From: a virus
IMG/VR virus record: IMGVR_UViG_3300009151_000104
Span: 1 to 49,378 of that record
Length of the DNA stretch: 49,378 bases
Reading direction: 5' to 3' (one strand)
Position numbers and translations under genes: made by a program. Below the pieces are notes generated by a model. The model was not told the DNA's origin and did not search any database. It saw nothing but the letters and a program-made list of their open reading frames with translations. This document shows positions 1 through 49,378 of this stretch, piece by piece (within the stretch, counting starts at the first letter, position 1; each line of letters starts with the position of its first letter).

Positions 1-1434
1 AAAAGTCTGCGTAAATGCCCCCGCATGGGTCACATTTCCCGCCAAAGTTAATGTATTTGTGCTATTATTAACGCCTGTTCCACCGTTAGCAGAAGAAAGA
101 ATACCACTAAGAACAATTGCACCTGTGGTTGCGGTATTGGGCGTGAATCCCGTTGTGCCTGCGGAGAATGAAGAAACCCCGCCAGAAGATGCTGCCCACG
201 ATGCAGTTGTGCCGTTAGACGTTAGCACATACCCGCTAGTTCCTATGGCAAGGCGCGTAGCACTATTGGTGCCGTTACCAATAATAAGATCACCAGTTGA
301 AGTGATAGGAGACAGCGCATTAAATGCCGCAGAAGCCGTTGTCTGCCCTGTGCCGCCATTGGCGATGTTGAGCGTTCCACCCAACGTTAATGTACCTGAC
401 GATGTAATAGGACCGCCTGTAACCGTTAATCCTGTCGTGCCGCCTGATCCGTTAACACTTGTTACAGTACCCACGCCAGAAATAGTGGTCCATGATGGAT
501 CAGCGCCTGCACCTTTGGTTTGCAATAATTGGCCTGATGTACCCGGCGATAAACCAACCCAACCACCAGAACCACGGAAAAGCATTTCACCTTGCGTGCT
601 ACCAATATTGCTATCCAAAATAGCAGACAGCGATACAGCCGTTGGAACAGCCGATGCGGATGAATTATTAGACAAAATGGTAAACGCAGCCTGCGATGCT
701 AATGCTATGGTTCGATTTGCGGTTAAATCGCCGCCACCAGAAAGACCAGAACCAGCAGTAATCGTAATAGAAGATGCCGCCGCGCCGATTGTTGCAGGTG
801 TAATTGTAGAACTGGATGCTGCCGTGATGCGACCATAACTATCCACCGTAATCGTGGGGGCGGATGATGTGGAGCCATACGTTCCCGCCGTCACACCCGT
901 GGTAGGCAATGAAATAGTGCCAGTAGTGGTTATCGTACCTCCAGATAAACCGCTACCAGCTGTCACTGATGTAACCGTACCAGTGCCGTAAGCCTGTGCT
1001 TTAACAAATGCTGTTGTGGCAATCTGTGTGCTGTTGTCGGAAGAACCTGCCGTTGGAGCCGTAGGCGTACCCGTAAATGCAGGCGACGCAAGCGGTGCTG
1101 CACCTAGCATCGTCATTGTTTGGCTAACCGTCAAATCTACTGGCTGGGCAGAACCCGACGTATTATTGCCCTTAAGCGTATTGCCATTCATCTGGGCAAG
1201 ATATGTATTGGTAACGCCATTATTGTTAAGGCCAATAGTGCCTGTCGTTGTAATGGTTCCGCCAGAAAGCGGTGCTTGTGCCGTAATAGATGTTACCGTG
1301 CCATTATTGGCATTGAGATTAGCAATCTGCTGAGATGTGGCGCGATAAGTAGAGCCATTCTGAATGAGCATTAATTGCTCAGATCCAGTTAAAGAAATGG
1401 CCGCTGGTAAATTTGGTATGGTGGTCGTACTCAT
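1..1434 (-). CDS. Tail fibre protein, C-terminus cut off by the window edge
   Basis: Reading leftward from an ATG at 1434, the frame stays open for 478 codons to position 1, so the stop lies outside the window. The protein is low in charge and rich in Gly, Thr, Ser and Ala. It has repeated fibre-type blocks such as GTVTSVTAGSGLSGG, which occurs in variants at least four times, and NGGTG motifs. These are typical of phage tail fibres and of putative receptor-binding trimers. The start overlaps the stop of the upstream zinc-ribbon gene (ATGA), so translation is probably coupled. The last visible residues (VTHAGAFTQTF) look like the run-up to a C-terminal fibre head that is missing here. The identity as a fibre is strong; the receptor cannot be told. 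Plus-strand open frames over this stretch are antisense shadows. Confidence 0.85.
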   Translation of the reverse strand, partial: MSTTTIPNLPAAISLTGSEQLMLIQNGSTYRATSQQIANLNANNGTVTSITAQAPLSGGTITTTGTIGLNNNGVTNTYLAQMNGNTLKGNNTSGSAQPVDLTVSQTMTMLGAAPLASPAFTGTPTAPTAGSSDNSTQIATTAFVKAQAYGTGTVTSVTAGSGLSGGTITTTGTISLPTTGVTAGTYGSTSSAPTITVDSYGRITAASSSTITPATIGAAASSITITAGSGLSGGGDLTANRTIALASQAAFTILSNNSSASAVPTAVSLSAILDSNIGSTQGEMLFRGSGGWVGLSPGTSGQLLQTKGAGADPSWTTISGVGTVTSVNGSGGTTGLTVTGGPITSSGTLTLGGTLNIANGGTGQTTASAAFNALSPITSTGDLIIGNGTNSATRLAIGTSGYVLTSNGTTASWAASSGGVSSFSAGTTGFTPNTATTGAIVLSGILSSANGGTGVNNSTNTLTLAGNVTHAGAFTQTF

Positions 1435-2177
1435 GCTAACGGCCCAGTCTGTGGAATCTGAGTAAGTTCATATGGCAAGCCCACATTAGCAGTTTTTACA
1501 AGCGTTGTAGACCCCAATATACTACCAGAAGCTACATTTTGAGCAACCGTGTACTGAAATTGCGTAGCTGAGCCAACTGCTGTGACGCTATAAAAACCAT
1601 CCGTTTTTGCGCCTTTGGTGGTTCCTTCAATAGATACTTGGCTGTTTACTATCAAATTATGCGCTGACGATGTTGTAACCGTAATGATGGTTGTCCCATT
1701 AGCTTGCATAGACACAATTGGCAACGTCACCGCATAAGCAGTATTTTGAAATAGCGGAGATATAGCATATTGCTCTAAGCCAACGGGATTGCCCGTTTCT
1801 TGCGGCGCAACATACTGCCCATCTTGGGTATTAATATAAACAGGGTTCTGCACAGGCAGACCAGTTGTGGCATCTATCGTATTGGTACCAGACTCAGCAA
1901 GCTGATCTACTTGTGTAGATGTCCAAAACTCAACACGAGGGTTCATGACCGGAATTGGATCTGCCGGAAGAACAATAGCACGCAACTGATTTTGTGGAAT
2001 ATCATTGCAAGGACGGCATACGAGAATACGCTTGTTAATAAGCGATGCGCCACCCCAATCAAACTGCCAAGCTAAATCAGAATGGTTGTACAAAAATCCG
2101 CACCTGTCGCAGACACCTAAGGCTTGTGGGTTCTTAGAGCTTACTCTAGCGCGGCCAACTTTAGAGGCATATCCCAT
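1431..2177 (-). CDS. Zinc-ribbon virion protein next to the tail fibre
   Basis: This 248-residue protein has two CxxC pairs (CDRC near residue 23 and CRPC near residue 54), a likely zinc ribbon. They are embedded in a block with a WQFDWGG motif and a following LPADPIPVMNPR motif, which I recognise from a conserved family of podovirus structural proteins. The second half is Thr/Ser/Gly-rich beta structure, resembling small Ig-like or hub domains. The start has an ideal ribosome site (TAAGGAGG, 2183-2190) that overlaps the stop of the upstream adaptor gene. Its place between adaptor and fibre suggests a tail-hub or fibre-attachment role. That role is inferred; no member of the family is known to me with a proven function. 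Confidence 0.6.
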   Translation of the reverse strand: MGYASKVGRARVSSKNPQALGVCDRCGFLYNHSDLAWQFDWGGASLINKRILVCRPCNDIPQNQLRAIVLPADPIPVMNPRVEFWTSTQVDQLAESGTNTIDATTGLPVQNPVYINTQDGQYVAPQETGNPVGLEQYAISPLFQNTAYAVTLPIVSMQANGTTIITVTTSSAHNLIVNSQVSIEGTTKGAKTDGFYSVTAVGSATQFQYTVAQNVASGSILGSTTLVKTANVGLPYELTQIPQTGPLA

Positions 2178-2187
2178 TTACGCCTCC

Positions 2188-2883
2188 TTAATTGCGCCAA
2201 TAGCCAGAAACCTGCGGTGATACATACATAGATACATACTCAGTATCTTGTTGCGCGGCAATTGCATATGATTCGTCGGCTTCCATCTTAAGCATTTGGA
2301 CTAATGGCGGATTCCAAATCCTTGCCAGACGATAAGCCAACCCATTAGCAAAGGCTTCATACCAACGATACGGAATATCTACTGTTTGGCCATTGGTTAG
2401 GTTACTGTCCTGTATTTGTGTAACTGCGTAATACGACAAAGTTGTTGGGCCGTTTGACGTATTAGGAACAGGCCAAACCGTAATGGTTGGGCTAATTAGT
2501 CGGTCAAACCAATAGATTGTAGGGAATCCCTGCTGCGTTTTGTTAGGATACGAAGCATATTCTGTGCGGCTTACAGGCAGAATGATTCTATCTATATTTG
2601 CGCCACTATTAGGCGTGGTTACGTATGTGTCCAATACCATAACTACATTAGGATCAACGCTATACGTAGATGTTCCTGTTACTAAATTAACAGTTACAAG
2701 CTCTACTTCCCAAAGATTAACGCCTTGGTTGGCCCAACGCGATAACATAAGATTGGTCGCCATGCGCGCAGAAGACAAATGCTCTTGCGCAATAGCTGTG
2801 TTTCTAACCCCAGCTAAATTAAACGCATATAGCGTTAACTCACCAAGCGAAGGGTTAAAAGAATATGTGCCGCTGGTGGTCAT
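2188..2883 (-). CDS. Head-to-tail adaptor, P22 gp4-like
   Basis: This 231-residue protein has the layout of the P22 gp4 / tail accessory factor group. It starts with a helical region (LGELTLYAFNLAGV, then LSSARMATNLMLSRWANQG). A beta segment follows with a TYSVD motif and a PTIYWFDR motif. The C-terminal helical part contains a YEAFANGLAYRLARIWNPP block. In this group the protein binds under the portal and closes the head after packaging. A second adaptor-like gene is present near 46 kb, of the SU10 type, so the two may form successive rings or serve different parts. The ribosome site is weak (AGGTTG upstream of 2883). Confidence 0.6.
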   Translation of the reverse strand: MTTSGTYSFNPSLGELTLYAFNLAGVRNTAIAQEHLSSARMATNLMLSRWANQGVNLWEVELVTVNLVTGTSTYSVDPNVVMVLDTYVTTPNSGANIDRIILPVSRTEYASYPNKTQQGFPTIYWFDRLISPTITVWPVPNTSNGPTTLSYYAVTQIQDSNLTNGQTVDIPYRWYEAFANGLAYRLARIWNPPLVQMLKMEADESYAIAAQQDTEYVSMYVSPQVSGYWRN

Positions 2884-2899
2884 AACAACCTAACTTTAA

Positions 2900-3580
2900 T
2901 TAATAGGAAACCATACCAGATTGGTTAAAGTTGACATGAACTGATGCTGAAGTGTTAGACCCAGCATTTGAAATTAAACACCGCATCATAATTGGCACAC
3001 CGGCTTGGTTGGCGTTTTGTGAACTTGTAGCATTTACCAAAGCTGCCGTTCCAGAATTAATCCAACGTGCATTTACATAAGTATCCGTTCCAATGCCAAT
3101 TTGTGCATTGTTGGGATTATCGCCGGAAAGTTGAATTGTATAGGTAATAGCCGAAGATCCGCCAGTATCTGTTTGAATATAAATGCTGCTATCTGCGTAG
3201 GTATCAATAAATACAGGGCGGCTTGAAGCAACACCATTTGTGCCAATGCTTACCGTTCCCGCTGACGCACCCGATGCAGTAATTGATGTGACCGTCTTAA
3301 AATCATAAACAGTATATACGGTTGTAGCGTTAGCCCCAGTAACCACTTCACTTACAGGCGAATTGTTCCAATCCGTGCCATTTACCGTGAACGTGATGCC
3401 GCTATCGTTACCCGAAGACGTAAACAGAACGCGGCGAGGCTGGTCTAACGTAGCTACGCCACCAGAAACTAAGGAGCCATTAAGAGTAACCGCACCAGCC
3501 GCCGCAATGGAGGTAGCAGTGCGTATATTGGTGGCACTAGGTGCAGCATAAGGACCGCAGTTGACAATTACAGGACGCAT
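2900..3580 (-). CDS. Virion structural protein of unknown role
   Basis: This 226-residue protein is rich in Thr, Ser, Gly, Asn and Ala, with beta-type segments and almost no charge, the composition of a capsid or tail surface protein. I do not recognise a named family. Its style (INCGPYAAP start, repeated small-residue strands) resembles the 401-residue protein at 4461-5666, and the two may share a fold. It lies between the adaptor and a run of small basic proteins, one base upstream of the stop of the 54-residue gene at 3581. A virion role is inferred from composition and position. Confidence 0.5.
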   Translation of the reverse strand: MRPVIVNCGPYAAPSATNIRTATSIAAAGAVTLNGSLVSGGVATLDQPRRVLFTSSGNDSGITFTVNGTDWNNSPVSEVVTGANATTVYTVYDFKTVTSITASGASAGTVSIGTNGVASSRPVFIDTYADSSIYIQTDTGGSSAITYTIQLSGDNPNNAQIGIGTDTYVNARWINSGTAALVNATSSQNANQAGVPIMMRCLISNAGSNTSASVHVNFNQSGMVSY

Positions 3581-3745
3581 TTATTTACCCTTCTTCCGCG
3601 CTACAGCAGCGTTATCTACCAAGTTGGGGTATGGCCGACCAGCAGCCCTTGCTCTAGCTTTAGCACTTTGCTGCTCTTTGTGCGTCAAATGCTTTGTATG
3701 ATGATCTTTGGGTAACTTAGTTTCCCAAAATGCTTTATCAGACAT
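3581..3745 (-). CDS. Small basic protein, 54 residues
   Basis: The open frame runs from an ATG at 3745 to a TAA at 3583-3581. The start overlaps the stop of the upstream gene by one base (TAATG), and the stop abuts the start of the next gene at 3580. This dense packing supports a real gene despite its length. The protein is basic and hydrophilic (MSDKAFWETKLPKDHH start, then a KARARAAGRPYPNLVDN motif, and a KKGK end). The GRPYPNLVDN segment resembles small conserved phage proteins found among head genes. Function unknown. Confidence 0.6.
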   Translation of the reverse strand: MSDKAFWETKLPKDHHTKHLTHKEQQSAKARARAAGRPYPNLVDNAAVARKKGK

Positions 3746-3987
3746 TAGCAGCCCCACTTACGCAGTGATTTATTAATGCGGCTATCTGGGTCAGCAGCTT
3801 TTGCCGATCCAGTCATTTTCCGCTTCATCCCGGTCATCCGGGAGCAAAAATTATCATGACGAGGATTTTCTTTATCCTTCGTTGGCGCTTTAAGATTATG
3901 GCCTTCTGCACGAGCAGAAGCGCGCCCTTTGGCGTTTAACCCGCCAGACGGTGATTTGCCTTCAGAACGTGTCCACGCTGCGGTCAT
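3745..3987 (-). CDS. DUF6321-like small phage protein
   Basis: This 80-residue basic protein has two landmarks I associate with the DUF6321 family. One is an N-terminal AWTRSEGKSPSGGLNAKGR block. The other is a C-terminal block with FCSRMTGMKRKM, DPDSRINKSLRKW and a final Cys. The family is common in phage virion regions and has no known function. The paired Cys residues near 48 and at the end could bind metal or form a disulphide. It is coupled to the 54-residue gene by TAATG. Confidence 0.65.
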   Translation of the reverse strand: MTAAWTRSEGKSPSGGLNAKGRASARAEGHNLKAPTKDKENPRHDNFCSRMTGMKRKMTGSAKAADPDSRINKSLRKWGC

Positions 3988-4035
3988 ACTGCACCCATGA
4001 GAAAGTGAGGGGGCTGTTACACCCCCTCGCCAACA

Positions 4036-4449
4036 TTAATCGTGTTCAGGCTCGTAGGACTTGTGGCCTTTCGGCTCCATGCCGCGATTTGCCGTGGAAA
4101 GTGGGTGCATATTTGCGCCAACTTCACCACCAGCTTTACGCGCCTTGCGGTCTGCACGATGCTTGGTATGTTCGCCGTGCATTGCGTGTTCCGCATGAAC
4201 ATGACCACCGCGCTTACGCTTTGCGCGATGTTCAGCCTTTGGATGCTCGTGATGATGCTCTTTGTGCATCATGTTGAGGTGATGGACCTTGCCACCATGC
4301 TTGCGCTTGGTGCGGCCACCGTGCTTACGTTCTTCCGCTTCATGCGCCGTTGGCGAATTGCCACCAGCGTATGCATCATGAACGGCAGCATCAGCATAAA
4401 CTTCGCCGTGTGTGCCGTCTTGGTCAGACTTACCCTTATGTGCCTTCAT
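4036..4449 (-). CDS. His/Lys-rich basic protein with repeated GG motifs
   Basis: This 137-residue protein is extremely rich in His, Lys, Arg and Gly. Basic-GG motifs repeat along it: KHGGR, KHGGK, KRGGH and KAGGE. The segment HTKHRADRKARKAGG is nearly identical to one in the 504-residue protein at 9464-10978, so the two genes share an ancestral block. The protein is probably a virion component that contacts DNA or an acidic partner. This is inferred from charge and position between two structural genes. No known domain was recognised. Confidence 0.6.
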   Translation of the reverse strand: MKAHKGKSDQDGTHGEVYADAAVHDAYAGGNSPTAHEAEERKHGGRTKRKHGGKVHHLNMMHKEHHHEHPKAEHRAKRKRGGHVHAEHAMHGEHTKHRADRKARKAGGEVGANMHPLSTANRGMEPKGHKSYEPEHD

Positions 4450-4460
4450 GGCCTAGTTCC

Positions 4461-5666
4461 TTAGAAGTTGTAGTACTGGGTTAAGCCAAATAGGCCCGTG
4501 GTGTACGGAACCATATAGGCTTGAGGGGACTGACGGACAATCAGTTTATTGGCTCCGCTGCTTGAAGTTGCAGCAAAGGTTCCACGAACATCTGCCGTTG
4601 TAGCCGATGGAGTGGTGCGGTCAGCAGGAAGATAGTTTGTTGCCGCAGTAATCAATGTCGTAGCAACTAGCGACGAAGCATTGTTTACTATGATATCACC
4701 AAACGTATCTGAACGCATTGGAAGACCAAACACATCAGCCGTACCAACAGAATAAGCATGAGTTGTATCAGCCGTGCCACCCGAAAGTACCACAGACTTG
4801 ATATACTTAAATGCCTTCTTGCCATTGACCGTGCTAGCTGCCGTAATCGTAATATTTTCGGTCATTGGATATCCGTAGACATCATAACCATTAACGCTTG
4901 CGGTAGTATATGTAGCACCTGATGCTGCCGTAACACTCACTGCACGACCAAGAAGAGCTTGTGGACTCCAATTGCCTTGGCTCGGCGTCTGAGCATTGTT
5001 TGGCACGGCGCACTGCTGCACGTTCTGGTAAGCAAGAACTACTGTTCCAGAAGTTGCAGTCAAATTGCCGTTAGTCTGATATGTGCCCGTAGTCCCTTGC
5101 GACACCGTGGAATAAGTCCCCGTTGTCGTAAGCTGAGCAACAACTTGAGTACCAAGCGCGGTACCCTGAGATACCGTGCCCGAAGTAGAAATAACAACCA
5201 TGCCCGGACCAATTGGCATCTGGTTAGACGAGGCCGTTATTGTCAGTACACCATTGCTGAATGAGCCTGTAACAGATGCATAAGCATCAAGTGCCAGAAC
5301 CGTATCAGCCACGCCAGTATCTGAACGAACAAAGTTTGTATTGTTATAATACACACCCGTCGTTGAGGAGCTAGTTGTCACTAAAGCAAGAGTAGTACTT
5401 GTAGGGTTAGCCGAAGCAACAATTGCTGCCGAAGCCGCCGTATAAGGCACCGCGCTCAATGTAGTAATGTTATCTACGCCCAACCAACCAAAATCAACCG
5501 CCGACTGTGATTCGCCGGGGAAGAATGTGAATGGTGTGCGTGGATCAAGAATGCCCGTCCCTGCATAAAACAGGGACGAACCACCGATGTCTGGATTGTA
5601 ATCCGCTGGCTGCGTTGGGTTTTGCCCAAACACAATCACTGGACCGGAGAATGCTGTATTAGCCAT
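4461..5666 (-). CDS. Capsid-surface or decoration protein
   Basis: This 401-residue protein is dominated by Thr, Ser, Ala, Gly and Val in beta-type strands with low charge. It sits directly downstream of the major capsid gene with a strong ribosome site (AAGGAG before 5666). The C-terminal part contains a YGYPMTENITITAAS segment typical of beta-sandwich head proteins, and ends in aromatic residues (LTQYYNF). The size and position suggest a decoration or head-fibre protein. I do not recognise a named family, and the role is inferred from position and composition. Confidence 0.55.
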   Translation of the reverse strand: MANTAFSGPVIVFGQNPTQPADYNPDIGGSSLFYAGTGILDPRTPFTFFPGESQSAVDFGWLGVDNITTLSAVPYTAASAAIVASANPTSTTLALVTTSSSTTGVYYNNTNFVRSDTGVADTVLALDAYASVTGSFSNGVLTITASSNQMPIGPGMVVISTSGTVSQGTALGTQVVAQLTTTGTYSTVSQGTTGTYQTNGNLTATSGTVVLAYQNVQQCAVPNNAQTPSQGNWSPQALLGRAVSVTAASGATYTTASVNGYDVYGYPMTENITITAASTVNGKKAFKYIKSVVLSGGTADTTHAYSVGTADVFGLPMRSDTFGDIIVNNASSLVATTLITAATNYLPADRTTPSATTADVRGTFAATSSSGANKLIVRQSPQAYMVPYTTGLFGLTQYYNF

Positions 5667-5678
5667 GTTGCCTTCTCC

Positions 5679-6593
5679 TTACGAGGTTGGGAACGAGCCG
5701 TAGATTGCACGCCAGTTGTAGTAACCAAACGAGTAACGCTCATAGCCCTTAACAAGCAAGTTGTCAGTGACAAAATCAACTTGCATGTCTGTTTCAAACT
5801 TAATGCGCTCCATATACGCCAAGCCATCGATGTTGGTGAGGAGGAACCAAGCGTAGGTCGAGGTCAAGAAGTCGTTGACCATGTAGCCTTCGCTGAGTCC
5901 GCCTGCCGTCATCATGATCGCGTTGACGTCGTTATCTGCAGTACCGGGACGCAATTCAGTCTTCGTAAGACGGATTGCAACTGGTTCCAACTGCGGAGGA
6001 ACGATGAGCTTGCGGCCACGGGCAAAGATCTTCAAGCCAGCCTGATCTTTGAAGTTAGCACGGATTGCAATCATTGCATTCAGTAGCGTAGCTTCGTTCA
6101 AATCAACCTGAGTTGTAGGCGTATTAGCAACCGTACCACCGTCAATTGGATGCGCCGTGGAGCAAAGTGCTACACCGTCACCGCCAACTGCTGCGTTGTA
6201 CGTCTGTGCCGTATTAAGAATGTTCGCGCCATAAATTTCCTTAGTCTGCTGGAATGATTCCACCAAGCCAAGGTTAGAAGGCATGAACTGGGTCTTGTAG
6301 AGGTTATCGTCGATTGCCTTACGGGTAATCGCGTAACCCAGAGCAATTTCAGTATGCTCTTGGTTCCAAACGAAACGCTCACCAGCATTCGAATCAAAAG
6401 CCGTCTGACCACCTTCGGTCTTGAGCTGTGCAAGGCCGAGGTAACGCATTTCAGCAGTGCGTTCCAGAGCCATCTTTGATTCGTGCTTCGTGAAGATCTT
6501 GTCGTACTGCGACGAGATCATTTCGTACTTGCCTTCAACGCCACGGAGGCCGGGGAGGAGAAGGTCTCTGATCTGACTTAGATTAACAGCCAT
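5679..6593 (-). CDS. Major capsid protein, HK97-fold type
   Basis: This 304-residue protein starts with an MAVNLSQIRDLLLPGLR helix. It contains a YEMISSQYDKIF segment and ends with YSFGYYNWRAIYGS. The layout matches the short major head proteins of the Mu gpT-like/HK97-fold group found in SU10-like podoviruses. A helix near ITRKAIDDNLY would be the spine helix, and the A-domain strands lie in the C-terminal half. It is preceded by a ribosome site (AAGGAG). It lies downstream of a putative scaffold and next to accessory capsid genes, the usual order. No protease gene is visible and the N-terminus has no long delta domain, so maturation may not need cleavage. Confidence 0.8.
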   Translation of the reverse strand: MAVNLSQIRDLLLPGLRGVEGKYEMISSQYDKIFTKHESKMALERTAEMRYLGLAQLKTEGGQTAFDSNAGERFVWNQEHTEIALGYAITRKAIDDNLYKTQFMPSNLGLVESFQQTKEIYGANILNTAQTYNAAVGGDGVALCSTAHPIDGGTVANTPTTQVDLNEATLLNAMIAIRANFKDQAGLKIFARGRKLIVPPQLEPVAIRLTKTELRPGTADNDVNAIMMTAGGLSEGYMVNDFLTSTYAWFLLTNIDGLAYMERIKFETDMQVDFVTDNLLVKGYERYSFGYYNWRAIYGSFPTS

Positions 6594-6606
6594 AACACCT
6601 TACTCC

Positions 6607-7230
6607 TTAGCTGATGCCAGTTGGGCCAGCGCCGTTGCTGCGGAAGATTTCGTTGTTGAAGCCAACGATCACGTTGCAGTACTGGCTGGTTGGGTCGCCA
6701 CCGTTTTGGAAACCAATTTGGTAGTCCACAATGGTGAATGGGAAGGTAACAGTCGTACCGACTGACGAGAGATACGCACCTGAGCGACCACTTGACGTGT
6801 TTCCCGTACCAATGGAAAACTGAGCATACTGACCGATGACACCAGATGTCATGGTTGACGCCGTACCCGTCATTGGGAAAGCTGTCGTGCTGGTCTGGAC
6901 GATGAAACGTGAGTTTGGATCGTCAATGACATAAGCCTCAACGTCACCCGTTGCACCGGAGCCGGGCCAATAATTGGACCAAACAACACGGCCAAGAGAC
7001 GTGTTAAGATAACGGCAACCAACGAAAATACCTGCAAGGGTAGTCGTGCCGGGAGCTGCCTGAGTAATGTAACCATTAGCCGTGCTAACAACTGGCATTA
7101 CTGGGTCGCCAGTGTAGATAGCAGTGCTGTTGCTTGACGCAATACGACGAGCAGATTGGGCAAACGTAGGAGCGCCACCCGCACCACCCTGATACTGCGT
7201 AAAGCCAAAATACGCTTGCGTATTAGCCAT
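6607..7230 (-). CDS. Capsid accessory protein upstream of the major capsid gene
   Basis: This 207-residue protein of low charge starts MANTQAYFGFTQYQGG and has strands rich in Thr, Ser, Val and Gly. The segments LAGIFVGCRYL and DDPNSRFIVQ match what I remember of conserved virion proteins encoded beside the major capsid gene in related podoviruses. A decoration or stabilising role is likely but inferred. The 14-base gap to the capsid gene carries that gene's ribosome site. A 95-base gap precedes this gene. Confidence 0.55.
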   Translation of the reverse strand: MANTQAYFGFTQYQGGAGGAPTFAQSARRIASSNSTAIYTGDPVMPVVSTANGYITQAAPGTTTLAGIFVGCRYLNTSLGRVVWSNYWPGSGATGDVEAYVIDDPNSRFIVQTSTTAFPMTGTASTMTSGVIGQYAQFSIGTGNTSSGRSGAYLSSVGTTVTFPFTIVDYQIGFQNGGDPTSQYCNVIVGFNNEIFRSNGAGPTGIS

Positions 7231-7289
7231 AGCAATTTTTCCTGAGTGATGAGGTTGCTATGCGCCAAGCACTGCCAACCCCGACAAGA

Positions 7290-7315
7290 TAACCCGCCTC
7301 CCACAGGGCAGGTTA
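7290..7315 (-). terminator. Possible stem-loop between two late genes
   Basis: On the minus-strand transcript, the arms 7315-7307 and 7298-7290 can form a nine-pair stem containing one G-U pair, with an eight-base loop. On the plus strand the wobble becomes a mismatch, so the structure favours leftward RNA. There is no U-run after it. It could attenuate transcription or set mRNA ends so that the capsid genes downstream differ in level, but the evidence is weak. Confidence 0.3.
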
Positions 7316-7325
7316 GAAGCCGTCC

Positions 7326-7889
7326 TTATTCCTGTGGAATAGGCATCGCTTCGTAAGATTTCTTCACCTGTGGTCTTACACGAGCATCGTCGCGTGAAAG
7401 AGTTCCATCAGGCGTTGTGCTAAGTTGCTGCTCTTTTGCACGCACTTGATTCCTAGCACGACGCAATTCTATAGCTTTTGCTTCATCTGTCAACTCTTTT
7501 GGTCGCTCCATCAAAATCATGCCATCGCGTTCAATTGTATTGTAATTCCCCGTTGGCATTAATGCTTTATGACGGGCATCCCGATTGGGCGGAACAGGTG
7601 TCCAGCCGCCGTCAGCTAATTTAATCTGGTAGGACGGATCTTCTTGATTATAAATGGATTTTCGCTTCCATTCATATGACCATCCTTCTGGAACAATCCG
7701 AGGATCAATAAAATATTGGTCCGTATTTTCCAAATCCAAACCCTGCCGATGGGCGCGAATTTCTGCAACACGCTTAGCGGCGCGTTGTGCTGGGCTTTCT
7801 TCTCTGATATCCGCATGAACTGCGGGGCGAATATCAGACGGTGCTTTTTTAGACGTAAGCTTGGTTAGCTTTGGTTCATTGTCAGCCAT
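7326..7889 (-). CDS. Conserved hypothetical protein of the head gene cluster
   Basis: This 187-residue charged protein has a central block, FIDPRIVPEGWSYEWKR, followed by YQIKLADGGWTPVP and RDGMILMERPKEL. I recognise this block from many podovirus head clusters, where the family is annotated only as hypothetical. The start and end are charged and probably helical. It lies between the scaffold and capsid accessory genes and is probably an assembly factor or minor virion protein, by position only. Confidence 0.55.
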   Translation of the reverse strand: MADNEPKLTKLTSKKAPSDIRPAVHADIREESPAQRAAKRVAEIRAHRQGLDLENTDQYFIDPRIVPEGWSYEWKRKSIYNQEDPSYQIKLADGGWTPVPPNRDARHKALMPTGNYNTIERDGMILMERPKELTDEAKAIELRRARNQVRAKEQQLSTTPDGTLSRDDARVRPQVKKSYEAMPIPQE

Positions 7890-7901
7890 TTGGCTCTCCT
7901 A

Positions 7902-8786
7902 TCAATTAAGTTTGCCTTCTTTGCGAAGCGCGACCATATTTTTAGCGTAATCTTCTGGTGTCATGCCCATCATTGAAGCCATGTCACGCATTTCGGCGCT
8001 TAACCTGACAACTTGTGATTTGCTTGGCGTTCCAGATGCTGTGCGGGTAGTTGGGGCCGCAGGAAGTGATGTTCTTTTCTGCGTAGGTGCCGCTGCGACA
8101 GACAAAGCAACATCCTCGCCATCATCGACGGGTAATGGGGCTTTTCTAAAGCCCATTTGCTGCTCAATAAAGCCAAAATAGTCATCAGAATCAACCTGAT
8201 AGCCATCCGCCATCGCAATATTATGCGCCCCAACCATTTTTTGATATAACCGTTGGTCAGTGACACACTGTGGATGAGCGCGAACCCATGCCGCTGAACG
8301 CGGTGATAGCTGCGAAGCTACTCGCTCAACAGGGTCGTTAGTTTGAGGAGCAACTGGCGGTGGATTTTTAAGTCTTTCTTCAAGCGAAGATTTACCATTT
8401 TGCAGCTGTAATAGCTTAGCTGCATTAAGAGACATGTTTTCTTGCACTTGAGCGGCAGCATCATAATCGCCAGCAGTCATTGCTTGCTTAAAATGTGCCT
8501 TCATATACTCAGATTCGCGTTTGATCTTGTCAATTGCGCTATTAATAAGGTGCAGATTGCTGTCCTGTACCTCTGCCGTTGCCTTTGTAGCGGTATTTTG
8601 TGCTTGATGGGCGCGTGCTTCAGCTTCTAACCGTAGCCGCTTTTCCGTTTCTAACCGTTCTTTTAATTCAGCAATACCATCTTCTGGCGTTTGCGAATCG
8701 TTAGCGGCAATTTTTGTTTCTGTTTTGTTCTCTTCAACAATTACTTCTGGGGTATCCTCAAGAACTACGTCTTCTACTTGTTCCAT
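7902..8786 (-). CDS. Putative scaffolding protein
   Basis: This 294-residue protein has a very acidic N-terminus (about 35 residues) and then a long coiled coil (AELKERLETEKRLRLEAEAR and on, roughly 35-140). A Pro/Ala/Thr-rich linker follows. It ends with a compact helical region (LSAEMRDMASMMGMTPEDYAKN) that is basic at the end (LRKEGKL). This acidic, helical body with a short C-terminal capsid-binding helix is the classic scaffold layout. The position upstream of the major capsid gene agrees. No protease domain is fused to it. Confidence 0.65.
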   Translation of the reverse strand: MEQVEDVVLEDTPEVIVEENKTETKIAANDSQTPEDGIAELKERLETEKRLRLEAEARAHQAQNTATKATAEVQDSNLHLINSAIDKIKRESEYMKAHFKQAMTAGDYDAAAQVQENMSLNAAKLLQLQNGKSSLEERLKNPPPVAPQTNDPVERVASQLSPRSAAWVRAHPQCVTDQRLYQKMVGAHNIAMADGYQVDSDDYFGFIEQQMGFRKAPLPVDDGEDVALSVAAAPTQKRTSLPAAPTTRTASGTPSKSQVVRLSAEMRDMASMMGMTPEDYAKNMVALRKEGKLN

Positions 8787-8799
8787 GTGAAACTATTCC

Positions 8800-9192
8800 T
8801 TACCAAACAGCATCAGGAGCCGGGACGCGGCCACGAATGTCTATGTCACGCAACACACGGCACTGGATGCCATGCACATTCATCGACCAGCCATCAGATG
8901 GGCGATAGAAAACCCAGTCATTGACGTTAACTTCAACGCCTTTGAACCAATCTTGCTCTTCGTCAACAAATGCTAACGGTCCTTTTTTAACTACAAGACC
9001 CACTTTTCCCTGATATTTGTCTTCTTCAACATACTTATCGGTTAAGTGAATGCCGCTTTTTGTCTTGTTGGGGCGGACATATGTTGCAATTAAAACATGA
9101 GTATTAAATACTTCTATCCCAGAAATATCCCCTAATTCTTTAAGAATAGATTCCTTAGGGTCTACGTCATGGTGCATCCGTGTATACGGCAT
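8800..9192 (-). CDS. GroES-like co-chaperonin
   Basis: This 130-residue protein contains the Cpn10-like pattern VLIATYVRP, a SGIHLTDK stretch, then KYQGKVGLVVKKGP and VNVNDWVFYRPSDG. These correspond to the two strands and the mobile-loop region of GroES. Phages use such proteins, like T4 gp31, with host GroEL to fold the major capsid protein. I place the start at ATG 9192 because a GAGG ribosome site lies nine bases upstream; an in-frame codon at 9264 would read through the upstream gene and its ribosome site. It lies beside the scaffold gene, which fits a head-assembly role. The GroES likeness is my reading of the sequence and would need a structure prediction. Confidence 0.65.
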   Translation of the reverse strand: MPYTRMHHDVDPKESILKELGDISGIEVFNTHVLIATYVRPNKTKSGIHLTDKYVEEDKYQGKVGLVVKKGPLAFVDEEQDWFKGVEVNVNDWVFYRPSDGWSMNVHGIQCRVLRDIDIRGRVPAPDAVW

Positions 9193-9193
9193 G

Positions 9194-9403
9194 TTATCCT
9201 CTTTCACCTGTTTTGATATTATGGTCAGCTTCAAGCATAAGTTCTTTGGCCCTTTGAAAGCCACGAATTATGCCCACTCTAAATTTGTAATCTTTGATGT
9301 CTTCGACGTTGCCATTGGCAAGAATAGCAAGCTCATCGGAAATCGCCTCGTCAATGAGGCGTCCAATTTCATACTCTAAGAGGCTGCTATATGTTTGTAC
9401 CAT
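9194..9403 (-). CDS. Small helical protein; start codon lies in a hairpin arm
   Basis: The 69-residue frame begins MVQTYSSLLEYEIGRL at ATG 9403 and is mostly alpha-helical and mixed in charge. The stop is one base before the start of the GroES-like gene. No clear ribosome site precedes ATG 9403; a GTG at 9418 in the same frame would add five residues. The putative start is inside the 11-bp inverted repeat at 9398-9429, so access to it may be controlled. Similar small proteins occur next to GroES-like genes in related phages, to my memory. Function unknown. Confidence 0.55.
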   Translation of the reverse strand: MVQTYSSLLEYEIGRLIDEAISDELAILANGNVEDIKDYKFRVGIIRGFQRAKELMLEADHNIKTGERG

Positions 9404-9429
9404 GCGGTATATATACACACCGCATGGTA
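9398..9429. repeat. Perfect 11-bp inverted repeat around a start codon
   Basis: TACCATGCGGT (9398-9408) is repeated in inverted form at 9419-9429 with a ten-base AT-rich spacer. In the leftward transcript it forms an 11-pair stem with the start codon of the downstream gene in the 3' arm. It could be an operator, a translational lock or a processing site. Confidence 0.7.
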
Positions 9430-9463
9430 TCTATTCCTATGGTAGATTTAAAACCTAAACAGT

Positions 9464-10978
9464 TTAATCTAAACCGTAAGCTTTAATCTTCTCAAGACGG
9501 CCCAATCCCCCACCAGCAGCATTGTCAATAATGTGCGTGGTCTTCATGCCTACTGGGATGTTCCCGCCGTGCTTGCGACCAATTGGAGGCATGCCGGGGC
9601 GAGCTGCGCCCATTGGAGGCAACGGTGCGCCACCCATTGGAGCGCCCATTGGAGGCACCGGAGCAGGAGGCATACCACCTGCTGGAGGTGCTGGAGGCAT
9701 TGGAGGCATTGGACGTGGTGGCATTAAAGGCATCTGCGGGGCAGCACCTTCAGCGCCATGTGGGTGGATCATGATGTTAATATTGGTCTTGCCCTTACCC
9801 TTGGCTGAACCGCCATGCTTGCGAGCAATACGGCCACCATCAACGCCGGGAACTTCATGAGGATAGCCCTGACGTACATACAAGCCACGACCAGCTTCGC
9901 CGCCAGATGCATGTTTAGTACGACCACCTTTTTTATAACCTTGCTGTTCTAAAGCAGTGGTTAAATTACGGTCAGCGTTACGCATTGCGTTAAAATCTGA
10001 TGATTTTGTTGATTGAACAGCAGGCTTATTACCTTCTTTATAAAATTTTGAAGAAGCTGCCCCAACGCGCTGCGCTTCAGTAGCGCCGCCGTCTGCTTTG
10101 CCTGTGCGGCCACCCATGCACATCTTGCATGAGCAATCCTTGTGATGCATTGCTCCGCCATCAGCCTTAAATGCCTTTGGCTTGAGGATTTTGTGCATTA
10201 ACTTCTTGTCTTGCGCTTCATCGGAATGCGCAGCGCCGCCCTTGGCATGGTGTGCGCGCACTTTACCGCCGCGCTTCTGGCCGGGGCCGGGATTTCCAGT
10301 TGGTTTTGGTCCAGTATATTTATCCGCTGGACGAGGTATCGGCATTGGAGCAGGAGGCGTTGGTAAACCACGGCCCTTCTGAGCATTCATAATTTCATCG
10401 GCGCGAATCAACTTTGCGATATCGTCTTCCGATATTCCACCAGCTACCTGCTTATGAATGCGGCCACCTTTTTTAGCAGCCATTGGAGAAATACCTGCGC
10501 GTGGCTTATTCAAAACATTGCTAGGCACAATTGCTGCGCCGGGACGAACAGAACGACGTGGCATAACTGTTGGCATATTGGATACGTTAGGGATCCCACC
10601 CATTGCCTTATGTTCACGGTTTGTTTCTTTGTGTTTAGCCCCACCGCCGCGTTTCATGCCACCAATTTTCTTAACGCCAGCGCGTTCATCGTTAGCCATT
10701 TTGTCATCGCGGTTAAGAAACCCATCTACCGACATTGCGCGGCCACCCTCTTTACGGGCTTTGCGGTCAGCGCGCTTTTTAGTGTGGGCACCCAAAACCT
10801 TGCCACCAGATTTATACTGGCGCTTGCTAACTGGACGCATGCCGTTTTGCTTATCGGCTTCAAGCATGTCAGGTGGCGACCATGACGAAGAATCCACCTT
10901 GGTATGTGGTTCTCCGCTCTGAATATTCTTCAGACGGCGCTCTGCGGCTTCACCTGCGGCTTTACGATATTCACGCAT
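9464..10978 (-). CDS. Large basic protein with many basic-GG motifs
   Basis: I choose ATG 10978 because GGAG lies seven bases upstream; a TTG at 11020 with AAGG nearby is the alternative. The 504-residue product is very basic and carries about fifteen motifs of the form K/R/H/A-x-GG (KSGG, KEGG, KRGGG, KKGG, KHGG). It shares HTKKRADRKARKEGG with the protein at 4036-4449. A CSCKMCMGG cluster (about residue 285) may bind metal. The last third has a Pro/Met/Gly low-complexity tract (about 410-465). It sits between the virion lysozyme protein and the head genes and is probably a virion protein, perhaps DNA-binding or ejected. No known domain was recognised. Confidence 0.6.
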   Translation of the reverse strand: MREYRKAAGEAAERRLKNIQSGEPHTKVDSSSWSPPDMLEADKQNGMRPVSKRQYKSGGKVLGAHTKKRADRKARKEGGRAMSVDGFLNRDDKMANDERAGVKKIGGMKRGGGAKHKETNREHKAMGGIPNVSNMPTVMPRRSVRPGAAIVPSNVLNKPRAGISPMAAKKGGRIHKQVAGGISEDDIAKLIRADEIMNAQKGRGLPTPPAPMPIPRPADKYTGPKPTGNPGPGQKRGGKVRAHHAKGGAAHSDEAQDKKLMHKILKPKAFKADGGAMHHKDCSCKMCMGGRTGKADGGATEAQRVGAASSKFYKEGNKPAVQSTKSSDFNAMRNADRNLTTALEQQGYKKGGRTKHASGGEAGRGLYVRQGYPHEVPGVDGGRIARKHGGSAKGKGKTNINIMIHPHGAEGAAPQMPLMPPRPMPPMPPAPPAGGMPPAPVPPMGAPMGGAPLPPMGAARPGMPPIGRKHGGNIPVGMKTTHIIDNAAGGGLGRLEKIKAYGLD

Positions 10979-11056
10979 TGACTTGCTCCAATACTGCAAC
11001 GACGCAGCTATTTTGACCAAACATTACCTTATTTTACCCGCTTCGACAACAGGCAT

Positions 11057-13597
11057 TTACTTCCCCAAAAGCAGTCTTAAAGCATTGGCCACAGCATCGT
11101 TATGCCCGTGATGCTGACTTGGCACTCCGCCACGCGCTACCGGAGTTGGCGCAGGCTGCTTTAATACATTAGTATTATAGTAATTTAAATCGGCCCCTTG
11201 TGCGCCACTTATAATGTCTTGAGCTAACTTGGTTTTATTGCCCAATGACTCATTACCAAGTGAAAGTTGGCCACCCCAATATTGATCCTTGGTAGGGTCA
11301 TAGGCGCGGCCAAAGTTGGTTTGGTAAATATTGCTTAATGCAGGATTAACTGTATTTTTATTGTAATAGTCAAGGTCCGCTCCTTGTGCGCCGCCTGTAA
11401 TGTCTTGGATTAGCTTGGCTTTGTTACCAAACGATTCATTACCAAGTGAAAGTTGATTGCCCCAATACTGGTCACTTGTTGGATTGTAATCACGGCCAAA
11501 ATTAGTTTGGTAAATGTTGTTTAGTGTAGGATCAACATATGCTTTCCCCACCACAGGAGAGGTTGTGGAGCCGGGATACGTAGCGGGTGTAAAGGTCGTC
11601 GCCCCCAACGGATCATAATATGTCGATGCCGAACCCGCCGCCGTCCCTGTATCGGATGGTGGTTTGTATACCGCTAAATTAGGCTTAATATCATATTTTG
11701 GCGTTGTATCAGCAGATGCTCCTGCCGCCGTTGATGCCGCTGCATCCGCCGCCATTCTTGCTTGCATGTCTGCGTCGTGGCCACTGCGATCAAATGGGCC
11801 TTTTTGTTCATTAAAACCTAAAACTGTTTTTAAATCATTTGCTGTTTTACCAGAATAATCCGATGCGCCGCCAGTATCAGAGGTGCTATTCCCTAAACCG
11901 GGATTGCTAGGGTTGATTGGCAAATAACTTAATCTTTGTGCTTCATTTGTAGGCGTTGGGCCAAATATTTTTTCTAAAAAGCCACCAATTCCGCCAGTGT
12001 TATCACTGGTGCTAGTATCTTTGGTATCGGTATCATCAAACTCCATTAATCCCGTATAAGGGTTGGTTTTGCCAGATCCGCCATGCGCTTTAAGAAGTGC
12101 AGCTTCTTTAGGATTAATGTGAGCTAGAATAGAATCATTGCCGCGGCCCATAGATTGGGCAAGCCGCAAAGCATGCTTGACATGGTCATCTGCAACGGAT
12201 CCGCCGTGTGCATACGGAGGCAAATTCATTGCCAGTCGCTGTTGTCTAATCACATCTGGATCCTCAGTGCTGCCCGTAAATGAGTATCGAGGGTCGCTCC
12301 CTTGCTTTGTGCCGCCAATTATTGCTTTCACAATGTCGGCTTTGGCCATTTGGTCATTTAAATCTGCGGGTCTTGCTATTGGGGTAGGGACGTTACTGGC
12401 GTATGCCGTTGGTTGGGCGGTATTAGGCGCAAATCCGCTAGATGCAAATTGCCCAAGCCCTCGATCCTTGCCAATCAGATTAGCTAACGCAAGCCGTTTT
12501 TCCGTAGCAGGAATGCCTGCCCCTTCATAATTGCGTGTAATTGTTTCTATTTTATCTGCTACACTACCCGGTGTGGTTAATGCTCTAGCTGTTGGAGCAT
12601 AACCGCCGCCTAAAGCTTCTTTTAACGCATAACCAAGTTGTTGTTGCGCTGTTGTGTTAGCTAATGCAGCTATTTTGTCTTTTTTTGTTACAGGGGCTGG
12701 GCCTTCTGGGTTCATCGCGGCAAAAAATTCTTTAGCTCTAGGACCAGTCCATTGAGCTAACCCATAGCCACTGCCGCTTACAGCTTGCGGATTAAATGCT
12801 TCACCTTTGTAAGTGCTTTCATATCCCAAATTACCCAAAAATGCTTTTGCACCTTCCGGCGTCAACTGTTTCCCAACCAATTGGGGATAGGACATGCCAA
12901 AAGCTGTGCTTGGATCTTGCGTAGCACTCATTACAGTGCCTTCGTAAGGGTGTTCAAGCCGCTGTTGCGTATATTCTCTAATATCTTGCGGTGCTTTAAC
13001 GTCAGTTACGCCAAGACCCGCCGCGTCACCTGTATTAATGTCTCGGCCAAATGCAAAACGGCTAACATCCGCCGTTGCCGTCCCTTCCGGCAATCCGCGG
13101 TTCATTTGAGCATCTGATATTGCCTTAGCTACGTCATCGCTGCGTTGTTGAGATTCTTTGTCCATATCCGAATCACGCTGTGCGGCTTCTTGTGCGGCCC
13201 TATCATTTGCAAAGTCACGTTCAGTTGCATCTCTGCTGTCGCTGCTGTCACTATCACGCAATTCGTTATAATGGGTTTCCGTTTCGTGTGTTTCGCTTTC
13301 GTGATCCGATCCACCCTCTTCGTAATGCTTGCGTTTCTTTTTCTTTATAGTTGTTTTAGCTAATCGTAATGCATGTTCAATGTCGTCAGCCGCCCCGCCA
13401 GAAGCGCGATGGGTGCGGCTCCATTCTTGCAATTCTTGTAATGACTGGGGCATATCAATCTTCCGTTCATTGTATAGGATAGACGTTGGATCGTCTGATG
13501 CCCTTACCATAGGCTTGGGTGTAGGATGAGTTTTAGCCCAATTTTGCAATTCTTTTAATGAATGCGGCAATTCAATAGGGTCATCATAATTAGCCAT
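11057..13597 (-). CDS. Virion protein with phage lysozyme domain and repeats
   Basis: This 846-residue protein has a recognisable domain at residues 245-378, of the phage tail-lysozyme type (Phage_lysozyme2). It contains GNLGYESTYKG, with Glu260 as likely catalytic acid, and SGYGLAQWTGPRAKEF. The N-terminus carries two copies of an LPxSLxELQxWxxTH motif (residues 10-24 and 49-63). A charged Asp/Ser/Glu region follows (95-165). Near the end there are two 55-residue repeats (692-746 and 754-808), each with IYQTNFGR, QYWG and LSLGNES, resembling DUF4214. A GG...ALRLA motif occurs at 67-80, 465-480 and at the extreme C-terminus. It is probably ejected or tail-bound and opens peptidoglycan during entry. 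It lies immediately downstream of the portal gene. Confidence 0.7.
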   Translation of the reverse strand: MANYDDPIELPHSLKELQNWAKTHPTPKPMVRASDDPTSILYNERKIDMPQSLQELQEWSRTHRASGGAADDIEHALRLAKTTIKKKKRKHYEEGGSDHESETHETETHYNELRDSDSSDSRDATERDFANDRAAQEAAQRDSDMDKESQQRSDDVAKAISDAQMNRGLPEGTATADVSRFAFGRDINTGDAAGLGVTDVKAPQDIREYTQQRLEHPYEGTVMSATQDPSTAFGMSYPQLVGKQLTPEGAKAFLGNLGYESTYKGEAFNPQAVSGSGYGLAQWTGPRAKEFFAAMNPEGPAPVTKKDKIAALANTTAQQQLGYALKEALGGGYAPTARALTTPGSVADKIETITRNYEGAGIPATEKRLALANLIGKDRGLGQFASSGFAPNTAQPTAYASNVPTPIARPADLNDQMAKADIVKAIIGGTKQGSDPRYSFTGSTEDPDVIRQQRLAMNLPPYAHGGSVADDHVKHALRLAQSMGRGNDSILAHINPKEAALLKAHGGSGKTNPYTGLMEFDDTDTKDTSTSDNTGGIGGFLEKIFGPTPTNEAQRLSYLPINPSNPGLGNSTSDTGGASDYSGKTANDLKTVLGFNEQKGPFDRSGHDADMQARMAADAAASTAAGASADTTPKYDIKPNLAVYKPPSDTGTAAGSASTYYDPLGATTFTPATYPGSTTSPVVGKAYVDPTLNNIYQTNFGRDYNPTSDQYWGNQLSLGNESFGNKAKLIQDITGGAQGADLDYYNKNTVNPALSNIYQTNFGRAYDPTKDQYWGGQLSLGNESLGNKTKLAQDIISGAQGADLNYYNTNVLKQPAPTPVARGGVPSQHHGHNDAVANALRLLLGK

Positions 13598-13604
13598 GCT
13601 TCAC

Positions 13605-15899
13605 CTATTGTATAACGCCGCCAGGGGTGGGTGTCATAGGCTGTTCATTGCCTTCAAGGCGTTGAAGCATGCCCGGATCAAGTATTTGCCGCACAATTCC
13701 CAAGCCAGCGGGGTTTGCAGCCATTTCTTCAGCTAATTTAACCGCAGCAAGACGTTCACGGCTTTCGCGATCCCGCTTGCGATTGGTCGCATCAAGCTGT
13801 GCATCAATGTTTTTCTGTTGTATTTCAGCCATCTTAACCTGTTCTTCAGGCGACATACCTTGCCCACCGCCCATTTTCTTTTGGGTTTCGGCAACTTTAG
13901 TCTGCGCTTCCATCATTTTAGATTGCGCAGTAATCATCGCAGCCTGACCAGCCATTTGCGCAGCTTGAGCCTGCGGATCTGGCGGTTGTGGGTTGTTTAC
14001 CGGGTCGCGCAACAGCGAATTAGCGTTGCTCCAACCCAATGTAAGCAGTGCTTCACGGTTAACCGCATCCAAATTGTACAATGTCGGAGCTGTTTGAGCC
14101 ATTTGAACCAGTGCAGTTACCTTCATAACGCGCTGAATATGGCTTGCCGTGTTAGGGTCTGCCTGAGGAACTAATTCATAATTATCCAATGCGTCTAGAA
14201 ATGTTTTCTCACTCCATTTATTGGCAGGACGTTTATTTCTTTGCCAAAATGATTCGGGATGCTCCCTAAAGCATTGAGCTAACAATTGAAATTCGTCTGC
14301 TTGAGCTGCATGCATGCGCTTGTGAACGCTATTAAGCAGCTTTTGTGCTTGCTCAATCATAGCTAACATGGTTCCAACAGGCGCATCTGCCTTGCCTTCG
14401 CCTACTTGCATCTCTGCGGTGCCGCCTAACCGCTGTCCATATTGGCTAATTGTCTCAGCAAATGCGGCTAATGCGCCAGATGGTTCTTTATAAGGCAATG
14501 GCATGACTGCTTGTTGGATGGGCATGCCTGCCGTATCAATTTGTGCCCCCCCACCGGGAGGAACACGGAAGATATTGCTGTTCTGACGGCCAGATGTCTT
14601 GGCATACAAAAAGCCGGGGAAGTTAGAATACATACCTGCGTCAAGCAATTCACGCCAAACTGCCGTTAAGCCGTTGGTTGTATTGCCTAAAATGTGAAGC
14701 AAGCCCATGCCATAGAATTTAAGGCCCGGCACAAAATCGTATTTAACAAAATGAGTATTAGCTTCAGGCAATTCTTGATCTTCTTCATCATAATTCCTAA
14801 CAATATTAAGAATTTGTTTAGAAGATACGTCAATGGTTACGCGATAAGGTACTTCCAAGCCAGATGGCTCGCCATCAATTTCATGCTCATAGCCCGGAAT
14901 ATCTAACTCGCAGTAGCACTCATATATTTCGCGGTCCCGATCTTCAGCAACATTGATGTCGTCCTGTATGCCTTGGATGGCGTTCTTTTCTTTTTGAACG
15001 GCGTCAAGTTCCTTCTGCTTGGTTTGTCCCAAATCGACATCACGGTAGGCACCAATAATCTGCATCCGTTTGACAACCGAAGGACGCATAGAGATTCTAT
15101 GGGTAATACGCCGAGCATTTGAGAGATCCGTTGCTTCATTGTTGACAATTAAATCATCCGCATCAACCGTTTCGGAGACAGGACGATTGCGTAGGGGGCA
15201 ATAGTAGACCTTCTTAAAGGCCGACCCGCCAAACCCAAGCATGAAAAGCATTTTATCCGTGTCAGGATAATACTCTTTAGCTACTGCAGTCAAATAATGA
15301 TTGAAATCTCTTTCTAAATATTCTGCCTGCTGGTCCATTTCTGGACCGCCTTGATTGCTGTCAACTCTTACTTTAACAGGCCCGTCAGTGGGCAAGAGTT
15401 CTGCCCTTGCATTCGCTTGAAAACGCAATACGGATTCCAACAGGAGCGGGTGGCGGATACGGGACATTCCTTCAACAGGTGCGCCATCGGCTGTGCCTTG
15501 CTGACCCGGAATTTCAATCTTAAGGCCCAGTAGTCGTAAACCCTGTGCGCGGTCTTCAATCCATTCTTTGCGGCTGTCGATATCTTCCTCAATGCCTTTA
15601 ATAAGACGATGCGCAATCTCAGACAGCGCATTTTCATCCATTTCTTCGGCCAGATTTTCATGCCAACCTTCTGTTTTTTTCTTTTTAGAAGATTCAATAG
15701 GACGCCCATCCAAGGAAACGCTAATAGAACCGTCCCCGTGGTCAATACGGAGAACATTGCCATCAATGTCCATTTCTGGCTGGTCAGCATCGTCATCCGC
15801 ATCCATTACAATGACGGTTTCTTGCCCCTCACCAAGAGGCAAATCCGGCTGATCTTGGTCAAGGCGAATGTTAGGGACTAATCCGGGCACCAAAGCCAT
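13605..15899 (-). CDS. Portal protein, P22/SU10 type
   Basis: This 764-residue protein has the portal layout of podoviruses with P22-like tails. An acidic, disordered N-terminus (about 70 residues) is followed by the clip/stem/wing core, which includes PLLLESVLRFQANARAEL, GFGGSAFKKVYY, VKYDFVPGLKFYGMGLLH and LLDAGMYSNFPGFLY. The C-terminal 130 residues are Gln/Ala/Met-rich helix (AQAAQMAGQAAMITAQ), matching the barrel helix of long portals. It forms the dodecameric DNA gate at one capsid vertex and docks terminase and adaptor. Its size is close to the 725 residues of P22 gp1. It lies downstream of the large terminase gene, separated by four small genes. Confidence 0.85.
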   Translation of the reverse strand: MALVPGLVPNIRLDQDQPDLPLGEGQETVIVMDADDDADQPEMDIDGNVLRIDHGDGSISVSLDGRPIESSKKKKTEGWHENLAEEMDENALSEIAHRLIKGIEEDIDSRKEWIEDRAQGLRLLGLKIEIPGQQGTADGAPVEGMSRIRHPLLLESVLRFQANARAELLPTDGPVKVRVDSNQGGPEMDQQAEYLERDFNHYLTAVAKEYYPDTDKMLFMLGFGGSAFKKVYYCPLRNRPVSETVDADDLIVNNEATDLSNARRITHRISMRPSVVKRMQIIGAYRDVDLGQTKQKELDAVQKEKNAIQGIQDDINVAEDRDREIYECYCELDIPGYEHEIDGEPSGLEVPYRVTIDVSSKQILNIVRNYDEEDQELPEANTHFVKYDFVPGLKFYGMGLLHILGNTTNGLTAVWRELLDAGMYSNFPGFLYAKTSGRQNSNIFRVPPGGGAQIDTAGMPIQQAVMPLPYKEPSGALAAFAETISQYGQRLGGTAEMQVGEGKADAPVGTMLAMIEQAQKLLNSVHKRMHAAQADEFQLLAQCFREHPESFWQRNKRPANKWSEKTFLDALDNYELVPQADPNTASHIQRVMKVTALVQMAQTAPTLYNLDAVNREALLTLGWSNANSLLRDPVNNPQPPDPQAQAAQMAGQAAMITAQSKMMEAQTKVAETQKKMGGGQGMSPEEQVKMAEIQQKNIDAQLDATNRKRDRESRERLAAVKLAEEMAANPAGLGIVRQILDPGMLQRLEGNEQPMTPTPGGVIQ

Positions 15900-15940
15900 G
15901 TGCTGTATCCTGTGAAAATATTCAGCACACTATAAGCCAA

Positions 15941-16201
15941 TTATGCTTTGTTCGCAAATGTATCGTCGTCGTCTTTGTCGTTATAATCAAGGTCGGGTTT
16001 CTCAAGCGCCTCAATCATGCGCAAAAGTTCAAGCCGCAACTCATCTTTGGTATCACCCCAAGGCTTTACTGGCTCGCTGGTCATACCTTGTACATTGCCA
16101 TCGTTATCGTAAAAAACCTCATGAATGGCGTATCCAAAGTCTGGATCGCCAAACAAATTACGGGTTTCGTACTTAATGACCCTATGATTCCAAGTCATCA
16201 T
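15941..16201 (-). CDS. Small conserved phage protein
   Basis: This 86-residue protein contains TWNHRVIKYETRN and GYAIHEVFYDNDGNVQGMT, then SEPVKPWGDTKDELRLELLRM. The pattern is a small beta domain (WNYRI...AIHEVYYDENG) plus an acidic helix. I know it as a frequent hypothetical protein in phages and some proteobacteria. The C-terminus is strongly acidic. A good ribosome site (AAGGAG) precedes two adjacent ATG codons, 16201 and 16198. Function unknown. Confidence 0.6.
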   Translation of the reverse strand: MMTWNHRVIKYETRNLFGDPDFGYAIHEVFYDNDGNVQGMTSEPVKPWGDTKDELRLELLRMIEALEKPDLDYNDKDDDDTFANKA

Positions 16202-16232
16202 ATGCGTCTCCTTTTGTAAGACGCTTGCTTAT

Positions 16233-16421
16233 TTACATGGTTTGCAAATTTTCGTCAAGTGACTCAGCTAAAACCTTGATGAGATTGACAGCTATACTGC
16301 GCTTAAGGCGGAATTGATGAAATTTAGTGTCAATAACGAGGGACAGTTTTACGTAACCGTCCCCCATATTTTTAGCGACAACTGTTTCAATCGTTGGAAA
16401 TTTCTTTTTTTCTTCGGTCAT
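16233..16421 (-). CDS. Small hypothetical protein, 62 residues
   Basis: I start it at ATG 16421 because this codon overlaps the stop of the upstream gene (ATGA), the coupling seen throughout the cluster; an upstream in-frame start at 16439 would overlap more. The product is basic at the N-terminus (MTEEKKKFPTIETVV), with a beta segment (YVKLSLVIDTKFHQFRL) and a helix (AVNLIKVLAESL). It is not recognised beyond a resemblance to small phage proteins between terminase and portal. Confidence 0.5.
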   Translation of the reverse strand: MTEEKKKFPTIETVVAKNMGDGYVKLSLVIDTKFHQFRLKRSIAVNLIKVLAESLDENLQTM

Positions 16422-16651
16422 GGACCAACCATTCCACAATATCCATAATCATCACTATAAACCCAATCTTGGGTTTCAGCATCGTCCCACGAGGCCCATC
16501 GCCACGCCGCGCACAAAGTTGAAACACACGGTTTACCAATTGGCGAACCGTCTACGGTTATTTCTTTGCCCGGCATATTGTTTCCCCTGCCAAGGGGACA
16601 AATCAGCTTGGACATTTCCTCTGGCGTCATATAATGCGGGTTGTCGGCCAT
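16418..16651 (-). CDS. Small Cys/Trp-rich phage protein
   Basis: This 77-residue protein has the pattern LICPLGR, then PCVSTLCAAWRWASW, then YGYCGMVGP. The cysteines before an (A/M)AWRW motif recur in small phage proteins that I know as hypothetical, and may form a metal site. The start abuts the upstream stop (TAA then ATG), and its own stop overlaps the next start. Function unknown. Confidence 0.55.
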   Translation of the reverse strand: MADNPHYMTPEEMSKLICPLGRGNNMPGKEITVDGSPIGKPCVSTLCAAWRWASWDDAETQDWVYSDDYGYCGMVGP

Positions 16652-16909
16652 TTACGTAGGTTCCGCTGGTAAAAAACCAATTGGTTCGCCAGTTTCATTA
16701 TCTAAAAGCTCAATTTCAAACACACGGTCTGTCGGCAAATAAGCCAACAAATATGATTCAGGATAAGGATTATCCTCGGTTTTAGGCGGATAATTGTAAA
16801 ATTTTACCGCCCCTTCATATATATCGCAGCTATCAGCTCTAATATAAAGATGGTCTACGCCAGAATTATCGTACTTATTAAGCGTTATTTGCCAAGCATA
16901 CTTGCCCAT
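16652..16909 (-). CDS. Small hypothetical protein, 85 residues
   Basis: The likely start is ATG 16909, with AGGAG six bases upstream of an adjacent GTG; GTG 16912 is the alternative. The sequence (MGKYAWQITLNKYDNSG, then DRVFEIELLDNETGEPIGF) suggests a single small beta-rich domain, similar in style to small phage proteins with an AWQITL-type start. It is the first gene downstream of the large terminase. Function unknown. Confidence 0.5.
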   Translation of the reverse strand: MGKYAWQITLNKYDNSGVDHLYIRADSCDIYEGAVKFYNYPPKTEDNPYPESYLLAYLPTDRVFEIELLDNETGEPIGFLPAEPT

Positions 16910-16918
16910 CACTATCTC

Positions 16919-18613
16919 CTATACTGGATATAAAGGTTGGTTTTCTCTACTACCTTGCCAGACATTCCCCGCAGCCAACTCCGCTGTGCGTTCTGCGCCG
17001 CGCTGCAACATTCCGGTGCCGCGCAACCAGTTTAATGCCTGAGTTACGGTGTCGTGTAAATCGTCATGTTTACCTTTTGGAAAGGTGGCGCATTGTGAGA
17101 CAACCATTTCTGCCCACACCTTAAACAATTCACCCTCTTTGTCTGTCGGGGCCATAACCATGCCTTCCGAAAACAAATGTTGGATAGCATAAGTACGCGC
17201 TACCTTGTCTAGACCTTTAGGATCTATTAAACGTACACTATAATTCTCATACCCAAACAATCTGCGCAGTTCTTGGCTGACCGATATACCAGACGCCTTA
17301 TTTTCAATCAGCAGATAGTCAATTTTCCATTCTTTTGCTGACGCGCCAATCTTTTGCACCAGCTCATGCAATTCCATTCGGCCTTGCCAAGCATGCATCA
17401 AGATGGCTTTAGGAACATCTGCTTCGCGCTCTTCTACTGAAATACGCTGCCAGTTTCCGCCCATGTCATTACCAATAACACCGGAAGCTGTACCTGCGTC
17501 TCTAAACACGCCCCAAACGGTGCAAGCGGAAAAGTCGCCCTCAAACTCTTTTGCACCAAATGCCGTGTCAACCGACGCAATAACAATTTCCAAATTGTGC
17601 GGAAACTTTTCTTTTGTCCATTCGCCCCACCATTCGCGTTTTATAATACCGCCGCCTGCTGGTTCTGGACGTTGCTGTAGCTGACCCGCTGCGGCGTATG
17701 GGCCAAGTGTTTTTTCAAGCAGTGTAACTTCCTGATCTCCAAATCGTTCAGGCCAGAGCAGTTGGCCCTCCTCAGTCCTTTCATCAGTCCATATAACTGG
17801 TTCGCCGTCATTAAACTCTGCGGGTACAAGTACATTATACGTTCTCCTTGCCGACTCAAAGCGCATTGGCAAGCATAAGTGTGTCCAGTCGCCAATGTCT
17901 TTGGAGAGTATATGACCAGTAATATCGTTTTCTGACAATCGCTGCTGGATGACAATTTTTACGCCGCGCTTAGGATCATTGAGTCGGGTAGACCATGCCA
18001 TGTCCCACCACTCAATTGTCGACGCAACAATAGCTTCACTATTGGCTTCTTGCGCATTATTCGGATCGTCAGCAATCAAATAATTACCACCAAGACCCGT
18101 TGTGGCTGATCCAACCGACACCGTGTTTCGTATACCATTCCTATCATTCTGAAAGCGCGTTTTAGTGTTCTGGTCGCCCACCAGTTTGAACCTATCGCCC
18201 CAAAGTGTCTGATACCATTTGCTTTCAATGAGTCGGCGGCACTTAACCGAATCCTGCACAGAAAGATTCATCGCATAAGACGAGTGCAAGAACTGCATTC
18301 CCGGCCCTGATGTTGGCGAGGAAATGCTTTGAGTCCATACCCATGCTGGGAACATAGTCCCAGTAATGGTTGACTTTGAGAATCTAGGCGGCACGTTTAT
18401 GATTAAATTCCTAATATATCCGTCAGCGCATGCCTGCAGATGCTCACAGATAGCTTGTAATGCAAACCCGCCTTCAGCAAACGGGGCGGAGTCAATCTCA
18501 CGCCATGCCCTTTGTGTAAAATTATATAAACTTTCCTCGTAATTGGCAGCTTTCAACTGGCGGTATACCTCCCGCCGTTGACCTTCTGTCATCTTCTCAA
18601 GGTCAAATTTCAT
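16919..18613 (-). CDS. terL: Terminase large subunit
   Basis: This 564-residue protein has an N-terminal ATPase with a Walker A variant PPRFSKST (75-82) and Walker B ILIADD-type residues (LIADD, 179-183). Coupling motif residues follow around VIQQRLSENDITG. The C-terminal RNase H-like nuclease has the acidic residues of VDTAFG (Asp349), LIENKASG (Glu437) and HDDLHD (Asp517, Asp518, Asp521). It packages DNA into the prohead through the portal and cuts it. It lies some 3.6 kb away from the small terminase gene, with eight or more small genes between. The start overlaps the upstream gene by four bases. Confidence 0.93.
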   Translation of the reverse strand: MKFDLEKMTEGQRREVYRQLKAANYEESLYNFTQRAWREIDSAPFAEGGFALQAICEHLQACADGYIRNLIINVPPRFSKSTITGTMFPAWVWTQSISSPTSGPGMQFLHSSYAMNLSVQDSVKCRRLIESKWYQTLWGDRFKLVGDQNTKTRFQNDRNGIRNTVSVGSATTGLGGNYLIADDPNNAQEANSEAIVASTIEWWDMAWSTRLNDPKRGVKIVIQQRLSENDITGHILSKDIGDWTHLCLPMRFESARRTYNVLVPAEFNDGEPVIWTDERTEEGQLLWPERFGDQEVTLLEKTLGPYAAAGQLQQRPEPAGGGIIKREWWGEWTKEKFPHNLEIVIASVDTAFGAKEFEGDFSACTVWGVFRDAGTASGVIGNDMGGNWQRISVEEREADVPKAILMHAWQGRMELHELVQKIGASAKEWKIDYLLIENKASGISVSQELRRLFGYENYSVRLIDPKGLDKVARTYAIQHLFSEGMVMAPTDKEGELFKVWAEMVVSQCATFPKGKHDDLHDTVTQALNWLRGTGMLQRGAERTAELAAGNVWQGSRENQPLYPV

Positions 18614-18996
18614 GCCGCTTTCTTTGTCACCTTAGGTCGTAACTCTTTTAACCGCTTAATTGCACTGTCAGGATATGCCCGGCTAATATGCATAATAGAC
18701 TTAATTTGCTCTACTGTTTTTCGGCGTCCTATATACTTGCCTAAATCATGAGATACGAGATCTTGCTCTATATCGCGCATAATAGATACAGTTCTGTTTA
18801 CGGCTAAAACAACTTTATCATAATCTGGCTCATCCACGCCAGAAGCTTCAATCATAGCCTGAGCCGCCCTTTGTGCTTGCGTCTGATAAACGCCGGGGGT
18901 TTCTGACTTAGGATGCATGTCAAATTCATCTAAGTATGCCATAATAAGATCATTCAACGTCATTATAGCTTCTATACCGACAAACTGGTTTTTCAT
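18610..18996 (-). CDS. Helical protein immediately upstream of terL
   Basis: This 128-residue, mostly helical protein contains YLDEFDMHPKSETPG, QAQRAAQAMIEASG and KYIGRRKTVEQIKSIM. Both ends are coupled: the start (18996) overlaps the upstream stop and the stop overlaps terL (ATGA). It occupies the usual place of a small terminase, but a better Sf6-type candidate exists at 22262-22759. It may be a terminase partner or a packaging regulator; this is inferred from position only. Confidence 0.5.
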   Translation of the reverse strand: MKNQFVGIEAIMTLNDLIMAYLDEFDMHPKSETPGVYQTQAQRAAQAMIEASGVDEPDYDKVVLAVNRTVSIMRDIEQDLVSHDLGKYIGRRKTVEQIKSIMHISRAYPDSAIKRLKELRPKVTKKAA

Positions 18997-19250
18997 TTTA
19001 CTACCTTTAGCTTAACTTTTGTTTTGAATGAGGTTGGCTTGGTTTCTAAAGCTTTATTGGCTATGTCTTTGCTATCCGCATTATATTGAGCTTGGGATAT
19101 TTCCGTCAAAGACCATTCCAAATCATTTATCCGCAGCTGGCTTTCCGCCAATCTATCCATCATGTCATGGATAAATTCTGCAACGTGATCCAACTTGGCA
19201 TACCTACACTCAAGGCACAAATCCCAATAATCAGGCCAGCGTTTCGTCAT
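18993..19250 (-). CDS. Small hypothetical protein, 85 residues
   Basis: I start at ATG 19250 (MTKRWPDYWDLCLECRYAK) because GGGGGCG lies just upstream; GTG 19271 is the in-frame alternative. The protein starts with an aromatic/Cys segment (WDLCLEC) and a long helix (VAEFIHDMMDRLAESQLR), and ends basic (KTKVKLKVVK). The 20-base overlap with the upstream gene is in another frame. Not recognised. Confidence 0.5.
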   Translation of the reverse strand: MTKRWPDYWDLCLECRYAKLDHVAEFIHDMMDRLAESQLRINDLEWSLTEISQAQYNADSKDIANKALETKPTSFKTKVKLKVVK

Positions 19251-19575
19251 AATCGCCCCCAAGCAGATCACGCATTTGTACCCAAAGCTCTATCATGTCT
19301 TCGCGCAATTTTTCATAATACCGAATTTCCGCAAACCGTTCATCAATCAAGTCAGCAGCTTGCCATTCCAAGGTGGTTTCCTTTGGCCACAATGAAATAC
19401 CTGTAATAGGATCACGTTCACATTCTTCACAATCCCGCGCTTGTTCACGCAAAGCATTAACTATTTCATTTGGAAAAACATATTTAGGCGGTTTTGGCTT
19501 AAACCGCTTGTCAGCTACAGCTTGCTTAGCTTGTTCCAAAAGCCACGAATCGTACCATTCTTGTATCTTACCCAT
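19231..19575 (-). CDS. Small hypothetical protein, 114 residues
   Basis: The start ATG 19575 overlaps the upstream gene by eight bases. The protein has an amphipathic start (KIQEWYDSWLLEQAKQ), a CEEC motif near residue 49 and a WPKETTLEWQAADLIDERF helix. It belongs to the densely packed run of small genes between the twin-arginine protein and the terminase. Not recognised; the CEEC pair alone does not define a zinc site. Confidence 0.5.
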   Translation of the reverse strand: MGKIQEWYDSWLLEQAKQAVADKRFKPKPPKYVFPNEIVNALREQARDCEECERDPITGISLWPKETTLEWQAADLIDERFAEIRYYEKLREDMIELWVQMRDLLGGDYDETLA

Positions 19576-19810
19576 TATTTTTTTCCTTCAACTCAGCCTC
19601 GTAATCAGCACGGGATAAGAAGTAATCCATATGTATCCCTTTGCTATCAAGGGTTCTCCTTGCAGCCATGTAAGCCCGCTCCAAATAAGTTTTTTTATAT
19701 TTTAAATCTGCTATTTCTTCCCGCAACCGTTCAATCTCATCGGCGGCATCAGTCCTATCCGTATTCAAAAAATTCTCCGGTCTACGCAACCGTTCTACAA
19801 TATCTGTCAT
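19568..19810 (-). CDS. Small coiled-coil protein, MxDIVERLR type
   Basis: I start it at ATG 19810 (MTDIVERLRRPENF), because this codon overlaps the upstream stop (ATGA). The start MxDIVERLR followed by DAADEIERLREEIADLK is a very common pattern of small phage coiled-coil proteins, of unknown function. It is 80 residues long. The rest (YMAARRTLDSKGI, SRADYEAELKEKN) is helical. Related proteins are seen in many temperate and lytic phages. Confidence 0.6.
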   Translation of the reverse strand: MTDIVERLRRPENFLNTDRTDAADEIERLREEIADLKYKKTYLERAYMAARRTLDSKGIHMDYFLSRADYEAELKEKNNG

Positions 19811-20094
19811 TGCATAGTTTCCCCGTTCTTCCATGCCGCCAGAAGTTCAAACTTATCTTTTATCCTTTGCACGACCACATCTTTCCAAGTACCGTCTTCC
19901 ACTTCTGACTTAAACAAAATCGTATAACCTTGTATCAATAATGGGTCTTCAGATGTCTGAACGATTACAACCAGATTATCCTCAATTAAATCCAAATTGG
20001 TATATACATGAGGGTATACAGGCTTCAGTATTTCAATTTCCAATCCCCGAACACGGGGTAAAAGTAAATCGGCTATTCGTTCCATGTTAGTCAT
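19807..20094 (-). CDS. Small hypothetical protein, 95 residues
   Basis: The start at ATG 20094 (MTNMERIADLLLPRVRGL) overlaps the upstream stop (ATGA), with GGAG nine bases before; the longer frame to 20166 would read through most of the DUF551 gene. The product has an alternation of hydrophobic strands (LVVIVQTSEDPLLIQGYTILF) and a final helix. Not recognised. Confidence 0.5.
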   Translation of the reverse strand: MTNMERIADLLLPRVRGLEIEILKPVYPHVYTNLDLIEDNLVVIVQTSEDPLLIQGYTILFKSEVEDGTWKDVVVQRIKDKFELLAAWKNGETMQ

Positions 20095-20315
20095 TTTGGC
20101 GGCTCCGGTAATGGCATCCAATGGGTTGGGCCAGCATGACTCACCGTTGGAATAAATCCCATGCAAGAACGGTATTCCCCGTTCTCGTCTTCATAAGGGC
20201 AATCATCCATCCACTGAGAAACTTCACATTGCCATCCGTCTGTAATGTCATATGCGCCAATTAGGATGCTTGTCCCATCCTTCGGCGCTGTTTCTATTGG
20301 CTGCCATTGATTCAT
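20091..20315 (-). CDS. DUF551-family protein
   Basis: This 74-residue protein has both hallmarks of DUF551: the N-terminal WQPIETAPKDGTSILI and the C-terminal THWMPLPEPPK. DUF551 proteins are small, common in phages of proteobacteria and of unknown function. Between the motifs lie the usual Trp-rich strands. It is coupled to both neighbours by short overlaps. Confidence 0.8.
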   Translation of the reverse strand: MNQWQPIETAPKDGTSILIGAYDITDGWQCEVSQWMDDCPYEDENGEYRSCMGFIPTVSHAGPTHWMPLPEPPK

Positions 20316-20551
20316 TGCACTGGTGCCTCTGGTTGGGTTTTGCTTTCCATAATGACAGATGAAAATACCATAGCAGCTTGGCTACGATCTGGCTCACCCA
20401 TGTTATCTAATACAGCTCTAGTAAAAGCTGATAAGATATGCAGAACTGTTCCAACACTCATGCCATCAACAGCCTCACCAATGGCATCATATGCCGCAAT
20501 GTGGCGTTCCTGCTTCTTACGTTCCATGTGTTCGTTAAGGTCTATAGTCAT
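20312..20551 (-). CDS. Small helical protein, 79 residues
   Basis: The start ATG 20551 (MTIDLNEHMERKKQER) overlaps the upstream stop (ATGA). The middle is an alpha-helical region with GTVLHILSAFTRAVLDNMG and AAMVFSSVIMES. Such proteins of about 80 residues with small hydrophobic helices occur in phage gene clusters next to terminase. Not recognised as a named family. Confidence 0.5.
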   Translation of the reverse strand: MTIDLNEHMERKKQERHIAAYDAIGEAVDGMSVGTVLHILSAFTRAVLDNMGEPDRSQAAMVFSSVIMESKTQPEAPVQ

Positions 20552-21054
20552 ATCATTTCCCAAGGTTTGCGAATTGGCCCGTTTTCATTGAACTGAGTTG
20601 TGGCGCGAATGTTTTTTGAAGATGCTGGGCCAATTAATTCAGGCCCAATAATTCCGTAGATAGTCCATGCAGGATCATTTAGCCAAGCTTGGCGCTGTTG
20701 CTCTTGTTTAAGGATGCGATCTTCTATAATTTGGTCTACGGTACGGTCATCCAAGCCAACCATTCCTTGCCAATGATTGGATTTAGGCAACATATCTTTA
20801 CTTGGCACACCGTAATCCCACGATGTAACTTGCACCATGTTGTGAAACTCTGGCGTACCTGCAAATTGGTTGGCAGATATTGGGTCCCAGAATTTGTGAA
20901 GAACCATTTTGCCGGATAAATCTAAGCCATGCACAATTACATATGGTGAGGCTTGAACTGGGTTAACAGCCATAACACCAGAATACCGAATCACAGCAGG
21001 TGTAGCTACAAGTGCAGTTAAGCTAGTCAGGAACTTACGACGGGATATAGTCAT
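20548..21054 (-). CDS. Twin-arginine signal (Tat) phage protein
   Basis: This 168-residue protein starts with a canonical Tat motif, SRRKFL at residues 4-9, followed by a hydrophobic stretch (TSLTALVATPAVI) and a region that could be cleaved near residue 36. The rest is hydrophilic with aromatic residues (VHGLDLSGKM, FHNMVQVTSWDYG, RQAWLNDPAW). No enzyme family is recognised. Export in folded form to the periplasm would be predicted in a Tat-positive host such as an alphaproteobacterium. Similar short Tat-tagged proteins are known to me in phages of Rhizobiales, with no function. It is co-transcribed with small genes ahead of terL. Confidence 0.65.
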   Translation of the reverse strand: MTISRRKFLTSLTALVATPAVIRYSGVMAVNPVQASPYVIVHGLDLSGKMVLHKFWDPISANQFAGTPEFHNMVQVTSWDYGVPSKDMLPKSNHWQGMVGLDDRTVDQIIEDRILKQEQQRQAWLNDPAWTIYGIIGPELIGPASSKNIRATTQFNENGPIRKPWEMI

Positions 21055-21311
21055 GCTTGCGGTCCTTTTGGTTTAGAAGGGAATGATAAAACTTTAGCAT
21101 CTAAAAGTGGCGGTACTTTTACTTTTTCGTTTTCCAAATACTCAATGGTGTTTTTTAGGTTTTGAATAGTAAATGATTTTGCCCATTCTGATTCAAGCAC
21201 CAAAGGGTGAAAATCAACTTTAAATTCTTCTTTATTGCTTGCAAAAATAACAATATCCGTCATCTCATGGGGCATGTATAATTTAGCGTTTTTAAGTTCT
21301 TCTAAATCCAT
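21051..21311 (-). CDS. First gene of the leftward cluster, unknown
   Basis: This 86-residue protein starts at ATG 21311 with GGAG eight bases upstream, the first gene after the 950-bp non-coding region. The product is mixed in charge, starts MDLEELKNAKLYMPHEM and ends in KPKGPQA. It overlaps the Tat protein gene (ATGA). No family recognised. Confidence 0.55.
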   Translation of the reverse strand: MDLEELKNAKLYMPHEMTDIVIFASNKEEFKVDFHPLVLESEWAKSFTIQNLKNTIEYLENEKVKVPPLLDAKVLSFPSKPKGPQA

Positions 21312-21504
21312 TTCATTTTCTCCGTTATAGTTAAGGTAGCAACTTGTAAAGTTTCACGGCTCGTCAGTCTTCTTTCTCATAGGAGGCCGAACTTTACCTT
21401 GTAGTGCCATCAGGGACGCCTATGGAGAAAGCGTTACCCCTTACACTTGCCCGTTGTTGCTGCGGCTGCAGGAAAGGACCCCCCTATGAGTAATCGATGT
21501 AATT

Positions 21505-21533
21505 TGCATAGCGTGTAAATTATCACAGGTCAA
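21505..21533 (-). promoter_or_regulatory. Candidate late promoter, leftward
   Basis: On the minus strand TTGACC (21533-21528) is followed after 17 bases by TATGCA (21510-21505). The -35 fits the consensus in five of six bases, the -10 only moderately. The predicted transcript would have a leader of about 190 bases before the gene at 21311. Confidence 0.35.
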
Positions 21534-21568
21534 GCACCGGAGTCCCAAGACTGTAGATAAGTTATACC

Positions 21569-21604
21569 GGGGTAGGGGTCTCTAATGAAACCCCGGGGTA
21601 CCCC
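21569..21604. other. Strong G/C hairpin in the non-coding region
   Basis: GGGGTA (21569-21574) pairs with TACCCC (21599-21604), and the adjoining GGGGT (21575-21579) pairs with ACCCC (21590-21594). The loop is ten bases and GGGG bulges out on one side. No U-run follows on either strand, so it does not look like an ordinary terminator. Confidence 0.5.
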
Positions 21605-21625
21605 CTTCTAAACAATAAAAACACA

Positions 21626-21718
21626 CCTCTTGAGCTAAGCAGCCCTACCAAGGAATTAAGTCAAGAGAGATCCCTCTTGAGCTAAGCAAGCTTGGCTTGG
21701 CCTTAAGTCATGAGAGAT
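21626..21718. repeat. Two imperfect 46-base direct repeats
   Basis: Both copies start with cctcttgagctaagca (21626-21641 and 21673-21688) and end with a ttaagtca-gagagat block (ending 21671 and 21718). Copy 1 begins CTCTTGA and ends TCAAGAG, so it can form a stem; copy 2 has lost one base of this pairing. The copies are nearly adjacent. Confidence 0.65.
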
Positions 21719-22082
21719 GGTGTCCGTTGCCCACACAATAGGTAGACACCCAACAAAGCCTCACACGGAATCAACATGAGGGGGCAACAGGATACGCCGC
21801 CAGCGACAGACCACCAGCCATTGTCCTGCATTAGCGTAGACTACTCAAGCTACAAGAACACCCAAGCGAGGCAGTCATGTAGCAAAGCAGGCATTGCCCT
21901 ACAAGGAATATTTTGTCGGGCAAGAAATAACACAGGGGTATTAGTTAAGCTGAGATATAGAGGTAAGTGATAGGGGGATGTTAGTTGGGGGGAATTTTGG
22001 GGATGTCTGTAGAGTGCAAGGGCGTATCCGTATCCGGCCTTCGCCTATATGCGGGGGGTGCCGCCACCCCCACCGTACCCCA

Positions 22083-22145
22083 TTTGTTCACGTTTTGTTC
22101 ACGGTATGTTCTATGCGTTCCCGGTTTGTTCACGGTTTGTTCCAA
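22083..22145. repeat. GTTC iteron array with 11-base period
   Basis: TTTGTTCACG occurs exactly at 22083, 22094 and 22125, with variants at 22105, 22114 and 22136. The GTTC cores begin at 22086, 22097, 22108, 22117, 22128 and 22139. Four neighbouring pairs have the exact form GTTC-N7-GTTC, the alphaproteobacterial LexA box, and one pair has N5. The array may be a regulator site or a set of initiator iterons. Confidence 0.7.
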
Positions 22146-22174
22146 GCACAAGTATAAAACAAGCTTAACAATAA

Positions 22175-22218
22175 AAGCTTAAGTATAGATCAAGCTTAAG
22201 TATGTAAAGCTTAAGTAT
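22175..22218. repeat. Triple AAGCTTAAGTAT repeat
   Basis: The 12-mer AAGCTTAAGTAT occurs at 22175, 22192 and 22207, spaced 17 and 15 bases, in the gap after the small terminase gene. Each combines the overlapping palindromes AAGCTT and CTTAAG. It belongs to the AAGCTT-rich island described separately. Confidence 0.75.
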
Positions 22219-22261
22219 TGTTATAGTCGTGCTTGCAATAGCCAAGCTTTAATAGTGAAGC

Positions 22262-22759
22262 TTAAAGATCCTCTGTAGATCCTTCGCCTGTTTCCGGCGT
22301 TGGCAAGGCTAATTGTTCCAGCATGTCTGCTAATTGTTCACGCTGATCATAGTCAAGCTGACCAACATTAATCGGTTGAACGTCAAGCTTACCCGTGACC
22401 TCAATCTGTTGCTTGTCGCTATAGTACTGATTCCACTTACCAATAAGCCTTAGCCTTGTGTCGATCATGGTTCGCTTGTGGGCGGGGTCTATAGTCATGT
22501 CATCAGCTATGCGAATGCAGTCATCAGCAAGATAATGCGTGCCTATTCGTTGCGCGTGTGCGAGATCGTCGGCAAAATCAGGCATTCGCTTTCGCCATGT
22601 CCAGATCGTGTCGAAGCTTGGCATTCCTTCCATTGCGCAAATAGCCGACAATGTGATGCCATTACAAAGCTTTTCGATGATAGCTATTCTTATCTCATCG
22701 CTATAGATCGACGGTCTACCAAGCTTGAGCCTTTCGTGTGGCTCTTTCTTTCTTGTCAT
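22262..22759 (-). CDS. terS: Terminase small subunit, Sf6-like
   Basis: This 165-residue protein starts with a basic segment, then LGRPSIYSDEIRIAIIEKL and GITLSAICAMEGMPSFDTIWTW. This is the helix-turn-helix of the Sf6 gp1-type small terminase, followed by the helical oligomerisation part (FADDLAHAQRIGTHYLADDCIRIADD). It would recognise the packaging site and form a ring that passes DNA to TerL. Unusually, it is about 3.6 kb upstream of terL, with the non-coding region and nine small genes between. The gene includes several AAGCTT motifs. Confidence 0.85.
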   Translation of the reverse strand: MTRKKEPHERLKLGRPSIYSDEIRIAIIEKLCNGITLSAICAMEGMPSFDTIWTWRKRMPDFADDLAHAQRIGTHYLADDCIRIADDMTIDPAHKRTMIDTRLRLIGKWNQYYSDKQQIEVTGKLDVQPINVGQLDYDQREQLADMLEQLALPTPETGEGSTEDL

Positions 22760-22820
22760 GCTTCAAACTCACCTAAGCTTAGCTATGTTGCAAGCCAAGC
22801 TTAGGCAAAGCTTGACTATT

Positions 22821-23069
22821 TTAGACGTTATCGGTTTCTTCGTCTTCGTCGCTTTCGTCTGTTTCATCTTCGTCTGTTTCTTCGTCCATTGCTTGTTCAA
22901 CGTAGTCTAGTGCAGCTTCCAATTGCTCTATTGCTTCATGAATAAAGGCAAGCTGCGTCTCATATGGTAGTAAGTCGAAGTCATCATTCCATTCTGCAAT
23001 TGTTGTGGCCTCGTCATCGTTTACTAGATTAAAGCTTAACATAGCAATCTCACTGTTTAGGTCAGTCAT
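22821..23069 (-). CDS. Small acidic protein
   Basis: This 82-residue protein has a helical body (YETQLAFIHEAIEQLEAALDYVEQ) and a C-terminal tail of about 20 residues made almost wholly of Glu, Asp, Thr and Ser. It is strongly acidic overall, which is a feature of DNA mimics and some anti-restriction proteins, but no family is recognised. It is the first gene leftward of the 23.1-kb intergenic region and lies upstream of terS. Confidence 0.5.
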   Translation of the reverse strand: MTDLNSEIAMLSFNLVNDDEATTIAEWNDDFDLLPYETQLAFIHEAIEQLEAALDYVEQAMDEETDEDETDESDEDEETDNV

Positions 23070-23126
23070 AGCTTTGTCCTTTCTTGGCTTGGAAACAGAT
23101 TAGCCCTACCAATGGATTATTGCAAC

Positions 23127-23178
23127 GGAATGACGCAACATTCCTAGCTATGCTATAATGCATATCAGCTATGCATAG
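23127..23178 (+). promoter_or_regulatory. Early rightward promoter with operator palindrome
   Basis: TATAAT at 23154-23159 is preceded after 18 bases by ATGACG (23130-23135), a -35-like element. That -35 lies inside the inverted repeat GGAATG-acgcaa-CATTCC (23127-23144), which suits a repressor or activator site. A second palindrome, CTATGCATAG, follows at 23169-23178. The first gene downstream starts at 23249. Confidence 0.55.
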
Positions 23179-23248
23179 AAACAAGCTTGACTATAAATCA
23201 CGTATAATTATAAAGCATAGCTATAACAACAAAACGAAAGGGTTTAAC

Positions 23249-23935
23249 ATGCTTTTAGATTATCAAGTCGCCTTAACGCTTAAGTCACGAAACACAAAAA
23301 CTGGACCTATTCCGGTTTCAACAACAACATACTCAACATGTCCAGACGCTTGCCCGTTACGCAAAAATGGTTGTTATGCTGGAAATGGTCCGTTGTTTCT
23401 ATTCTGGCAAAAGGTAACAGATCAAAACGTCGGTGGCTCTTGGCAAGCTTTCGTCGATCAAATTGCCAAGCTTAAAGCCAAGACGTTGTGGCGTCATAAT
23501 CAAGCCGGTGACTTGCCAGGCAATCGCGTTACAATCGACAAGAAAGCTTTGCTTATGTTAGTCAAAGCCAATATCGGCAAGCTTGGCTTTACGTATACGC
23601 ATTATGATGTGATCAATAACAAAACTAATCGCGACTTGGTTAACCAAGCCAATAAAGACGGATTTACGATTAACCTATCTGCCAACAATATCGACCACGC
23701 GGACAAGCTCAAAGCTTTAAACGTCGGACCTGTCGCTGTCGTGCTTCCGTCAAGCGTGCAGGGTAACCAAAAACTAACAACGCCTAACGGTAACAAAATA
23801 GTCGTTTGTCCGGCGACTTATCGCGATGACGTGTCATGTAAGTCATGCGGCTTATGTGCAATGCAACGCGACGCGATTGTAGGCTTTCCAGCTCATGGCG
23901 TACAGGTAAAGCGTGCCGATAAAATCGCAGCATAA
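23249..23935 (+). CDS. Cys-rich phage/plasmid protein, DUF7227-like
   Basis: I place the start at ATG 23249, where GAAAGGG lies six bases upstream; the longer frame from 23171 has no ribosome site and crosses promoter-like DNA. The 228-residue product has an N-terminal CPDACPLRKNGCYA cluster and a central LWRHNQAGDLPGN motif. The motifs FTYTHYD and FTINLSANN follow, and a C-terminal CKSCGLC cluster comes before IVGFPAHG. I recognise this as a family spread over phages and plasmids of proteobacteria (DUF7227), with no known function. The Cys clusters suggest bound metal, perhaps an iron-sulphur centre. It is the first gene after the early promoter. Confidence 0.65.
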   Translation: MLLDYQVALTLKSRNTKTGPIPVSTTTYSTCPDACPLRKNGCYAGNGPLFLFWQKVTDQNVGGSWQAFVDQIAKLKAKTLWRHNQAGDLPGNRVTIDKKALLMLVKANIGKLGFTYTHYDVINNKTNRDLVNQANKDGFTINLSANNIDHADKLKALNVGPVAVVLPSSVQGNQKLTTPNGNKIVVCPATYRDDVSCKSCGLCAMQRDAIVGFPAHGVQVKRADKIAA

Positions 23936-23969
23936 TCAAGTTTAACAATAACAACGAAAGGATAATATC

Positions 23970-24194
23970 ATGCGACCCTTATACACAATAGCACGCGAAA
24001 TTCGAAAAGATTGGACTAAAGTAAACTACGCTGCAAAGCCTTACCTTGACGCTATGTCGAGCTTGTCGTCAATTAACGACGCTTTCTATCACGATAGCGG
24101 AGAGAGCGTTGTGCGTTACTTTTTAAGCAATGCTTCGACGTGGCGTGGCGACATGGCAAAAGCTATCAAAGCCGAGCTTAAAGCTATGCTGTAA
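23970..24194 (+). CDS. Small conserved phage/plasmid protein
   Basis: This 74-residue basic protein has a good ribosome site (AAAGGA). Its C-terminal motif (VVRYFLSNASTWRGDMAKA followed by IKAELKAML) is one I know from small proteins in phages and plasmids of proteobacteria. All are without known function. The N-terminal half is helical (IAREIRKDW, YLDAMSSL). Its neighbours are other small genes spaced like a polycistronic early operon. Confidence 0.6.
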   Translation: MRPLYTIAREIRKDWTKVNYAAKPYLDAMSSLSSINDAFYHDSGESVVRYFLSNASTWRGDMAKAIKAELKAML

Positions 24195-24265
24195 AGCTTA
24201 ACAATATCAAACAACGATAGGCGTCTTTATGATGCCTATCATACCATTAAACAGAGGATAACGCT

Positions 24266-24529
24266 ATGACAAAACAAGTTAAAACGACGCAACGCAAGTC
24301 GACGACGGTATTACGTTGCGCGGCTTTTGCACGCGGCTTTCGTGACGCTAGCAATGGCAAGCCGTTTGACTACACGGCTTTTGAGAACAATCCTAACAAG
24401 CAATGGAACTATGAGCGTGGTCGACAATTCGCTTTCGTATACCTTGGCAAGCTTAAGAATGGCAATCGCTTAGCTTGGCAAGCCGTCGACGCTATGAACC
24501 ACGCAATTCAAAGCCACGCTATACGATGA
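24266..24529 (+). CDS. Small conserved phage protein with YERGRQFA motif
   Basis: This 87-residue basic protein follows a good ribosome site (AGAGGA). The N-terminus is Lys/Thr-rich (MTKQVKTTQRKSTTV). The middle contains FARGFRDASNGKPFDY and WNYERGRQFAFVY, a pattern frequent in small early proteins of phages. Function unknown. Confidence 0.55.
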   Translation: MTKQVKTTQRKSTTVLRCAAFARGFRDASNGKPFDYTAFENNPNKQWNYERGRQFAFVYLGKLKNGNRLAWQAVDAMNHAIQSHAIR

Positions 24530-24541
24530 AAGGGTAACACT

Positions 24542-24646
24542 ATGACTTGGCTCGATACGCTTGACGCGCTTTATGAGGTTTCCGTGTGGTACGTTTTGTT
24601 GATGGCCACATGGGCAGCCTGCGATAAAATATTCGGTGAAAAATAA
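24542..24646 (+). CDS. Tiny membrane protein, 34 residues
   Basis: The frame ATG 24542 to TAA 24646 follows AAAGGG with normal spacing and sits in line with the early genes. The peptide MTWLDTLDALYEVSVWYVLL continues MATWAACDKIFGEK. A stretch of about 18 hydrophobic residues (VSVWYVLLMATWAACD) makes a single transmembrane helix likely. Function unknown; it was found by reading, because of its short length. Confidence 0.5.
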   Translation: MTWLDTLDALYEVSVWYVLLMATWAACDKIFGEK

Positions 24647-24719
24647 GCTTGACTATTGTTTTTAAGCTTGGCAATGTAGCTTTGCTTTTCTAATAGAACA
24701 GCAAAAAGGAGAAAAAAAA

Positions 24720-24923
24720 ATGTATATCGTGAAAGACGTAGACAACGTGTATTCATCCTCGATTATTGCTGAGGTTAATACCTTACCAGAGGCGATTCGG
24801 GCTATTCCGGGTAAAATTTATCTTATCGAAGAAGATGAGCAGTTTCCCGGCCACCACGACGTAATAACATGGCAATGCCGCCAATTTGTAATTGAACCTA
24901 AAAAGGCGAAAAAAAATGTATGA
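24720..24923 (+). CDS. Small hypothetical protein, 67 residues
   Basis: A strong ribosome site (AAGGAG) precedes ATG 24720. The protein starts MYIVKDVDNVYSSSIIAEV and contains PEAIRAIPGKIYLIEEDEQ, with a basic end (KKAKKNV). It looks like a compact alpha/beta domain, not recognised. The 3' end overlaps the next gene by eight bases. Confidence 0.5.
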   Translation: MYIVKDVDNVYSSSIIAEVNTLPEAIRAIPGKIYLIEEDEQFPGHHDVITWQCRQFVIEPKKAKKNV

Positions 24924-25173
24924 TATTGACGATGAAATTGATGAAATGAACCCCTTAGATCCTACTGGCTTGGAATTTGCCTATCCTGCAGGCTCACAAT
25001 ATAGCAGTCGGACACGTCAATTCCGTGTTTTAGGCTTCCGTGACCTCGAACATGCGCAAAAATGGAAAGATGCCTATTATGAACGAGCATGGGGCTATGG
25101 TCCTATTATTCGCATCATTGAGAACGATAAAAAAATTGAGATAACCGTCGACGAAATGACCTCTTGCGATTGA
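24916..25173 (+). CDS. Small hypothetical protein, 85 residues
   Basis: I start at ATG 24916 (MYDIDDEIDEMNPLD) because AAAGGCG lies at the right distance; a longer frame from 24892 would overlap the previous gene more. The N-terminus is acidic. The C-terminal two thirds (FRVLGFRDLEHAQKWKDAYY, IIRIIENDKKIEITV) look like a small alpha/beta domain. Not recognised. Confidence 0.5.
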   Translation: MYDIDDEIDEMNPLDPTGLEFAYPAGSQYSSRTRQFRVLGFRDLEHAQKWKDAYYERAWGYGPIIRIIENDKKIEITVDEMTSCD

Positions 25174-25229
25174 CAAGCTTAGCAAGCTTTGCTACTGATT
25201 TGACACCAACAACACTAATGGAGAAAAAA

Positions 25230-25559
25230 ATGTCTATTATCCCGACACTTGATATCTATTCCCTAAGCGATGCTGATCTCGTTGATGAGGCAGCCAAGCT
25301 TGATTTGACTATTAAAGCTTTGACGAAAAAGCTTGATGAGGCCAAATCATGGATACGTGCACGGCAGCTGGATGAGATCTACGGCACTAATTTTAAGGCA
25401 GTCATCTCGACGCCTAGCATCCGGTGGACACTGGACACTGATCGCGTCAAGAAAGAAATGGGCGAGACATGGTACACAGAGCGTTGTAAGATATCGCAGC
25501 CCTCGCCTGCCGTGTCCTTCAAGCCTTACATGACCCTCGACCAGATCAAAATCGCATGA
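25230..25559 (+). CDS. Small helical protein, 109 residues
   Basis: The start ATG 25230 has GGAG upstream; the longer frame from 25164 overlaps the previous gene and lacks a ribosome site. The protein has a coiled helix (DEAAKLDLTIKALTKKL) and a C-terminal domain with YGTNFKAVISTPSIRW and FKPYMTLDQIKIA. The general plan (coil plus small domain with a YGT...K motif) resembles small phage proteins that accompany recombination genes. Not firmly recognised. Confidence 0.5.
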   Translation: MSIIPTLDIYSLSDADLVDEAAKLDLTIKALTKKLDEAKSWIRARQLDEIYGTNFKAVISTPSIRWTLDTDRVKKEMGETWYTERCKISQPSPAVSFKPYMTLDQIKIA

Positions 25560-25702
25560 TCTTACCTTGGAAAAAAAAGATCTCACGCGACATTACGGTG
25601 CCGCGTGTTCGCACTTGGTTAATAGCCAAGTTTAAAGTGGTACAATCCAACCCAGCAGATTTAACCTGCGTTTTTGTAAAGGATAAGAAAAATGACGGAT
25701 AA
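25556..25702 (+). CDS. Small basic protein, 48 residues, overlapping both neighbours
   Basis: The frame runs from an ATG overlapping the previous stop (ATGA) to a TAA eleven bases inside the next gene. The peptide starts MILPWKKKISRDITVPRVR and ends FVKDKKNDG. It is the only frame filling the 132-base gap between two genes, and its coupling fits the operon. An inverted repeat ACTTGG-N7-CCAAGT (25613-25631) lies within it, which could instead mean that the gap is regulatory. Confidence 0.45.
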   Translation: MILPWKKKISRDITVPRVRTWLIAKFKVVQSNPADLTCVFVKDKKNDG

Positions 25703-25979
25703 ACCAGAAAAAATAAAGATGATTGACGTAAGCATAAGTGTACCAGAAAAAATTGGTAAAGTTATATGGGTGCTAGGCGAAACGGGCATCTATTCGACGG
25801 ATGAGTTTGATGAACTGGATCCGCCGGAACAATTGGAAAAAATTAACAATATCGTAGAAACATTCTCATCGCTCCGATATCGCGCTATGGTGGCTATGAT
25901 GATGGCAACAGTTGAAACGCTTCACGGCATCGTCGACGAGCTGTACGAAGATGAAGGCCACGGGGAGGCAATCCACTAA
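25692..25979 (+). CDS. Small acidic protein, 95 residues
   Basis: The start ATG 25692 overlaps the previous frame and follows a GGATAAG sequence. The protein has a strand-like segment (GKVIWVLGETGIYSTDE) and a long helix with an MVAMMMATVETLHGIVDELY segment, ending acidic. Its TAA shares a base with the start of the next gene (TAATG). Not recognised. Confidence 0.5.
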   Translation: MTDKPEKIKMIDVSISVPEKIGKVIWVLGETGIYSTDEFDELDPPEQLEKINNIVETFSSLRYRAMVAMMMATVETLHGIVDELYEDEGHGEAIH

Positions 25980-26272
25980 TGGCTATCCGTATCGCATCAA
26001 CAGAAACAGAAACCCCTAAACCTAAGCTTGTTAAGAAAGCAGCCCCACCAAAAGAAAAGTTACCGATTGAAATTACCCAAAACCAATCAGTAACCCCGGT
26101 TCGTGGCAAGCGTGGCTTTGGATCTATGGAAACCGAAAAACGCCGCCTAGCGCAATCCAAGGGCGGCGCAAGCGTGGCTAGAGAAAAACGGCACTTTGCT
26201 GCTAACCCTGAGAAAGCACGAGAAGCAGGGCGTAAAGGTGGGCAGGCGAAAAAAAGAAAGGCAGAGCAATGA
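25979..26272 (+). CDS. KGG-motif (YciG-like) protein
   Basis: This 97-residue basic protein has a C-terminal region with FGSMETEKRRLAQSKGG and then NPEKAREAGRKGGQAKKRK. This is the KGG repeat of stress-induced proteins such as YciG (GF.SM....AS.GG...AREAGRKGG). The N-terminal 40 residues are low-complexity Lys/Pro/Thr. Such proteins are bacterial in origin and occur here and there in phages; their role is unclear. It is coupled to both neighbours. Confidence 0.65.
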   Translation: MAIRIASTETETPKPKLVKKAAPPKEKLPIEITQNQSVTPVRGKRGFGSMETEKRRLAQSKGGASVAREKRHFAANPEKAREAGRKGGQAKKRKAEQ

Positions 26273-26550
26273 CGGGATTTACCAGCAAAAAGAAAAGCGC
26301 CGAGGTCCGTTGGCTTGGACCTTATGCGCCACATGAACGCCATGCCGATGACACAACCGTAGCCGATTTAGTTCGGCTGCGGTGGGAGAATAATTACATA
26401 AAAGAAAGTTTAGACTTTTATAAAAAACAGCATCTCGACATGATGGATCTGATAGAATCGTTAACCCGGCAGCTTGTTGAGGCTAAAAACTGCGCATGCC
26501 GTAAGCGTGATAAAGAACTTGAGCAAATGTTCGAGGAGATGTCTAAATGA
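26269..26550 (+). CDS. Small coiled-coil protein, 93 residues
   Basis: The start at ATG 26269 overlaps the previous stop (ATGA), and its stop overlaps the gcrA-like gene. The protein begins with a basic stretch (MTGFTSKKKSAEVRW) and continues as a helix (NYIKESLDFYKKQHLDMMDL). A CAC motif lies near the end. No family recognised. It may be a structural partner of a neighbour, by coupling only. Confidence 0.45.
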   Translation: MTGFTSKKKSAEVRWLGPYAPHERHADDTTVADLVRLRWENNYIKESLDFYKKQHLDMMDLIESLTRQLVEAKNCACRKRDKELEQMFEEMSK

Positions 26551-27086
26551 TGCTATTACCGTGGTCAACTCGCGATAAAGCTATTCTCATTGAGATGTGG
26601 CAGGCAGGCGCAAGCGCGGTAGCTATTGCTCATAAGCTTGGCAATGGCAGAACCCGCAATTCAATCCTTGGCTTTGTTCATAGGTTAAGGAGAAAAAATC
26701 CTGAGATACAATTACGAAATGAAAATACGCGAAGAACGCCTAACCCAGACGGAATAAAGATTGTTAGGACAAGACCCCAACCAAAGAAAAAAGAACAGCC
26801 TATCGTTCAAGTAAACTTGTTTACACCTATTGCAGAAGAACCCGCACCAGATGGCGGCGTGCCGTATTTTGAAACACGGCTATTCCAATGCAAGTACATC
26901 TTAAATACCAGCAAAGACCCACATAATATCCGGTGCTGCGGTGGTGTGGTGTATCGAACCACATCATGGTGCCGTAAACATTATGATGAGGTATTTACAG
27001 GACGTATTTACCCCGGAACACAGGTCGGCCATTTATCATCTGGCAAAACTCAGGTGGCATCAAAATTCCAGTTTCGTCGAATGTAA
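26547..27086 (+). CDS. gcrA: GcrA-family cell-cycle regulator
   Basis: This 179-residue protein has the two ends of the GcrA family. The N-terminal helix-turn-helix reads WSTRDKAILIEMWQAGASAVA and then LGNGRTRNSILGFVHRLRR. The C-terminal Cys/His part reads QCKYILNTSKDPHNIRCCGG and SWCRKHYDEVF, with Cys115, Cys130/131, Cys142 and His145. In Caulobacter and relatives, GcrA binds sigma-70 RNA polymerase and activates promoters carrying CcrM-methylated GANTC sites. A phage copy may steer host transcription towards phage promoters or hold the cell in a suitable phase. The family is alphaproteobacterial, which points to the host. The 3' end overlaps the metallophosphoesterase gene on the other strand by 92 bases. 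Confidence 0.8.
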   Translation: MMLLPWSTRDKAILIEMWQAGASAVAIAHKLGNGRTRNSILGFVHRLRRKNPEIQLRNENTRRTPNPDGIKIVRTRPQPKKKEQPIVQVNLFTPIAEEPAPDGGVPYFETRLFQCKYILNTSKDPHNIRCCGGVVYRTTSWCRKHYDEVFTGRIYPGTQVGHLSSGKTQVASKFQFRRM

Positions 27087-27942
27087 GCACTGCAAAACCT
27101 TGATGGGCACGGTTTGGCGCGCCTTCACCATATTGGAAAGCTTTATGGTTAGGGTCGCCAAGCATGCCTGTTTCTACACCCCAATGCGATCCACGGCGGT
27201 TTCTAACAGCTGTCATTTGCTGGGCATGGGTATGATTCGTTACTGTCGTCCAACCCGACACTTGCGCATTATTATATGCCGCATGAATGCCAGCACGAAA
27301 CCGATGGCGAATTTCAACATCATCATTTAAATGAAATGCATAGCAAAATTCCCACATTGGGAAACGATTTGCTAAGCGCCCTGCGTAATCTTCTAATTCG
27401 CTGGCTTGGTTAGCAAGGTAATTGTCTACCCGCATGTCGTGGTTGCCGATGGTAAAAATACGCCGCTCACATTTAGGCAGCTGATCCATCCAAACTTTGG
27501 CAGCGTCTATTTCAGCCGATACCTTTGGTGCTGCAGATCCTAACGTAGAACCGTGCCGGGATACTCTGGCACCGTCTATGATGTCGCCATTGAGACAAAT
27601 CATTTTTGGCTTAATCTGTTTAGCTACCTTTACAAATGCCTTCATCATGATGGTATCAACGCCGGGCCAAATATGGGCGTCACCGCCTATAATGATACAC
27701 CCATCAACTAGTTCGCCTGTTAAAACTTGAGGATATAACCATTGCGCTGCTAATCCATCGTTGCCTTTTTCGTATGCTTCCCACATCTCTGGGAATCTTC
27801 GCTGTATCATGTCCAATCTTGCTGTGATCGTCGACGCTGGCATGCTCATTACACGCCCTGTTGCTCTCACAACTTTATTTTGTCGGTAATATTCTTTTAG
27901 TGTTTCTTCTAACACTTCTTTGGTTAATGCAGGCATCGCCAT
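26995..27942 (-). CDS. Metallophosphoesterase with N-terminal HTH-like region
   Basis: I place the start at ATG 27942, with GAGG nine bases upstream; a TTG start at 27999 would run into the operator repeat. The 315-residue protein has an N-terminal helical part (VLEETLKEYYRQ, RVMSMPASTITARLDM) like a helix-turn-helix. The calcineurin-like phosphoesterase motifs follow: GGDAH (86-90), NGDIIDG (118-124), GNHD (166-169), and a distal NHTHAQQM. It probably hydrolyses phosphodiester or phosphomonoester bonds; SbcD and phage phosphoesterases belong here. It may act on DNA ends or RNA in replication. The gene ends inside the gcrA-like gene on the opposite strand. Confidence 0.75.
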   Translation of the reverse strand: MAMPALTKEVLEETLKEYYRQNKVVRATGRVMSMPASTITARLDMIQRRFPEMWEAYEKGNDGLAAQWLYPQVLTGELVDGCIIIGGDAHIWPGVDTIMMKAFVKVAKQIKPKMICLNGDIIDGARVSRHGSTLGSAAPKVSAEIDAAKVWMDQLPKCERRIFTIGNHDMRVDNYLANQASELEDYAGRLANRFPMWEFCYAFHLNDDVEIRHRFRAGIHAAYNNAQVSGWTTVTNHTHAQQMTAVRNRRGSHWGVETGMLGDPNHKAFQYGEGAPNRAHQGFAVLTFDETGILMPPEFCQMINGRPVFRGKYVL

Positions 27943-27989
27943 TTTGAACATCCTCATTTGACGTTGGGTGCAAAATACACGAAAAGCTT

Positions 27990-28014
27990 GTTTTGACAAC
28001 TACATCATCAAAAC
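27990..28014. promoter_or_regulatory. Operator-like inverted repeat between divergent genes
   Basis: GTTTTGA (27990-27996) is repeated in inverted form as TCAAAAC (28008-28014), with an 11-base spacer. A perfect TTGACA (27993-27998) overlaps it on the plus strand, and on the minus strand TTGTCA is followed by TATTTT after 16 bases. The adjacent HTH gene starts at 28027 and could bind here. Confidence 0.5.
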
Positions 28015-28026
28015 AGGGTTAAAATC

Positions 28027-28302
28027 ATGACTGCAGAAGAATTTAAAATCTTTGCTCGATACGTTAAGGAAGAGTTTGGAGCCAATGATAGCGAGCTTGG
28101 CAGGGCAATGGGTTTTGCTCGGCAAACCATAAACTTATGGAAGCGCACAGGATGCCCACCCTACGCTGATCTTGTAGCAGCAGCTATTGTTGCTGGCTTG
28201 GATCCTTGGAAGCCCGGCCCAGAACATCTGCCCAATCCTGCCCTACGACAGGCGGCATCAGCACCTGAACTTGAACATGATGCTGAAGAGTTAAACGCTT
28301 AG
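28027..28302 (+). CDS. Small HTH DNA-binding protein, Cro/XRE-like
   Basis: This 91-residue protein has a helix-turn-helix: EFKIFARYVKEEFGANDSELG, then RAMGFARQTINLWKRTG, and a following PPYADLVAAAIVAGLDPW typical of small phage or proteobacterial regulators that end near this point. The last 30 residues (after residue 61) are antisense to the end of the primase gene and may be an unselected extension. It starts just after the inverted repeat at 27990-28014, so autoregulation is plausible. Its partner may be the divergent metallophosphoesterase gene. Confidence 0.6.
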   Translation: MTAEEFKIFARYVKEEFGANDSELGRAMGFARQTINLWKRTGCPPYADLVAAAIVAGLDPWKPGPEHLPNPALRQAASAPELEHDAEELNA

Positions 28303-29101
28303 CTAAAGTATAAGCAGCAGCGTGGCCTGTGAAACTTTCATCGTGGTCGCCAAAAACTGTAACACTTTGTGCTATAGCTGGCGGCGTCCACTTGGCTAAG
28401 TTCTGCGCATTAATTGCTGCCCACACCGGAATGCCAAACAACACCGATGCAGCTATAGCTGTCTCGATGCCCTCAGCTATGCCCATATGTATATCAGCAG
28501 GTGATAAACGAATTGCTGATCCATCTGGCAACGGTCCTGCCATCACCCTGCGAGAAGGCGTGACATCAGCTTTGCGCCCATCCTCAGTGATATAAGTCAG
28601 GTGGACATTCTGAGCCATATCGTCTGAGCCAACAATCTTACTGACCATCAACCAGTAATTAGCACTGCGATATTCCCGTATTGATTTAGAAGCCCATACA
28701 AGCCCTAAACGGTTCTTCATGTAGGCGTGTACTGGTCCACCGATTGAAGGCTGCTCAGCAAGCCCCCAAATTCGTTTAATGGCCTCTCTGCGCTTGAGAT
28801 CATCACCTTGATCCTTGCCAGAAAGAACTGGGGCTTCTCCTAATAGCTTGGCTATCGACTCAGCAACAACTTTAAACGACTTCCCTGTGGCCAGTTGGGC
28901 TAGTGTGATTCCGTCCCCGGCACCGCATGAATTGCAGATGAAAGATCCTCTGCCATCCTTGTTGTCAAACCGGAATCTATCCTTGCCACCACAGATAGGG
29001 CATGGACCATGCTTGTTAATGAGGTAGTTTGGATTGACCCCAAGCTTGGGTAGAAGTTCCAGCCATTTGCCTTGTGCTATATCCGCTGTTGTTTTTGTCA
29101 C
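28184..29101 (-). CDS. Primase with zinc ribbon and Toprim domain
   Basis: This 305-residue protein has an N-terminal zinc ribbon with CPICGGKDRFRF and FICNSCGAGDG (Cys34, Cys37, Cys56, Cys59), typical of phage P4/T7 primases. A Toprim fold follows with MGIAEGIETAIAA (Glu210) and VFGDHDES (Asp252, Asp254). It ends in QDWADVL, a frequent end of this group. It would make RNA primers for phage replication, with the helicase encoded just upstream. The two genes overlap by 86 bases in different frames. The 3' end overlaps the HTH gene on the opposite strand by 119 bases. Confidence 0.85.
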   Translation of the reverse strand: MTKTTADIAQGKWLELLPKLGVNPNYLINKHGPCPICGGKDRFRFDNKDGRGSFICNSCGAGDGITLAQLATGKSFKVVAESIAKLLGEAPVLSGKDQGDDLKRREAIKRIWGLAEQPSIGGPVHAYMKNRLGLVWASKSIREYRSANYWLMVSKIVGSDDMAQNVHLTYITEDGRKADVTPSRRVMAGPLPDGSAIRLSPADIHMGIAEGIETAIAASVLFGIPVWAAINAQNLAKWTPPAIAQSVTVFGDHDESFTGHAAAYTLAKRLTLQHHVQVQVLMPPVVGQDWADVLGRASKDPSQQQ

Positions 29102-30563
29102 GTTGTTTTGCCTTAACGATGTTACGGTGTTTGATCCAGCTCAGTGTCGCAGACGAAGGCGCAAGGGCGATGCCTTTGAACGAGCTGGACGGGCCAACCC
29201 CAAATTTATCCTTATATGCCCAATAGGCCCACCCGTCTTTGAATCCACGAGTAATCGCGTAGCCTCGCAGTTCTGAATAGAATGTTTCCTTTTCCTGCGC
29301 GGAGTAAGCTCCGATTTGTTTTTTTCCATCTCGACTAAGTTCAGCGAGTGTTCCGGTACGATGCTCAACCTTATCAACAGCCTCAGCCTTGAAACCACAT
29401 GCCGGGCATAAAGCTGTGCGGGGTGGCTTGAGGAACGTGCATTTCGGGCAAGCTTTGGGAAGGGGCATGGTTTTTTCACGTTCAACGGTTCCTTTGCCTT
29501 GGCCATCATCTAACCTGTCATGAATGATATCTGTTACAAAACCTAACCGCAGCGTTGTGTCGCTGTGGTCTAACACCAAGCAGTATTCTTTGCCTTCAGC
29601 CGTTCTTAAACCACGGCCAATCATTTGCGTGTACAGAATTTCTGATTTAGTTGGCCTAGCCAGAATGATGCAATGCACATTCCAATCAATACCCGTGGTA
29701 AGCACGCCAACATTGCAAACGATCTTTAGGGTGCCATCCGCAAACTGCTTTGCTATCGCTGACCGTTCTTCCAAATCGGTATAGGCATCCATGTATCCCG
29801 TGGGCACACCTGCATCGAGAAACAGTTTCTGAATATTCTTGGCATGAGTACGATTAACCGCGAAGCAAATCGTAGGGCGATATTGGCCCTTCTCTAACCA
29901 CGTCGACACGATGTCGGCGACCAATGGTGCTTTGTCCATTGCGGTGCCAAGTTGTTTCTTGTTGTAGTCACCTGCAACAACAGCCACGCCAGAAAGATCT
30001 GGATGGGATGGTGCAAACACTTTGAAATCCGACAGGTGTTTCAAGTCAATCAGTTCTTGCGTCGTTGTGCCAATAATCAAATCATCGTAAATGCGACCCA
30101 TGCCTTTTGCCCAAGGCGTGGCCGTCAAACCAACGACAGGAATGTTTTTCCATTGAGGGCTATCAAACCAAGTCTCGTAGAACTTAAACATCACATGGCA
30201 TTCGTCCACGATGACCAAATCAGCTTCCGGCAAAGACTTTCTCCTTGCCAAGGTCTGAACTGAGCAGATCTGGATTGGTTGAGTTGGGTCGGTGCGCTCA
30301 TGTAAAGCTTGGATAACACCGATTTCCCAAATGTCGTGCTTTTCAAACTTGTCTACAGTTTGATCAATGAGGCTGATCGCAGGCACACAAAACAAAACCC
30401 GTTTGCCCTTCTCGCGAGCCATGCGAACAATCTCGGCTGCGGCGATTGTCTTGCCAGCTCCAGTTGGCATCTGCACAACAGGACGGCGATTACCCAAGCT
30501 TAGCGACTTGCGTAGCTTATCTATAGCATCTGTCTGATACTGTCTTAGCTTAGCTTTAGTCAT
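29016..30563 (-). CDS. SF2 DEAD/DEAH-box helicase with zinc finger
   Basis: This 515-residue protein contains the SF2 motifs. Motif I is MPTGAGKT (32-39), motif II VDECH (119-123), motif III LTATP (146-150), motif V VLTTGIDW and motif VI MIGRGLRT. A zinc finger follows in the C-terminal third (CPKCTFLKPPRTALCPACGF). It resembles phage helicases of the UvsW/RecQ-like type that act in replication and recombination. It is transcribed with the primase, so the pair probably forms the primosome. The ribosome site is TAAGG. The last 28 residues overlap the primase start in another frame. Confidence 0.85.
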   Translation of the reverse strand: MTKAKLRQYQTDAIDKLRKSLSLGNRRPVVQMPTGAGKTIAAAEIVRMAREKGKRVLFCVPAISLIDQTVDKFEKHDIWEIGVIQALHERTDPTQPIQICSVQTLARRKSLPEADLVIVDECHVMFKFYETWFDSPQWKNIPVVGLTATPWAKGMGRIYDDLIIGTTTQELIDLKHLSDFKVFAPSHPDLSGVAVVAGDYNKKQLGTAMDKAPLVADIVSTWLEKGQYRPTICFAVNRTHAKNIQKLFLDAGVPTGYMDAYTDLEERSAIAKQFADGTLKIVCNVGVLTTGIDWNVHCIILARPTKSEILYTQMIGRGLRTAEGKEYCLVLDHSDTTLRLGFVTDIIHDRLDDGQGKGTVEREKTMPLPKACPKCTFLKPPRTALCPACGFKAEAVDKVEHRTGTLAELSRDGKKQIGAYSAQEKETFYSELRGYAITRGFKDGWAYWAYKDKFGVGPSSSFKGIALAPSSATLSWIKHRNIVKAKQRDKNNSGYSTRQMAGTSTQAWGQSKLPH

Positions 30564-30620
30564 GTTATTAACCTTAGTTATATTATTATATATATATATT
30601 ACTTCTTATTATTTCTTCTT
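30564..30620. other. AT-rich tract ahead of the helicase gene
   Basis: Most of the 57 bases are A or T, with a long TATATATATATA-type run at 30587-30600. It lies between the DnaA-like gene and the helicase gene and could be a DNA-unwinding element of the origin. Parts are also the leader of the helicase mRNA. Confidence 0.4.
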
Positions 30621-30671
30621 GGTAAGGCTATGTATAGTTATACAAGCTTAGTATAGCTACGCGGGGAAAGA

Positions 30672-30703
30672 ACCCGCCTCCGAGCAGGAGGCCAGAGGCG
30701 GGT
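30672..30703 (-). terminator. Strong hairpin, terminator- or attenuator-like
   Basis: ACCCGCCTC (30672-30680) and GAGGCGGGT (30695-30703) form a perfect nine-base inverted repeat. The leftward transcript continues with UCUUUCC, a weak U-run. An inner GCCTCC-gagca-GGAGGC hairpin (30676-30692) competes with it. The likely use is attenuation ahead of the helicase and primase genes. Confidence 0.6.
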
Positions 30704-30706
30704 CAA

Positions 30707-30749
30707 GTCACCGTTATCAGTGACGGCTAAAAGGGAGGAAGACCGTCAC
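30707..30749 (-). promoter_or_regulatory. Competing hairpins upstream of the terminator-like stem
   Basis: GTGACGG (30720-30726) pairs with CCGTCAC (30743-30749), a seven-base inverted repeat. The shared part GTGAC (30720-30724) can instead pair with GTCAC (30707-30711). The two folds exclude one another, as in leader attenuators. TTATCAG is repeated at 30714-30720 and 30760-30766. Confidence 0.5.
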
Positions 30750-30769
30750 GATCTTACGGTTATCAGAAT

Positions 30770-31177
30770 TTACACCAGATGCAAGTCCTGCTCGTATTTT
30801 TTGCAATTGTAAATCACCGTTGAATGCCGGACATCCATGAGTCGGCCAATTTCCGAATACGGCAAATGCAATTCATTTTTGGCGCGGTAAAACAGTTCGC
30901 GTCTTACTTTAACGACATCAGGTTTAATGTTTGGACTTCTTACGATATTCGGATCGATGCCGTGCATTGCGGCAATCTCCCGAAGCATGGCTGTGAACCG
31001 TTTGTTGGGGAGCTTAACCTGTAGGACGGGCTGGTCAGCTAAAAGTTTATTTTCTTGCGGCAATTTGACGCGCTCAGGCGGCACGACACCAGTGGGACCA
31101 GTGACGCCACCCAACCGTTTTTTGACGGCTAAGTATCTGGCTCTTAGTTCATCAAAAGTTTGCGGCTCTCTGTCCAT
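30770..31177 (-). CDS. DnaA domain IV-like replication protein
   Basis: This 135-residue protein ends in a DNA-binding region with REIAAMHGIDPNIVRSP, then VVKVRRELFYRAKN and LPYSEIGRLMDVRHSTVIYN (helices and HTH at about 65-128). The HSTV signature (118-121) and the pattern of Arg residues are those of bacterial DnaA C-terminal domains, which bind DnaA boxes. The AAA+ motor is absent. The protein may bind the phage origin and recruit host factors, or block host DnaA boxes. It is encoded just upstream of the helicase, next to an AT-rich region. Confidence 0.75.
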   Translation of the reverse strand: MDREPQTFDELRARYLAVKKRLGGVTGPTGVVPPERVKLPQENKLLADQPVLQVKLPNKRFTAMLREIAAMHGIDPNIVRSPNIKPDVVKVRRELFYRAKNELHLPYSEIGRLMDVRHSTVIYNCKKYEQDLHLV

Positions 31178-31527
31178 GTATCTTCCTCAACGCCATAAAT
31201 GGTGACTACCATAGGTATACCATGTTCACCCCATTCGGCAGCTATGGCTTGGCAATCCGAATCATCATCTACAACTTTAGTCTTAACCAATAAGTCACTG
31301 GTAGATTTTAGTAAGTTATCCAGATCCCGACGTCTTTTGTCAGGTTTAGTGGCTGATATGTGAATGATATACCGCCCAAGTATTTGAGCCTTGGTCTGCG
31401 CTTTGACCATCCAACCAGCTTCTTCAAGCCAAGCCATGTATTCAGGGGAACGATACATACGACCACCTTTGCCTACCTTCCATAAACGGTTCGTGCTGGG
31501 GGCCAATGGTAACTCAAGCCGAATCAT
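31144..31527 (-). CDS. rusA: RusA-like Holliday junction resolvase
   Basis: This 127-residue protein has the RusA pattern: APSTNRLWKVGKGGRMYRS at the N-terminus and then RRRDLDNLLKSTSDLL with VVDDDS (acidic residues Asp68, Asp70, Asp78 and Asp88). RusA cuts four-way junctions symmetrically and in phages resolves recombination intermediates before packaging. It overlaps the DnaA-like gene by 34 bases. Together with ERF and Gp157-like genes it makes a recombination module. Confidence 0.8.
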   Translation of the reverse strand: MIRLELPLAPSTNRLWKVGKGGRMYRSPEYMAWLEEAGWMVKAQTKAQILGRYIIHISATKPDKRRRDLDNLLKSTSDLLVKTKVVDDDSDCQAIAAEWGEHGIPMVVTIYGVEEDTWTESRKLLMN

Positions 31528-31732
31528 TCTGTTTCCAATCCAGAAAAAAGTGGTGGAGTGTAATCTCTTTGTTGGTGGCCTGTAATATACGAACCATCAA
31601 CGCTAAAGATGGGTCTTGAACTCCCCGCTCAATTCTAGAAATAGATGACGCAGTTGTTCCCGCCATTTTAGCTAGATCAACCAAAACGACGTTATTTTTC
31701 TTACGCCATTGACGTAATGGATGCTCATTCAT
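31514..31732 (-). CDS. XRE-family transcription regulator
   Basis: This 72-residue protein is a helix-turn-helix of the XRE/Cro type: LRQWRKKNNVVLVDLAKMAG, then TTASSISRIERGVQDPS and LALMVRILQAT. It has no extra domain, so it is more like Cro than CI. It overlaps both neighbours, which suggests that it is made with the resolvase. Its probable operator is in the 31.97-32.08-kb divergent region. Confidence 0.8.
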   Translation of the reverse strand: MNEHPLRQWRKKNNVVLVDLAKMAGTTASSISRIERGVQDPSLALMVRILQATNKEITLHHFFLDWKQNDSA

Positions 31733-31973
31733 TCGGTACTACTCTCGGCCTCTCACGCTTGACTGGTAAAGGTGAAATAACTTCAGGACGCCCCATTGTT
31801 ACGTTTACCTGTCCACGAATTTCTTTATTGTTCCAAGTCCAGCATTCACCAGTTTCGTCTTGAAACACTACCCAAAGCAGGTCATGCTCTGCGCCGTAAT
31901 CGATCATGGCATGGGCTAGTCCCTTGCCTTTTGGAGATATGACAGGAATTGGCGGGTTGAGTTGTAAAAGCAT
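31725..31973 (-). CDS. Small conserved phage protein with GECWTW motif
   Basis: I start at ATG 31973 (MLLQLNPPIPVISPKGKG) because AGAGGATAAG precedes it; an upstream frame to 32063 has no ribosome site and crosses the operator. The 82-residue product contains HAMIDYGAEHDLLWVVF and TGECWTWNNKEIRGQ, then NVTMGRPE. I recognise this as a family found in many proteobacterial phages and prophages, of unknown function. It overlaps the XRE gene. Confidence 0.6.
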   Translation of the reverse strand: MLLQLNPPIPVISPKGKGLAHAMIDYGAEHDLLWVVFQDETGECWTWNNKEIRGQVNVTMGRPEVISPLPVKRERPRVVPNE

Positions 31974-32023
31974 CTTATCCTCTTGACTTTGTTTACACCA
32001 TGCGTAAATGATTGAAGCGTTGA

Positions 32024-32038
32024 GAACAAGAACAGAAC
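32024..32038. promoter_or_regulatory. GAAC-N7-GAAC, alphaproteobacterial LexA-box-like
   Basis: GAAC at 32024 and 32035 have exactly seven bases between them, matching the alphaproteobacterial SOS box; a third GAAC lies between them at 32030. It sits in the divergent region ahead of the recombination genes. A single match of this length could occur by chance once or twice in the window. Confidence 0.4.
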
Positions 32039-32059
32039 AAAATCCTAAACAGGGATTTT
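32039..32059. promoter_or_regulatory. Operator-like palindrome ahead of the recombination genes
   Basis: AAAATCC (32039-32045) and GGATTTT (32053-32059) form a perfect inverted repeat with a seven-base spacer, 16 bases before the start codon at 32076. The neighbouring XRE regulator is a plausible binder. Confidence 0.5.
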
Positions 32060-32075
32060 GCACGAAAGGTAAAAA

Positions 32076-32573
32076 ATGGCCACCAAATATAGCGTAGATA
32101 TCCTGCGGCGCACTATTGAGCTGCTGCTTGAAAGATACCCAGAACTTAAAGAAGATGAAGACCTTAAAGCGGATATGCTTGAAGGATCCACCGATTTTGA
32201 AGAAACGATGGAAAAGCTACTGCGTCGTACACAAGATAGTATTTACTTAGCCAAAGCGTGTCAGGATGCTGAACGCGATATCCATGATCGTCGCAAGCGG
32301 TTTGAAAAACGGGTAGAATTTGGCCGGGAAATGATGAAGCGACTCATGGAAACCGCCGATGTGCGCAAACTTGAGTTTCCAACAGCCACCCTATCATTGA
32401 TGAATACACCACCACAAGTCGTAATTCTTAACGAGTATGAGATCCCCGACGATTTCATGCGAATCAAGAAAGAACCTAACAAAGTGCTATTGAAAGAAAT
32501 GTTGGAGAAAATGGATGTGCGTGGCGCTACCCTCTCAAACGGGGGCACAGCCCTCGTCATCCGTGGAGCATAA
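32076..32573 (+). CDS. Gp157-family protein
   Basis: This 165-residue protein is mostly helical with a basic coiled coil (YLAKACQDAERDIHDRRKRFE). The C-terminal domain has PTATLSLMNTPPQVVILNEY and IPDDFMRIKKEPNK, then VRGATLSNGGTALVIR. This is the Gp157 pattern seen in siphoviruses and other phages, usually next to recombination genes. It was first linked to phage-resistance in Streptococcus thermophilus, but its biochemical role is unknown. It starts after a good ribosome site and begins the rightward recombination operon. Confidence 0.75.
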   Translation: MATKYSVDILRRTIELLLERYPELKEDEDLKADMLEGSTDFEETMEKLLRRTQDSIYLAKACQDAERDIHDRRKRFEKRVEFGREMMKRLMETADVRKLEFPTATLSLMNTPPQVVILNEYEIPDDFMRIKKEPNKVLLKEMLEKMDVRGATLSNGGTALVIRGA

Positions 32574-32577
32574 GCCA

Positions 32578-33252
32578 ATGAGTGCAAAGATTGCATTAGC
32601 TCTCCACAACGTAATGACCAAAGTTACGTATGTGCAAAAAGGCAGCGAGAATAAGTTCCACGGCTATAAATATGTTTCCGAAGCTGATCTATTGGAAAAG
32701 CTTCGCCCTGCATTGATTGAAGAAGGTCTTATCCTTATTCCATCAATTGAGATGGTTCGTCCTATGGATGAGCATGGCAATACCGTTGTAGATATGCGGT
32801 ATCAGATTGTTCATAAGGATGGGGATATCTGGCCGCATTTGATTCGTGTTGCTGGGTGCGGAAATGACCGCTCCAAAAACGGAACTGTAGGCGATAAGGG
32901 GCTATACAAAGCTATCACTGGTGCGAATAAGTATTTCTTATTCAAGCTATTTCAGATTGAGACGGGTGATGACCCGGAGCGGGATAGTACGCCAGTAGCT
33001 CAAGAAGCCTCACCAGCCGCGCAATCGCATTGGCCGGATTATACCAAAGATTTGTACACTTATATGAGTGCATTTCAGTTTGCCATCAATCTGTGTGTAA
33101 CCGTTAAGGAAGTGCAGGACTTTTGGAAACAAGAATTGAAAGAAAACTTCTCCACCATGAAATTGGAAAAAGATGGTGAGGATTATGAGGCATTGCGTCA
33201 GTTGTGTGCTGATCGTGTAAAAGAAATTAACGCTGAAAAGAAAGGAAAGTAA
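32578..33252 (+). CDS. erf: ERF-family single-strand annealing protein
   Basis: I start at ATG 32578 (MSAKIALALHNVMTKV), with GGAG ten bases upstream; a longer frame overlaps the previous gene. The 224-residue protein has the ERF pattern FHGYKYVSEADLLEKLRPAL, then IRVAGCGNDRSKNG and DKGLYKAITGANKYFLFKLF with GDDPE. ERF proteins anneal complementary single strands in phage recombination. The C-terminal 60 residues are a separate helical part, perhaps for protein contacts. RusA is encoded on the other strand nearby. Confidence 0.85.
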   Translation: MSAKIALALHNVMTKVTYVQKGSENKFHGYKYVSEADLLEKLRPALIEEGLILIPSIEMVRPMDEHGNTVVDMRYQIVHKDGDIWPHLIRVAGCGNDRSKNGTVGDKGLYKAITGANKYFLFKLFQIETGDDPERDSTPVAQEASPAAQSHWPDYTKDLYTYMSAFQFAINLCVTVKEVQDFWKQELKENFSTMKLEKDGEDYEALRQLCADRVKEINAEKKGK

Positions 33253-33253
33253 G

Positions 33254-33553
33254 ATGGCTTACGAACAGCGCGACAACAGTGGATCTCTATTTAAAAATAC
33301 CTATAAACAGCGAGATAATCAGCCGGATTATACGGGTAATGCCGTTGTAGATGGTTCAGATTACCGTGTAAGTGCTTGGGTAAAAGACGGAAGCAAGGGC
33401 AAATTTTTCTCCCTTTCGTTTACACCTAAAGATGCAATGGGCGAAAGTGCAACCGCCCCGACAGCGCCTTCCTCACCGAGTAAGACAACGACGAAAGCAC
33501 CAGTCAAGCGTGAGGTAATTGAGGATGAAATCGACGACGAAATACCTTTCTGA
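33254..33553 (+). CDS. Small protein with an SSB-like C-terminal tip
   Basis: This 99-residue protein starts MAYEQRDNSGSLFKNTYKQR and has one short beta domain (YTGNAVVDGSDYRVSAWVKD, then KGKFFSLSF). A Pro/Thr/Ser/Lys linker follows, and it ends in EIDDEIPF. This end matches the acidic SSB C-terminal peptide (DDDIPF type) that recruits replication and repair proteins. The N-terminal domain looks like a known phage protein family of about 65 residues. It may be a minimal single-strand-binding or partner-recruiting protein. It lies directly after erf. Confidence 0.6.
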   Translation: MAYEQRDNSGSLFKNTYKQRDNQPDYTGNAVVDGSDYRVSAWVKDGSKGKFFSLSFTPKDAMGESATAPTAPSSPSKTTTKAPVKREVIEDEIDDEIPF

Positions 33554-33761
33554 GCAAAGTGGAACTGAATATATTGTTCTTTCTTATCGTACTGATAAGC
33601 ATGGCCATGTGCGCAAGACAAAACTGGGCAAAGGTTTTACTGGTCGCAAAGAAGGAACAATTAACGTCAACTTTGAAGCTGTCCCATTGCCTAACCAAGA
33701 TGGTGAATGCTGGGTATCTTTAGTTCCGTATGACCCTAACTTTGGTGAGCAATACGAATGA
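33525..33761 (+). CDS. Small hypothetical protein, 78 residues
   Basis: I start at ATG 33525 (MKSTTKYLSEQSGTEY) with GAGG nine bases upstream; the gene overlaps the end of the previous one by 29 bases in another frame. The domain is beta-rich (YIVLSYRTDKHGHVRKTKLG, GTINVNFEAVPL) and ends acidic. Not recognised. It belongs to the recombination operon by spacing. Confidence 0.5.
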   Translation: MKSTTKYLSEQSGTEYIVLSYRTDKHGHVRKTKLGKGFTGRKEGTINVNFEAVPLPNQDGECWVSLVPYDPNFGEQYE

Positions 33762-34096
33762 CCCAATTTATATCCGATGAAATGATGGAAGAAGCCTTAT
33801 TATTTCTCGCCAATCATAGTTCTCTTGGTGCAGAAGCCAGAGCAAATCGGTTTAAAGCGGAGCATGCGCGCAAGAGGATCAGAGCCAATCTGATCCTCAC
33901 TTCTGAAGAAAAGACATCTGCCATGAAAGAAGCATGGGCAGAACAGCATGAGCGATACGCCGAAGCTGTAAATGATGAAGCTGAAGCTATACGATTTGAT
34001 GAATATTTTCGCGCTGAACGTAACCGCGCCGATTCGATTATTGAGGCTTGGAGATCTGAGCAAGCTAATCAAAGAGCCGGAACAAACTTCAAATGA
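33758..34096 (+). CDS. Small helical phage protein, 112 residues
   Basis: The start overlaps the previous stop (ATGA). Most of the protein is helix rich in Ala, Glu, Arg and Lys: EEALLFLANHSSLGAEARAN, AWAEQHERYAEAVND, and ADSIIEAWRSEQANQRAG. I recognise the pattern from a frequent phage family of unknown function located near recombination genes. It is likely a coiled or helical bundle. Confidence 0.55.
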   Translation: MTQFISDEMMEEALLFLANHSSLGAEARANRFKAEHARKRIRANLILTSEEKTSAMKEAWAEQHERYAEAVNDEAEAIRFDEYFRAERNRADSIIEAWRSEQANQRAGTNFK

Positions 34097-34632
34097 CCTT
34101 GAATGATATTGTGACAATTCCTTTTTCAGAAGAGGATGTTGCATATGTTAAACACATGGCAAGGCTACGAAACGGTGGCCCCGGCAATGATGGTAAACCA
34201 GACAAAAGTTCTGCTTTTAAAGTAAGAAACCAAACGTCTGAAGAAAACCATGTTTTAGGATTGTTCGCAGAGGTTGCAGTCTCGCGGTATTTAGATGCCC
34301 CATTTGATGAATCAATCTATTTCGGCGGCGATGGCGGCAAACCTGACATTGTTTTGAAGAATTTAAAGATTGAAGTCAGGGCCACTAAATTTTACCCACC
34401 AATTTTAAAATTCAATGATTTAGTTACATCGCAAGCTAATGTTTATATATTGTGCCGAGTTGGCCCGTTAGATTCACTACGATCATTTGTAGAAATATGG
34501 GGGTGCGTAAGTAAGAAACGATTCTTAAAAGAACATACTCAACAAGATTTTGGATATGGATCACGGTTTGTCATGCAAGCGGAACAGTTATCGCCTATGA
34601 CAGCTATGAAAGAATATCTGGAGGTTTCATGA
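34093..34632 (+). CDS. PD-(D/E)XK-like nuclease candidate
   Basis: This 179-residue protein contains HVLGLFAEVAVSRYLD, with Glu60, and GGDGGKPDIVLKNLKIEVRAT. The latter gives the order PD(85)...E94-V-R96 of PD-(D/E)XK nucleases, with Arg in place of the Lys. The rest (YILCRVGPLDSLRSFVEIWG) fits the central sheet. It may process DNA ends or be a restriction-type enzyme. The Lys-to-Arg change leaves activity uncertain. It is coupled to both neighbours by ATGA overlaps. Confidence 0.55.
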   Translation: MTLNDIVTIPFSEEDVAYVKHMARLRNGGPGNDGKPDKSSAFKVRNQTSEENHVLGLFAEVAVSRYLDAPFDESIYFGGDGGKPDIVLKNLKIEVRATKFYPPILKFNDLVTSQANVYILCRVGPLDSLRSFVEIWGCVSKKRFLKEHTQQDFGYGSRFVMQAEQLSPMTAMKEYLEVS

Positions 34633-34985
34633 CTGAAGATATGGGAACTACTGCAAGAGGTAGTTTATCTGGCAAACGAAAGCTTGCTATATGGGAACGA
34701 GAAAGAGGATGCTGCATGGAATGCGGCGTCAAGCTCATGACTGGTCAATTTATATATGAGCATGTTCGTGCCTTAGAATTAGGCGGAACTGATACAGACG
34801 ACAATATCAGGCTAACATGCAAGCCTTGCGCAAAAGAAAAGACAAAAAAGGATCACAAAATGGCGGCAAAAGCAAAAAGAGTGAAACAAAATTACTTAGG
34901 TCTAAAACAGTCGCGCTCACCACTCCCATGTGGTAAGATGTCTAAATGGAAAAAGAAGATGGATGGTACCGTCGTCCCGCGTTGA
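34629..34985 (+). CDS. HNH endonuclease
   Basis: This 118-residue protein has the HNH fold pattern. A basic start is followed by CCMECGVKLMTG (Cys29, Cys32), then EHVRALELGGTDTDDNIRLTC (His45, Asn59) and CKPCAKEKTKKDH (Cys64, Cys67, His76). The four cysteines would bind zinc. In phages such enzymes either act with terminase or are homing enzymes; here it is in the recombination operon, far from terminase. It is coupled to the previous gene. Confidence 0.75.
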   Translation: MTEDMGTTARGSLSGKRKLAIWERERGCCMECGVKLMTGQFIYEHVRALELGGTDTDDNIRLTCKPCAKEKTKKDHKMAAKAKRVKQNYLGLKQSRSPLPCGKMSKWKKKMDGTVVPR

Positions 34986-34990
34986 GCGTG

Positions 34991-35410
34991 ATGAAACTAT
35001 CCGCCCCACTTCTTGCTGCATTGCTTGTTACAGGGTGTGAAACAACAAGCTATTCATCACAACCGACCCTGCATGAAATGATTCGTGTGGCAGCGGTTTC
35101 GCATGACATCAATCCAGAGATTGCTCTTGGCTTGGTTGATGTTGAAAGCACATTCAAACCCAACATAATTAAAGATGGTAACTACGGACTTATGCAAATA
35201 CGCATAGGTACAGCTAGAGCTATGGGTTTTAGGGGGTCGTTCACTGAACTACTGATACCCGAAAACAACCTTGAGTATGGTATGCGGTATCTACACTATT
35301 GTTATATGAAACACGGGGAAGATAGGCTTGCGCTTGGTTGTTATAATGGTTCAACCTCGCCAAGGAACCGCTATCCTCGCCGCGTCATACGAGCATCTGA
35401 GAAGTACTAA
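34991..35410 (+). CDS. Lipoprotein lytic transglycosylase
   Basis: I start at ATG 34991 because the peptide MKLSAPLLAALLVTGCETTS then has a proper lipoprotein signal with the lipobox LVTGC (Cys16). The alternative start at 34946 would place a charged extension in front. The mature part is an SLT domain: DVESTF (Glu52, catalytic), NYGLMQI (64-70), YGMRYLHYCY and ALGCYNGS. It would be lipid-anchored in the outer membrane and cut glycan strands. It is the last rightward gene, and its stop overlaps the convergent late gene. Confidence 0.75.
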   Translation: MKLSAPLLAALLVTGCETTSYSSQPTLHEMIRVAAVSHDINPEIALGLVDVESTFKPNIIKDGNYGLMQIRIGTARAMGFRGSFTELLIPENNLEYGMRYLHYCYMKHGEDRLALGCYNGSTSPRNRYPRRVIRASEKY

Positions 35411-38073
35411 GCAGCCACACTTCGTGCCACATGGAGCGCCTGCACAATAGCATCGTCTGGCATGCTAAGCATTTGTTCCGTGTGGTGCGCCAATAGCTTC
35501 TGATTCCGCATTGATTCGCTTACAAGCTTATCTGCCGCCTTATCAATGACAGATCCGCCACGAGCATAGCCATCAGGTCGCGTAGGTAGGCTGTTTACAG
35601 TAGGGGATTTTTCATCACGTTGAGGTGTTGCAGCAGACAAATATGCTCCGCGTCCTTCTTTTGATAAGAAGTTGGCCAACGATCCCAATCCTTCAGGGGT
35701 TGGCTTCTCCATCAAACGAGCCATCAAAGCCGGATTGCTTGCAGCTTGCTGCAACAGAGTAATTGCTTGATCCCGTGTCCCCCCAAAAATAAAATCTGTT
35801 CCTTTGTGCAAAAGGTTTTTTATTGCACCGCCCTGAGGGCTTGCAATGCCTAAAGCTGTTCCAGCTGCCTCAGCTAATTCTGCGGGGACGCCAGTGGTGG
35901 CACTTACAATTTGGCCTGCAAGATTACCAGCTACAGCATCAGAAATTGCCCCAGCAGCCCTGCCGTACAATAAAGTCATCATATTATTATTAGCTAAATC
36001 ATTTAAAGTTTTCGTGCTTACTGCGCTTCCTGATGGAAGTTGCGAAATTGCTTTAGCTGAATTTTTTAATTGCTCAAGAAACTGTTGATCTTGTTCTGAT
36101 GGAAACAATTGAGCAAATTTATCTGCGTGAGTTTCCAAAAAATTAGACAATGATTTTGGATTATTTTGAGAAAATATTGTGTTAAAATTTTCGCCAAATT
36201 GGCGCATTTGAGTTTGTTGAATAGACTCATCTAATCGTTGAGAAATGTTGGTTATTCTATCGGACAAGCCGGGAACTTGTTCAATAATTGACGCATTTTT
36301 GGGGTCATTGACAAACTCCAATGCCTTTTTAGGAGTTATTTGTATATCAGAACCATTTTTGGTTAATTTCCCAATTATATAATCTGATATGCTTTGGTCA
36401 GCCTGATCACCAACAACACTTCTCAATTGGCGCAAATTTTGAGACGCATTAGAACTACCATATAATTTGTCTAGTGTTGCTTCAGGAGCAACTTTAGGCA
36501 TATTAGGAGCTTGTTCGGCAACCAATTGCTTCATAAATCCTGCGTCAAAAGTATCGTGATAATCTTTTGTTAAAGCGCGAGCATTGTTCCATGCTTCAAT
36601 TTCTCCATATGTATTTCCAAATCTGACATTTTCAGAATTGCTTAAAACTTGAGCAATTCTGTCAGCAAAACCATATAGATCACCAGATTTAATTGGCGTA
36701 GGACTTTGAAAAGCAGATCGCGCTTTAGTTAAAGTAAGGGAGCGTAAATTTTGCAAAGTTTTAAATGGAATTTGCGATCCTTCAGCCGATGCCGCTGCGT
36801 CAAGAAATCGTTTAATATCACTTGGAAATGCTTCTTTTGAAACAGGTTCTAAACTGTCGTAAAAATCATATAGCGGGGCAACCGATTTATTTTTATATAA
36901 CCCTGCAGCACTTAAAGCCGGATCATCCCACGCCTCTTTTACTGCCTGATCTTTTGCTTTTTCTAAATTTAATACTAATTCATTGGTATTTTTGGCTGCG
37001 TCACCTTGAGGGTTTGTTCCGGGTTTAAATCCATATGATTCCGCAACATCAATATCATTTTTAATTGAAGGATGTTCTTGAATTTTTGTTGCCAGATCAG
37101 CAGCTGCCGATTCAGTTGCTTCTTTTGATCGAGCTTGTGTTTCAATTCGGTTTGCTTTCTCCGACTCTGAAGGAGTTTCTTTAAGCGCATCAATTTTGCG
37201 TTGCAGAGCAGATGCTTGCGCTACTTGTTCATTAGTCCCGGTCAATTGCAATTTTTGCGCAGAAGTTAAATTTACATCTGGCAAAACATTTACATTTTGG
37301 CGTAATGCTTCAGGCACATCAGAAGGGTTTGAAAATGCTTCACGTTGTGTTTGCCCAGCCAGCCGTTCAGCGCGTTCCGTTACAGCAGCCGTACTTCTAG
37401 CATTTAAAAACCCTGTCGCAGCCATTACTGGCAACGCACCCGCAAAACTTCCTAAAATGCGAGCAGGACCGCGATAGTCTTCGGGAGCTATTTCTGCTGC
37501 AGCCTGTCCAGTTAAACCAGATAACCCTCCAGCTATTAAATTTTTTGCATAATCACCCGCAGAGCCTACTTCTCCTAAAATTGTTTTTGCCCATTCAGTA
37601 GTTTTTGGATAAATTGAAGATAACCCAGATGCTTCGGCTGCGCTAACACCCGCTGCTGGCAACGCTACTGAAGCTCCAGCCTCACCCGCACTTTGCAGGC
37701 TACGTTCAATTGCGCCACGAGGTTCATGTTCTCTTGGGTCTGCCCCAATAAGTCCCATGCCACCCATTATTGATTCAGAACCAAGAAATGGTTTTTTAAT
37801 TTCATATTCTTCAGGCAACGCTAAATTTAAAGCACCTGTTGTGACGTCAACAGGAAACCCTAATGTATTAGCTAGTCCTCGATTGAAACCAACAAAAGGC
37901 GCTTCAACGGTTGAATAAATATTTGGTTGAACTGTTTGATTAGATTTTTTTAATGCATCTGTAACATTATCCCATGCCTCGGAAGATGAAGTTTGCTTAG
38001 TAGCGGGTTTTGCGGAAAGAGCCGCCGCTACGTTACCCCAAGCACTGGCATTTTGGTTTTTATTATCAACCAT
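35407..38073 (-). CDS. Large helical virion protein, probable ejection protein
   Basis: This 888-residue protein has no recognised enzyme domain. It is Ala-, Ser- and Gln-rich and helical. Hydrophobic stretches (GEAGASVALPAAGVSAAEA, RILGSFAGALPVMAATGFL, AAGAISDAVAGNLAGQIVSA) could insert into membranes. It ends with a YARGGSVIDKAADKL motif and ALHVARSV, the basic-GG plus ALxxAR signature found in other proteins of this phage. Size, composition and neighbourhood with the 1315-residue protein fit an internal protein injected with the DNA, like P22 gp16/gp20 or T7 gp16, but sequence similarity to them was not seen. The stop overlaps the lytic transglycosylase stop by four bases. Confidence 0.55.
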   Translation of the reverse strand: MVDNKNQNASAWGNVAAALSAKPATKQTSSSEAWDNVTDALKKSNQTVQPNIYSTVEAPFVGFNRGLANTLGFPVDVTTGALNLALPEEYEIKKPFLGSESIMGGMGLIGADPREHEPRGAIERSLQSAGEAGASVALPAAGVSAAEASGLSSIYPKTTEWAKTILGEVGSAGDYAKNLIAGGLSGLTGQAAAEIAPEDYRGPARILGSFAGALPVMAATGFLNARSTAAVTERAERLAGQTQREAFSNPSDVPEALRQNVNVLPDVNLTSAQKLQLTGTNEQVAQASALQRKIDALKETPSESEKANRIETQARSKEATESAAADLATKIQEHPSIKNDIDVAESYGFKPGTNPQGDAAKNTNELVLNLEKAKDQAVKEAWDDPALSAAGLYKNKSVAPLYDFYDSLEPVSKEAFPSDIKRFLDAAASAEGSQIPFKTLQNLRSLTLTKARSAFQSPTPIKSGDLYGFADRIAQVLSNSENVRFGNTYGEIEAWNNARALTKDYHDTFDAGFMKQLVAEQAPNMPKVAPEATLDKLYGSSNASQNLRQLRSVVGDQADQSISDYIIGKLTKNGSDIQITPKKALEFVNDPKNASIIEQVPGLSDRITNISQRLDESIQQTQMRQFGENFNTIFSQNNPKSLSNFLETHADKFAQLFPSEQDQQFLEQLKNSAKAISQLPSGSAVSTKTLNDLANNNMMTLLYGRAAGAISDAVAGNLAGQIVSATTGVPAELAEAAGTALGIASPQGGAIKNLLHKGTDFIFGGTRDQAITLLQQAASNPALMARLMEKPTPEGLGSLANFLSKEGRGAYLSAATPQRDEKSPTVNSLPTRPDGYARGGSVIDKAADKLVSESMRNQKLLAHHTEQMLSMPDDAIVQALHVARSVAA

Positions 38074-41000
38074 TATTGCACCCGATACTTCATTTGCATT
38101 AAATCCTGAGGATTAATTTGTTCTATCGGTTTTTGAGTTCCATTATATCTAAAAGTCATACCGGGTTTAATTCCAACTTGAGCCAAAGCTTTAGCTGCAT
38201 CGCCTGATAAATTTGAAGGAGCGATATAAATGGCCCCGGGAACCCAATTTTCATGCGGAGGCAACTCCATTCCTTTAAAGTTTCCATTTCTTCTTTGAGC
38301 AGATTCAATAAAAGCGCTTTCTGGGTTTTTAACTGACCATGCATCATAAAAAGCCGATGGGCTTTTCCAAGCATTATTTCCCTGCGATGCCTGCGCCCAA
38401 TCTTGTTGGGCCGCTTTTTGTCTTTCTAAAATTCCTTGTCCCTCGGCAACTAGTTCCCAATTTGATTCTGGCCGAATTGCCATGTTGGGAACGCCATCTG
38501 TACGAAGGGCTTTAAATTCAGATTGTGCAAATCTTGGATTTGCTGCAGCTAATTGATCTAAAGTATTGTTAACACCTTCCTTGTTAATCCACTCAGCGGC
38601 ATTAAGTTGTCCATTCAATAATTTTTGAGACACTTCCGGTTGACCTAAGGCTGAAGCATATGCAGCAATAAATTGAAGTTTATTTGTCACAACGCCAGAT
38701 TCAACCATTTTAAATGCTGTGGCAAGGGCATGGAATCGTTCAATTCCTTGGTCAACGACATTGGGATTTTCTAAAACGCGCTTGCTAAAATCTGCATCTT
38801 TAATGGCTTGATTTTTTTGAACTTCGCCAACTTTTGTCATTTTTGCACCGGGAGGAAGATCCGGGACCGGATATCCACCACCAGCAGGAGCCAAAGGTAG
38901 AGCCGTTACAACCTTACCATTATCGCCAAGTTTTGCTTGCTCCATTCCTTGCCGATAATCAGCTGCTTCTTGCGGTTTTAAAGGAGGCAAGCTTTGCCCG
39001 ACGGGCAAGATAATTTCTTCGCCTGTAGGTAAAACAGTTGCTTGAGTTTGTTGTTCAACACTTTTTGAAGTAAGCAATTCTTGCCGTTTAATTAAAGGCG
39101 AAATTGCGGCATCAACTGTTTTATATGCGGCTTCTCTTAAACTATTTGATTTTACTGTATCGCCGCGGCTTTGCCAGTAAGACGCAAGGTTAAGCAAAGT
39201 TTGTGGCCGTTCTGCAACGGGTAAATAATCAAATTTTGACGGATCAGCCAAAGCGGCAGCGCGCAACTGACCTAAATCACTATTAAGCAAGTCTGAGTCA
39301 GACAAAGCTGATAATGGTTTCAATTGTGGTTGACCAGTTTCTTGGTTTGGCCTTGTTTGAGGTGTTGGTGTTGATTGCACCGCGTTGGGTGATTGATTGG
39401 CCACCGTTGGCTCTGAAACTTGCGCGGTGGACGGTGTTTTGCCAACGGCGGGTGCGGAAGTTTCCGTTGATGGCGTTAAAATATTTTTAGCCATACCTAC
39501 GGCACTATTTGAACCGGGTGAATAAATTGAGCTCAAACTATTTTTCATTTGTTCTGGAGTAACCAAGAACCCCATTTTACTACGATACATTTCTTTTATT
39601 TCCCCCGTTACGGGGTCAACTTGAGGTTCCAAGGTAAATGAATTGCCTAATTCAATTTGCTTACTCAACCTTTCTAAATCAAGTTTTCCGCCTTCAATAC
39701 CAAGCAATCCCTTCTTGTATTCTGCTTCTTCGGCAGCACGCTGTGCTTCAACTTCTTTACCTAAAATATTGGTTTCATACTCTTGCTTAGCTCTGCCAGC
39801 ATTATAATAAGTTCCCAAGCCTTGCTGAGCACCTTCGCCAACTGCGACAAAAGGATTAGTAGATTTGCTGCCGAGCATTCCCAAGCCAGCCGCCATTACG
39901 CCAAGATTAGCTTCATCCGATAGCGGATGGCCGACAATCATTTCCGCAAGTGTTCTTGGTTTGTTCGGGTCTGGCGGAGCCTGTAGGTTTTTTAACGTCT
40001 GGTCAAGATTAGATGCAATACCAGCAGATGTTACTCCGCCAGACTGCCCATCATCTCCAGCATAACCTTTTCGGTCAACTAAGCCACCAGATGCAAATGA
40101 ACCATATGCAGTGTCGGCAAGACCTACTTGTTGAGTTGGCGAATATGGCGAAAACAATCCACCAAACGCAGATTTTATATTAGCGCGTTGCCCCGGCGTG
40201 GTCGTTGCGGATTTAATGATAGATGTAATATCAGGACTATCATCTTTAATTTCCTGCCGTTGCGGTCTGGTGTCCCAACCTGTGCGCACTTTTTGCACGT
40301 TTAAAAGCGGCATAATATCAGCCATCGTCAGCGGTGTTTGAGAACCGCCACTTGGTTGATATGCATATGGAACTTCATTGAAATAAGAAGCTTCAACCCC
40401 ACCGCGCAATGCATAATTAGCGCGGCCCAGCCCTTCATGGACTGCCCCACCCATAGAATCAGCCAAACCACCGCGTGCAAAATGGCCCTTATCAGCAGCA
40501 TGTTTAGTTGCATCATCGTAGTTAAGATAACGCATGCCTTTGTCGTCTTTATGGACAGCAGATGGATTATGCTTTTCAACTTCCTGCGCGCTTAAGCCCA
40601 TGCGGGTCGTGTCGTCGCCCTTGTAATTATATTTATAAATATTCTGGCCATCGAAGGTTTTGCCAACAGGCTCCATGTTTTCTTTGAACCGTTCATCCGA
40701 TCCAAGCAAGCCTGTCTGGCCTAAAGCTAAGGTTCCACCAATAATAGATGAAAGCATATTGCCTGTTGGCTGAGACGTAAGAGCCGTGCCACCGGATTGG
40801 CCACCAATTCCCAATAGCAAGTTAGCAAGCAATTGCTCATTCTGATACGGGAATGCCTGAGCAGCTTGGAACTGCTGTTGATTCGCAACATCTTTTGCTT
40901 GTTGGATGCCGCGCTGCACTGCACCAGAACTCATTTGAGCTTGAGCGCCCTGCAATGCAGCATTCTGTGCGCCAGTTCCTAATGCAGCCAATTGCTGTGA

Positions 41001-42020
41001 TGTTGCTTGATCGATGCCAAATGCCTGACCAGCAAGACCAGCTTGAGCCTGCGCTGCGCCGACGTCTTGTGAAAACGCTTGCTGCCCAATGCCAGCCAAT
41101 TGCTGTGCGGTCTGCGAACCAGCGCCAAAATTTTGCCCGGCCAAAGCAGCTTCTGCTTGAGCCGCAGATAGTCCTTGGCCAAAACCTTGCTGACCCAATG
41201 CTGCAATCTGGTTAGCTTGGTTAGCCAATGCTGCACGATTTGCTTGAGCAGCGCCAAGATTAACACCTTGCTGCTGTTGAAATGCGCCTAAACCTTGCGC
41301 ATAACCCTGATTAAGCAAATTACCCAACACATTTCCAGTAGCGATATCCTGTTGCCCTTGCAAGGCAGCACGAGCCAAATCAGCACGCTCACCGCCAAAA
41401 GCACCCTGCATGATTTGATTGCCAACCAAACCCTGCTGTTCCATTTGTTGCTGTTGACGCAATGGAGCAAGCGTACCTTGAACCACTTGGTTCATATACG
41501 GGTTCATGTATTGGCTTAATGCATCTTGGTTAAACTGTTGAGCATATACAGGAGCCGCTGCATTTCCTGCCAAATTGGTAGCTTGGGTAAGATAATTTTG
41601 GCCCTGTCCCAATGCAGTATTGACTGCGGCTTCTTGCTGTCGGACTTGCGGGGTTAATTCTGCATATGCGGCGTTTAATGTATTTGTTGCGTTTTGATTG
41701 TATTGCGAGCCTAATTGCTGGCCCAAACCAACTTGGTTGTACGCCGCATCAATCTTTGGCAATGCATAAGCTTGGCCTTGATTGATATCGGTTGTAGCTT
41801 GCGCGAAATATGGCTGAGCTAACCCAGCTGCCGCATTAATATTTTGAATGCCTGTCTGCTCAGTAGGGGATAATCCCGCCACCATTTCGCCAGTATATTG
41901 CTGGTAAGGCTGGTTATATGTATTCCAAGCTAAGCTAGACAGTTTATCGTAGTTTGCTTGCGCCGCTGCGGTGGGAAGCGTCGTAGATGAGCTTGTTGAT
42001 GTACCTGTAGAACCACACAC
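38073..42020 (-). CDS. 1315-residue virion protein with internal S74-like domain
   Basis: Residues 1-440 are Gln/Ala/Gly-rich with heptad-like repeats (AQAEAALAGQNFG, AQAQAGLAGQAFG), after an MCGSTGTSTSSSTT start. Residues 441-505 read SDERFKENMEPVGKTFDG and continue to NYKGDDTTRMGLSAQEVEK, the intramolecular chaperone (peptidase S74) pattern with the Ser441/Lys446 pair. The S74 domain usually closes a fibre; here 800 more residues follow, which are helical, with three basic-GG motifs (FARGG, ALRGG, FASGG) and Pro/Thr/Gln linkers. If Ser441 is active, the protein would be cut into a 440-residue and an 875-residue part. It is probably ejected or internal. The start ATG 42020 follows no strong ribosome site. 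Confidence 0.6.
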   Translation of the reverse strand: MCGSTGTSTSSSTTLPTAAAQANYDKLSSLAWNTYNQPYQQYTGEMVAGLSPTEQTGIQNINAAAGLAQPYFAQATTDINQGQAYALPKIDAAYNQVGLGQQLGSQYNQNATNTLNAAYAELTPQVRQQEAAVNTALGQGQNYLTQATNLAGNAAAPVYAQQFNQDALSQYMNPYMNQVVQGTLAPLRQQQQMEQQGLVGNQIMQGAFGGERADLARAALQGQQDIATGNVLGNLLNQGYAQGLGAFQQQQGVNLGAAQANRAALANQANQIAALGQQGFGQGLSAAQAEAALAGQNFGAGSQTAQQLAGIGQQAFSQDVGAAQAQAGLAGQAFGIDQATSQQLAALGTGAQNAALQGAQAQMSSGAVQRGIQQAKDVANQQQFQAAQAFPYQNEQLLANLLLGIGGQSGGTALTSQPTGNMLSSIIGGTLALGQTGLLGSDERFKENMEPVGKTFDGQNIYKYNYKGDDTTRMGLSAQEVEKHNPSAVHKDDKGMRYLNYDDATKHAADKGHFARGGLADSMGGAVHEGLGRANYALRGGVEASYFNEVPYAYQPSGGSQTPLTMADIMPLLNVQKVRTGWDTRPQRQEIKDDSPDITSIIKSATTTPGQRANIKSAFGGLFSPYSPTQQVGLADTAYGSFASGGLVDRKGYAGDDGQSGGVTSAGIASNLDQTLKNLQAPPDPNKPRTLAEMIVGHPLSDEANLGVMAAGLGMLGSKSTNPFVAVGEGAQQGLGTYYNAGRAKQEYETNILGKEVEAQRAAEEAEYKKGLLGIEGGKLDLERLSKQIELGNSFTLEPQVDPVTGEIKEMYRSKMGFLVTPEQMKNSLSSIYSPGSNSAVGMAKNILTPSTETSAPAVGKTPSTAQVSEPTVANQSPNAVQSTPTPQTRPNQETGQPQLKPLSALSDSDLLNSDLGQLRAAALADPSKFDYLPVAERPQTLLNLASYWQSRGDTVKSNSLREAAYKTVDAAISPLIKRQELLTSKSVEQQTQATVLPTGEEIILPVGQSLPPLKPQEAADYRQGMEQAKLGDNGKVVTALPLAPAGGGYPVPDLPPGAKMTKVGEVQKNQAIKDADFSKRVLENPNVVDQGIERFHALATAFKMVESGVVTNKLQFIAAYASALGQPEVSQKLLNGQLNAAEWINKEGVNNTLDQLAAANPRFAQSEFKALRTDGVPNMAIRPESNWELVAEGQGILERQKAAQQDWAQASQGNNAWKSPSAFYDAWSVKNPESAFIESAQRRNGNFKGMELPPHENWVPGAIYIAPSNLSGDAAKALAQVGIKPGMTFRYNGTQKPIEQINPQDLMQMKYRVQ

Positions 42021-42035
42021 GGCGAAACTCCAAAC

Positions 42036-42605
42036 TTAAGTATTTACGTCAACTTCATCCGGCGAAGCATTCTTAGCCCCGTATACGAAAAAAGCACCGA
42101 TAGGCGTACCAAAGTGTTTCTGGTATAGCTCCACTTTAGCATTTGTTCTGTGATTTGACAAAACCCCAATCATAAGGGGCATTTCCAATCCATCCGCTGT
42201 ATTTTTTGCAAATTCTATCATCTTATGCAGCCGAGATACAGTGGCATTTCTATATTCTGGGCGGACAAATACTGCTGATTCTTCCAAAAATGGCGTATCG
42301 GAATAGAAGTTCGTGGCAATCCGTAGCGCCGTCATGGCTTCCAAATTGCCTTTTGGACCTACCACGCCAATGATCCCGCCGTGTTTGTGCAAAAGTGGGC
42401 GCACATTGTGGCGAACCTTGGCTTCGTTAAATTCAAACATGCCAATTTCTTGATGCATCAATTTGGCTAAAGTTATAACACCATCTTCGTCTTCAGGCTG
42501 GGCAACTCTTACCAAAGGCTCGGTAGTAACACGTTCATACTTAGGCATTCTTTTACGCGCACTCTTAGACAAGCGAACACGTTGTTTTTTAAACATTTCG
42601 TCCAT
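42036..42605 (-). CDS. GNAT-family N-acetyltransferase of the virion region
   Basis: This 189-residue protein has a basic start, then VRVAQPEDEDGVITLAKLM. GNAT-type strands and acetyl-CoA-site elements follow (GIIGVVGPKGNLEAMTALRI, LEESAVFVRPEYRNATVSRL, and a PLMIGVLSNHRT segment). Such GNAT-like proteins occur in many podovirus structural clusters, where the substrate is unknown; it may be an enzyme that modifies a virion or host protein. The gene lies between the ejection protein and a head/tail protein. Confidence 0.65.
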   Translation of the reverse strand: MDEMFKKQRVRLSKSARKRMPKYERVTTEPLVRVAQPEDEDGVITLAKLMHQEIGMFEFNEAKVRHNVRPLLHKHGGIIGVVGPKGNLEAMTALRIATNFYSDTPFLEESAVFVRPEYRNATVSRLHKMIEFAKNTADGLEMPLMIGVLSNHRTNAKVELYQKHFGTPIGAFFVYGAKNASPDEVDVNT

Positions 42606-42607
42606 TT

Positions 42608-43129
42608 TTAATCCTTCTTTGGCGGGGAAAGTTTTTGGAGAGTTTTAATATGCTGTTTACGTAATTTCATTACGAATTGGTCCAATATGCGATGACCCAG
42701 ATCAATATCCCCATTACCAATACCCAATACTGCATACGGCGGAATAACGTACTCTCCGCCAGCAGCAACAATAGGGACAGGATTACCAGTGTCGTGAGAT
42801 CCATCGTCATGATATTTTGATATCATTTCTGTAATGTTTTTGAAACCGCTTAGTGTATTTCCCTCGCCAAGAAATGCCACTTCTTCTGCCGGAATGACGT
42901 ATGCCCCAGCAGGAACATGCATGGGAAGATGATCTGTGCGACCTGCAACAGGGCTATGAATTGGCCCGACATGCACTATGTTCCCGTTTTGTTCTCCACC
43001 ACCTGCTTTTCCTGATCGAGCAATATTTAATGCCGCAGCTACGGCTTGGTCATGCGGATGTCCTGAGCGGGACATTTCGCTTATATTCTGGCTGATTGTG
43101 GCTTGGCTAGACCCGTGTTTTAATGGCAT
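42608..43129 (-). CDS. Conserved head/tail-region protein, DUF6496-like start
   Basis: I start at ATG 43129 (MPLKHGSSQATISQNI), as it overlaps the upstream stop (TGATG). The start MPLKHG...HDQAVAAALNIAR matches what I know of DUF6496. The rest has two beta repeats: HVPAGAYVIPAEEVAFLGEG and then AAGGEYVIPPYAVLGIG. Both carry the YVIP motif and a hydrophobic strand, so this is an internal duplication. The C-terminus is basic. Probably a virion protein; function unknown. Confidence 0.6.
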   Translation of the reverse strand: MPLKHGSSQATISQNISEMSRSGHPHDQAVAAALNIARSGKAGGGEQNGNIVHVGPIHSPVAGRTDHLPMHVPAGAYVIPAEEVAFLGEGNTLSGFKNITEMISKYHDDGSHDTGNPVPIVAAGGEYVIPPYAVLGIGNGDIDLGHRILDQFVMKLRKQHIKTLQKLSPPKKD

Positions 43130-43467
43130 CACGAATATCCTACAGAAATAATGGAACTAGTGCCGGGGGAAAAGTATAAACCCGTCGCAAATGGAACTTG
43201 GATTTGATAGATACCAAGCGTATTAGGAACGGCGTAAATGCGAGAACCTGATGCTGCCGAAGTAGCATCATAAAGATAACCTTGTGTAGAGCCTGCTACT
43301 ATAACGCTTACGGTGGCCAACCAACCAGATGAAGATTTAATTATTGCCCCCGCAGATAATTCCTTACTGTTTACCGCGCCAGCATGAAAATTTACAGCAT
43401 TTGCATATGAATTAATTGCAATAACGCCATTTTTCTGAGTAGTCAGGATATCATCTAAACTAGCCAT
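43129..43467 (-). CDS. Small virion protein, 112 residues
   Basis: The protein starts MASLDDILTTQKNGVIAINS and continues as beta strands (GWLATVSVIVAGSTQGYLYD, IYQIQVPFATGLYFSPG). This start and domain match a small structural protein common in podoviruses beside the nozzle gene. It may coat the tail or head. The stop overlaps the next start. Confidence 0.6.
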   Translation of the reverse strand: MASLDDILTTQKNGVIAINSYANAVNFHAGAVNSKELSAGAIIKSSSGWLATVSVIVAGSTQGYLYDATSAASGSRIYAVPNTLGIYQIQVPFATGLYFSPGTSSIISVGYS

Positions 43468-45710
43468 CAGAATTTCCCGTCTAATTGATAGCGAAATTTA
43501 ATGCCGCCCAATCGCCAGAATGTTCCAACATCTTGAGACGACAATGAAAACGCCATGTAACGCGCCCTGATTCGGCAAGATATGTATTCCGTTGATTGCG
43601 TCATAGGGAATGTAATAGACGATACCTGCCCCGATGGCGAACCAGAATAATAACTGGTTGACGGAGAAGTTGCAGTATCCGTAGCATAATTTGTATAATA
43701 AATGGTCACATACACCGTAGCGTTTTGATTGCCGCTATACGTGCCCCATTTCATATCAGGCCAAATTTGGTCCACAAACACAATATTTTCGCCTTCGGTA
43801 AGCTGAAAATAACCTGTTTGAAATGATGAAAGCATGGGTGTAGTGGTTGTTCCCACCGCAGCATCGTTACCTACTTCGTGTTGGTAGATGTATGTATCAC
43901 CACCCGCAGCAATAGGAGATCCCAAGCCAGATTGGTCAATCCATGCTGTACGGCTCAACGTACCAAAATCCCACTGCCCAATAAGGAAATTATATTTTAC
44001 ATATGAATCGTTTTCTGTGGAGTTTTGCGATGGGTAATACCAAGTTACTTCGTTAAATTGGGAGTTAACGCCGCAACATACTTTATAATAATAGTTTGGA
44101 TTAATGTTTTGGAAAACTACGTCAAATATTGGGCATGGCATTGGTTCCGGGCCGCTACCTGTCATTACAAAGAAATTGCGTTGAGACATCCAATAAATAG
44201 AATTATTTACCTGACCAATGCAATGACGGGATATAGCACCGCAATTTGATCCAATTTTGTTAAACCCATAAACAAGTGGGAATCCCACATATTGCATGGC
44301 CCACAAATCAATATCTGTCCAAATAAGACCTTGTTGCGGCCCTTGGAAACCAGCTACAATTTTTGAACCCGTAGGAATACGATACGAACCTGCTTGATTG
44401 GTTACAGTAGCATTCCAAGTCGTAAAGTCTTGTACATCTGACCAGCGGATGAGCAACGGATCCGGCGAAAGCGTAAAGCTAGATCCATAGGCTATCACTT
44501 GTCGTTCTGGCATGGCGACAAAGATGCCGCTATTAACCAATGGAGCTTGGGCGCTTAATAGCTGTGCATTTAAAACTGAGCCGTTAGGTTGCCAATAGTA
44601 AATTGGCCCACCCGCGGGGCATGCAATTAAATCTTGCCCAAAGTTGTCTAAAGTCCAATCTGTCGCTGTAATGGCAGTGCCGGGATTTGTAATAGCCGTA
44701 CCAACGCCAAAGCCACCAACACCAAATCCGCCAACGCCGAACCCGGTGCCAATCGGCTGAGGTCCAATGCCAATATAATAAACAGATTGAACATTTCCGT
44801 TATTGATAGCGGTAGGGCCAGCCGATGATGTAGCTAAGTTAGATGCGGCAAATGTAAATGATCCTGCACTGGGCACGCTTACGACAGTGTACAACCCAGA
44901 CAGTGTAATTCCGCCAATTGTAAGCGGCACGCCTATATAGAAATTAGACCCAACGCTATAACCGTGGTTGTCAAAATACCCTGTAACAATAGAGGATGAC
45001 GAGGTTGTCTGAAACGAATAAACACCAACTAATTTTGCTGTTCCCGTGCCAGCGCCAACGCCTGTGGCATTAAATATCACGCCAACCGTATTCGCCGATG
45101 CGCCAATTAACGTGTAATCCGTCGTGCCAACGGTTACAATTTTGTACGTTTTCCCCACAACAAAAGAGCCTGCTGTGGTATTTGTCGATGTATTGGCCGT
45201 CGATGTTGCCGCAGATCCGGCATTAATTGTGTATGTTGTCCCGGCATAGGTCAATAACTGGTAGGGACCAGTAAGCACCAACCCGCCAACAGAAACAGGT
45301 GTTACAAAGTCAACGTAGTCAAATACCGTCAATACCAATGTATTAGAATCCGTGACTGAAACTGTACTAGATCCAGCTGTAGTTGCAAAAACAGGGGCGG
45401 TATTTGTCGTAATTGTGCGTGGCGTTATATCCGCCAAATTTCCGCTGGTTAAAACGCTCAATGAAGACTCTGCACCAATACCAAGATAGTTAATGGCATT
45501 TAAATCTGACCACGCCTTTAGTGCGCGAATCTTAGACCCAATAGCAGAATTAAAATATGCGACCCATCCGCCCAACTTCTGAGCGAGGCCAAATCCATTA
45601 CGCTCTGATAGAAACCGAACAAGCTGCGATGACGAATACGCAGCCTCATTCAGAACTGGTGTATTGTTAGTTTCTACGCCGGGTTTGAGCTTTATGGTTC
45701 CAAAGGGCAT
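43467..45710 (-). CDS. Tail nozzle protein, P22 gp10/SU10-like
   Basis: This 747-residue protein starts MPFGTIKLKPGVETNNTP, followed by SQLVRFLSERNGFGLAQKLGG. This is the N-terminal pattern of P22 gp10-like packaged-DNA stabilisation proteins and SU10 nozzles. The middle has inserted Thr/Ser/Gly-rich beta repeats. The C-terminal beta-propeller-like part reads LIACPAGGPIYYWQPNG, RQVIAYGSSFTLSPDPLLIRW and GFGVGGFGVGGFGVG. It would form the exit of the tail tube. It follows the SU10-like adaptor gene, as in those phages. Confidence 0.7.
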   Translation of the reverse strand: MPFGTIKLKPGVETNNTPVLNEAAYSSSQLVRFLSERNGFGLAQKLGGWVAYFNSAIGSKIRALKAWSDLNAINYLGIGAESSLSVLTSGNLADITPRTITTNTAPVFATTAGSSTVSVTDSNTLVLTVFDYVDFVTPVSVGGLVLTGPYQLLTYAGTTYTINAGSAATSTANTSTNTTAGSFVVGKTYKIVTVGTTDYTLIGASANTVGVIFNATGVGAGTGTAKLVGVYSFQTTSSSSIVTGYFDNHGYSVGSNFYIGVPLTIGGITLSGLYTVVSVPSAGSFTFAASNLATSSAGPTAINNGNVQSVYYIGIGPQPIGTGFGVGGFGVGGFGVGTAITNPGTAITATDWTLDNFGQDLIACPAGGPIYYWQPNGSVLNAQLLSAQAPLVNSGIFVAMPERQVIAYGSSFTLSPDPLLIRWSDVQDFTTWNATVTNQAGSYRIPTGSKIVAGFQGPQQGLIWTDIDLWAMQYVGFPLVYGFNKIGSNCGAISRHCIGQVNNSIYWMSQRNFFVMTGSGPEPMPCPIFDVVFQNINPNYYYKVCCGVNSQFNEVTWYYPSQNSTENDSYVKYNFLIGQWDFGTLSRTAWIDQSGLGSPIAAGGDTYIYQHEVGNDAAVGTTTTPMLSSFQTGYFQLTEGENIVFVDQIWPDMKWGTYSGNQNATVYVTIYYTNYATDTATSPSTSYYSGSPSGQVSSITFPMTQSTEYISCRIRARYMAFSLSSQDVGTFWRLGGIKFRYQLDGKF

Positions 45711-45712
45711 GA

Positions 45713-46429
45713 TTAGCCCCTAGTCGGTGAAGCAGCAGGAGCAGGCGAATAGGATGTCCACGCAGCTGCTTGGAATTTCTTGCGGTTTTCTTCTATCAAG
45801 GCGCTGGCTTTGAGTGCTTGATACTGCGACTCATACGTTTGAGCCATCTGTGGATCATCATTTAAGCGGCCAAAGTTGCGTTGGAACGCCGAAATATAGA
45901 TCATGGATGCCATAATAAACATATCTGGCAAATAGGTAGATATGAATGTCGTAGTGTTAGATGCAGAAAGTGGCGCAGAACGAATTGTCCCGGTCAATCT
46001 AACAGCATAGCTTGAGCTAGGGGTAGGACCGACAATTATATATTGGCTTGTATTACCTGTAGTATTAGTATCGCCGCCATAAACAGCAAAATACTGAGGC
46101 AGGCCAGTTGTAGATCCCGATCCGTAAACATTTTGAATAAATTCCTTGCCAACAGGCAATAACGGCGTGGAGTTTCCTGACCCGTCTATAACTTCAAAAG
46201 TTTGAGGAACAATGAATTGAGACGTTGGCAGGGTTAAAGTGTTATTTCCACCCGTAAATGTGTAAGCATTTGTGCTAATTTGCGTAGACAAAAAGTCCAA
46301 GTCTCTTTGCATACGAAGTTCTGCGTAATCAATCATGGACGGGATAATAATTGTAAAATTAGTATCCGTGACAGGGACTACTGCCATTGTCGCTATTTGC
46401 TGCACATATGATGCGTATGTTAACGACAT
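45713..46429 (-). CDS. Tail adaptor, SU10-like
   Basis: This 238-residue protein starts MSLTYASYVQQIATMAVVPV and continues with PSMIDYAELRMQRDLDFLST. This is the signature of the phage SU10 adaptor family, which sits between portal and nozzle. Later strands (YAVRLTGTIRSAPLS) and a helix (LPDMFIMASMIYISAFQRNFG) fit. It adjoins the nozzle gene. A separate gp4-like protein at 2188-2883 makes two adaptors in one genome. Confidence 0.75.
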   Translation of the reverse strand: MSLTYASYVQQIATMAVVPVTDTNFTIIIPSMIDYAELRMQRDLDFLSTQISTNAYTFTGGNNTLTLPTSQFIVPQTFEVIDGSGNSTPLLPVGKEFIQNVYGSGSTTGLPQYFAVYGGDTNTTGNTSQYIIVGPTPSSSYAVRLTGTIRSAPLSASNTTTFISTYLPDMFIMASMIYISAFQRNFGRLNDDPQMAQTYESQYQALKASALIEENRKKFQAAAWTSYSPAPAASPTRG

Positions 46430-46439
46430 AACTTAACCC

Positions 46440-46952
46440 CTACGACGCCATGTCAAAGGCAGCCTTTTCCACAGACGCAACTCGACTTGACCAACCACGT
46501 CCAAACGTACCATAAGTTGGCAAACTTTGCAAAAACGCTAATCTTTTTTCGCAGACTCCCGTAGCAATCTCACGAGGGTTAGCCGCTTCACAAGCATTAA
46601 TTGTGGCTTTCCCGACTTGTCCGTCTTGAGCCACACCAAGTACCTGCTGAAGGGTTTTTGCGGCACGGCTCACCCCACTATTAACAGCCATATCAAAAGT
46701 GGCATAGTCAATGCCAAGAGGAAGTGAGTCGCCACTGATTTTATCCCAATAATTAGCTTTATACAAAGGTGCTACATCCTGCGGTCCTAAAGCCCTCATT
46801 TCGGCTTCGGTTACAGGATTTCCTACCCAATTTTCCCAAACGGATTTAGTCACGCCTAAATTAGTCATTCCGCCGGGGTCTTTAGGGTTATTAACAAACC
46901 CGCCCTCAGATTTAAGCACAAGGGCTAAGCATTGTGTAAAATTATCTTTCAC
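46440..46952 (-). CDS. Endolysin, glycoside hydrolase 108
   Basis: This 170-residue protein contains KSEGGFVNNPKDPGGMTNLG (Glu16 as likely catalytic residue) and the following VNSGVSRAAKTLQQVLG. It ends as a small C-terminal peptidoglycan-binding part. This is the GH108 family of phage and bacterial lysozyme-like muramidases. It would cut the cell wall at the end of infection. No signal peptide is seen, so the holin upstream would let it out. The gene is separated from the holin gene by three bases. Confidence 0.85.
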   Translation of the reverse strand: MKDNFTQCLALVLKSEGGFVNNPKDPGGMTNLGVTKSVWENWVGNPVTEAEMRALGPQDVAPLYKANYWDKISGDSLPLGIDYATFDMAVNSGVSRAAKTLQQVLGVAQDGQVGKATINACEAANPREIATGVCEKRLAFLQSLPTYGTFGRGWSSRVASVEKAAFDMAS

Positions 46953-46955
46953 TGG

Positions 46956-47459
46956 TTATTCCTTTGGGGCGGGTGAGTGCTGATGCGAAGAGCCAAAGTA
47001 ATAAGAAAGAACTAACGTCAACGCGGCATCTAAGGTTCCAAGAACCCGTGCAATTAGTTCGCGCATAACGTCAGGAATAATGCTGTTTAGAAGGTGCCAT
47101 TGAATAAAAACCCATGCGCAAATAACCACAACTGCAAGAACGCGAGGTGTCCAATCATGGGTTTGAATAGCCATTTGGCGAGCTGAATTACGGTCATCTG
47201 CCGCAATCCGCTCCAAATCAATGTCCAAAGATTTCATCTGGGTTTTAAAATCAGCGTCAATCTTTTTAAGCTGCGCTAATTGATCGCCTGTTGGATTGGC
47301 AAGTGCCGCCATAATGTCGTCTTGCGATCCGTCCTCATGACCAAATAAAGCCCCCGAAAGAGCTTTAACCGCCATACCAGCAACTGGGCCGCCAAGAGCC
47401 GTTGCAATAGTGGGGGCAACTGAACCAATCAATGGTCCAAAAGTTTTAAGAATGTCCAT
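46956..47459 (-). CDS. Holin, GTA 3TM type
   Basis: This 167-residue protein has an N-terminal hydrophobic segment (PLIGSVAPTIATALGGPVAGM), a charged middle and two C-terminal membrane helices (TPRVLAVVVICAWVFIQW and TLDAALTLVLSYYFG). The segment DRNSARQMAIQTHDWTPRVLA is typical of the 3TM holin of gene-transfer agents and alphaproteobacterial phages. It would form the pore that releases the endolysin. It is encoded directly upstream of the endolysin. Confidence 0.8.
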   Translation of the reverse strand: MDILKTFGPLIGSVAPTIATALGGPVAGMAVKALSGALFGHEDGSQDDIMAALANPTGDQLAQLKKIDADFKTQMKSLDIDLERIAADDRNSARQMAIQTHDWTPRVLAVVVICAWVFIQWHLLNSIIPDVMRELIARVLGTLDAALTLVLSYYFGSSHQHSPAPKE

Positions 47460-47460
47460 G

Positions 47461-47739
47461 TTATTTCCCCTCCGTTACCTTTTCCAAAATACGAACACGA
47501 ACCGCCAGATCATTGATCTGTTTGGACAACTCATCCCGCAGCCTGTACCGTGCTTCAGCGGAAATAGGACTATCCGTAGGAATACCCGCTGGCGTTATAA
47601 GCGCAGGCATTTTGCCTTCAAGTTCCTGCACTTTGCTATTTAAAGTGGTAATTTGGGTTAGTAACCAACCAATAGCGGCAACCAAAATTGGAAAAACCAT
47701 GTTGATGATTTTTGAAAAATCAAAATGTTTTTCTTCCAT
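47461..47739 (-). CDS. Membrane-anchored coiled-coil protein, spanin-like
   Basis: I start at ATG 47739 (MEEKHFDFSKIINMVF), overlapping the upstream stop (TGATG). The product has one N-terminal membrane helix (MVFPILVAAIGWLLTQIT), a coiled coil (LNSKVQELEGKM) and a second coil at the end (DELSKQINDLAVRVRILEK). That is the plan of an inner-membrane spanin (i-spanin) or of a holin-associated protein. No matching outer-membrane partner was identified. It lies in the lysis cassette. Confidence 0.5.
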   Translation of the reverse strand: MEEKHFDFSKIINMVFPILVAAIGWLLTQITTLNSKVQELEGKMPALITPAGIPTDSPISAEARYRLRDELSKQINDLAVRVRILEKVTEGK

Positions 47740-48206
47740 CACTTCACCGTTACCATAAGAATTACGCCGATTACGCCAATACCCAATACCAGAAAACCGA
47801 CAATACTGCTAACCATAATTAAATCCTTGCGGTTTTCTTCCTGCTCCTTTAGCGCCGCCGCAGCTTGACGGGCCGCCTCTTTCCGCATCTCAATAACCTG
47901 CCGTTGGATACCTTCCCACGCCGCAGGACCATATTGGCCCACGAACATGTTCTTTACTTGAAGCTGCATATCCTGAGCTTTGGCCTTAACAGCGTAGCGT
48001 TTTACCGCTTCCGCTTCGTAGTCCGCTTGGCTTTGGAATAATTTTTTCTTATGCGGCGTTGATGTTACCGTAACAATCTGGCCGATCTTACTGAATAAAT
48101 TGCTTACCTTCTCCGCAGTCTCCATCATGTCCCGACCCGAATCAATGGCGGACTTGATGCTATTGTAGATTGCAGTCGCGCCAGCGATGAGGGTAAATGG
48201 ATCCAT
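47739..48206 (-). CDS. Membrane protein with C-terminal TM helix, lysis region
   Basis: This 155-residue protein starts MDPFTLIAGATAIYNSIKSA. It has a long basic/acidic helical region (KLFQSQADYEAEAVKRYAVK, VIEMRKEAARQAAAALKEQE) and one C-terminal membrane helix (VSSIVGFLVLGIGVIGVILM). The segment KLFQSQADYEAEAVK is one I recognise as widely conserved in related podoviruses in the lysis region. It is probably a lysis accessory or a virion membrane protein; function unknown. Confidence 0.55.
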   Translation of the reverse strand: MDPFTLIAGATAIYNSIKSAIDSGRDMMETAEKVSNLFSKIGQIVTVTSTPHKKKLFQSQADYEAEAVKRYAVKAKAQDMQLQVKNMFVGQYGPAAWEGIQRQVIEMRKEAARQAAAALKEQEENRKDLIMVSSIVGFLVLGIGVIGVILMVTVK

Positions 48207-48388
48207 TATTCTGCCGCAGAAGTTTCAGAAGATGTTTCTGGCGCAGGAGCTTCAATCTGTGGCTTGGCTTGCCCATGCAAAAGCGCAATCAAGTCGGCCA
48301 CTTCCGAATATACGCCAGCACTAAGATGCTTTAACACGGTGTTAACGTGGGCTACCGTCAATTTCAGTTCAAGTTCAAGATTATCCAT
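48206..48388 (-). CDS. Small helical protein, 60 residues
   Basis: The protein starts MDNLELELKLTVAHVNTVLK as one helix with GVYSEVADLIALLHGQA, followed by a Pro/Ala/Thr/Ser/Glu-rich tail. This small pattern is frequent in podovirus lysis regions. It is coupled to the gene at 47739 by one shared base. Function unknown. Confidence 0.5.
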   Translation of the reverse strand: MDNLELELKLTVAHVNTVLKHLSAGVYSEVADLIALLHGQAKPQIEAPAPETSSETSAAE

Positions 48389-48397
48389 TTTATCCTC

Positions 48398-48706
48398 TTA
48401 GAATGGTGGGTTTTGGGATTGTGTTACTGGTTGAGCTAATTGTTTAACTTGATAAGCAATTAATTCTTCAACCGCAGGCATACTAATGGATTGAGAAACC
48501 CATTGGTAGGCTAATTGTTGGGTAATATCGGAATATGGGACAAATTCTGCTGGATTGGGTGAACTTAAATTCACCGTACCAGAAGAAGACGATGTGACTG
48601 AGCCATCCGTACCTGTGCAAACCCAATTAATAGCTGTGACTACGTCAGATAAGCCATTAGATAGCGGATTCACTATAAACTGAGGGAACGACCAAGCAAA
48701 ATTCAT
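48398..48706 (-). CDS. Small phage protein, DUF7936-like
   Basis: This 102-residue protein starts MNFAWSFPQFIVNPLSNG and has VVTAINWVCTGTDGSVTSS, then FVPYSDITQQLAYQWVSQS. The pattern with a Trp-rich start and the INWVCTGTDG strand matches what I know of a small phage family (DUF7936), usually near fibre genes. It may be a tail or chaperone protein. Function unknown. Confidence 0.55.
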   Translation of the reverse strand: MNFAWSFPQFIVNPLSNGLSDVVTAINWVCTGTDGSVTSSSSGTVNLSSPNPAEFVPYSDITQQLAYQWVSQSISMPAVEELIAYQVKQLAQPVTQSQNPPF

Positions 48707-48718
48707 AACGCCCCCGCA

Positions 48719-49213
48719 TCAGAGTCCCAATATCATCGCATAAGCAATAGACTGTGCTTGTGTAACATTTCCAACGCTTGATGAACTAGCCAAACCAACA
48801 TTAGTCCCGTCGCAATACATAATAATGCTATAGGTGCGCGGAATAGCCAACGTGCCGCCTGCTGCGGCATTGCTGCCATTATTAGATCCTATGGATACGG
48901 TGTATATACCCGTGGTATTATTGGTAACAATCCACATCCCGCCAACGCTTTGTGGCAATAAAACCAATTGATTCGCCGCTAATGCACCCGTAAGCAGGAA
49001 CCTCATGCACTGGGACGTATTACCCGCTGCCGTGGAACTAGGGGCCGCAATATTCGTATACGTTGTACTTCCGCTGGTGCTGACCGATACGCTGGTCGTA
49101 TTGCCAAACATCTGGTCAAGGATGGTGGCGTTATAGTTAAGCGGCTGATCCCACGTGGGGGATGTGCTATTATACGCTGGTTCGTTAAGGGCAAGGTTGG
49201 TTGTAGTAGACAT
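48719..49213 (-). CDS. Small fibre-like or tail-tip protein
   Basis: This 164-residue protein starts MSTTTNLALNEPAYNSTSPT and continues WDQPLNYNATILDQMFGNTT. Its body is Ser/Thr/Gly-rich beta structure (WIVTNNTTGIYTVSIGSNNG). This start, with a WDxPLNYN motif, is known from short phage tail or receptor-binding proteins. It is probably a tail tip or fibre subunit. Its start shares a base with the upstream stop (TAATG). Confidence 0.6.
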   Translation of the reverse strand: MSTTTNLALNEPAYNSTSPTWDQPLNYNATILDQMFGNTTSVSVSTSGSTTYTNIAAPSSTAAGNTSQCMRFLLTGALAANQLVLLPQSVGGMWIVTNNTTGIYTVSIGSNNGSNAAAGGTLAIPRTYSIIMYCDGTNVGLASSSSVGNVTQAQSIAYAMILGL

Positions 49214-49378
49214 TATTTATCCGCCTTCCCATCCAGCTTGTCGTAAATACGCTGAAACATGCTTTCAATGTGATCCATGCGTTTGTCCAAATCTTCTTTA
49301 AGGACGTATTCTTTTGGCAATGTGGCTTCTAATTTATTAATATCCCGCTGTAGTTCTTTAACAGCCCCCCATAATTCC
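49213..49378 (-). CDS. Coiled-coil protein, N-terminus beyond the window
   Basis: The reading frame enters at the right edge and ends with a TAA at 49215-49213. The visible 54 residues read VKELQRDINKLEATLPKEYV and then KEDLDKRMDHIESMFQRIYD, a coiled coil. Its stop overlaps the next start (TAATG). The missing start lies upstream, to the right of the window. It is in the late unit next to fibre genes; function unknown. Confidence 0.55.
   Translation of the reverse strand, partial: ELWGAVKELQRDINKLEATLPKEYVLKEDLDKRMDHIESMFQRIYDKLDGKADK

What the first reader, a model, noticed from the sequence alone, without database searches (positions are those of the whole stretch)
21688..26639. AAGCTT hexamer island in the early/packaging region
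About 32 AAGCTT copies in 5 kb against about 18 in the other 44 kb (counts by eye). Chance gives about one per 4 kb. They fall in both non-coding DNA and genes, in different reading frames, and cross terS, the DUF7227-like gene and several small genes, so codon preference alone does not explain them. Related longer forms recur: AAGCTTAAGTAT three times, AAGCTTGACTAT three times. This looks like a DNA-level signal: sites for a phage or host protein, a protective methylation target, an architectural signal, or the mark of a segment brought in from a genome with a different hexamer bias.
Basis: seen in the sequence. Interest (0 to 1): 0.8.

Follow-up and report, generated by a model that had tools for sequence, protein, structure and literature searches.

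The report
AAGCTT protein-site cloud beside terminase gene
A freshwater phage and its relatives carry a dense cloud of short DNA sites (core AAGCTT) around a tandem array next to the DNA-packaging gene, most likely docking sites for an unidentified phage protein, and a relative that has purged every AGCT from its genome keeps the same cloud with the core changed to AAGCAT.

Summary
In detail: 32 AAGCTT lie in 21,688-26,639, 20 in the other 44.4 kb; a third-order Markov model predicts 2.9 for the island. It is the most over-represented hexamer in the island's coding DNA after shuffling synonymous codons (17 vs 4.5 expected); the arms show none. AAGCTT is the core of a longer directional site, about AAGCWTSASYATA. 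It is tandemly repeated in non-coding DNA directly 3' of terS in at least eight related phages, in a conserved composite region (hairpin, chain of GTTCN7GTTC boxes, iterons), and scattered through the neighbouring genes. One syntenic relative (53.5 kb) has no AGCT tetranucleotide at all (116 expected); its array and neighbouring genes use AAGCATGA instead. That argues against an AAGCTT methylation target and for a sequence-specific DNA-binding protein. Its identity is not shown (candidates: GcrA-like protein, small HTH-like protein, TerS), nor is its role. A host-type hexamer bias remains a live rival for the in-gene sites: one alphaproteobacterium is AAGCTT-rich genome-wide, and relative G013 shows the genic excess without the array.

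The parts
22161..22263 (+). Tandem iteron array of 6 AAGCTT sites (22161, 22175, 22192, 22207, 22244, 22258), spacing 14-17 and 37 bp, mostly AAGCTTAAGTAT / AAGCTTAACAAT, directly 3' of terS
   Evidence: syntenic arrays in G001, G002, G003, G014, G021, G022, G023, L086
22086..22142 (+). Four GTTCN7GTTC boxes (22086, 22097, 22117, 22128): GTTC at 11-bp period, the alphaproteobacterial LexA-box pattern
   Evidence: pattern as given in PMC3091678
22051..22075 (.). Conserved G/C-rich inverted repeat GCGGGGGGTGCCGCCACCCCCACC
   Evidence: conserved across the relatives, but the fold is only weakly better than shuffles (z -1.3)
22262..22759 (-). terS (Sf6-type terminase small subunit); carries in-gene AAGCTT at 22385, 22614, 22667, 22721
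   Evidence: PF20901 3e-23, phrog_1482, Sf6 gp1 structures
22775..22813 (+). Intergenic sites 22775, 22797, 22808 between the 82-aa gene and terS
22821..23069 (-). Small acidic protein gene upstream of terS, AAGCTT at 23032
23171..23935 (+). DUF7227 / GP88-like gene with 6 AAGCTT (23183, 23445, 23468, 23544, 23579, 23712); 23183 is an extended site just 5' of the likely start
   Evidence: PF23872 1.2e-87; sites
24194..24199 (+). Intergenic site AAGCTTAACAAT
24266..24529 (+). Small gene with an in-frame AAGCTT (Lys-Leu) at 24449
24645..24669 (+). Intergenic pair AAGCTTGACTAT / AAGCTTGGCAAT at 24645 and 24664
25175..25334 (+). Five sites (25175, 25184, 25296, 25315, 25329) in the leader and first codons of the 109-aa gene
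26547..27086 (+). GcrA-like DNA-binding protein gene, candidate reader of the sites; AAGCTT at 26634
   Evidence: PF07750 1.5e-8; GcrA structures E 3e-4; found in array-bearing genomes G001, G002, G021, G004 and not in G006, G007, G009
28027..28302 (+). Small protein that looks HTH-like by eye; second candidate reader with the same co-occurrence
   Evidence: no family or PDB hit, so the HTH reading rests on sequence inspection only

Best explanation
The island is a cloud of binding sites for one sequence-specific, probably phage-encoded DNA-binding protein. SHOWN: AAGCTT is the conserved core of a longer oriented site (array consensus in relatives GT-AAGCWT-SASCAT-A, window form AAGCTT-RASWAT). 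The sites are tandemly arrayed directly 3' of terS inside a composite non-coding region shared by the group, and further copies of the core, some with the extension, are over-represented in the adjacent terS and early genes. Sites are kept above background during divergence. INFERRED: the array is the high-affinity nucleation point, on which the protein assembles a nucleoprotein complex, and the scattered cores are weaker auxiliary sites that extend or hold the complex over about 5 kb. The most likely task is to mark the origin/packaging-initiation locus and gate the divergent early and late transcription that starts there. The LexA-type GTTC chain beside the array would feed host DNA-damage state into the same switch. 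The protein and the task are not demonstrated.
For: Extended motif AAGCWTVASYA outside the arrays: 28 copies in about 28 kb of island against 8 in about 189 kb elsewhere, summed over seven genomes; the arrays have 43 in one orientation and 6 in the other, with terS orientation as reference. Array period 21-22 bp in relatives. G001: 0 AGCT in 53.5 kb (116 expected), array of AAGCATGACYATACG, and in-gene AAGCAT 12 vs 4.2 +- 1.7 (AAGCTT 0), whereas AAGCAT is not enriched in the islands of WIN, G021, G022 or G013. Genic AAGCTT excess after synonymous shuffle with the array left out: WIN 20/5.2, G004 15/5.0, L086 10/2.2, G022 13/4.3, G002 6/2.4; rank 1 or 2 of about 1,100-1,400 hexamers in L086 and G022, AAGCAT rank 2 in G001. 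Island genes are richest in the words of their own array for WIN, G001 and G022. Retention of AAGCTT between 86-90% identical relatives: 0.66-0.82 over both directions, against 0.47-0.62 for composition-matched hexamers. Flanks of non-coding island sites match a PWM trained only on other phages' arrays (array p 0.0002, other intergenic p 0.004); sites in the arms do not. The extended site occurs only as scattered copies (at most 2 per genome) in 17 of 190 alphaproteobacterial genomes.
Against: In-gene sites of the window show the flank signal only weakly (p 0.053), so most are core-only half-sites. G013 has the genic AAGCTT excess (9 vs 2.2) and the GTTC chain but no AAGCWT array. G021 and G003 show weak genic AAGCTT excess (p 0.07-0.08), and the own-array rule fails for G002, G003 and G021. 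AAGCAT is mildly above codon expectation throughout these genomes. The four closest records share ancestry, so they are not independent. The reader protein is unknown. ORFs in relatives were called mechanically.
Confidence: 0.6

Rival explanations
1. Packaging-initiation (pac/cosB-like) array: the 3'-of-terS repeats are TerS sites, and the helically spaced sites inside terS belong to the same packaging signal; the outer sites are by-products.
For: Array abuts terS in every relative; TerS is Sf6 type, family of headful terminases; sites 22614-22808 are spaced 53, 54, 54, 22, 11 bp, phase signal at 10.8 bp with p 0.016 in the window and 0.002 in L086.
Against: G021 and G022 have nearly identical arrays although their TerS proteins differ strongly (64% vs 40% identity to the window's). 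Sites spread up to 4 kb away. No phasing of genic sites in the other relatives.
Confidence: 0.2
2. Stoperator/operator-like immunity system: a repressor binds oriented sites in intergenic gaps of the early region and blocks transcription.
For: Oriented 12-13-bp sites in most small intergenic gaps of the early region; site words drift between related phages while staying fairly uniform within one genome, as in cluster A mycobacteriophages (PMC6550527).
Against: More than half of the island sites lie inside genes (17 of 32); the densest cluster is a tandem array in a non-coding hub; no integrase or clear lysogeny repressor was recognised among the genes examined; sites are confined to about 5 kb.
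Confidence: 0.15
3. Host-type hexamer bias (HIP-like): the early genes carry the oligomer preference of an AAGCTT-rich alphaproteobacterial host or donor.
For: Some alphaproteobacterial genomes are AAGCTT-rich; G049 has 82 in 47.8 kb vs 14.5 expected and 76 vs 28 +- 4.4 in coding DNA after synonymous shuffle. G013 shows the genic excess without the array. HIP1 in cyanobacteria is a precedent for iterated palindromes, linked to methyltransferases (PMC4390886).
Against: Island density (6.5 per kb) is well above G049's 1.7 per kb; flanks differ (G049 favours +1 T, the island +1 G/A and little C); the rest of the same phage shows no excess; the core becomes AAGCAT together with the array in G001.
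Confidence: 0.2
4. AAGCTT is a target of a protective or regulatory methyltransferase.
For: AAGCTT is a palindrome; AGCT is completely avoided in relative G001, which suggests that an enzyme reading AGCT exists in that phage's environment.
Against: G001 keeps the island with AAGCAT, which contains no AGCT; no methyltransferase was found among the window genes examined; a restriction target would be avoided, not clustered.
Confidence: 0.04

Closest known systems
Stoperators of cluster A mycobacteriophages (L5, Bxb1, Trixie)
   Same: Up to about 30 oriented sites of about 13 bp in one phage genome; site words drift between related phages (PMC6550527)
   Different: Stoperators are spread along the genome by transcription direction; here sites are packed in 5 kb, mostly inside genes, around a tandem array beside terS; no repressor identified
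Iteron arrays of phage and plasmid replication origins (lambda O, plasmid Rep; general knowledge)
   Same: Direct repeats at 22-bp period in relatives, uniform orientation, in a conserved non-coding region
   Different: No origin shown; the window array has 14-17-bp spacing; only a DnaA-C-domain protein, no canonical Rep or O, was recognised; core sites spill into genes
P1 pac hexanucleotide repeats / lambda cosB (from general knowledge, not tested)
   Same: Repeated short sites in or near the small-terminase gene
   Different: P1 hexamers are Dam sites within about 160 bp; here about 5 kb, and no cleavage site known
HIP1 of cyanobacteria (PMC4390886)
   Same: Over-represented palindrome in coding and non-coding DNA
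   Different: HIP1 is genome-wide; here local, oriented through its extension, and replaced by a non-palindrome in G001
Alphaproteobacterial LexA box GTTCN7GTTC (PMC3091678)
   Same: Exact pattern in the adjacent chain
   Different: 3-5 overlapping or consecutive boxes at 11-bp period, in several relatives with an inverted second chain; LexA binding not tested

Membership tests
Stoperator system | Oriented, near-identical 12-14-bp sites repeated in one phage | tested here: met
   Arrays 43:6 orientation; extended sites island-specific
Stoperator system | Sites in intergenic regions across the genome, aligned with transcription | tested here: not met
   32 of 52 in 5 kb; 17 of those 32 inside genes
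Stoperator system | Cognate phage repressor | tested here: inconclusive
   Small XRE protein at 31514-31732; no binding data
Iteron replication origin | Tandem directional repeats in conserved non-coding DNA | tested here: met
Iteron replication origin | Initiator gene beside the repeats / strand-composition switch | tested here: inconclusive
   DnaA-C protein lies 8 kb away; no clear skew switch at the array; DnaA box only at 23979
pac/cos packaging site | Adjacent to terS and conserved | tested here: met
pac/cos packaging site | TerS binding and DNA cleavage there | not testable with these tools
   no genome-end or binding data
HIP-type palindrome | Genome-wide over-representation | tested here: not met
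   Arms at or below expectation
LexA box chain | GTTCN7GTTC in an alphaproteobacterial host | tested here: inconclusive
   Pattern met; host inferred only from the LexA-box pattern and the GcrA-like gene

The most novel reading that the evidence does not exclude
A new kind of phage DNA-organising element: a terS-linked nucleation array plus a several-kb cloud of core sites selected within coding sequence, read by a phage protein that builds a spreading or looping complex (centromere- or packaging-hub-like). Its site word co-evolves array and genes together, as when AAGCTT was replaced by AAGCAT in a phage under total AGCT exclusion.
Probability: 0.3. Interest if true: 0.78.

Novelty: new variant of a known kind. 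Interest (0 to 1): 0.6.

Why it matters
Binding sites selected inside coding DNA over kilobases are rarely demonstrable. The AGCT-free relative is a natural experiment that separates 'the hexamer matters' from 'a recognised site matters'. If confirmed, the system would identify a new packaging/replication or regulatory hub in a phage group with no DNA match in the isolate collection searched. It also places that hub beside what looks like a chain of host SOS boxes, and shows how restriction avoidance can reshape a regulatory vocabulary without destroying it.

Tried and rejected
Chance and composition: rejected. Codon usage: rejected by synonymous shuffles. RNA families and tRNA genes: none. 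Known phage DNA relatives: no match. Host via genome contigs with a TerL profile: only four hits, in MAGs or a Sphingomonas contig, host not settled. Array as host chromosomal motif: not found. Strand-skew evidence for an origin: none. DnaA-box cluster: none. Helical phasing as a general rule: only in the window, L086 and some arrays. A literature search for a P1-type pac comparison gave nothing usable. TerS-array covariation does not support TerS as sole reader.
Full report
The window has 52 AAGCTT, 32 of them in 21,688-26,639. Markov models trained on the rest of the window predict 2-3 for the island and 18-26 for the rest, where 20 are seen. Shuffling synonymous codons gene by gene leaves 17 coding sites against 4.45 +- 1.67, and AAGCTT is the first of all hexamers in the island's genes; the left and right arms show no excess. 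Another 15 sites sit in only about 1.5 kb of non-coding DNA.

What it is. The window is an IMG/VR record, a P22/Sf6-like podovirus by gene content: Sf6-type TerS, portal, ejection protein, ERF. Its host is probably an alphaproteobacterium, judged from a GcrA-like gene and from GTTCN7GTTC boxes. Syntenic relatives were found among IMG/VR metagenome records. In eight of them the non-coding DNA 3' of terS has the same composite layout: a G/C-rich inverted repeat, a chain of GTTC words at 11-bp period (weakly formed in G021), and a tandem array of oriented sites with consensus GTAAGCWTSASCATA, spaced 21-22 bp in relatives and 14-17 bp in the window. The window's AAGCTTGACTAT is the same site as the relatives' AAGCTTGACCATA.

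The natural experiment. Relative G001 (53.5 kb, TerL 88% identical, syntenic throughout) has not one AGCT, where 116 are expected. Its array reads AAGCATGACYATACG, and AAGCAT is the second most enriched hexamer in its island genes (12 vs 4.2), although AAGCAT is not enriched in the islands of WIN, G021, G022 or G013. The core changed in array and genes together. This is hard to explain by methylation of AAGCTT or by a mere hexamer bias, and is what a recognised site would do.

Selection and specificity. Between the window, L086 and G004 (86-90% identical), AAGCTT is retained at 0.66-0.82 against 0.47-0.62 for composition-matched hexamers, and both losses and gains are seen. Outside the arrays the extended motif occurs 28 times in about 28 kb of island against 8 times in about 189 kb elsewhere, summed over seven genomes. 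Flanks of intergenic island sites match a matrix trained on other phages; in-gene sites do so only marginally (p 0.053) and arm sites not at all.

Who reads it. Proteins found in the array-bearing genomes G001, G002, G021 and G004 but not in G006, G007 and G009 include the GcrA-like protein, the 28027 gene product, a KGG-motif protein and the 24720 gene product. TerS is adjacent, but two relatives with almost identical arrays have strongly different TerS. I therefore put the GcrA-like and 28027 proteins first, TerS third; this is inference.

What does not fit. G013 has the genic AAGCTT excess (9 vs 2.2) and the GTTC chain but no AAGCWT array. G021 and G003 have weak genic excess, and the rule that genes mirror their own array fails for G002, G003 and G021. 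One alphaproteobacterial genome (G049, not known to be the host) is AAGCTT-rich throughout, beyond codon use. So a bias component in the in-gene sites remains possible.

Comparison. It works like a mixture of an iteron array and a stoperator set; it fails the genome-wide, intergenic definition of stoperators and the genome-wide definition of HIP palindromes, and origin or packaging function is untested. Hence 'new variant of a known kind', with moderate interest and a clear set of binding and end-mapping experiments.

Noticed in passing
window 22086-22142; also G001, G002, G003, G013, G014, G022, G023, L086: Chain of GTTC words at 11-bp period making 3-5 GTTCN7GTTC boxes (alphaproteobacterial LexA pattern), in several relatives followed by an inverted GAAC chain; above the 0.1-1.7 boxes expected per record.
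   Followed up: partly
G013 (L105), between the two GTTC/GAAC chains at about 6565-6606: TGTTTCATGTGAAACA, one base off the bacterial parS consensus TGTTTCACGTGAAACA (consensus from memory): possible recruitment of host ParB.
   Followed up: no
G001 (L088-L090), whole 53.5 kb: Complete absence of AGCT (0 vs 116 expected), an unusually clean restriction-avoidance signature; L087 similarly has 0 GATC (22 expected) and L113 0 TCGA (10 expected).
   Followed up: partly
window 24500-27500: A second local cluster: AAAAAA/GAAAAA (22 of 31 AAAAAA in 3 kb), apparently ribosome-binding leaders and Lys codons of the small early genes.
   Followed up: no
window 24266-24529: 87-aa early protein resembling ribosome modulation factor by eye (RGFRDASNGKPFDY...NPNKQWNYERGRQFA); no Pfam hit.
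   Followed up: no
window 26547-27086: Phage-borne GcrA homologue (Pfam and PDB hits), suggesting manipulation of alphaproteobacterial cell-cycle transcription.
   Followed up: partly
G049 (L255-L257): An alphaproteobacterial genome (43% GC) with AAGCTT at 5.6 times expectation and 2.7 times after synonymous shuffling, also rich in TCCGGA and GCCGGC: a possible HIP-like system.
   Followed up: partly
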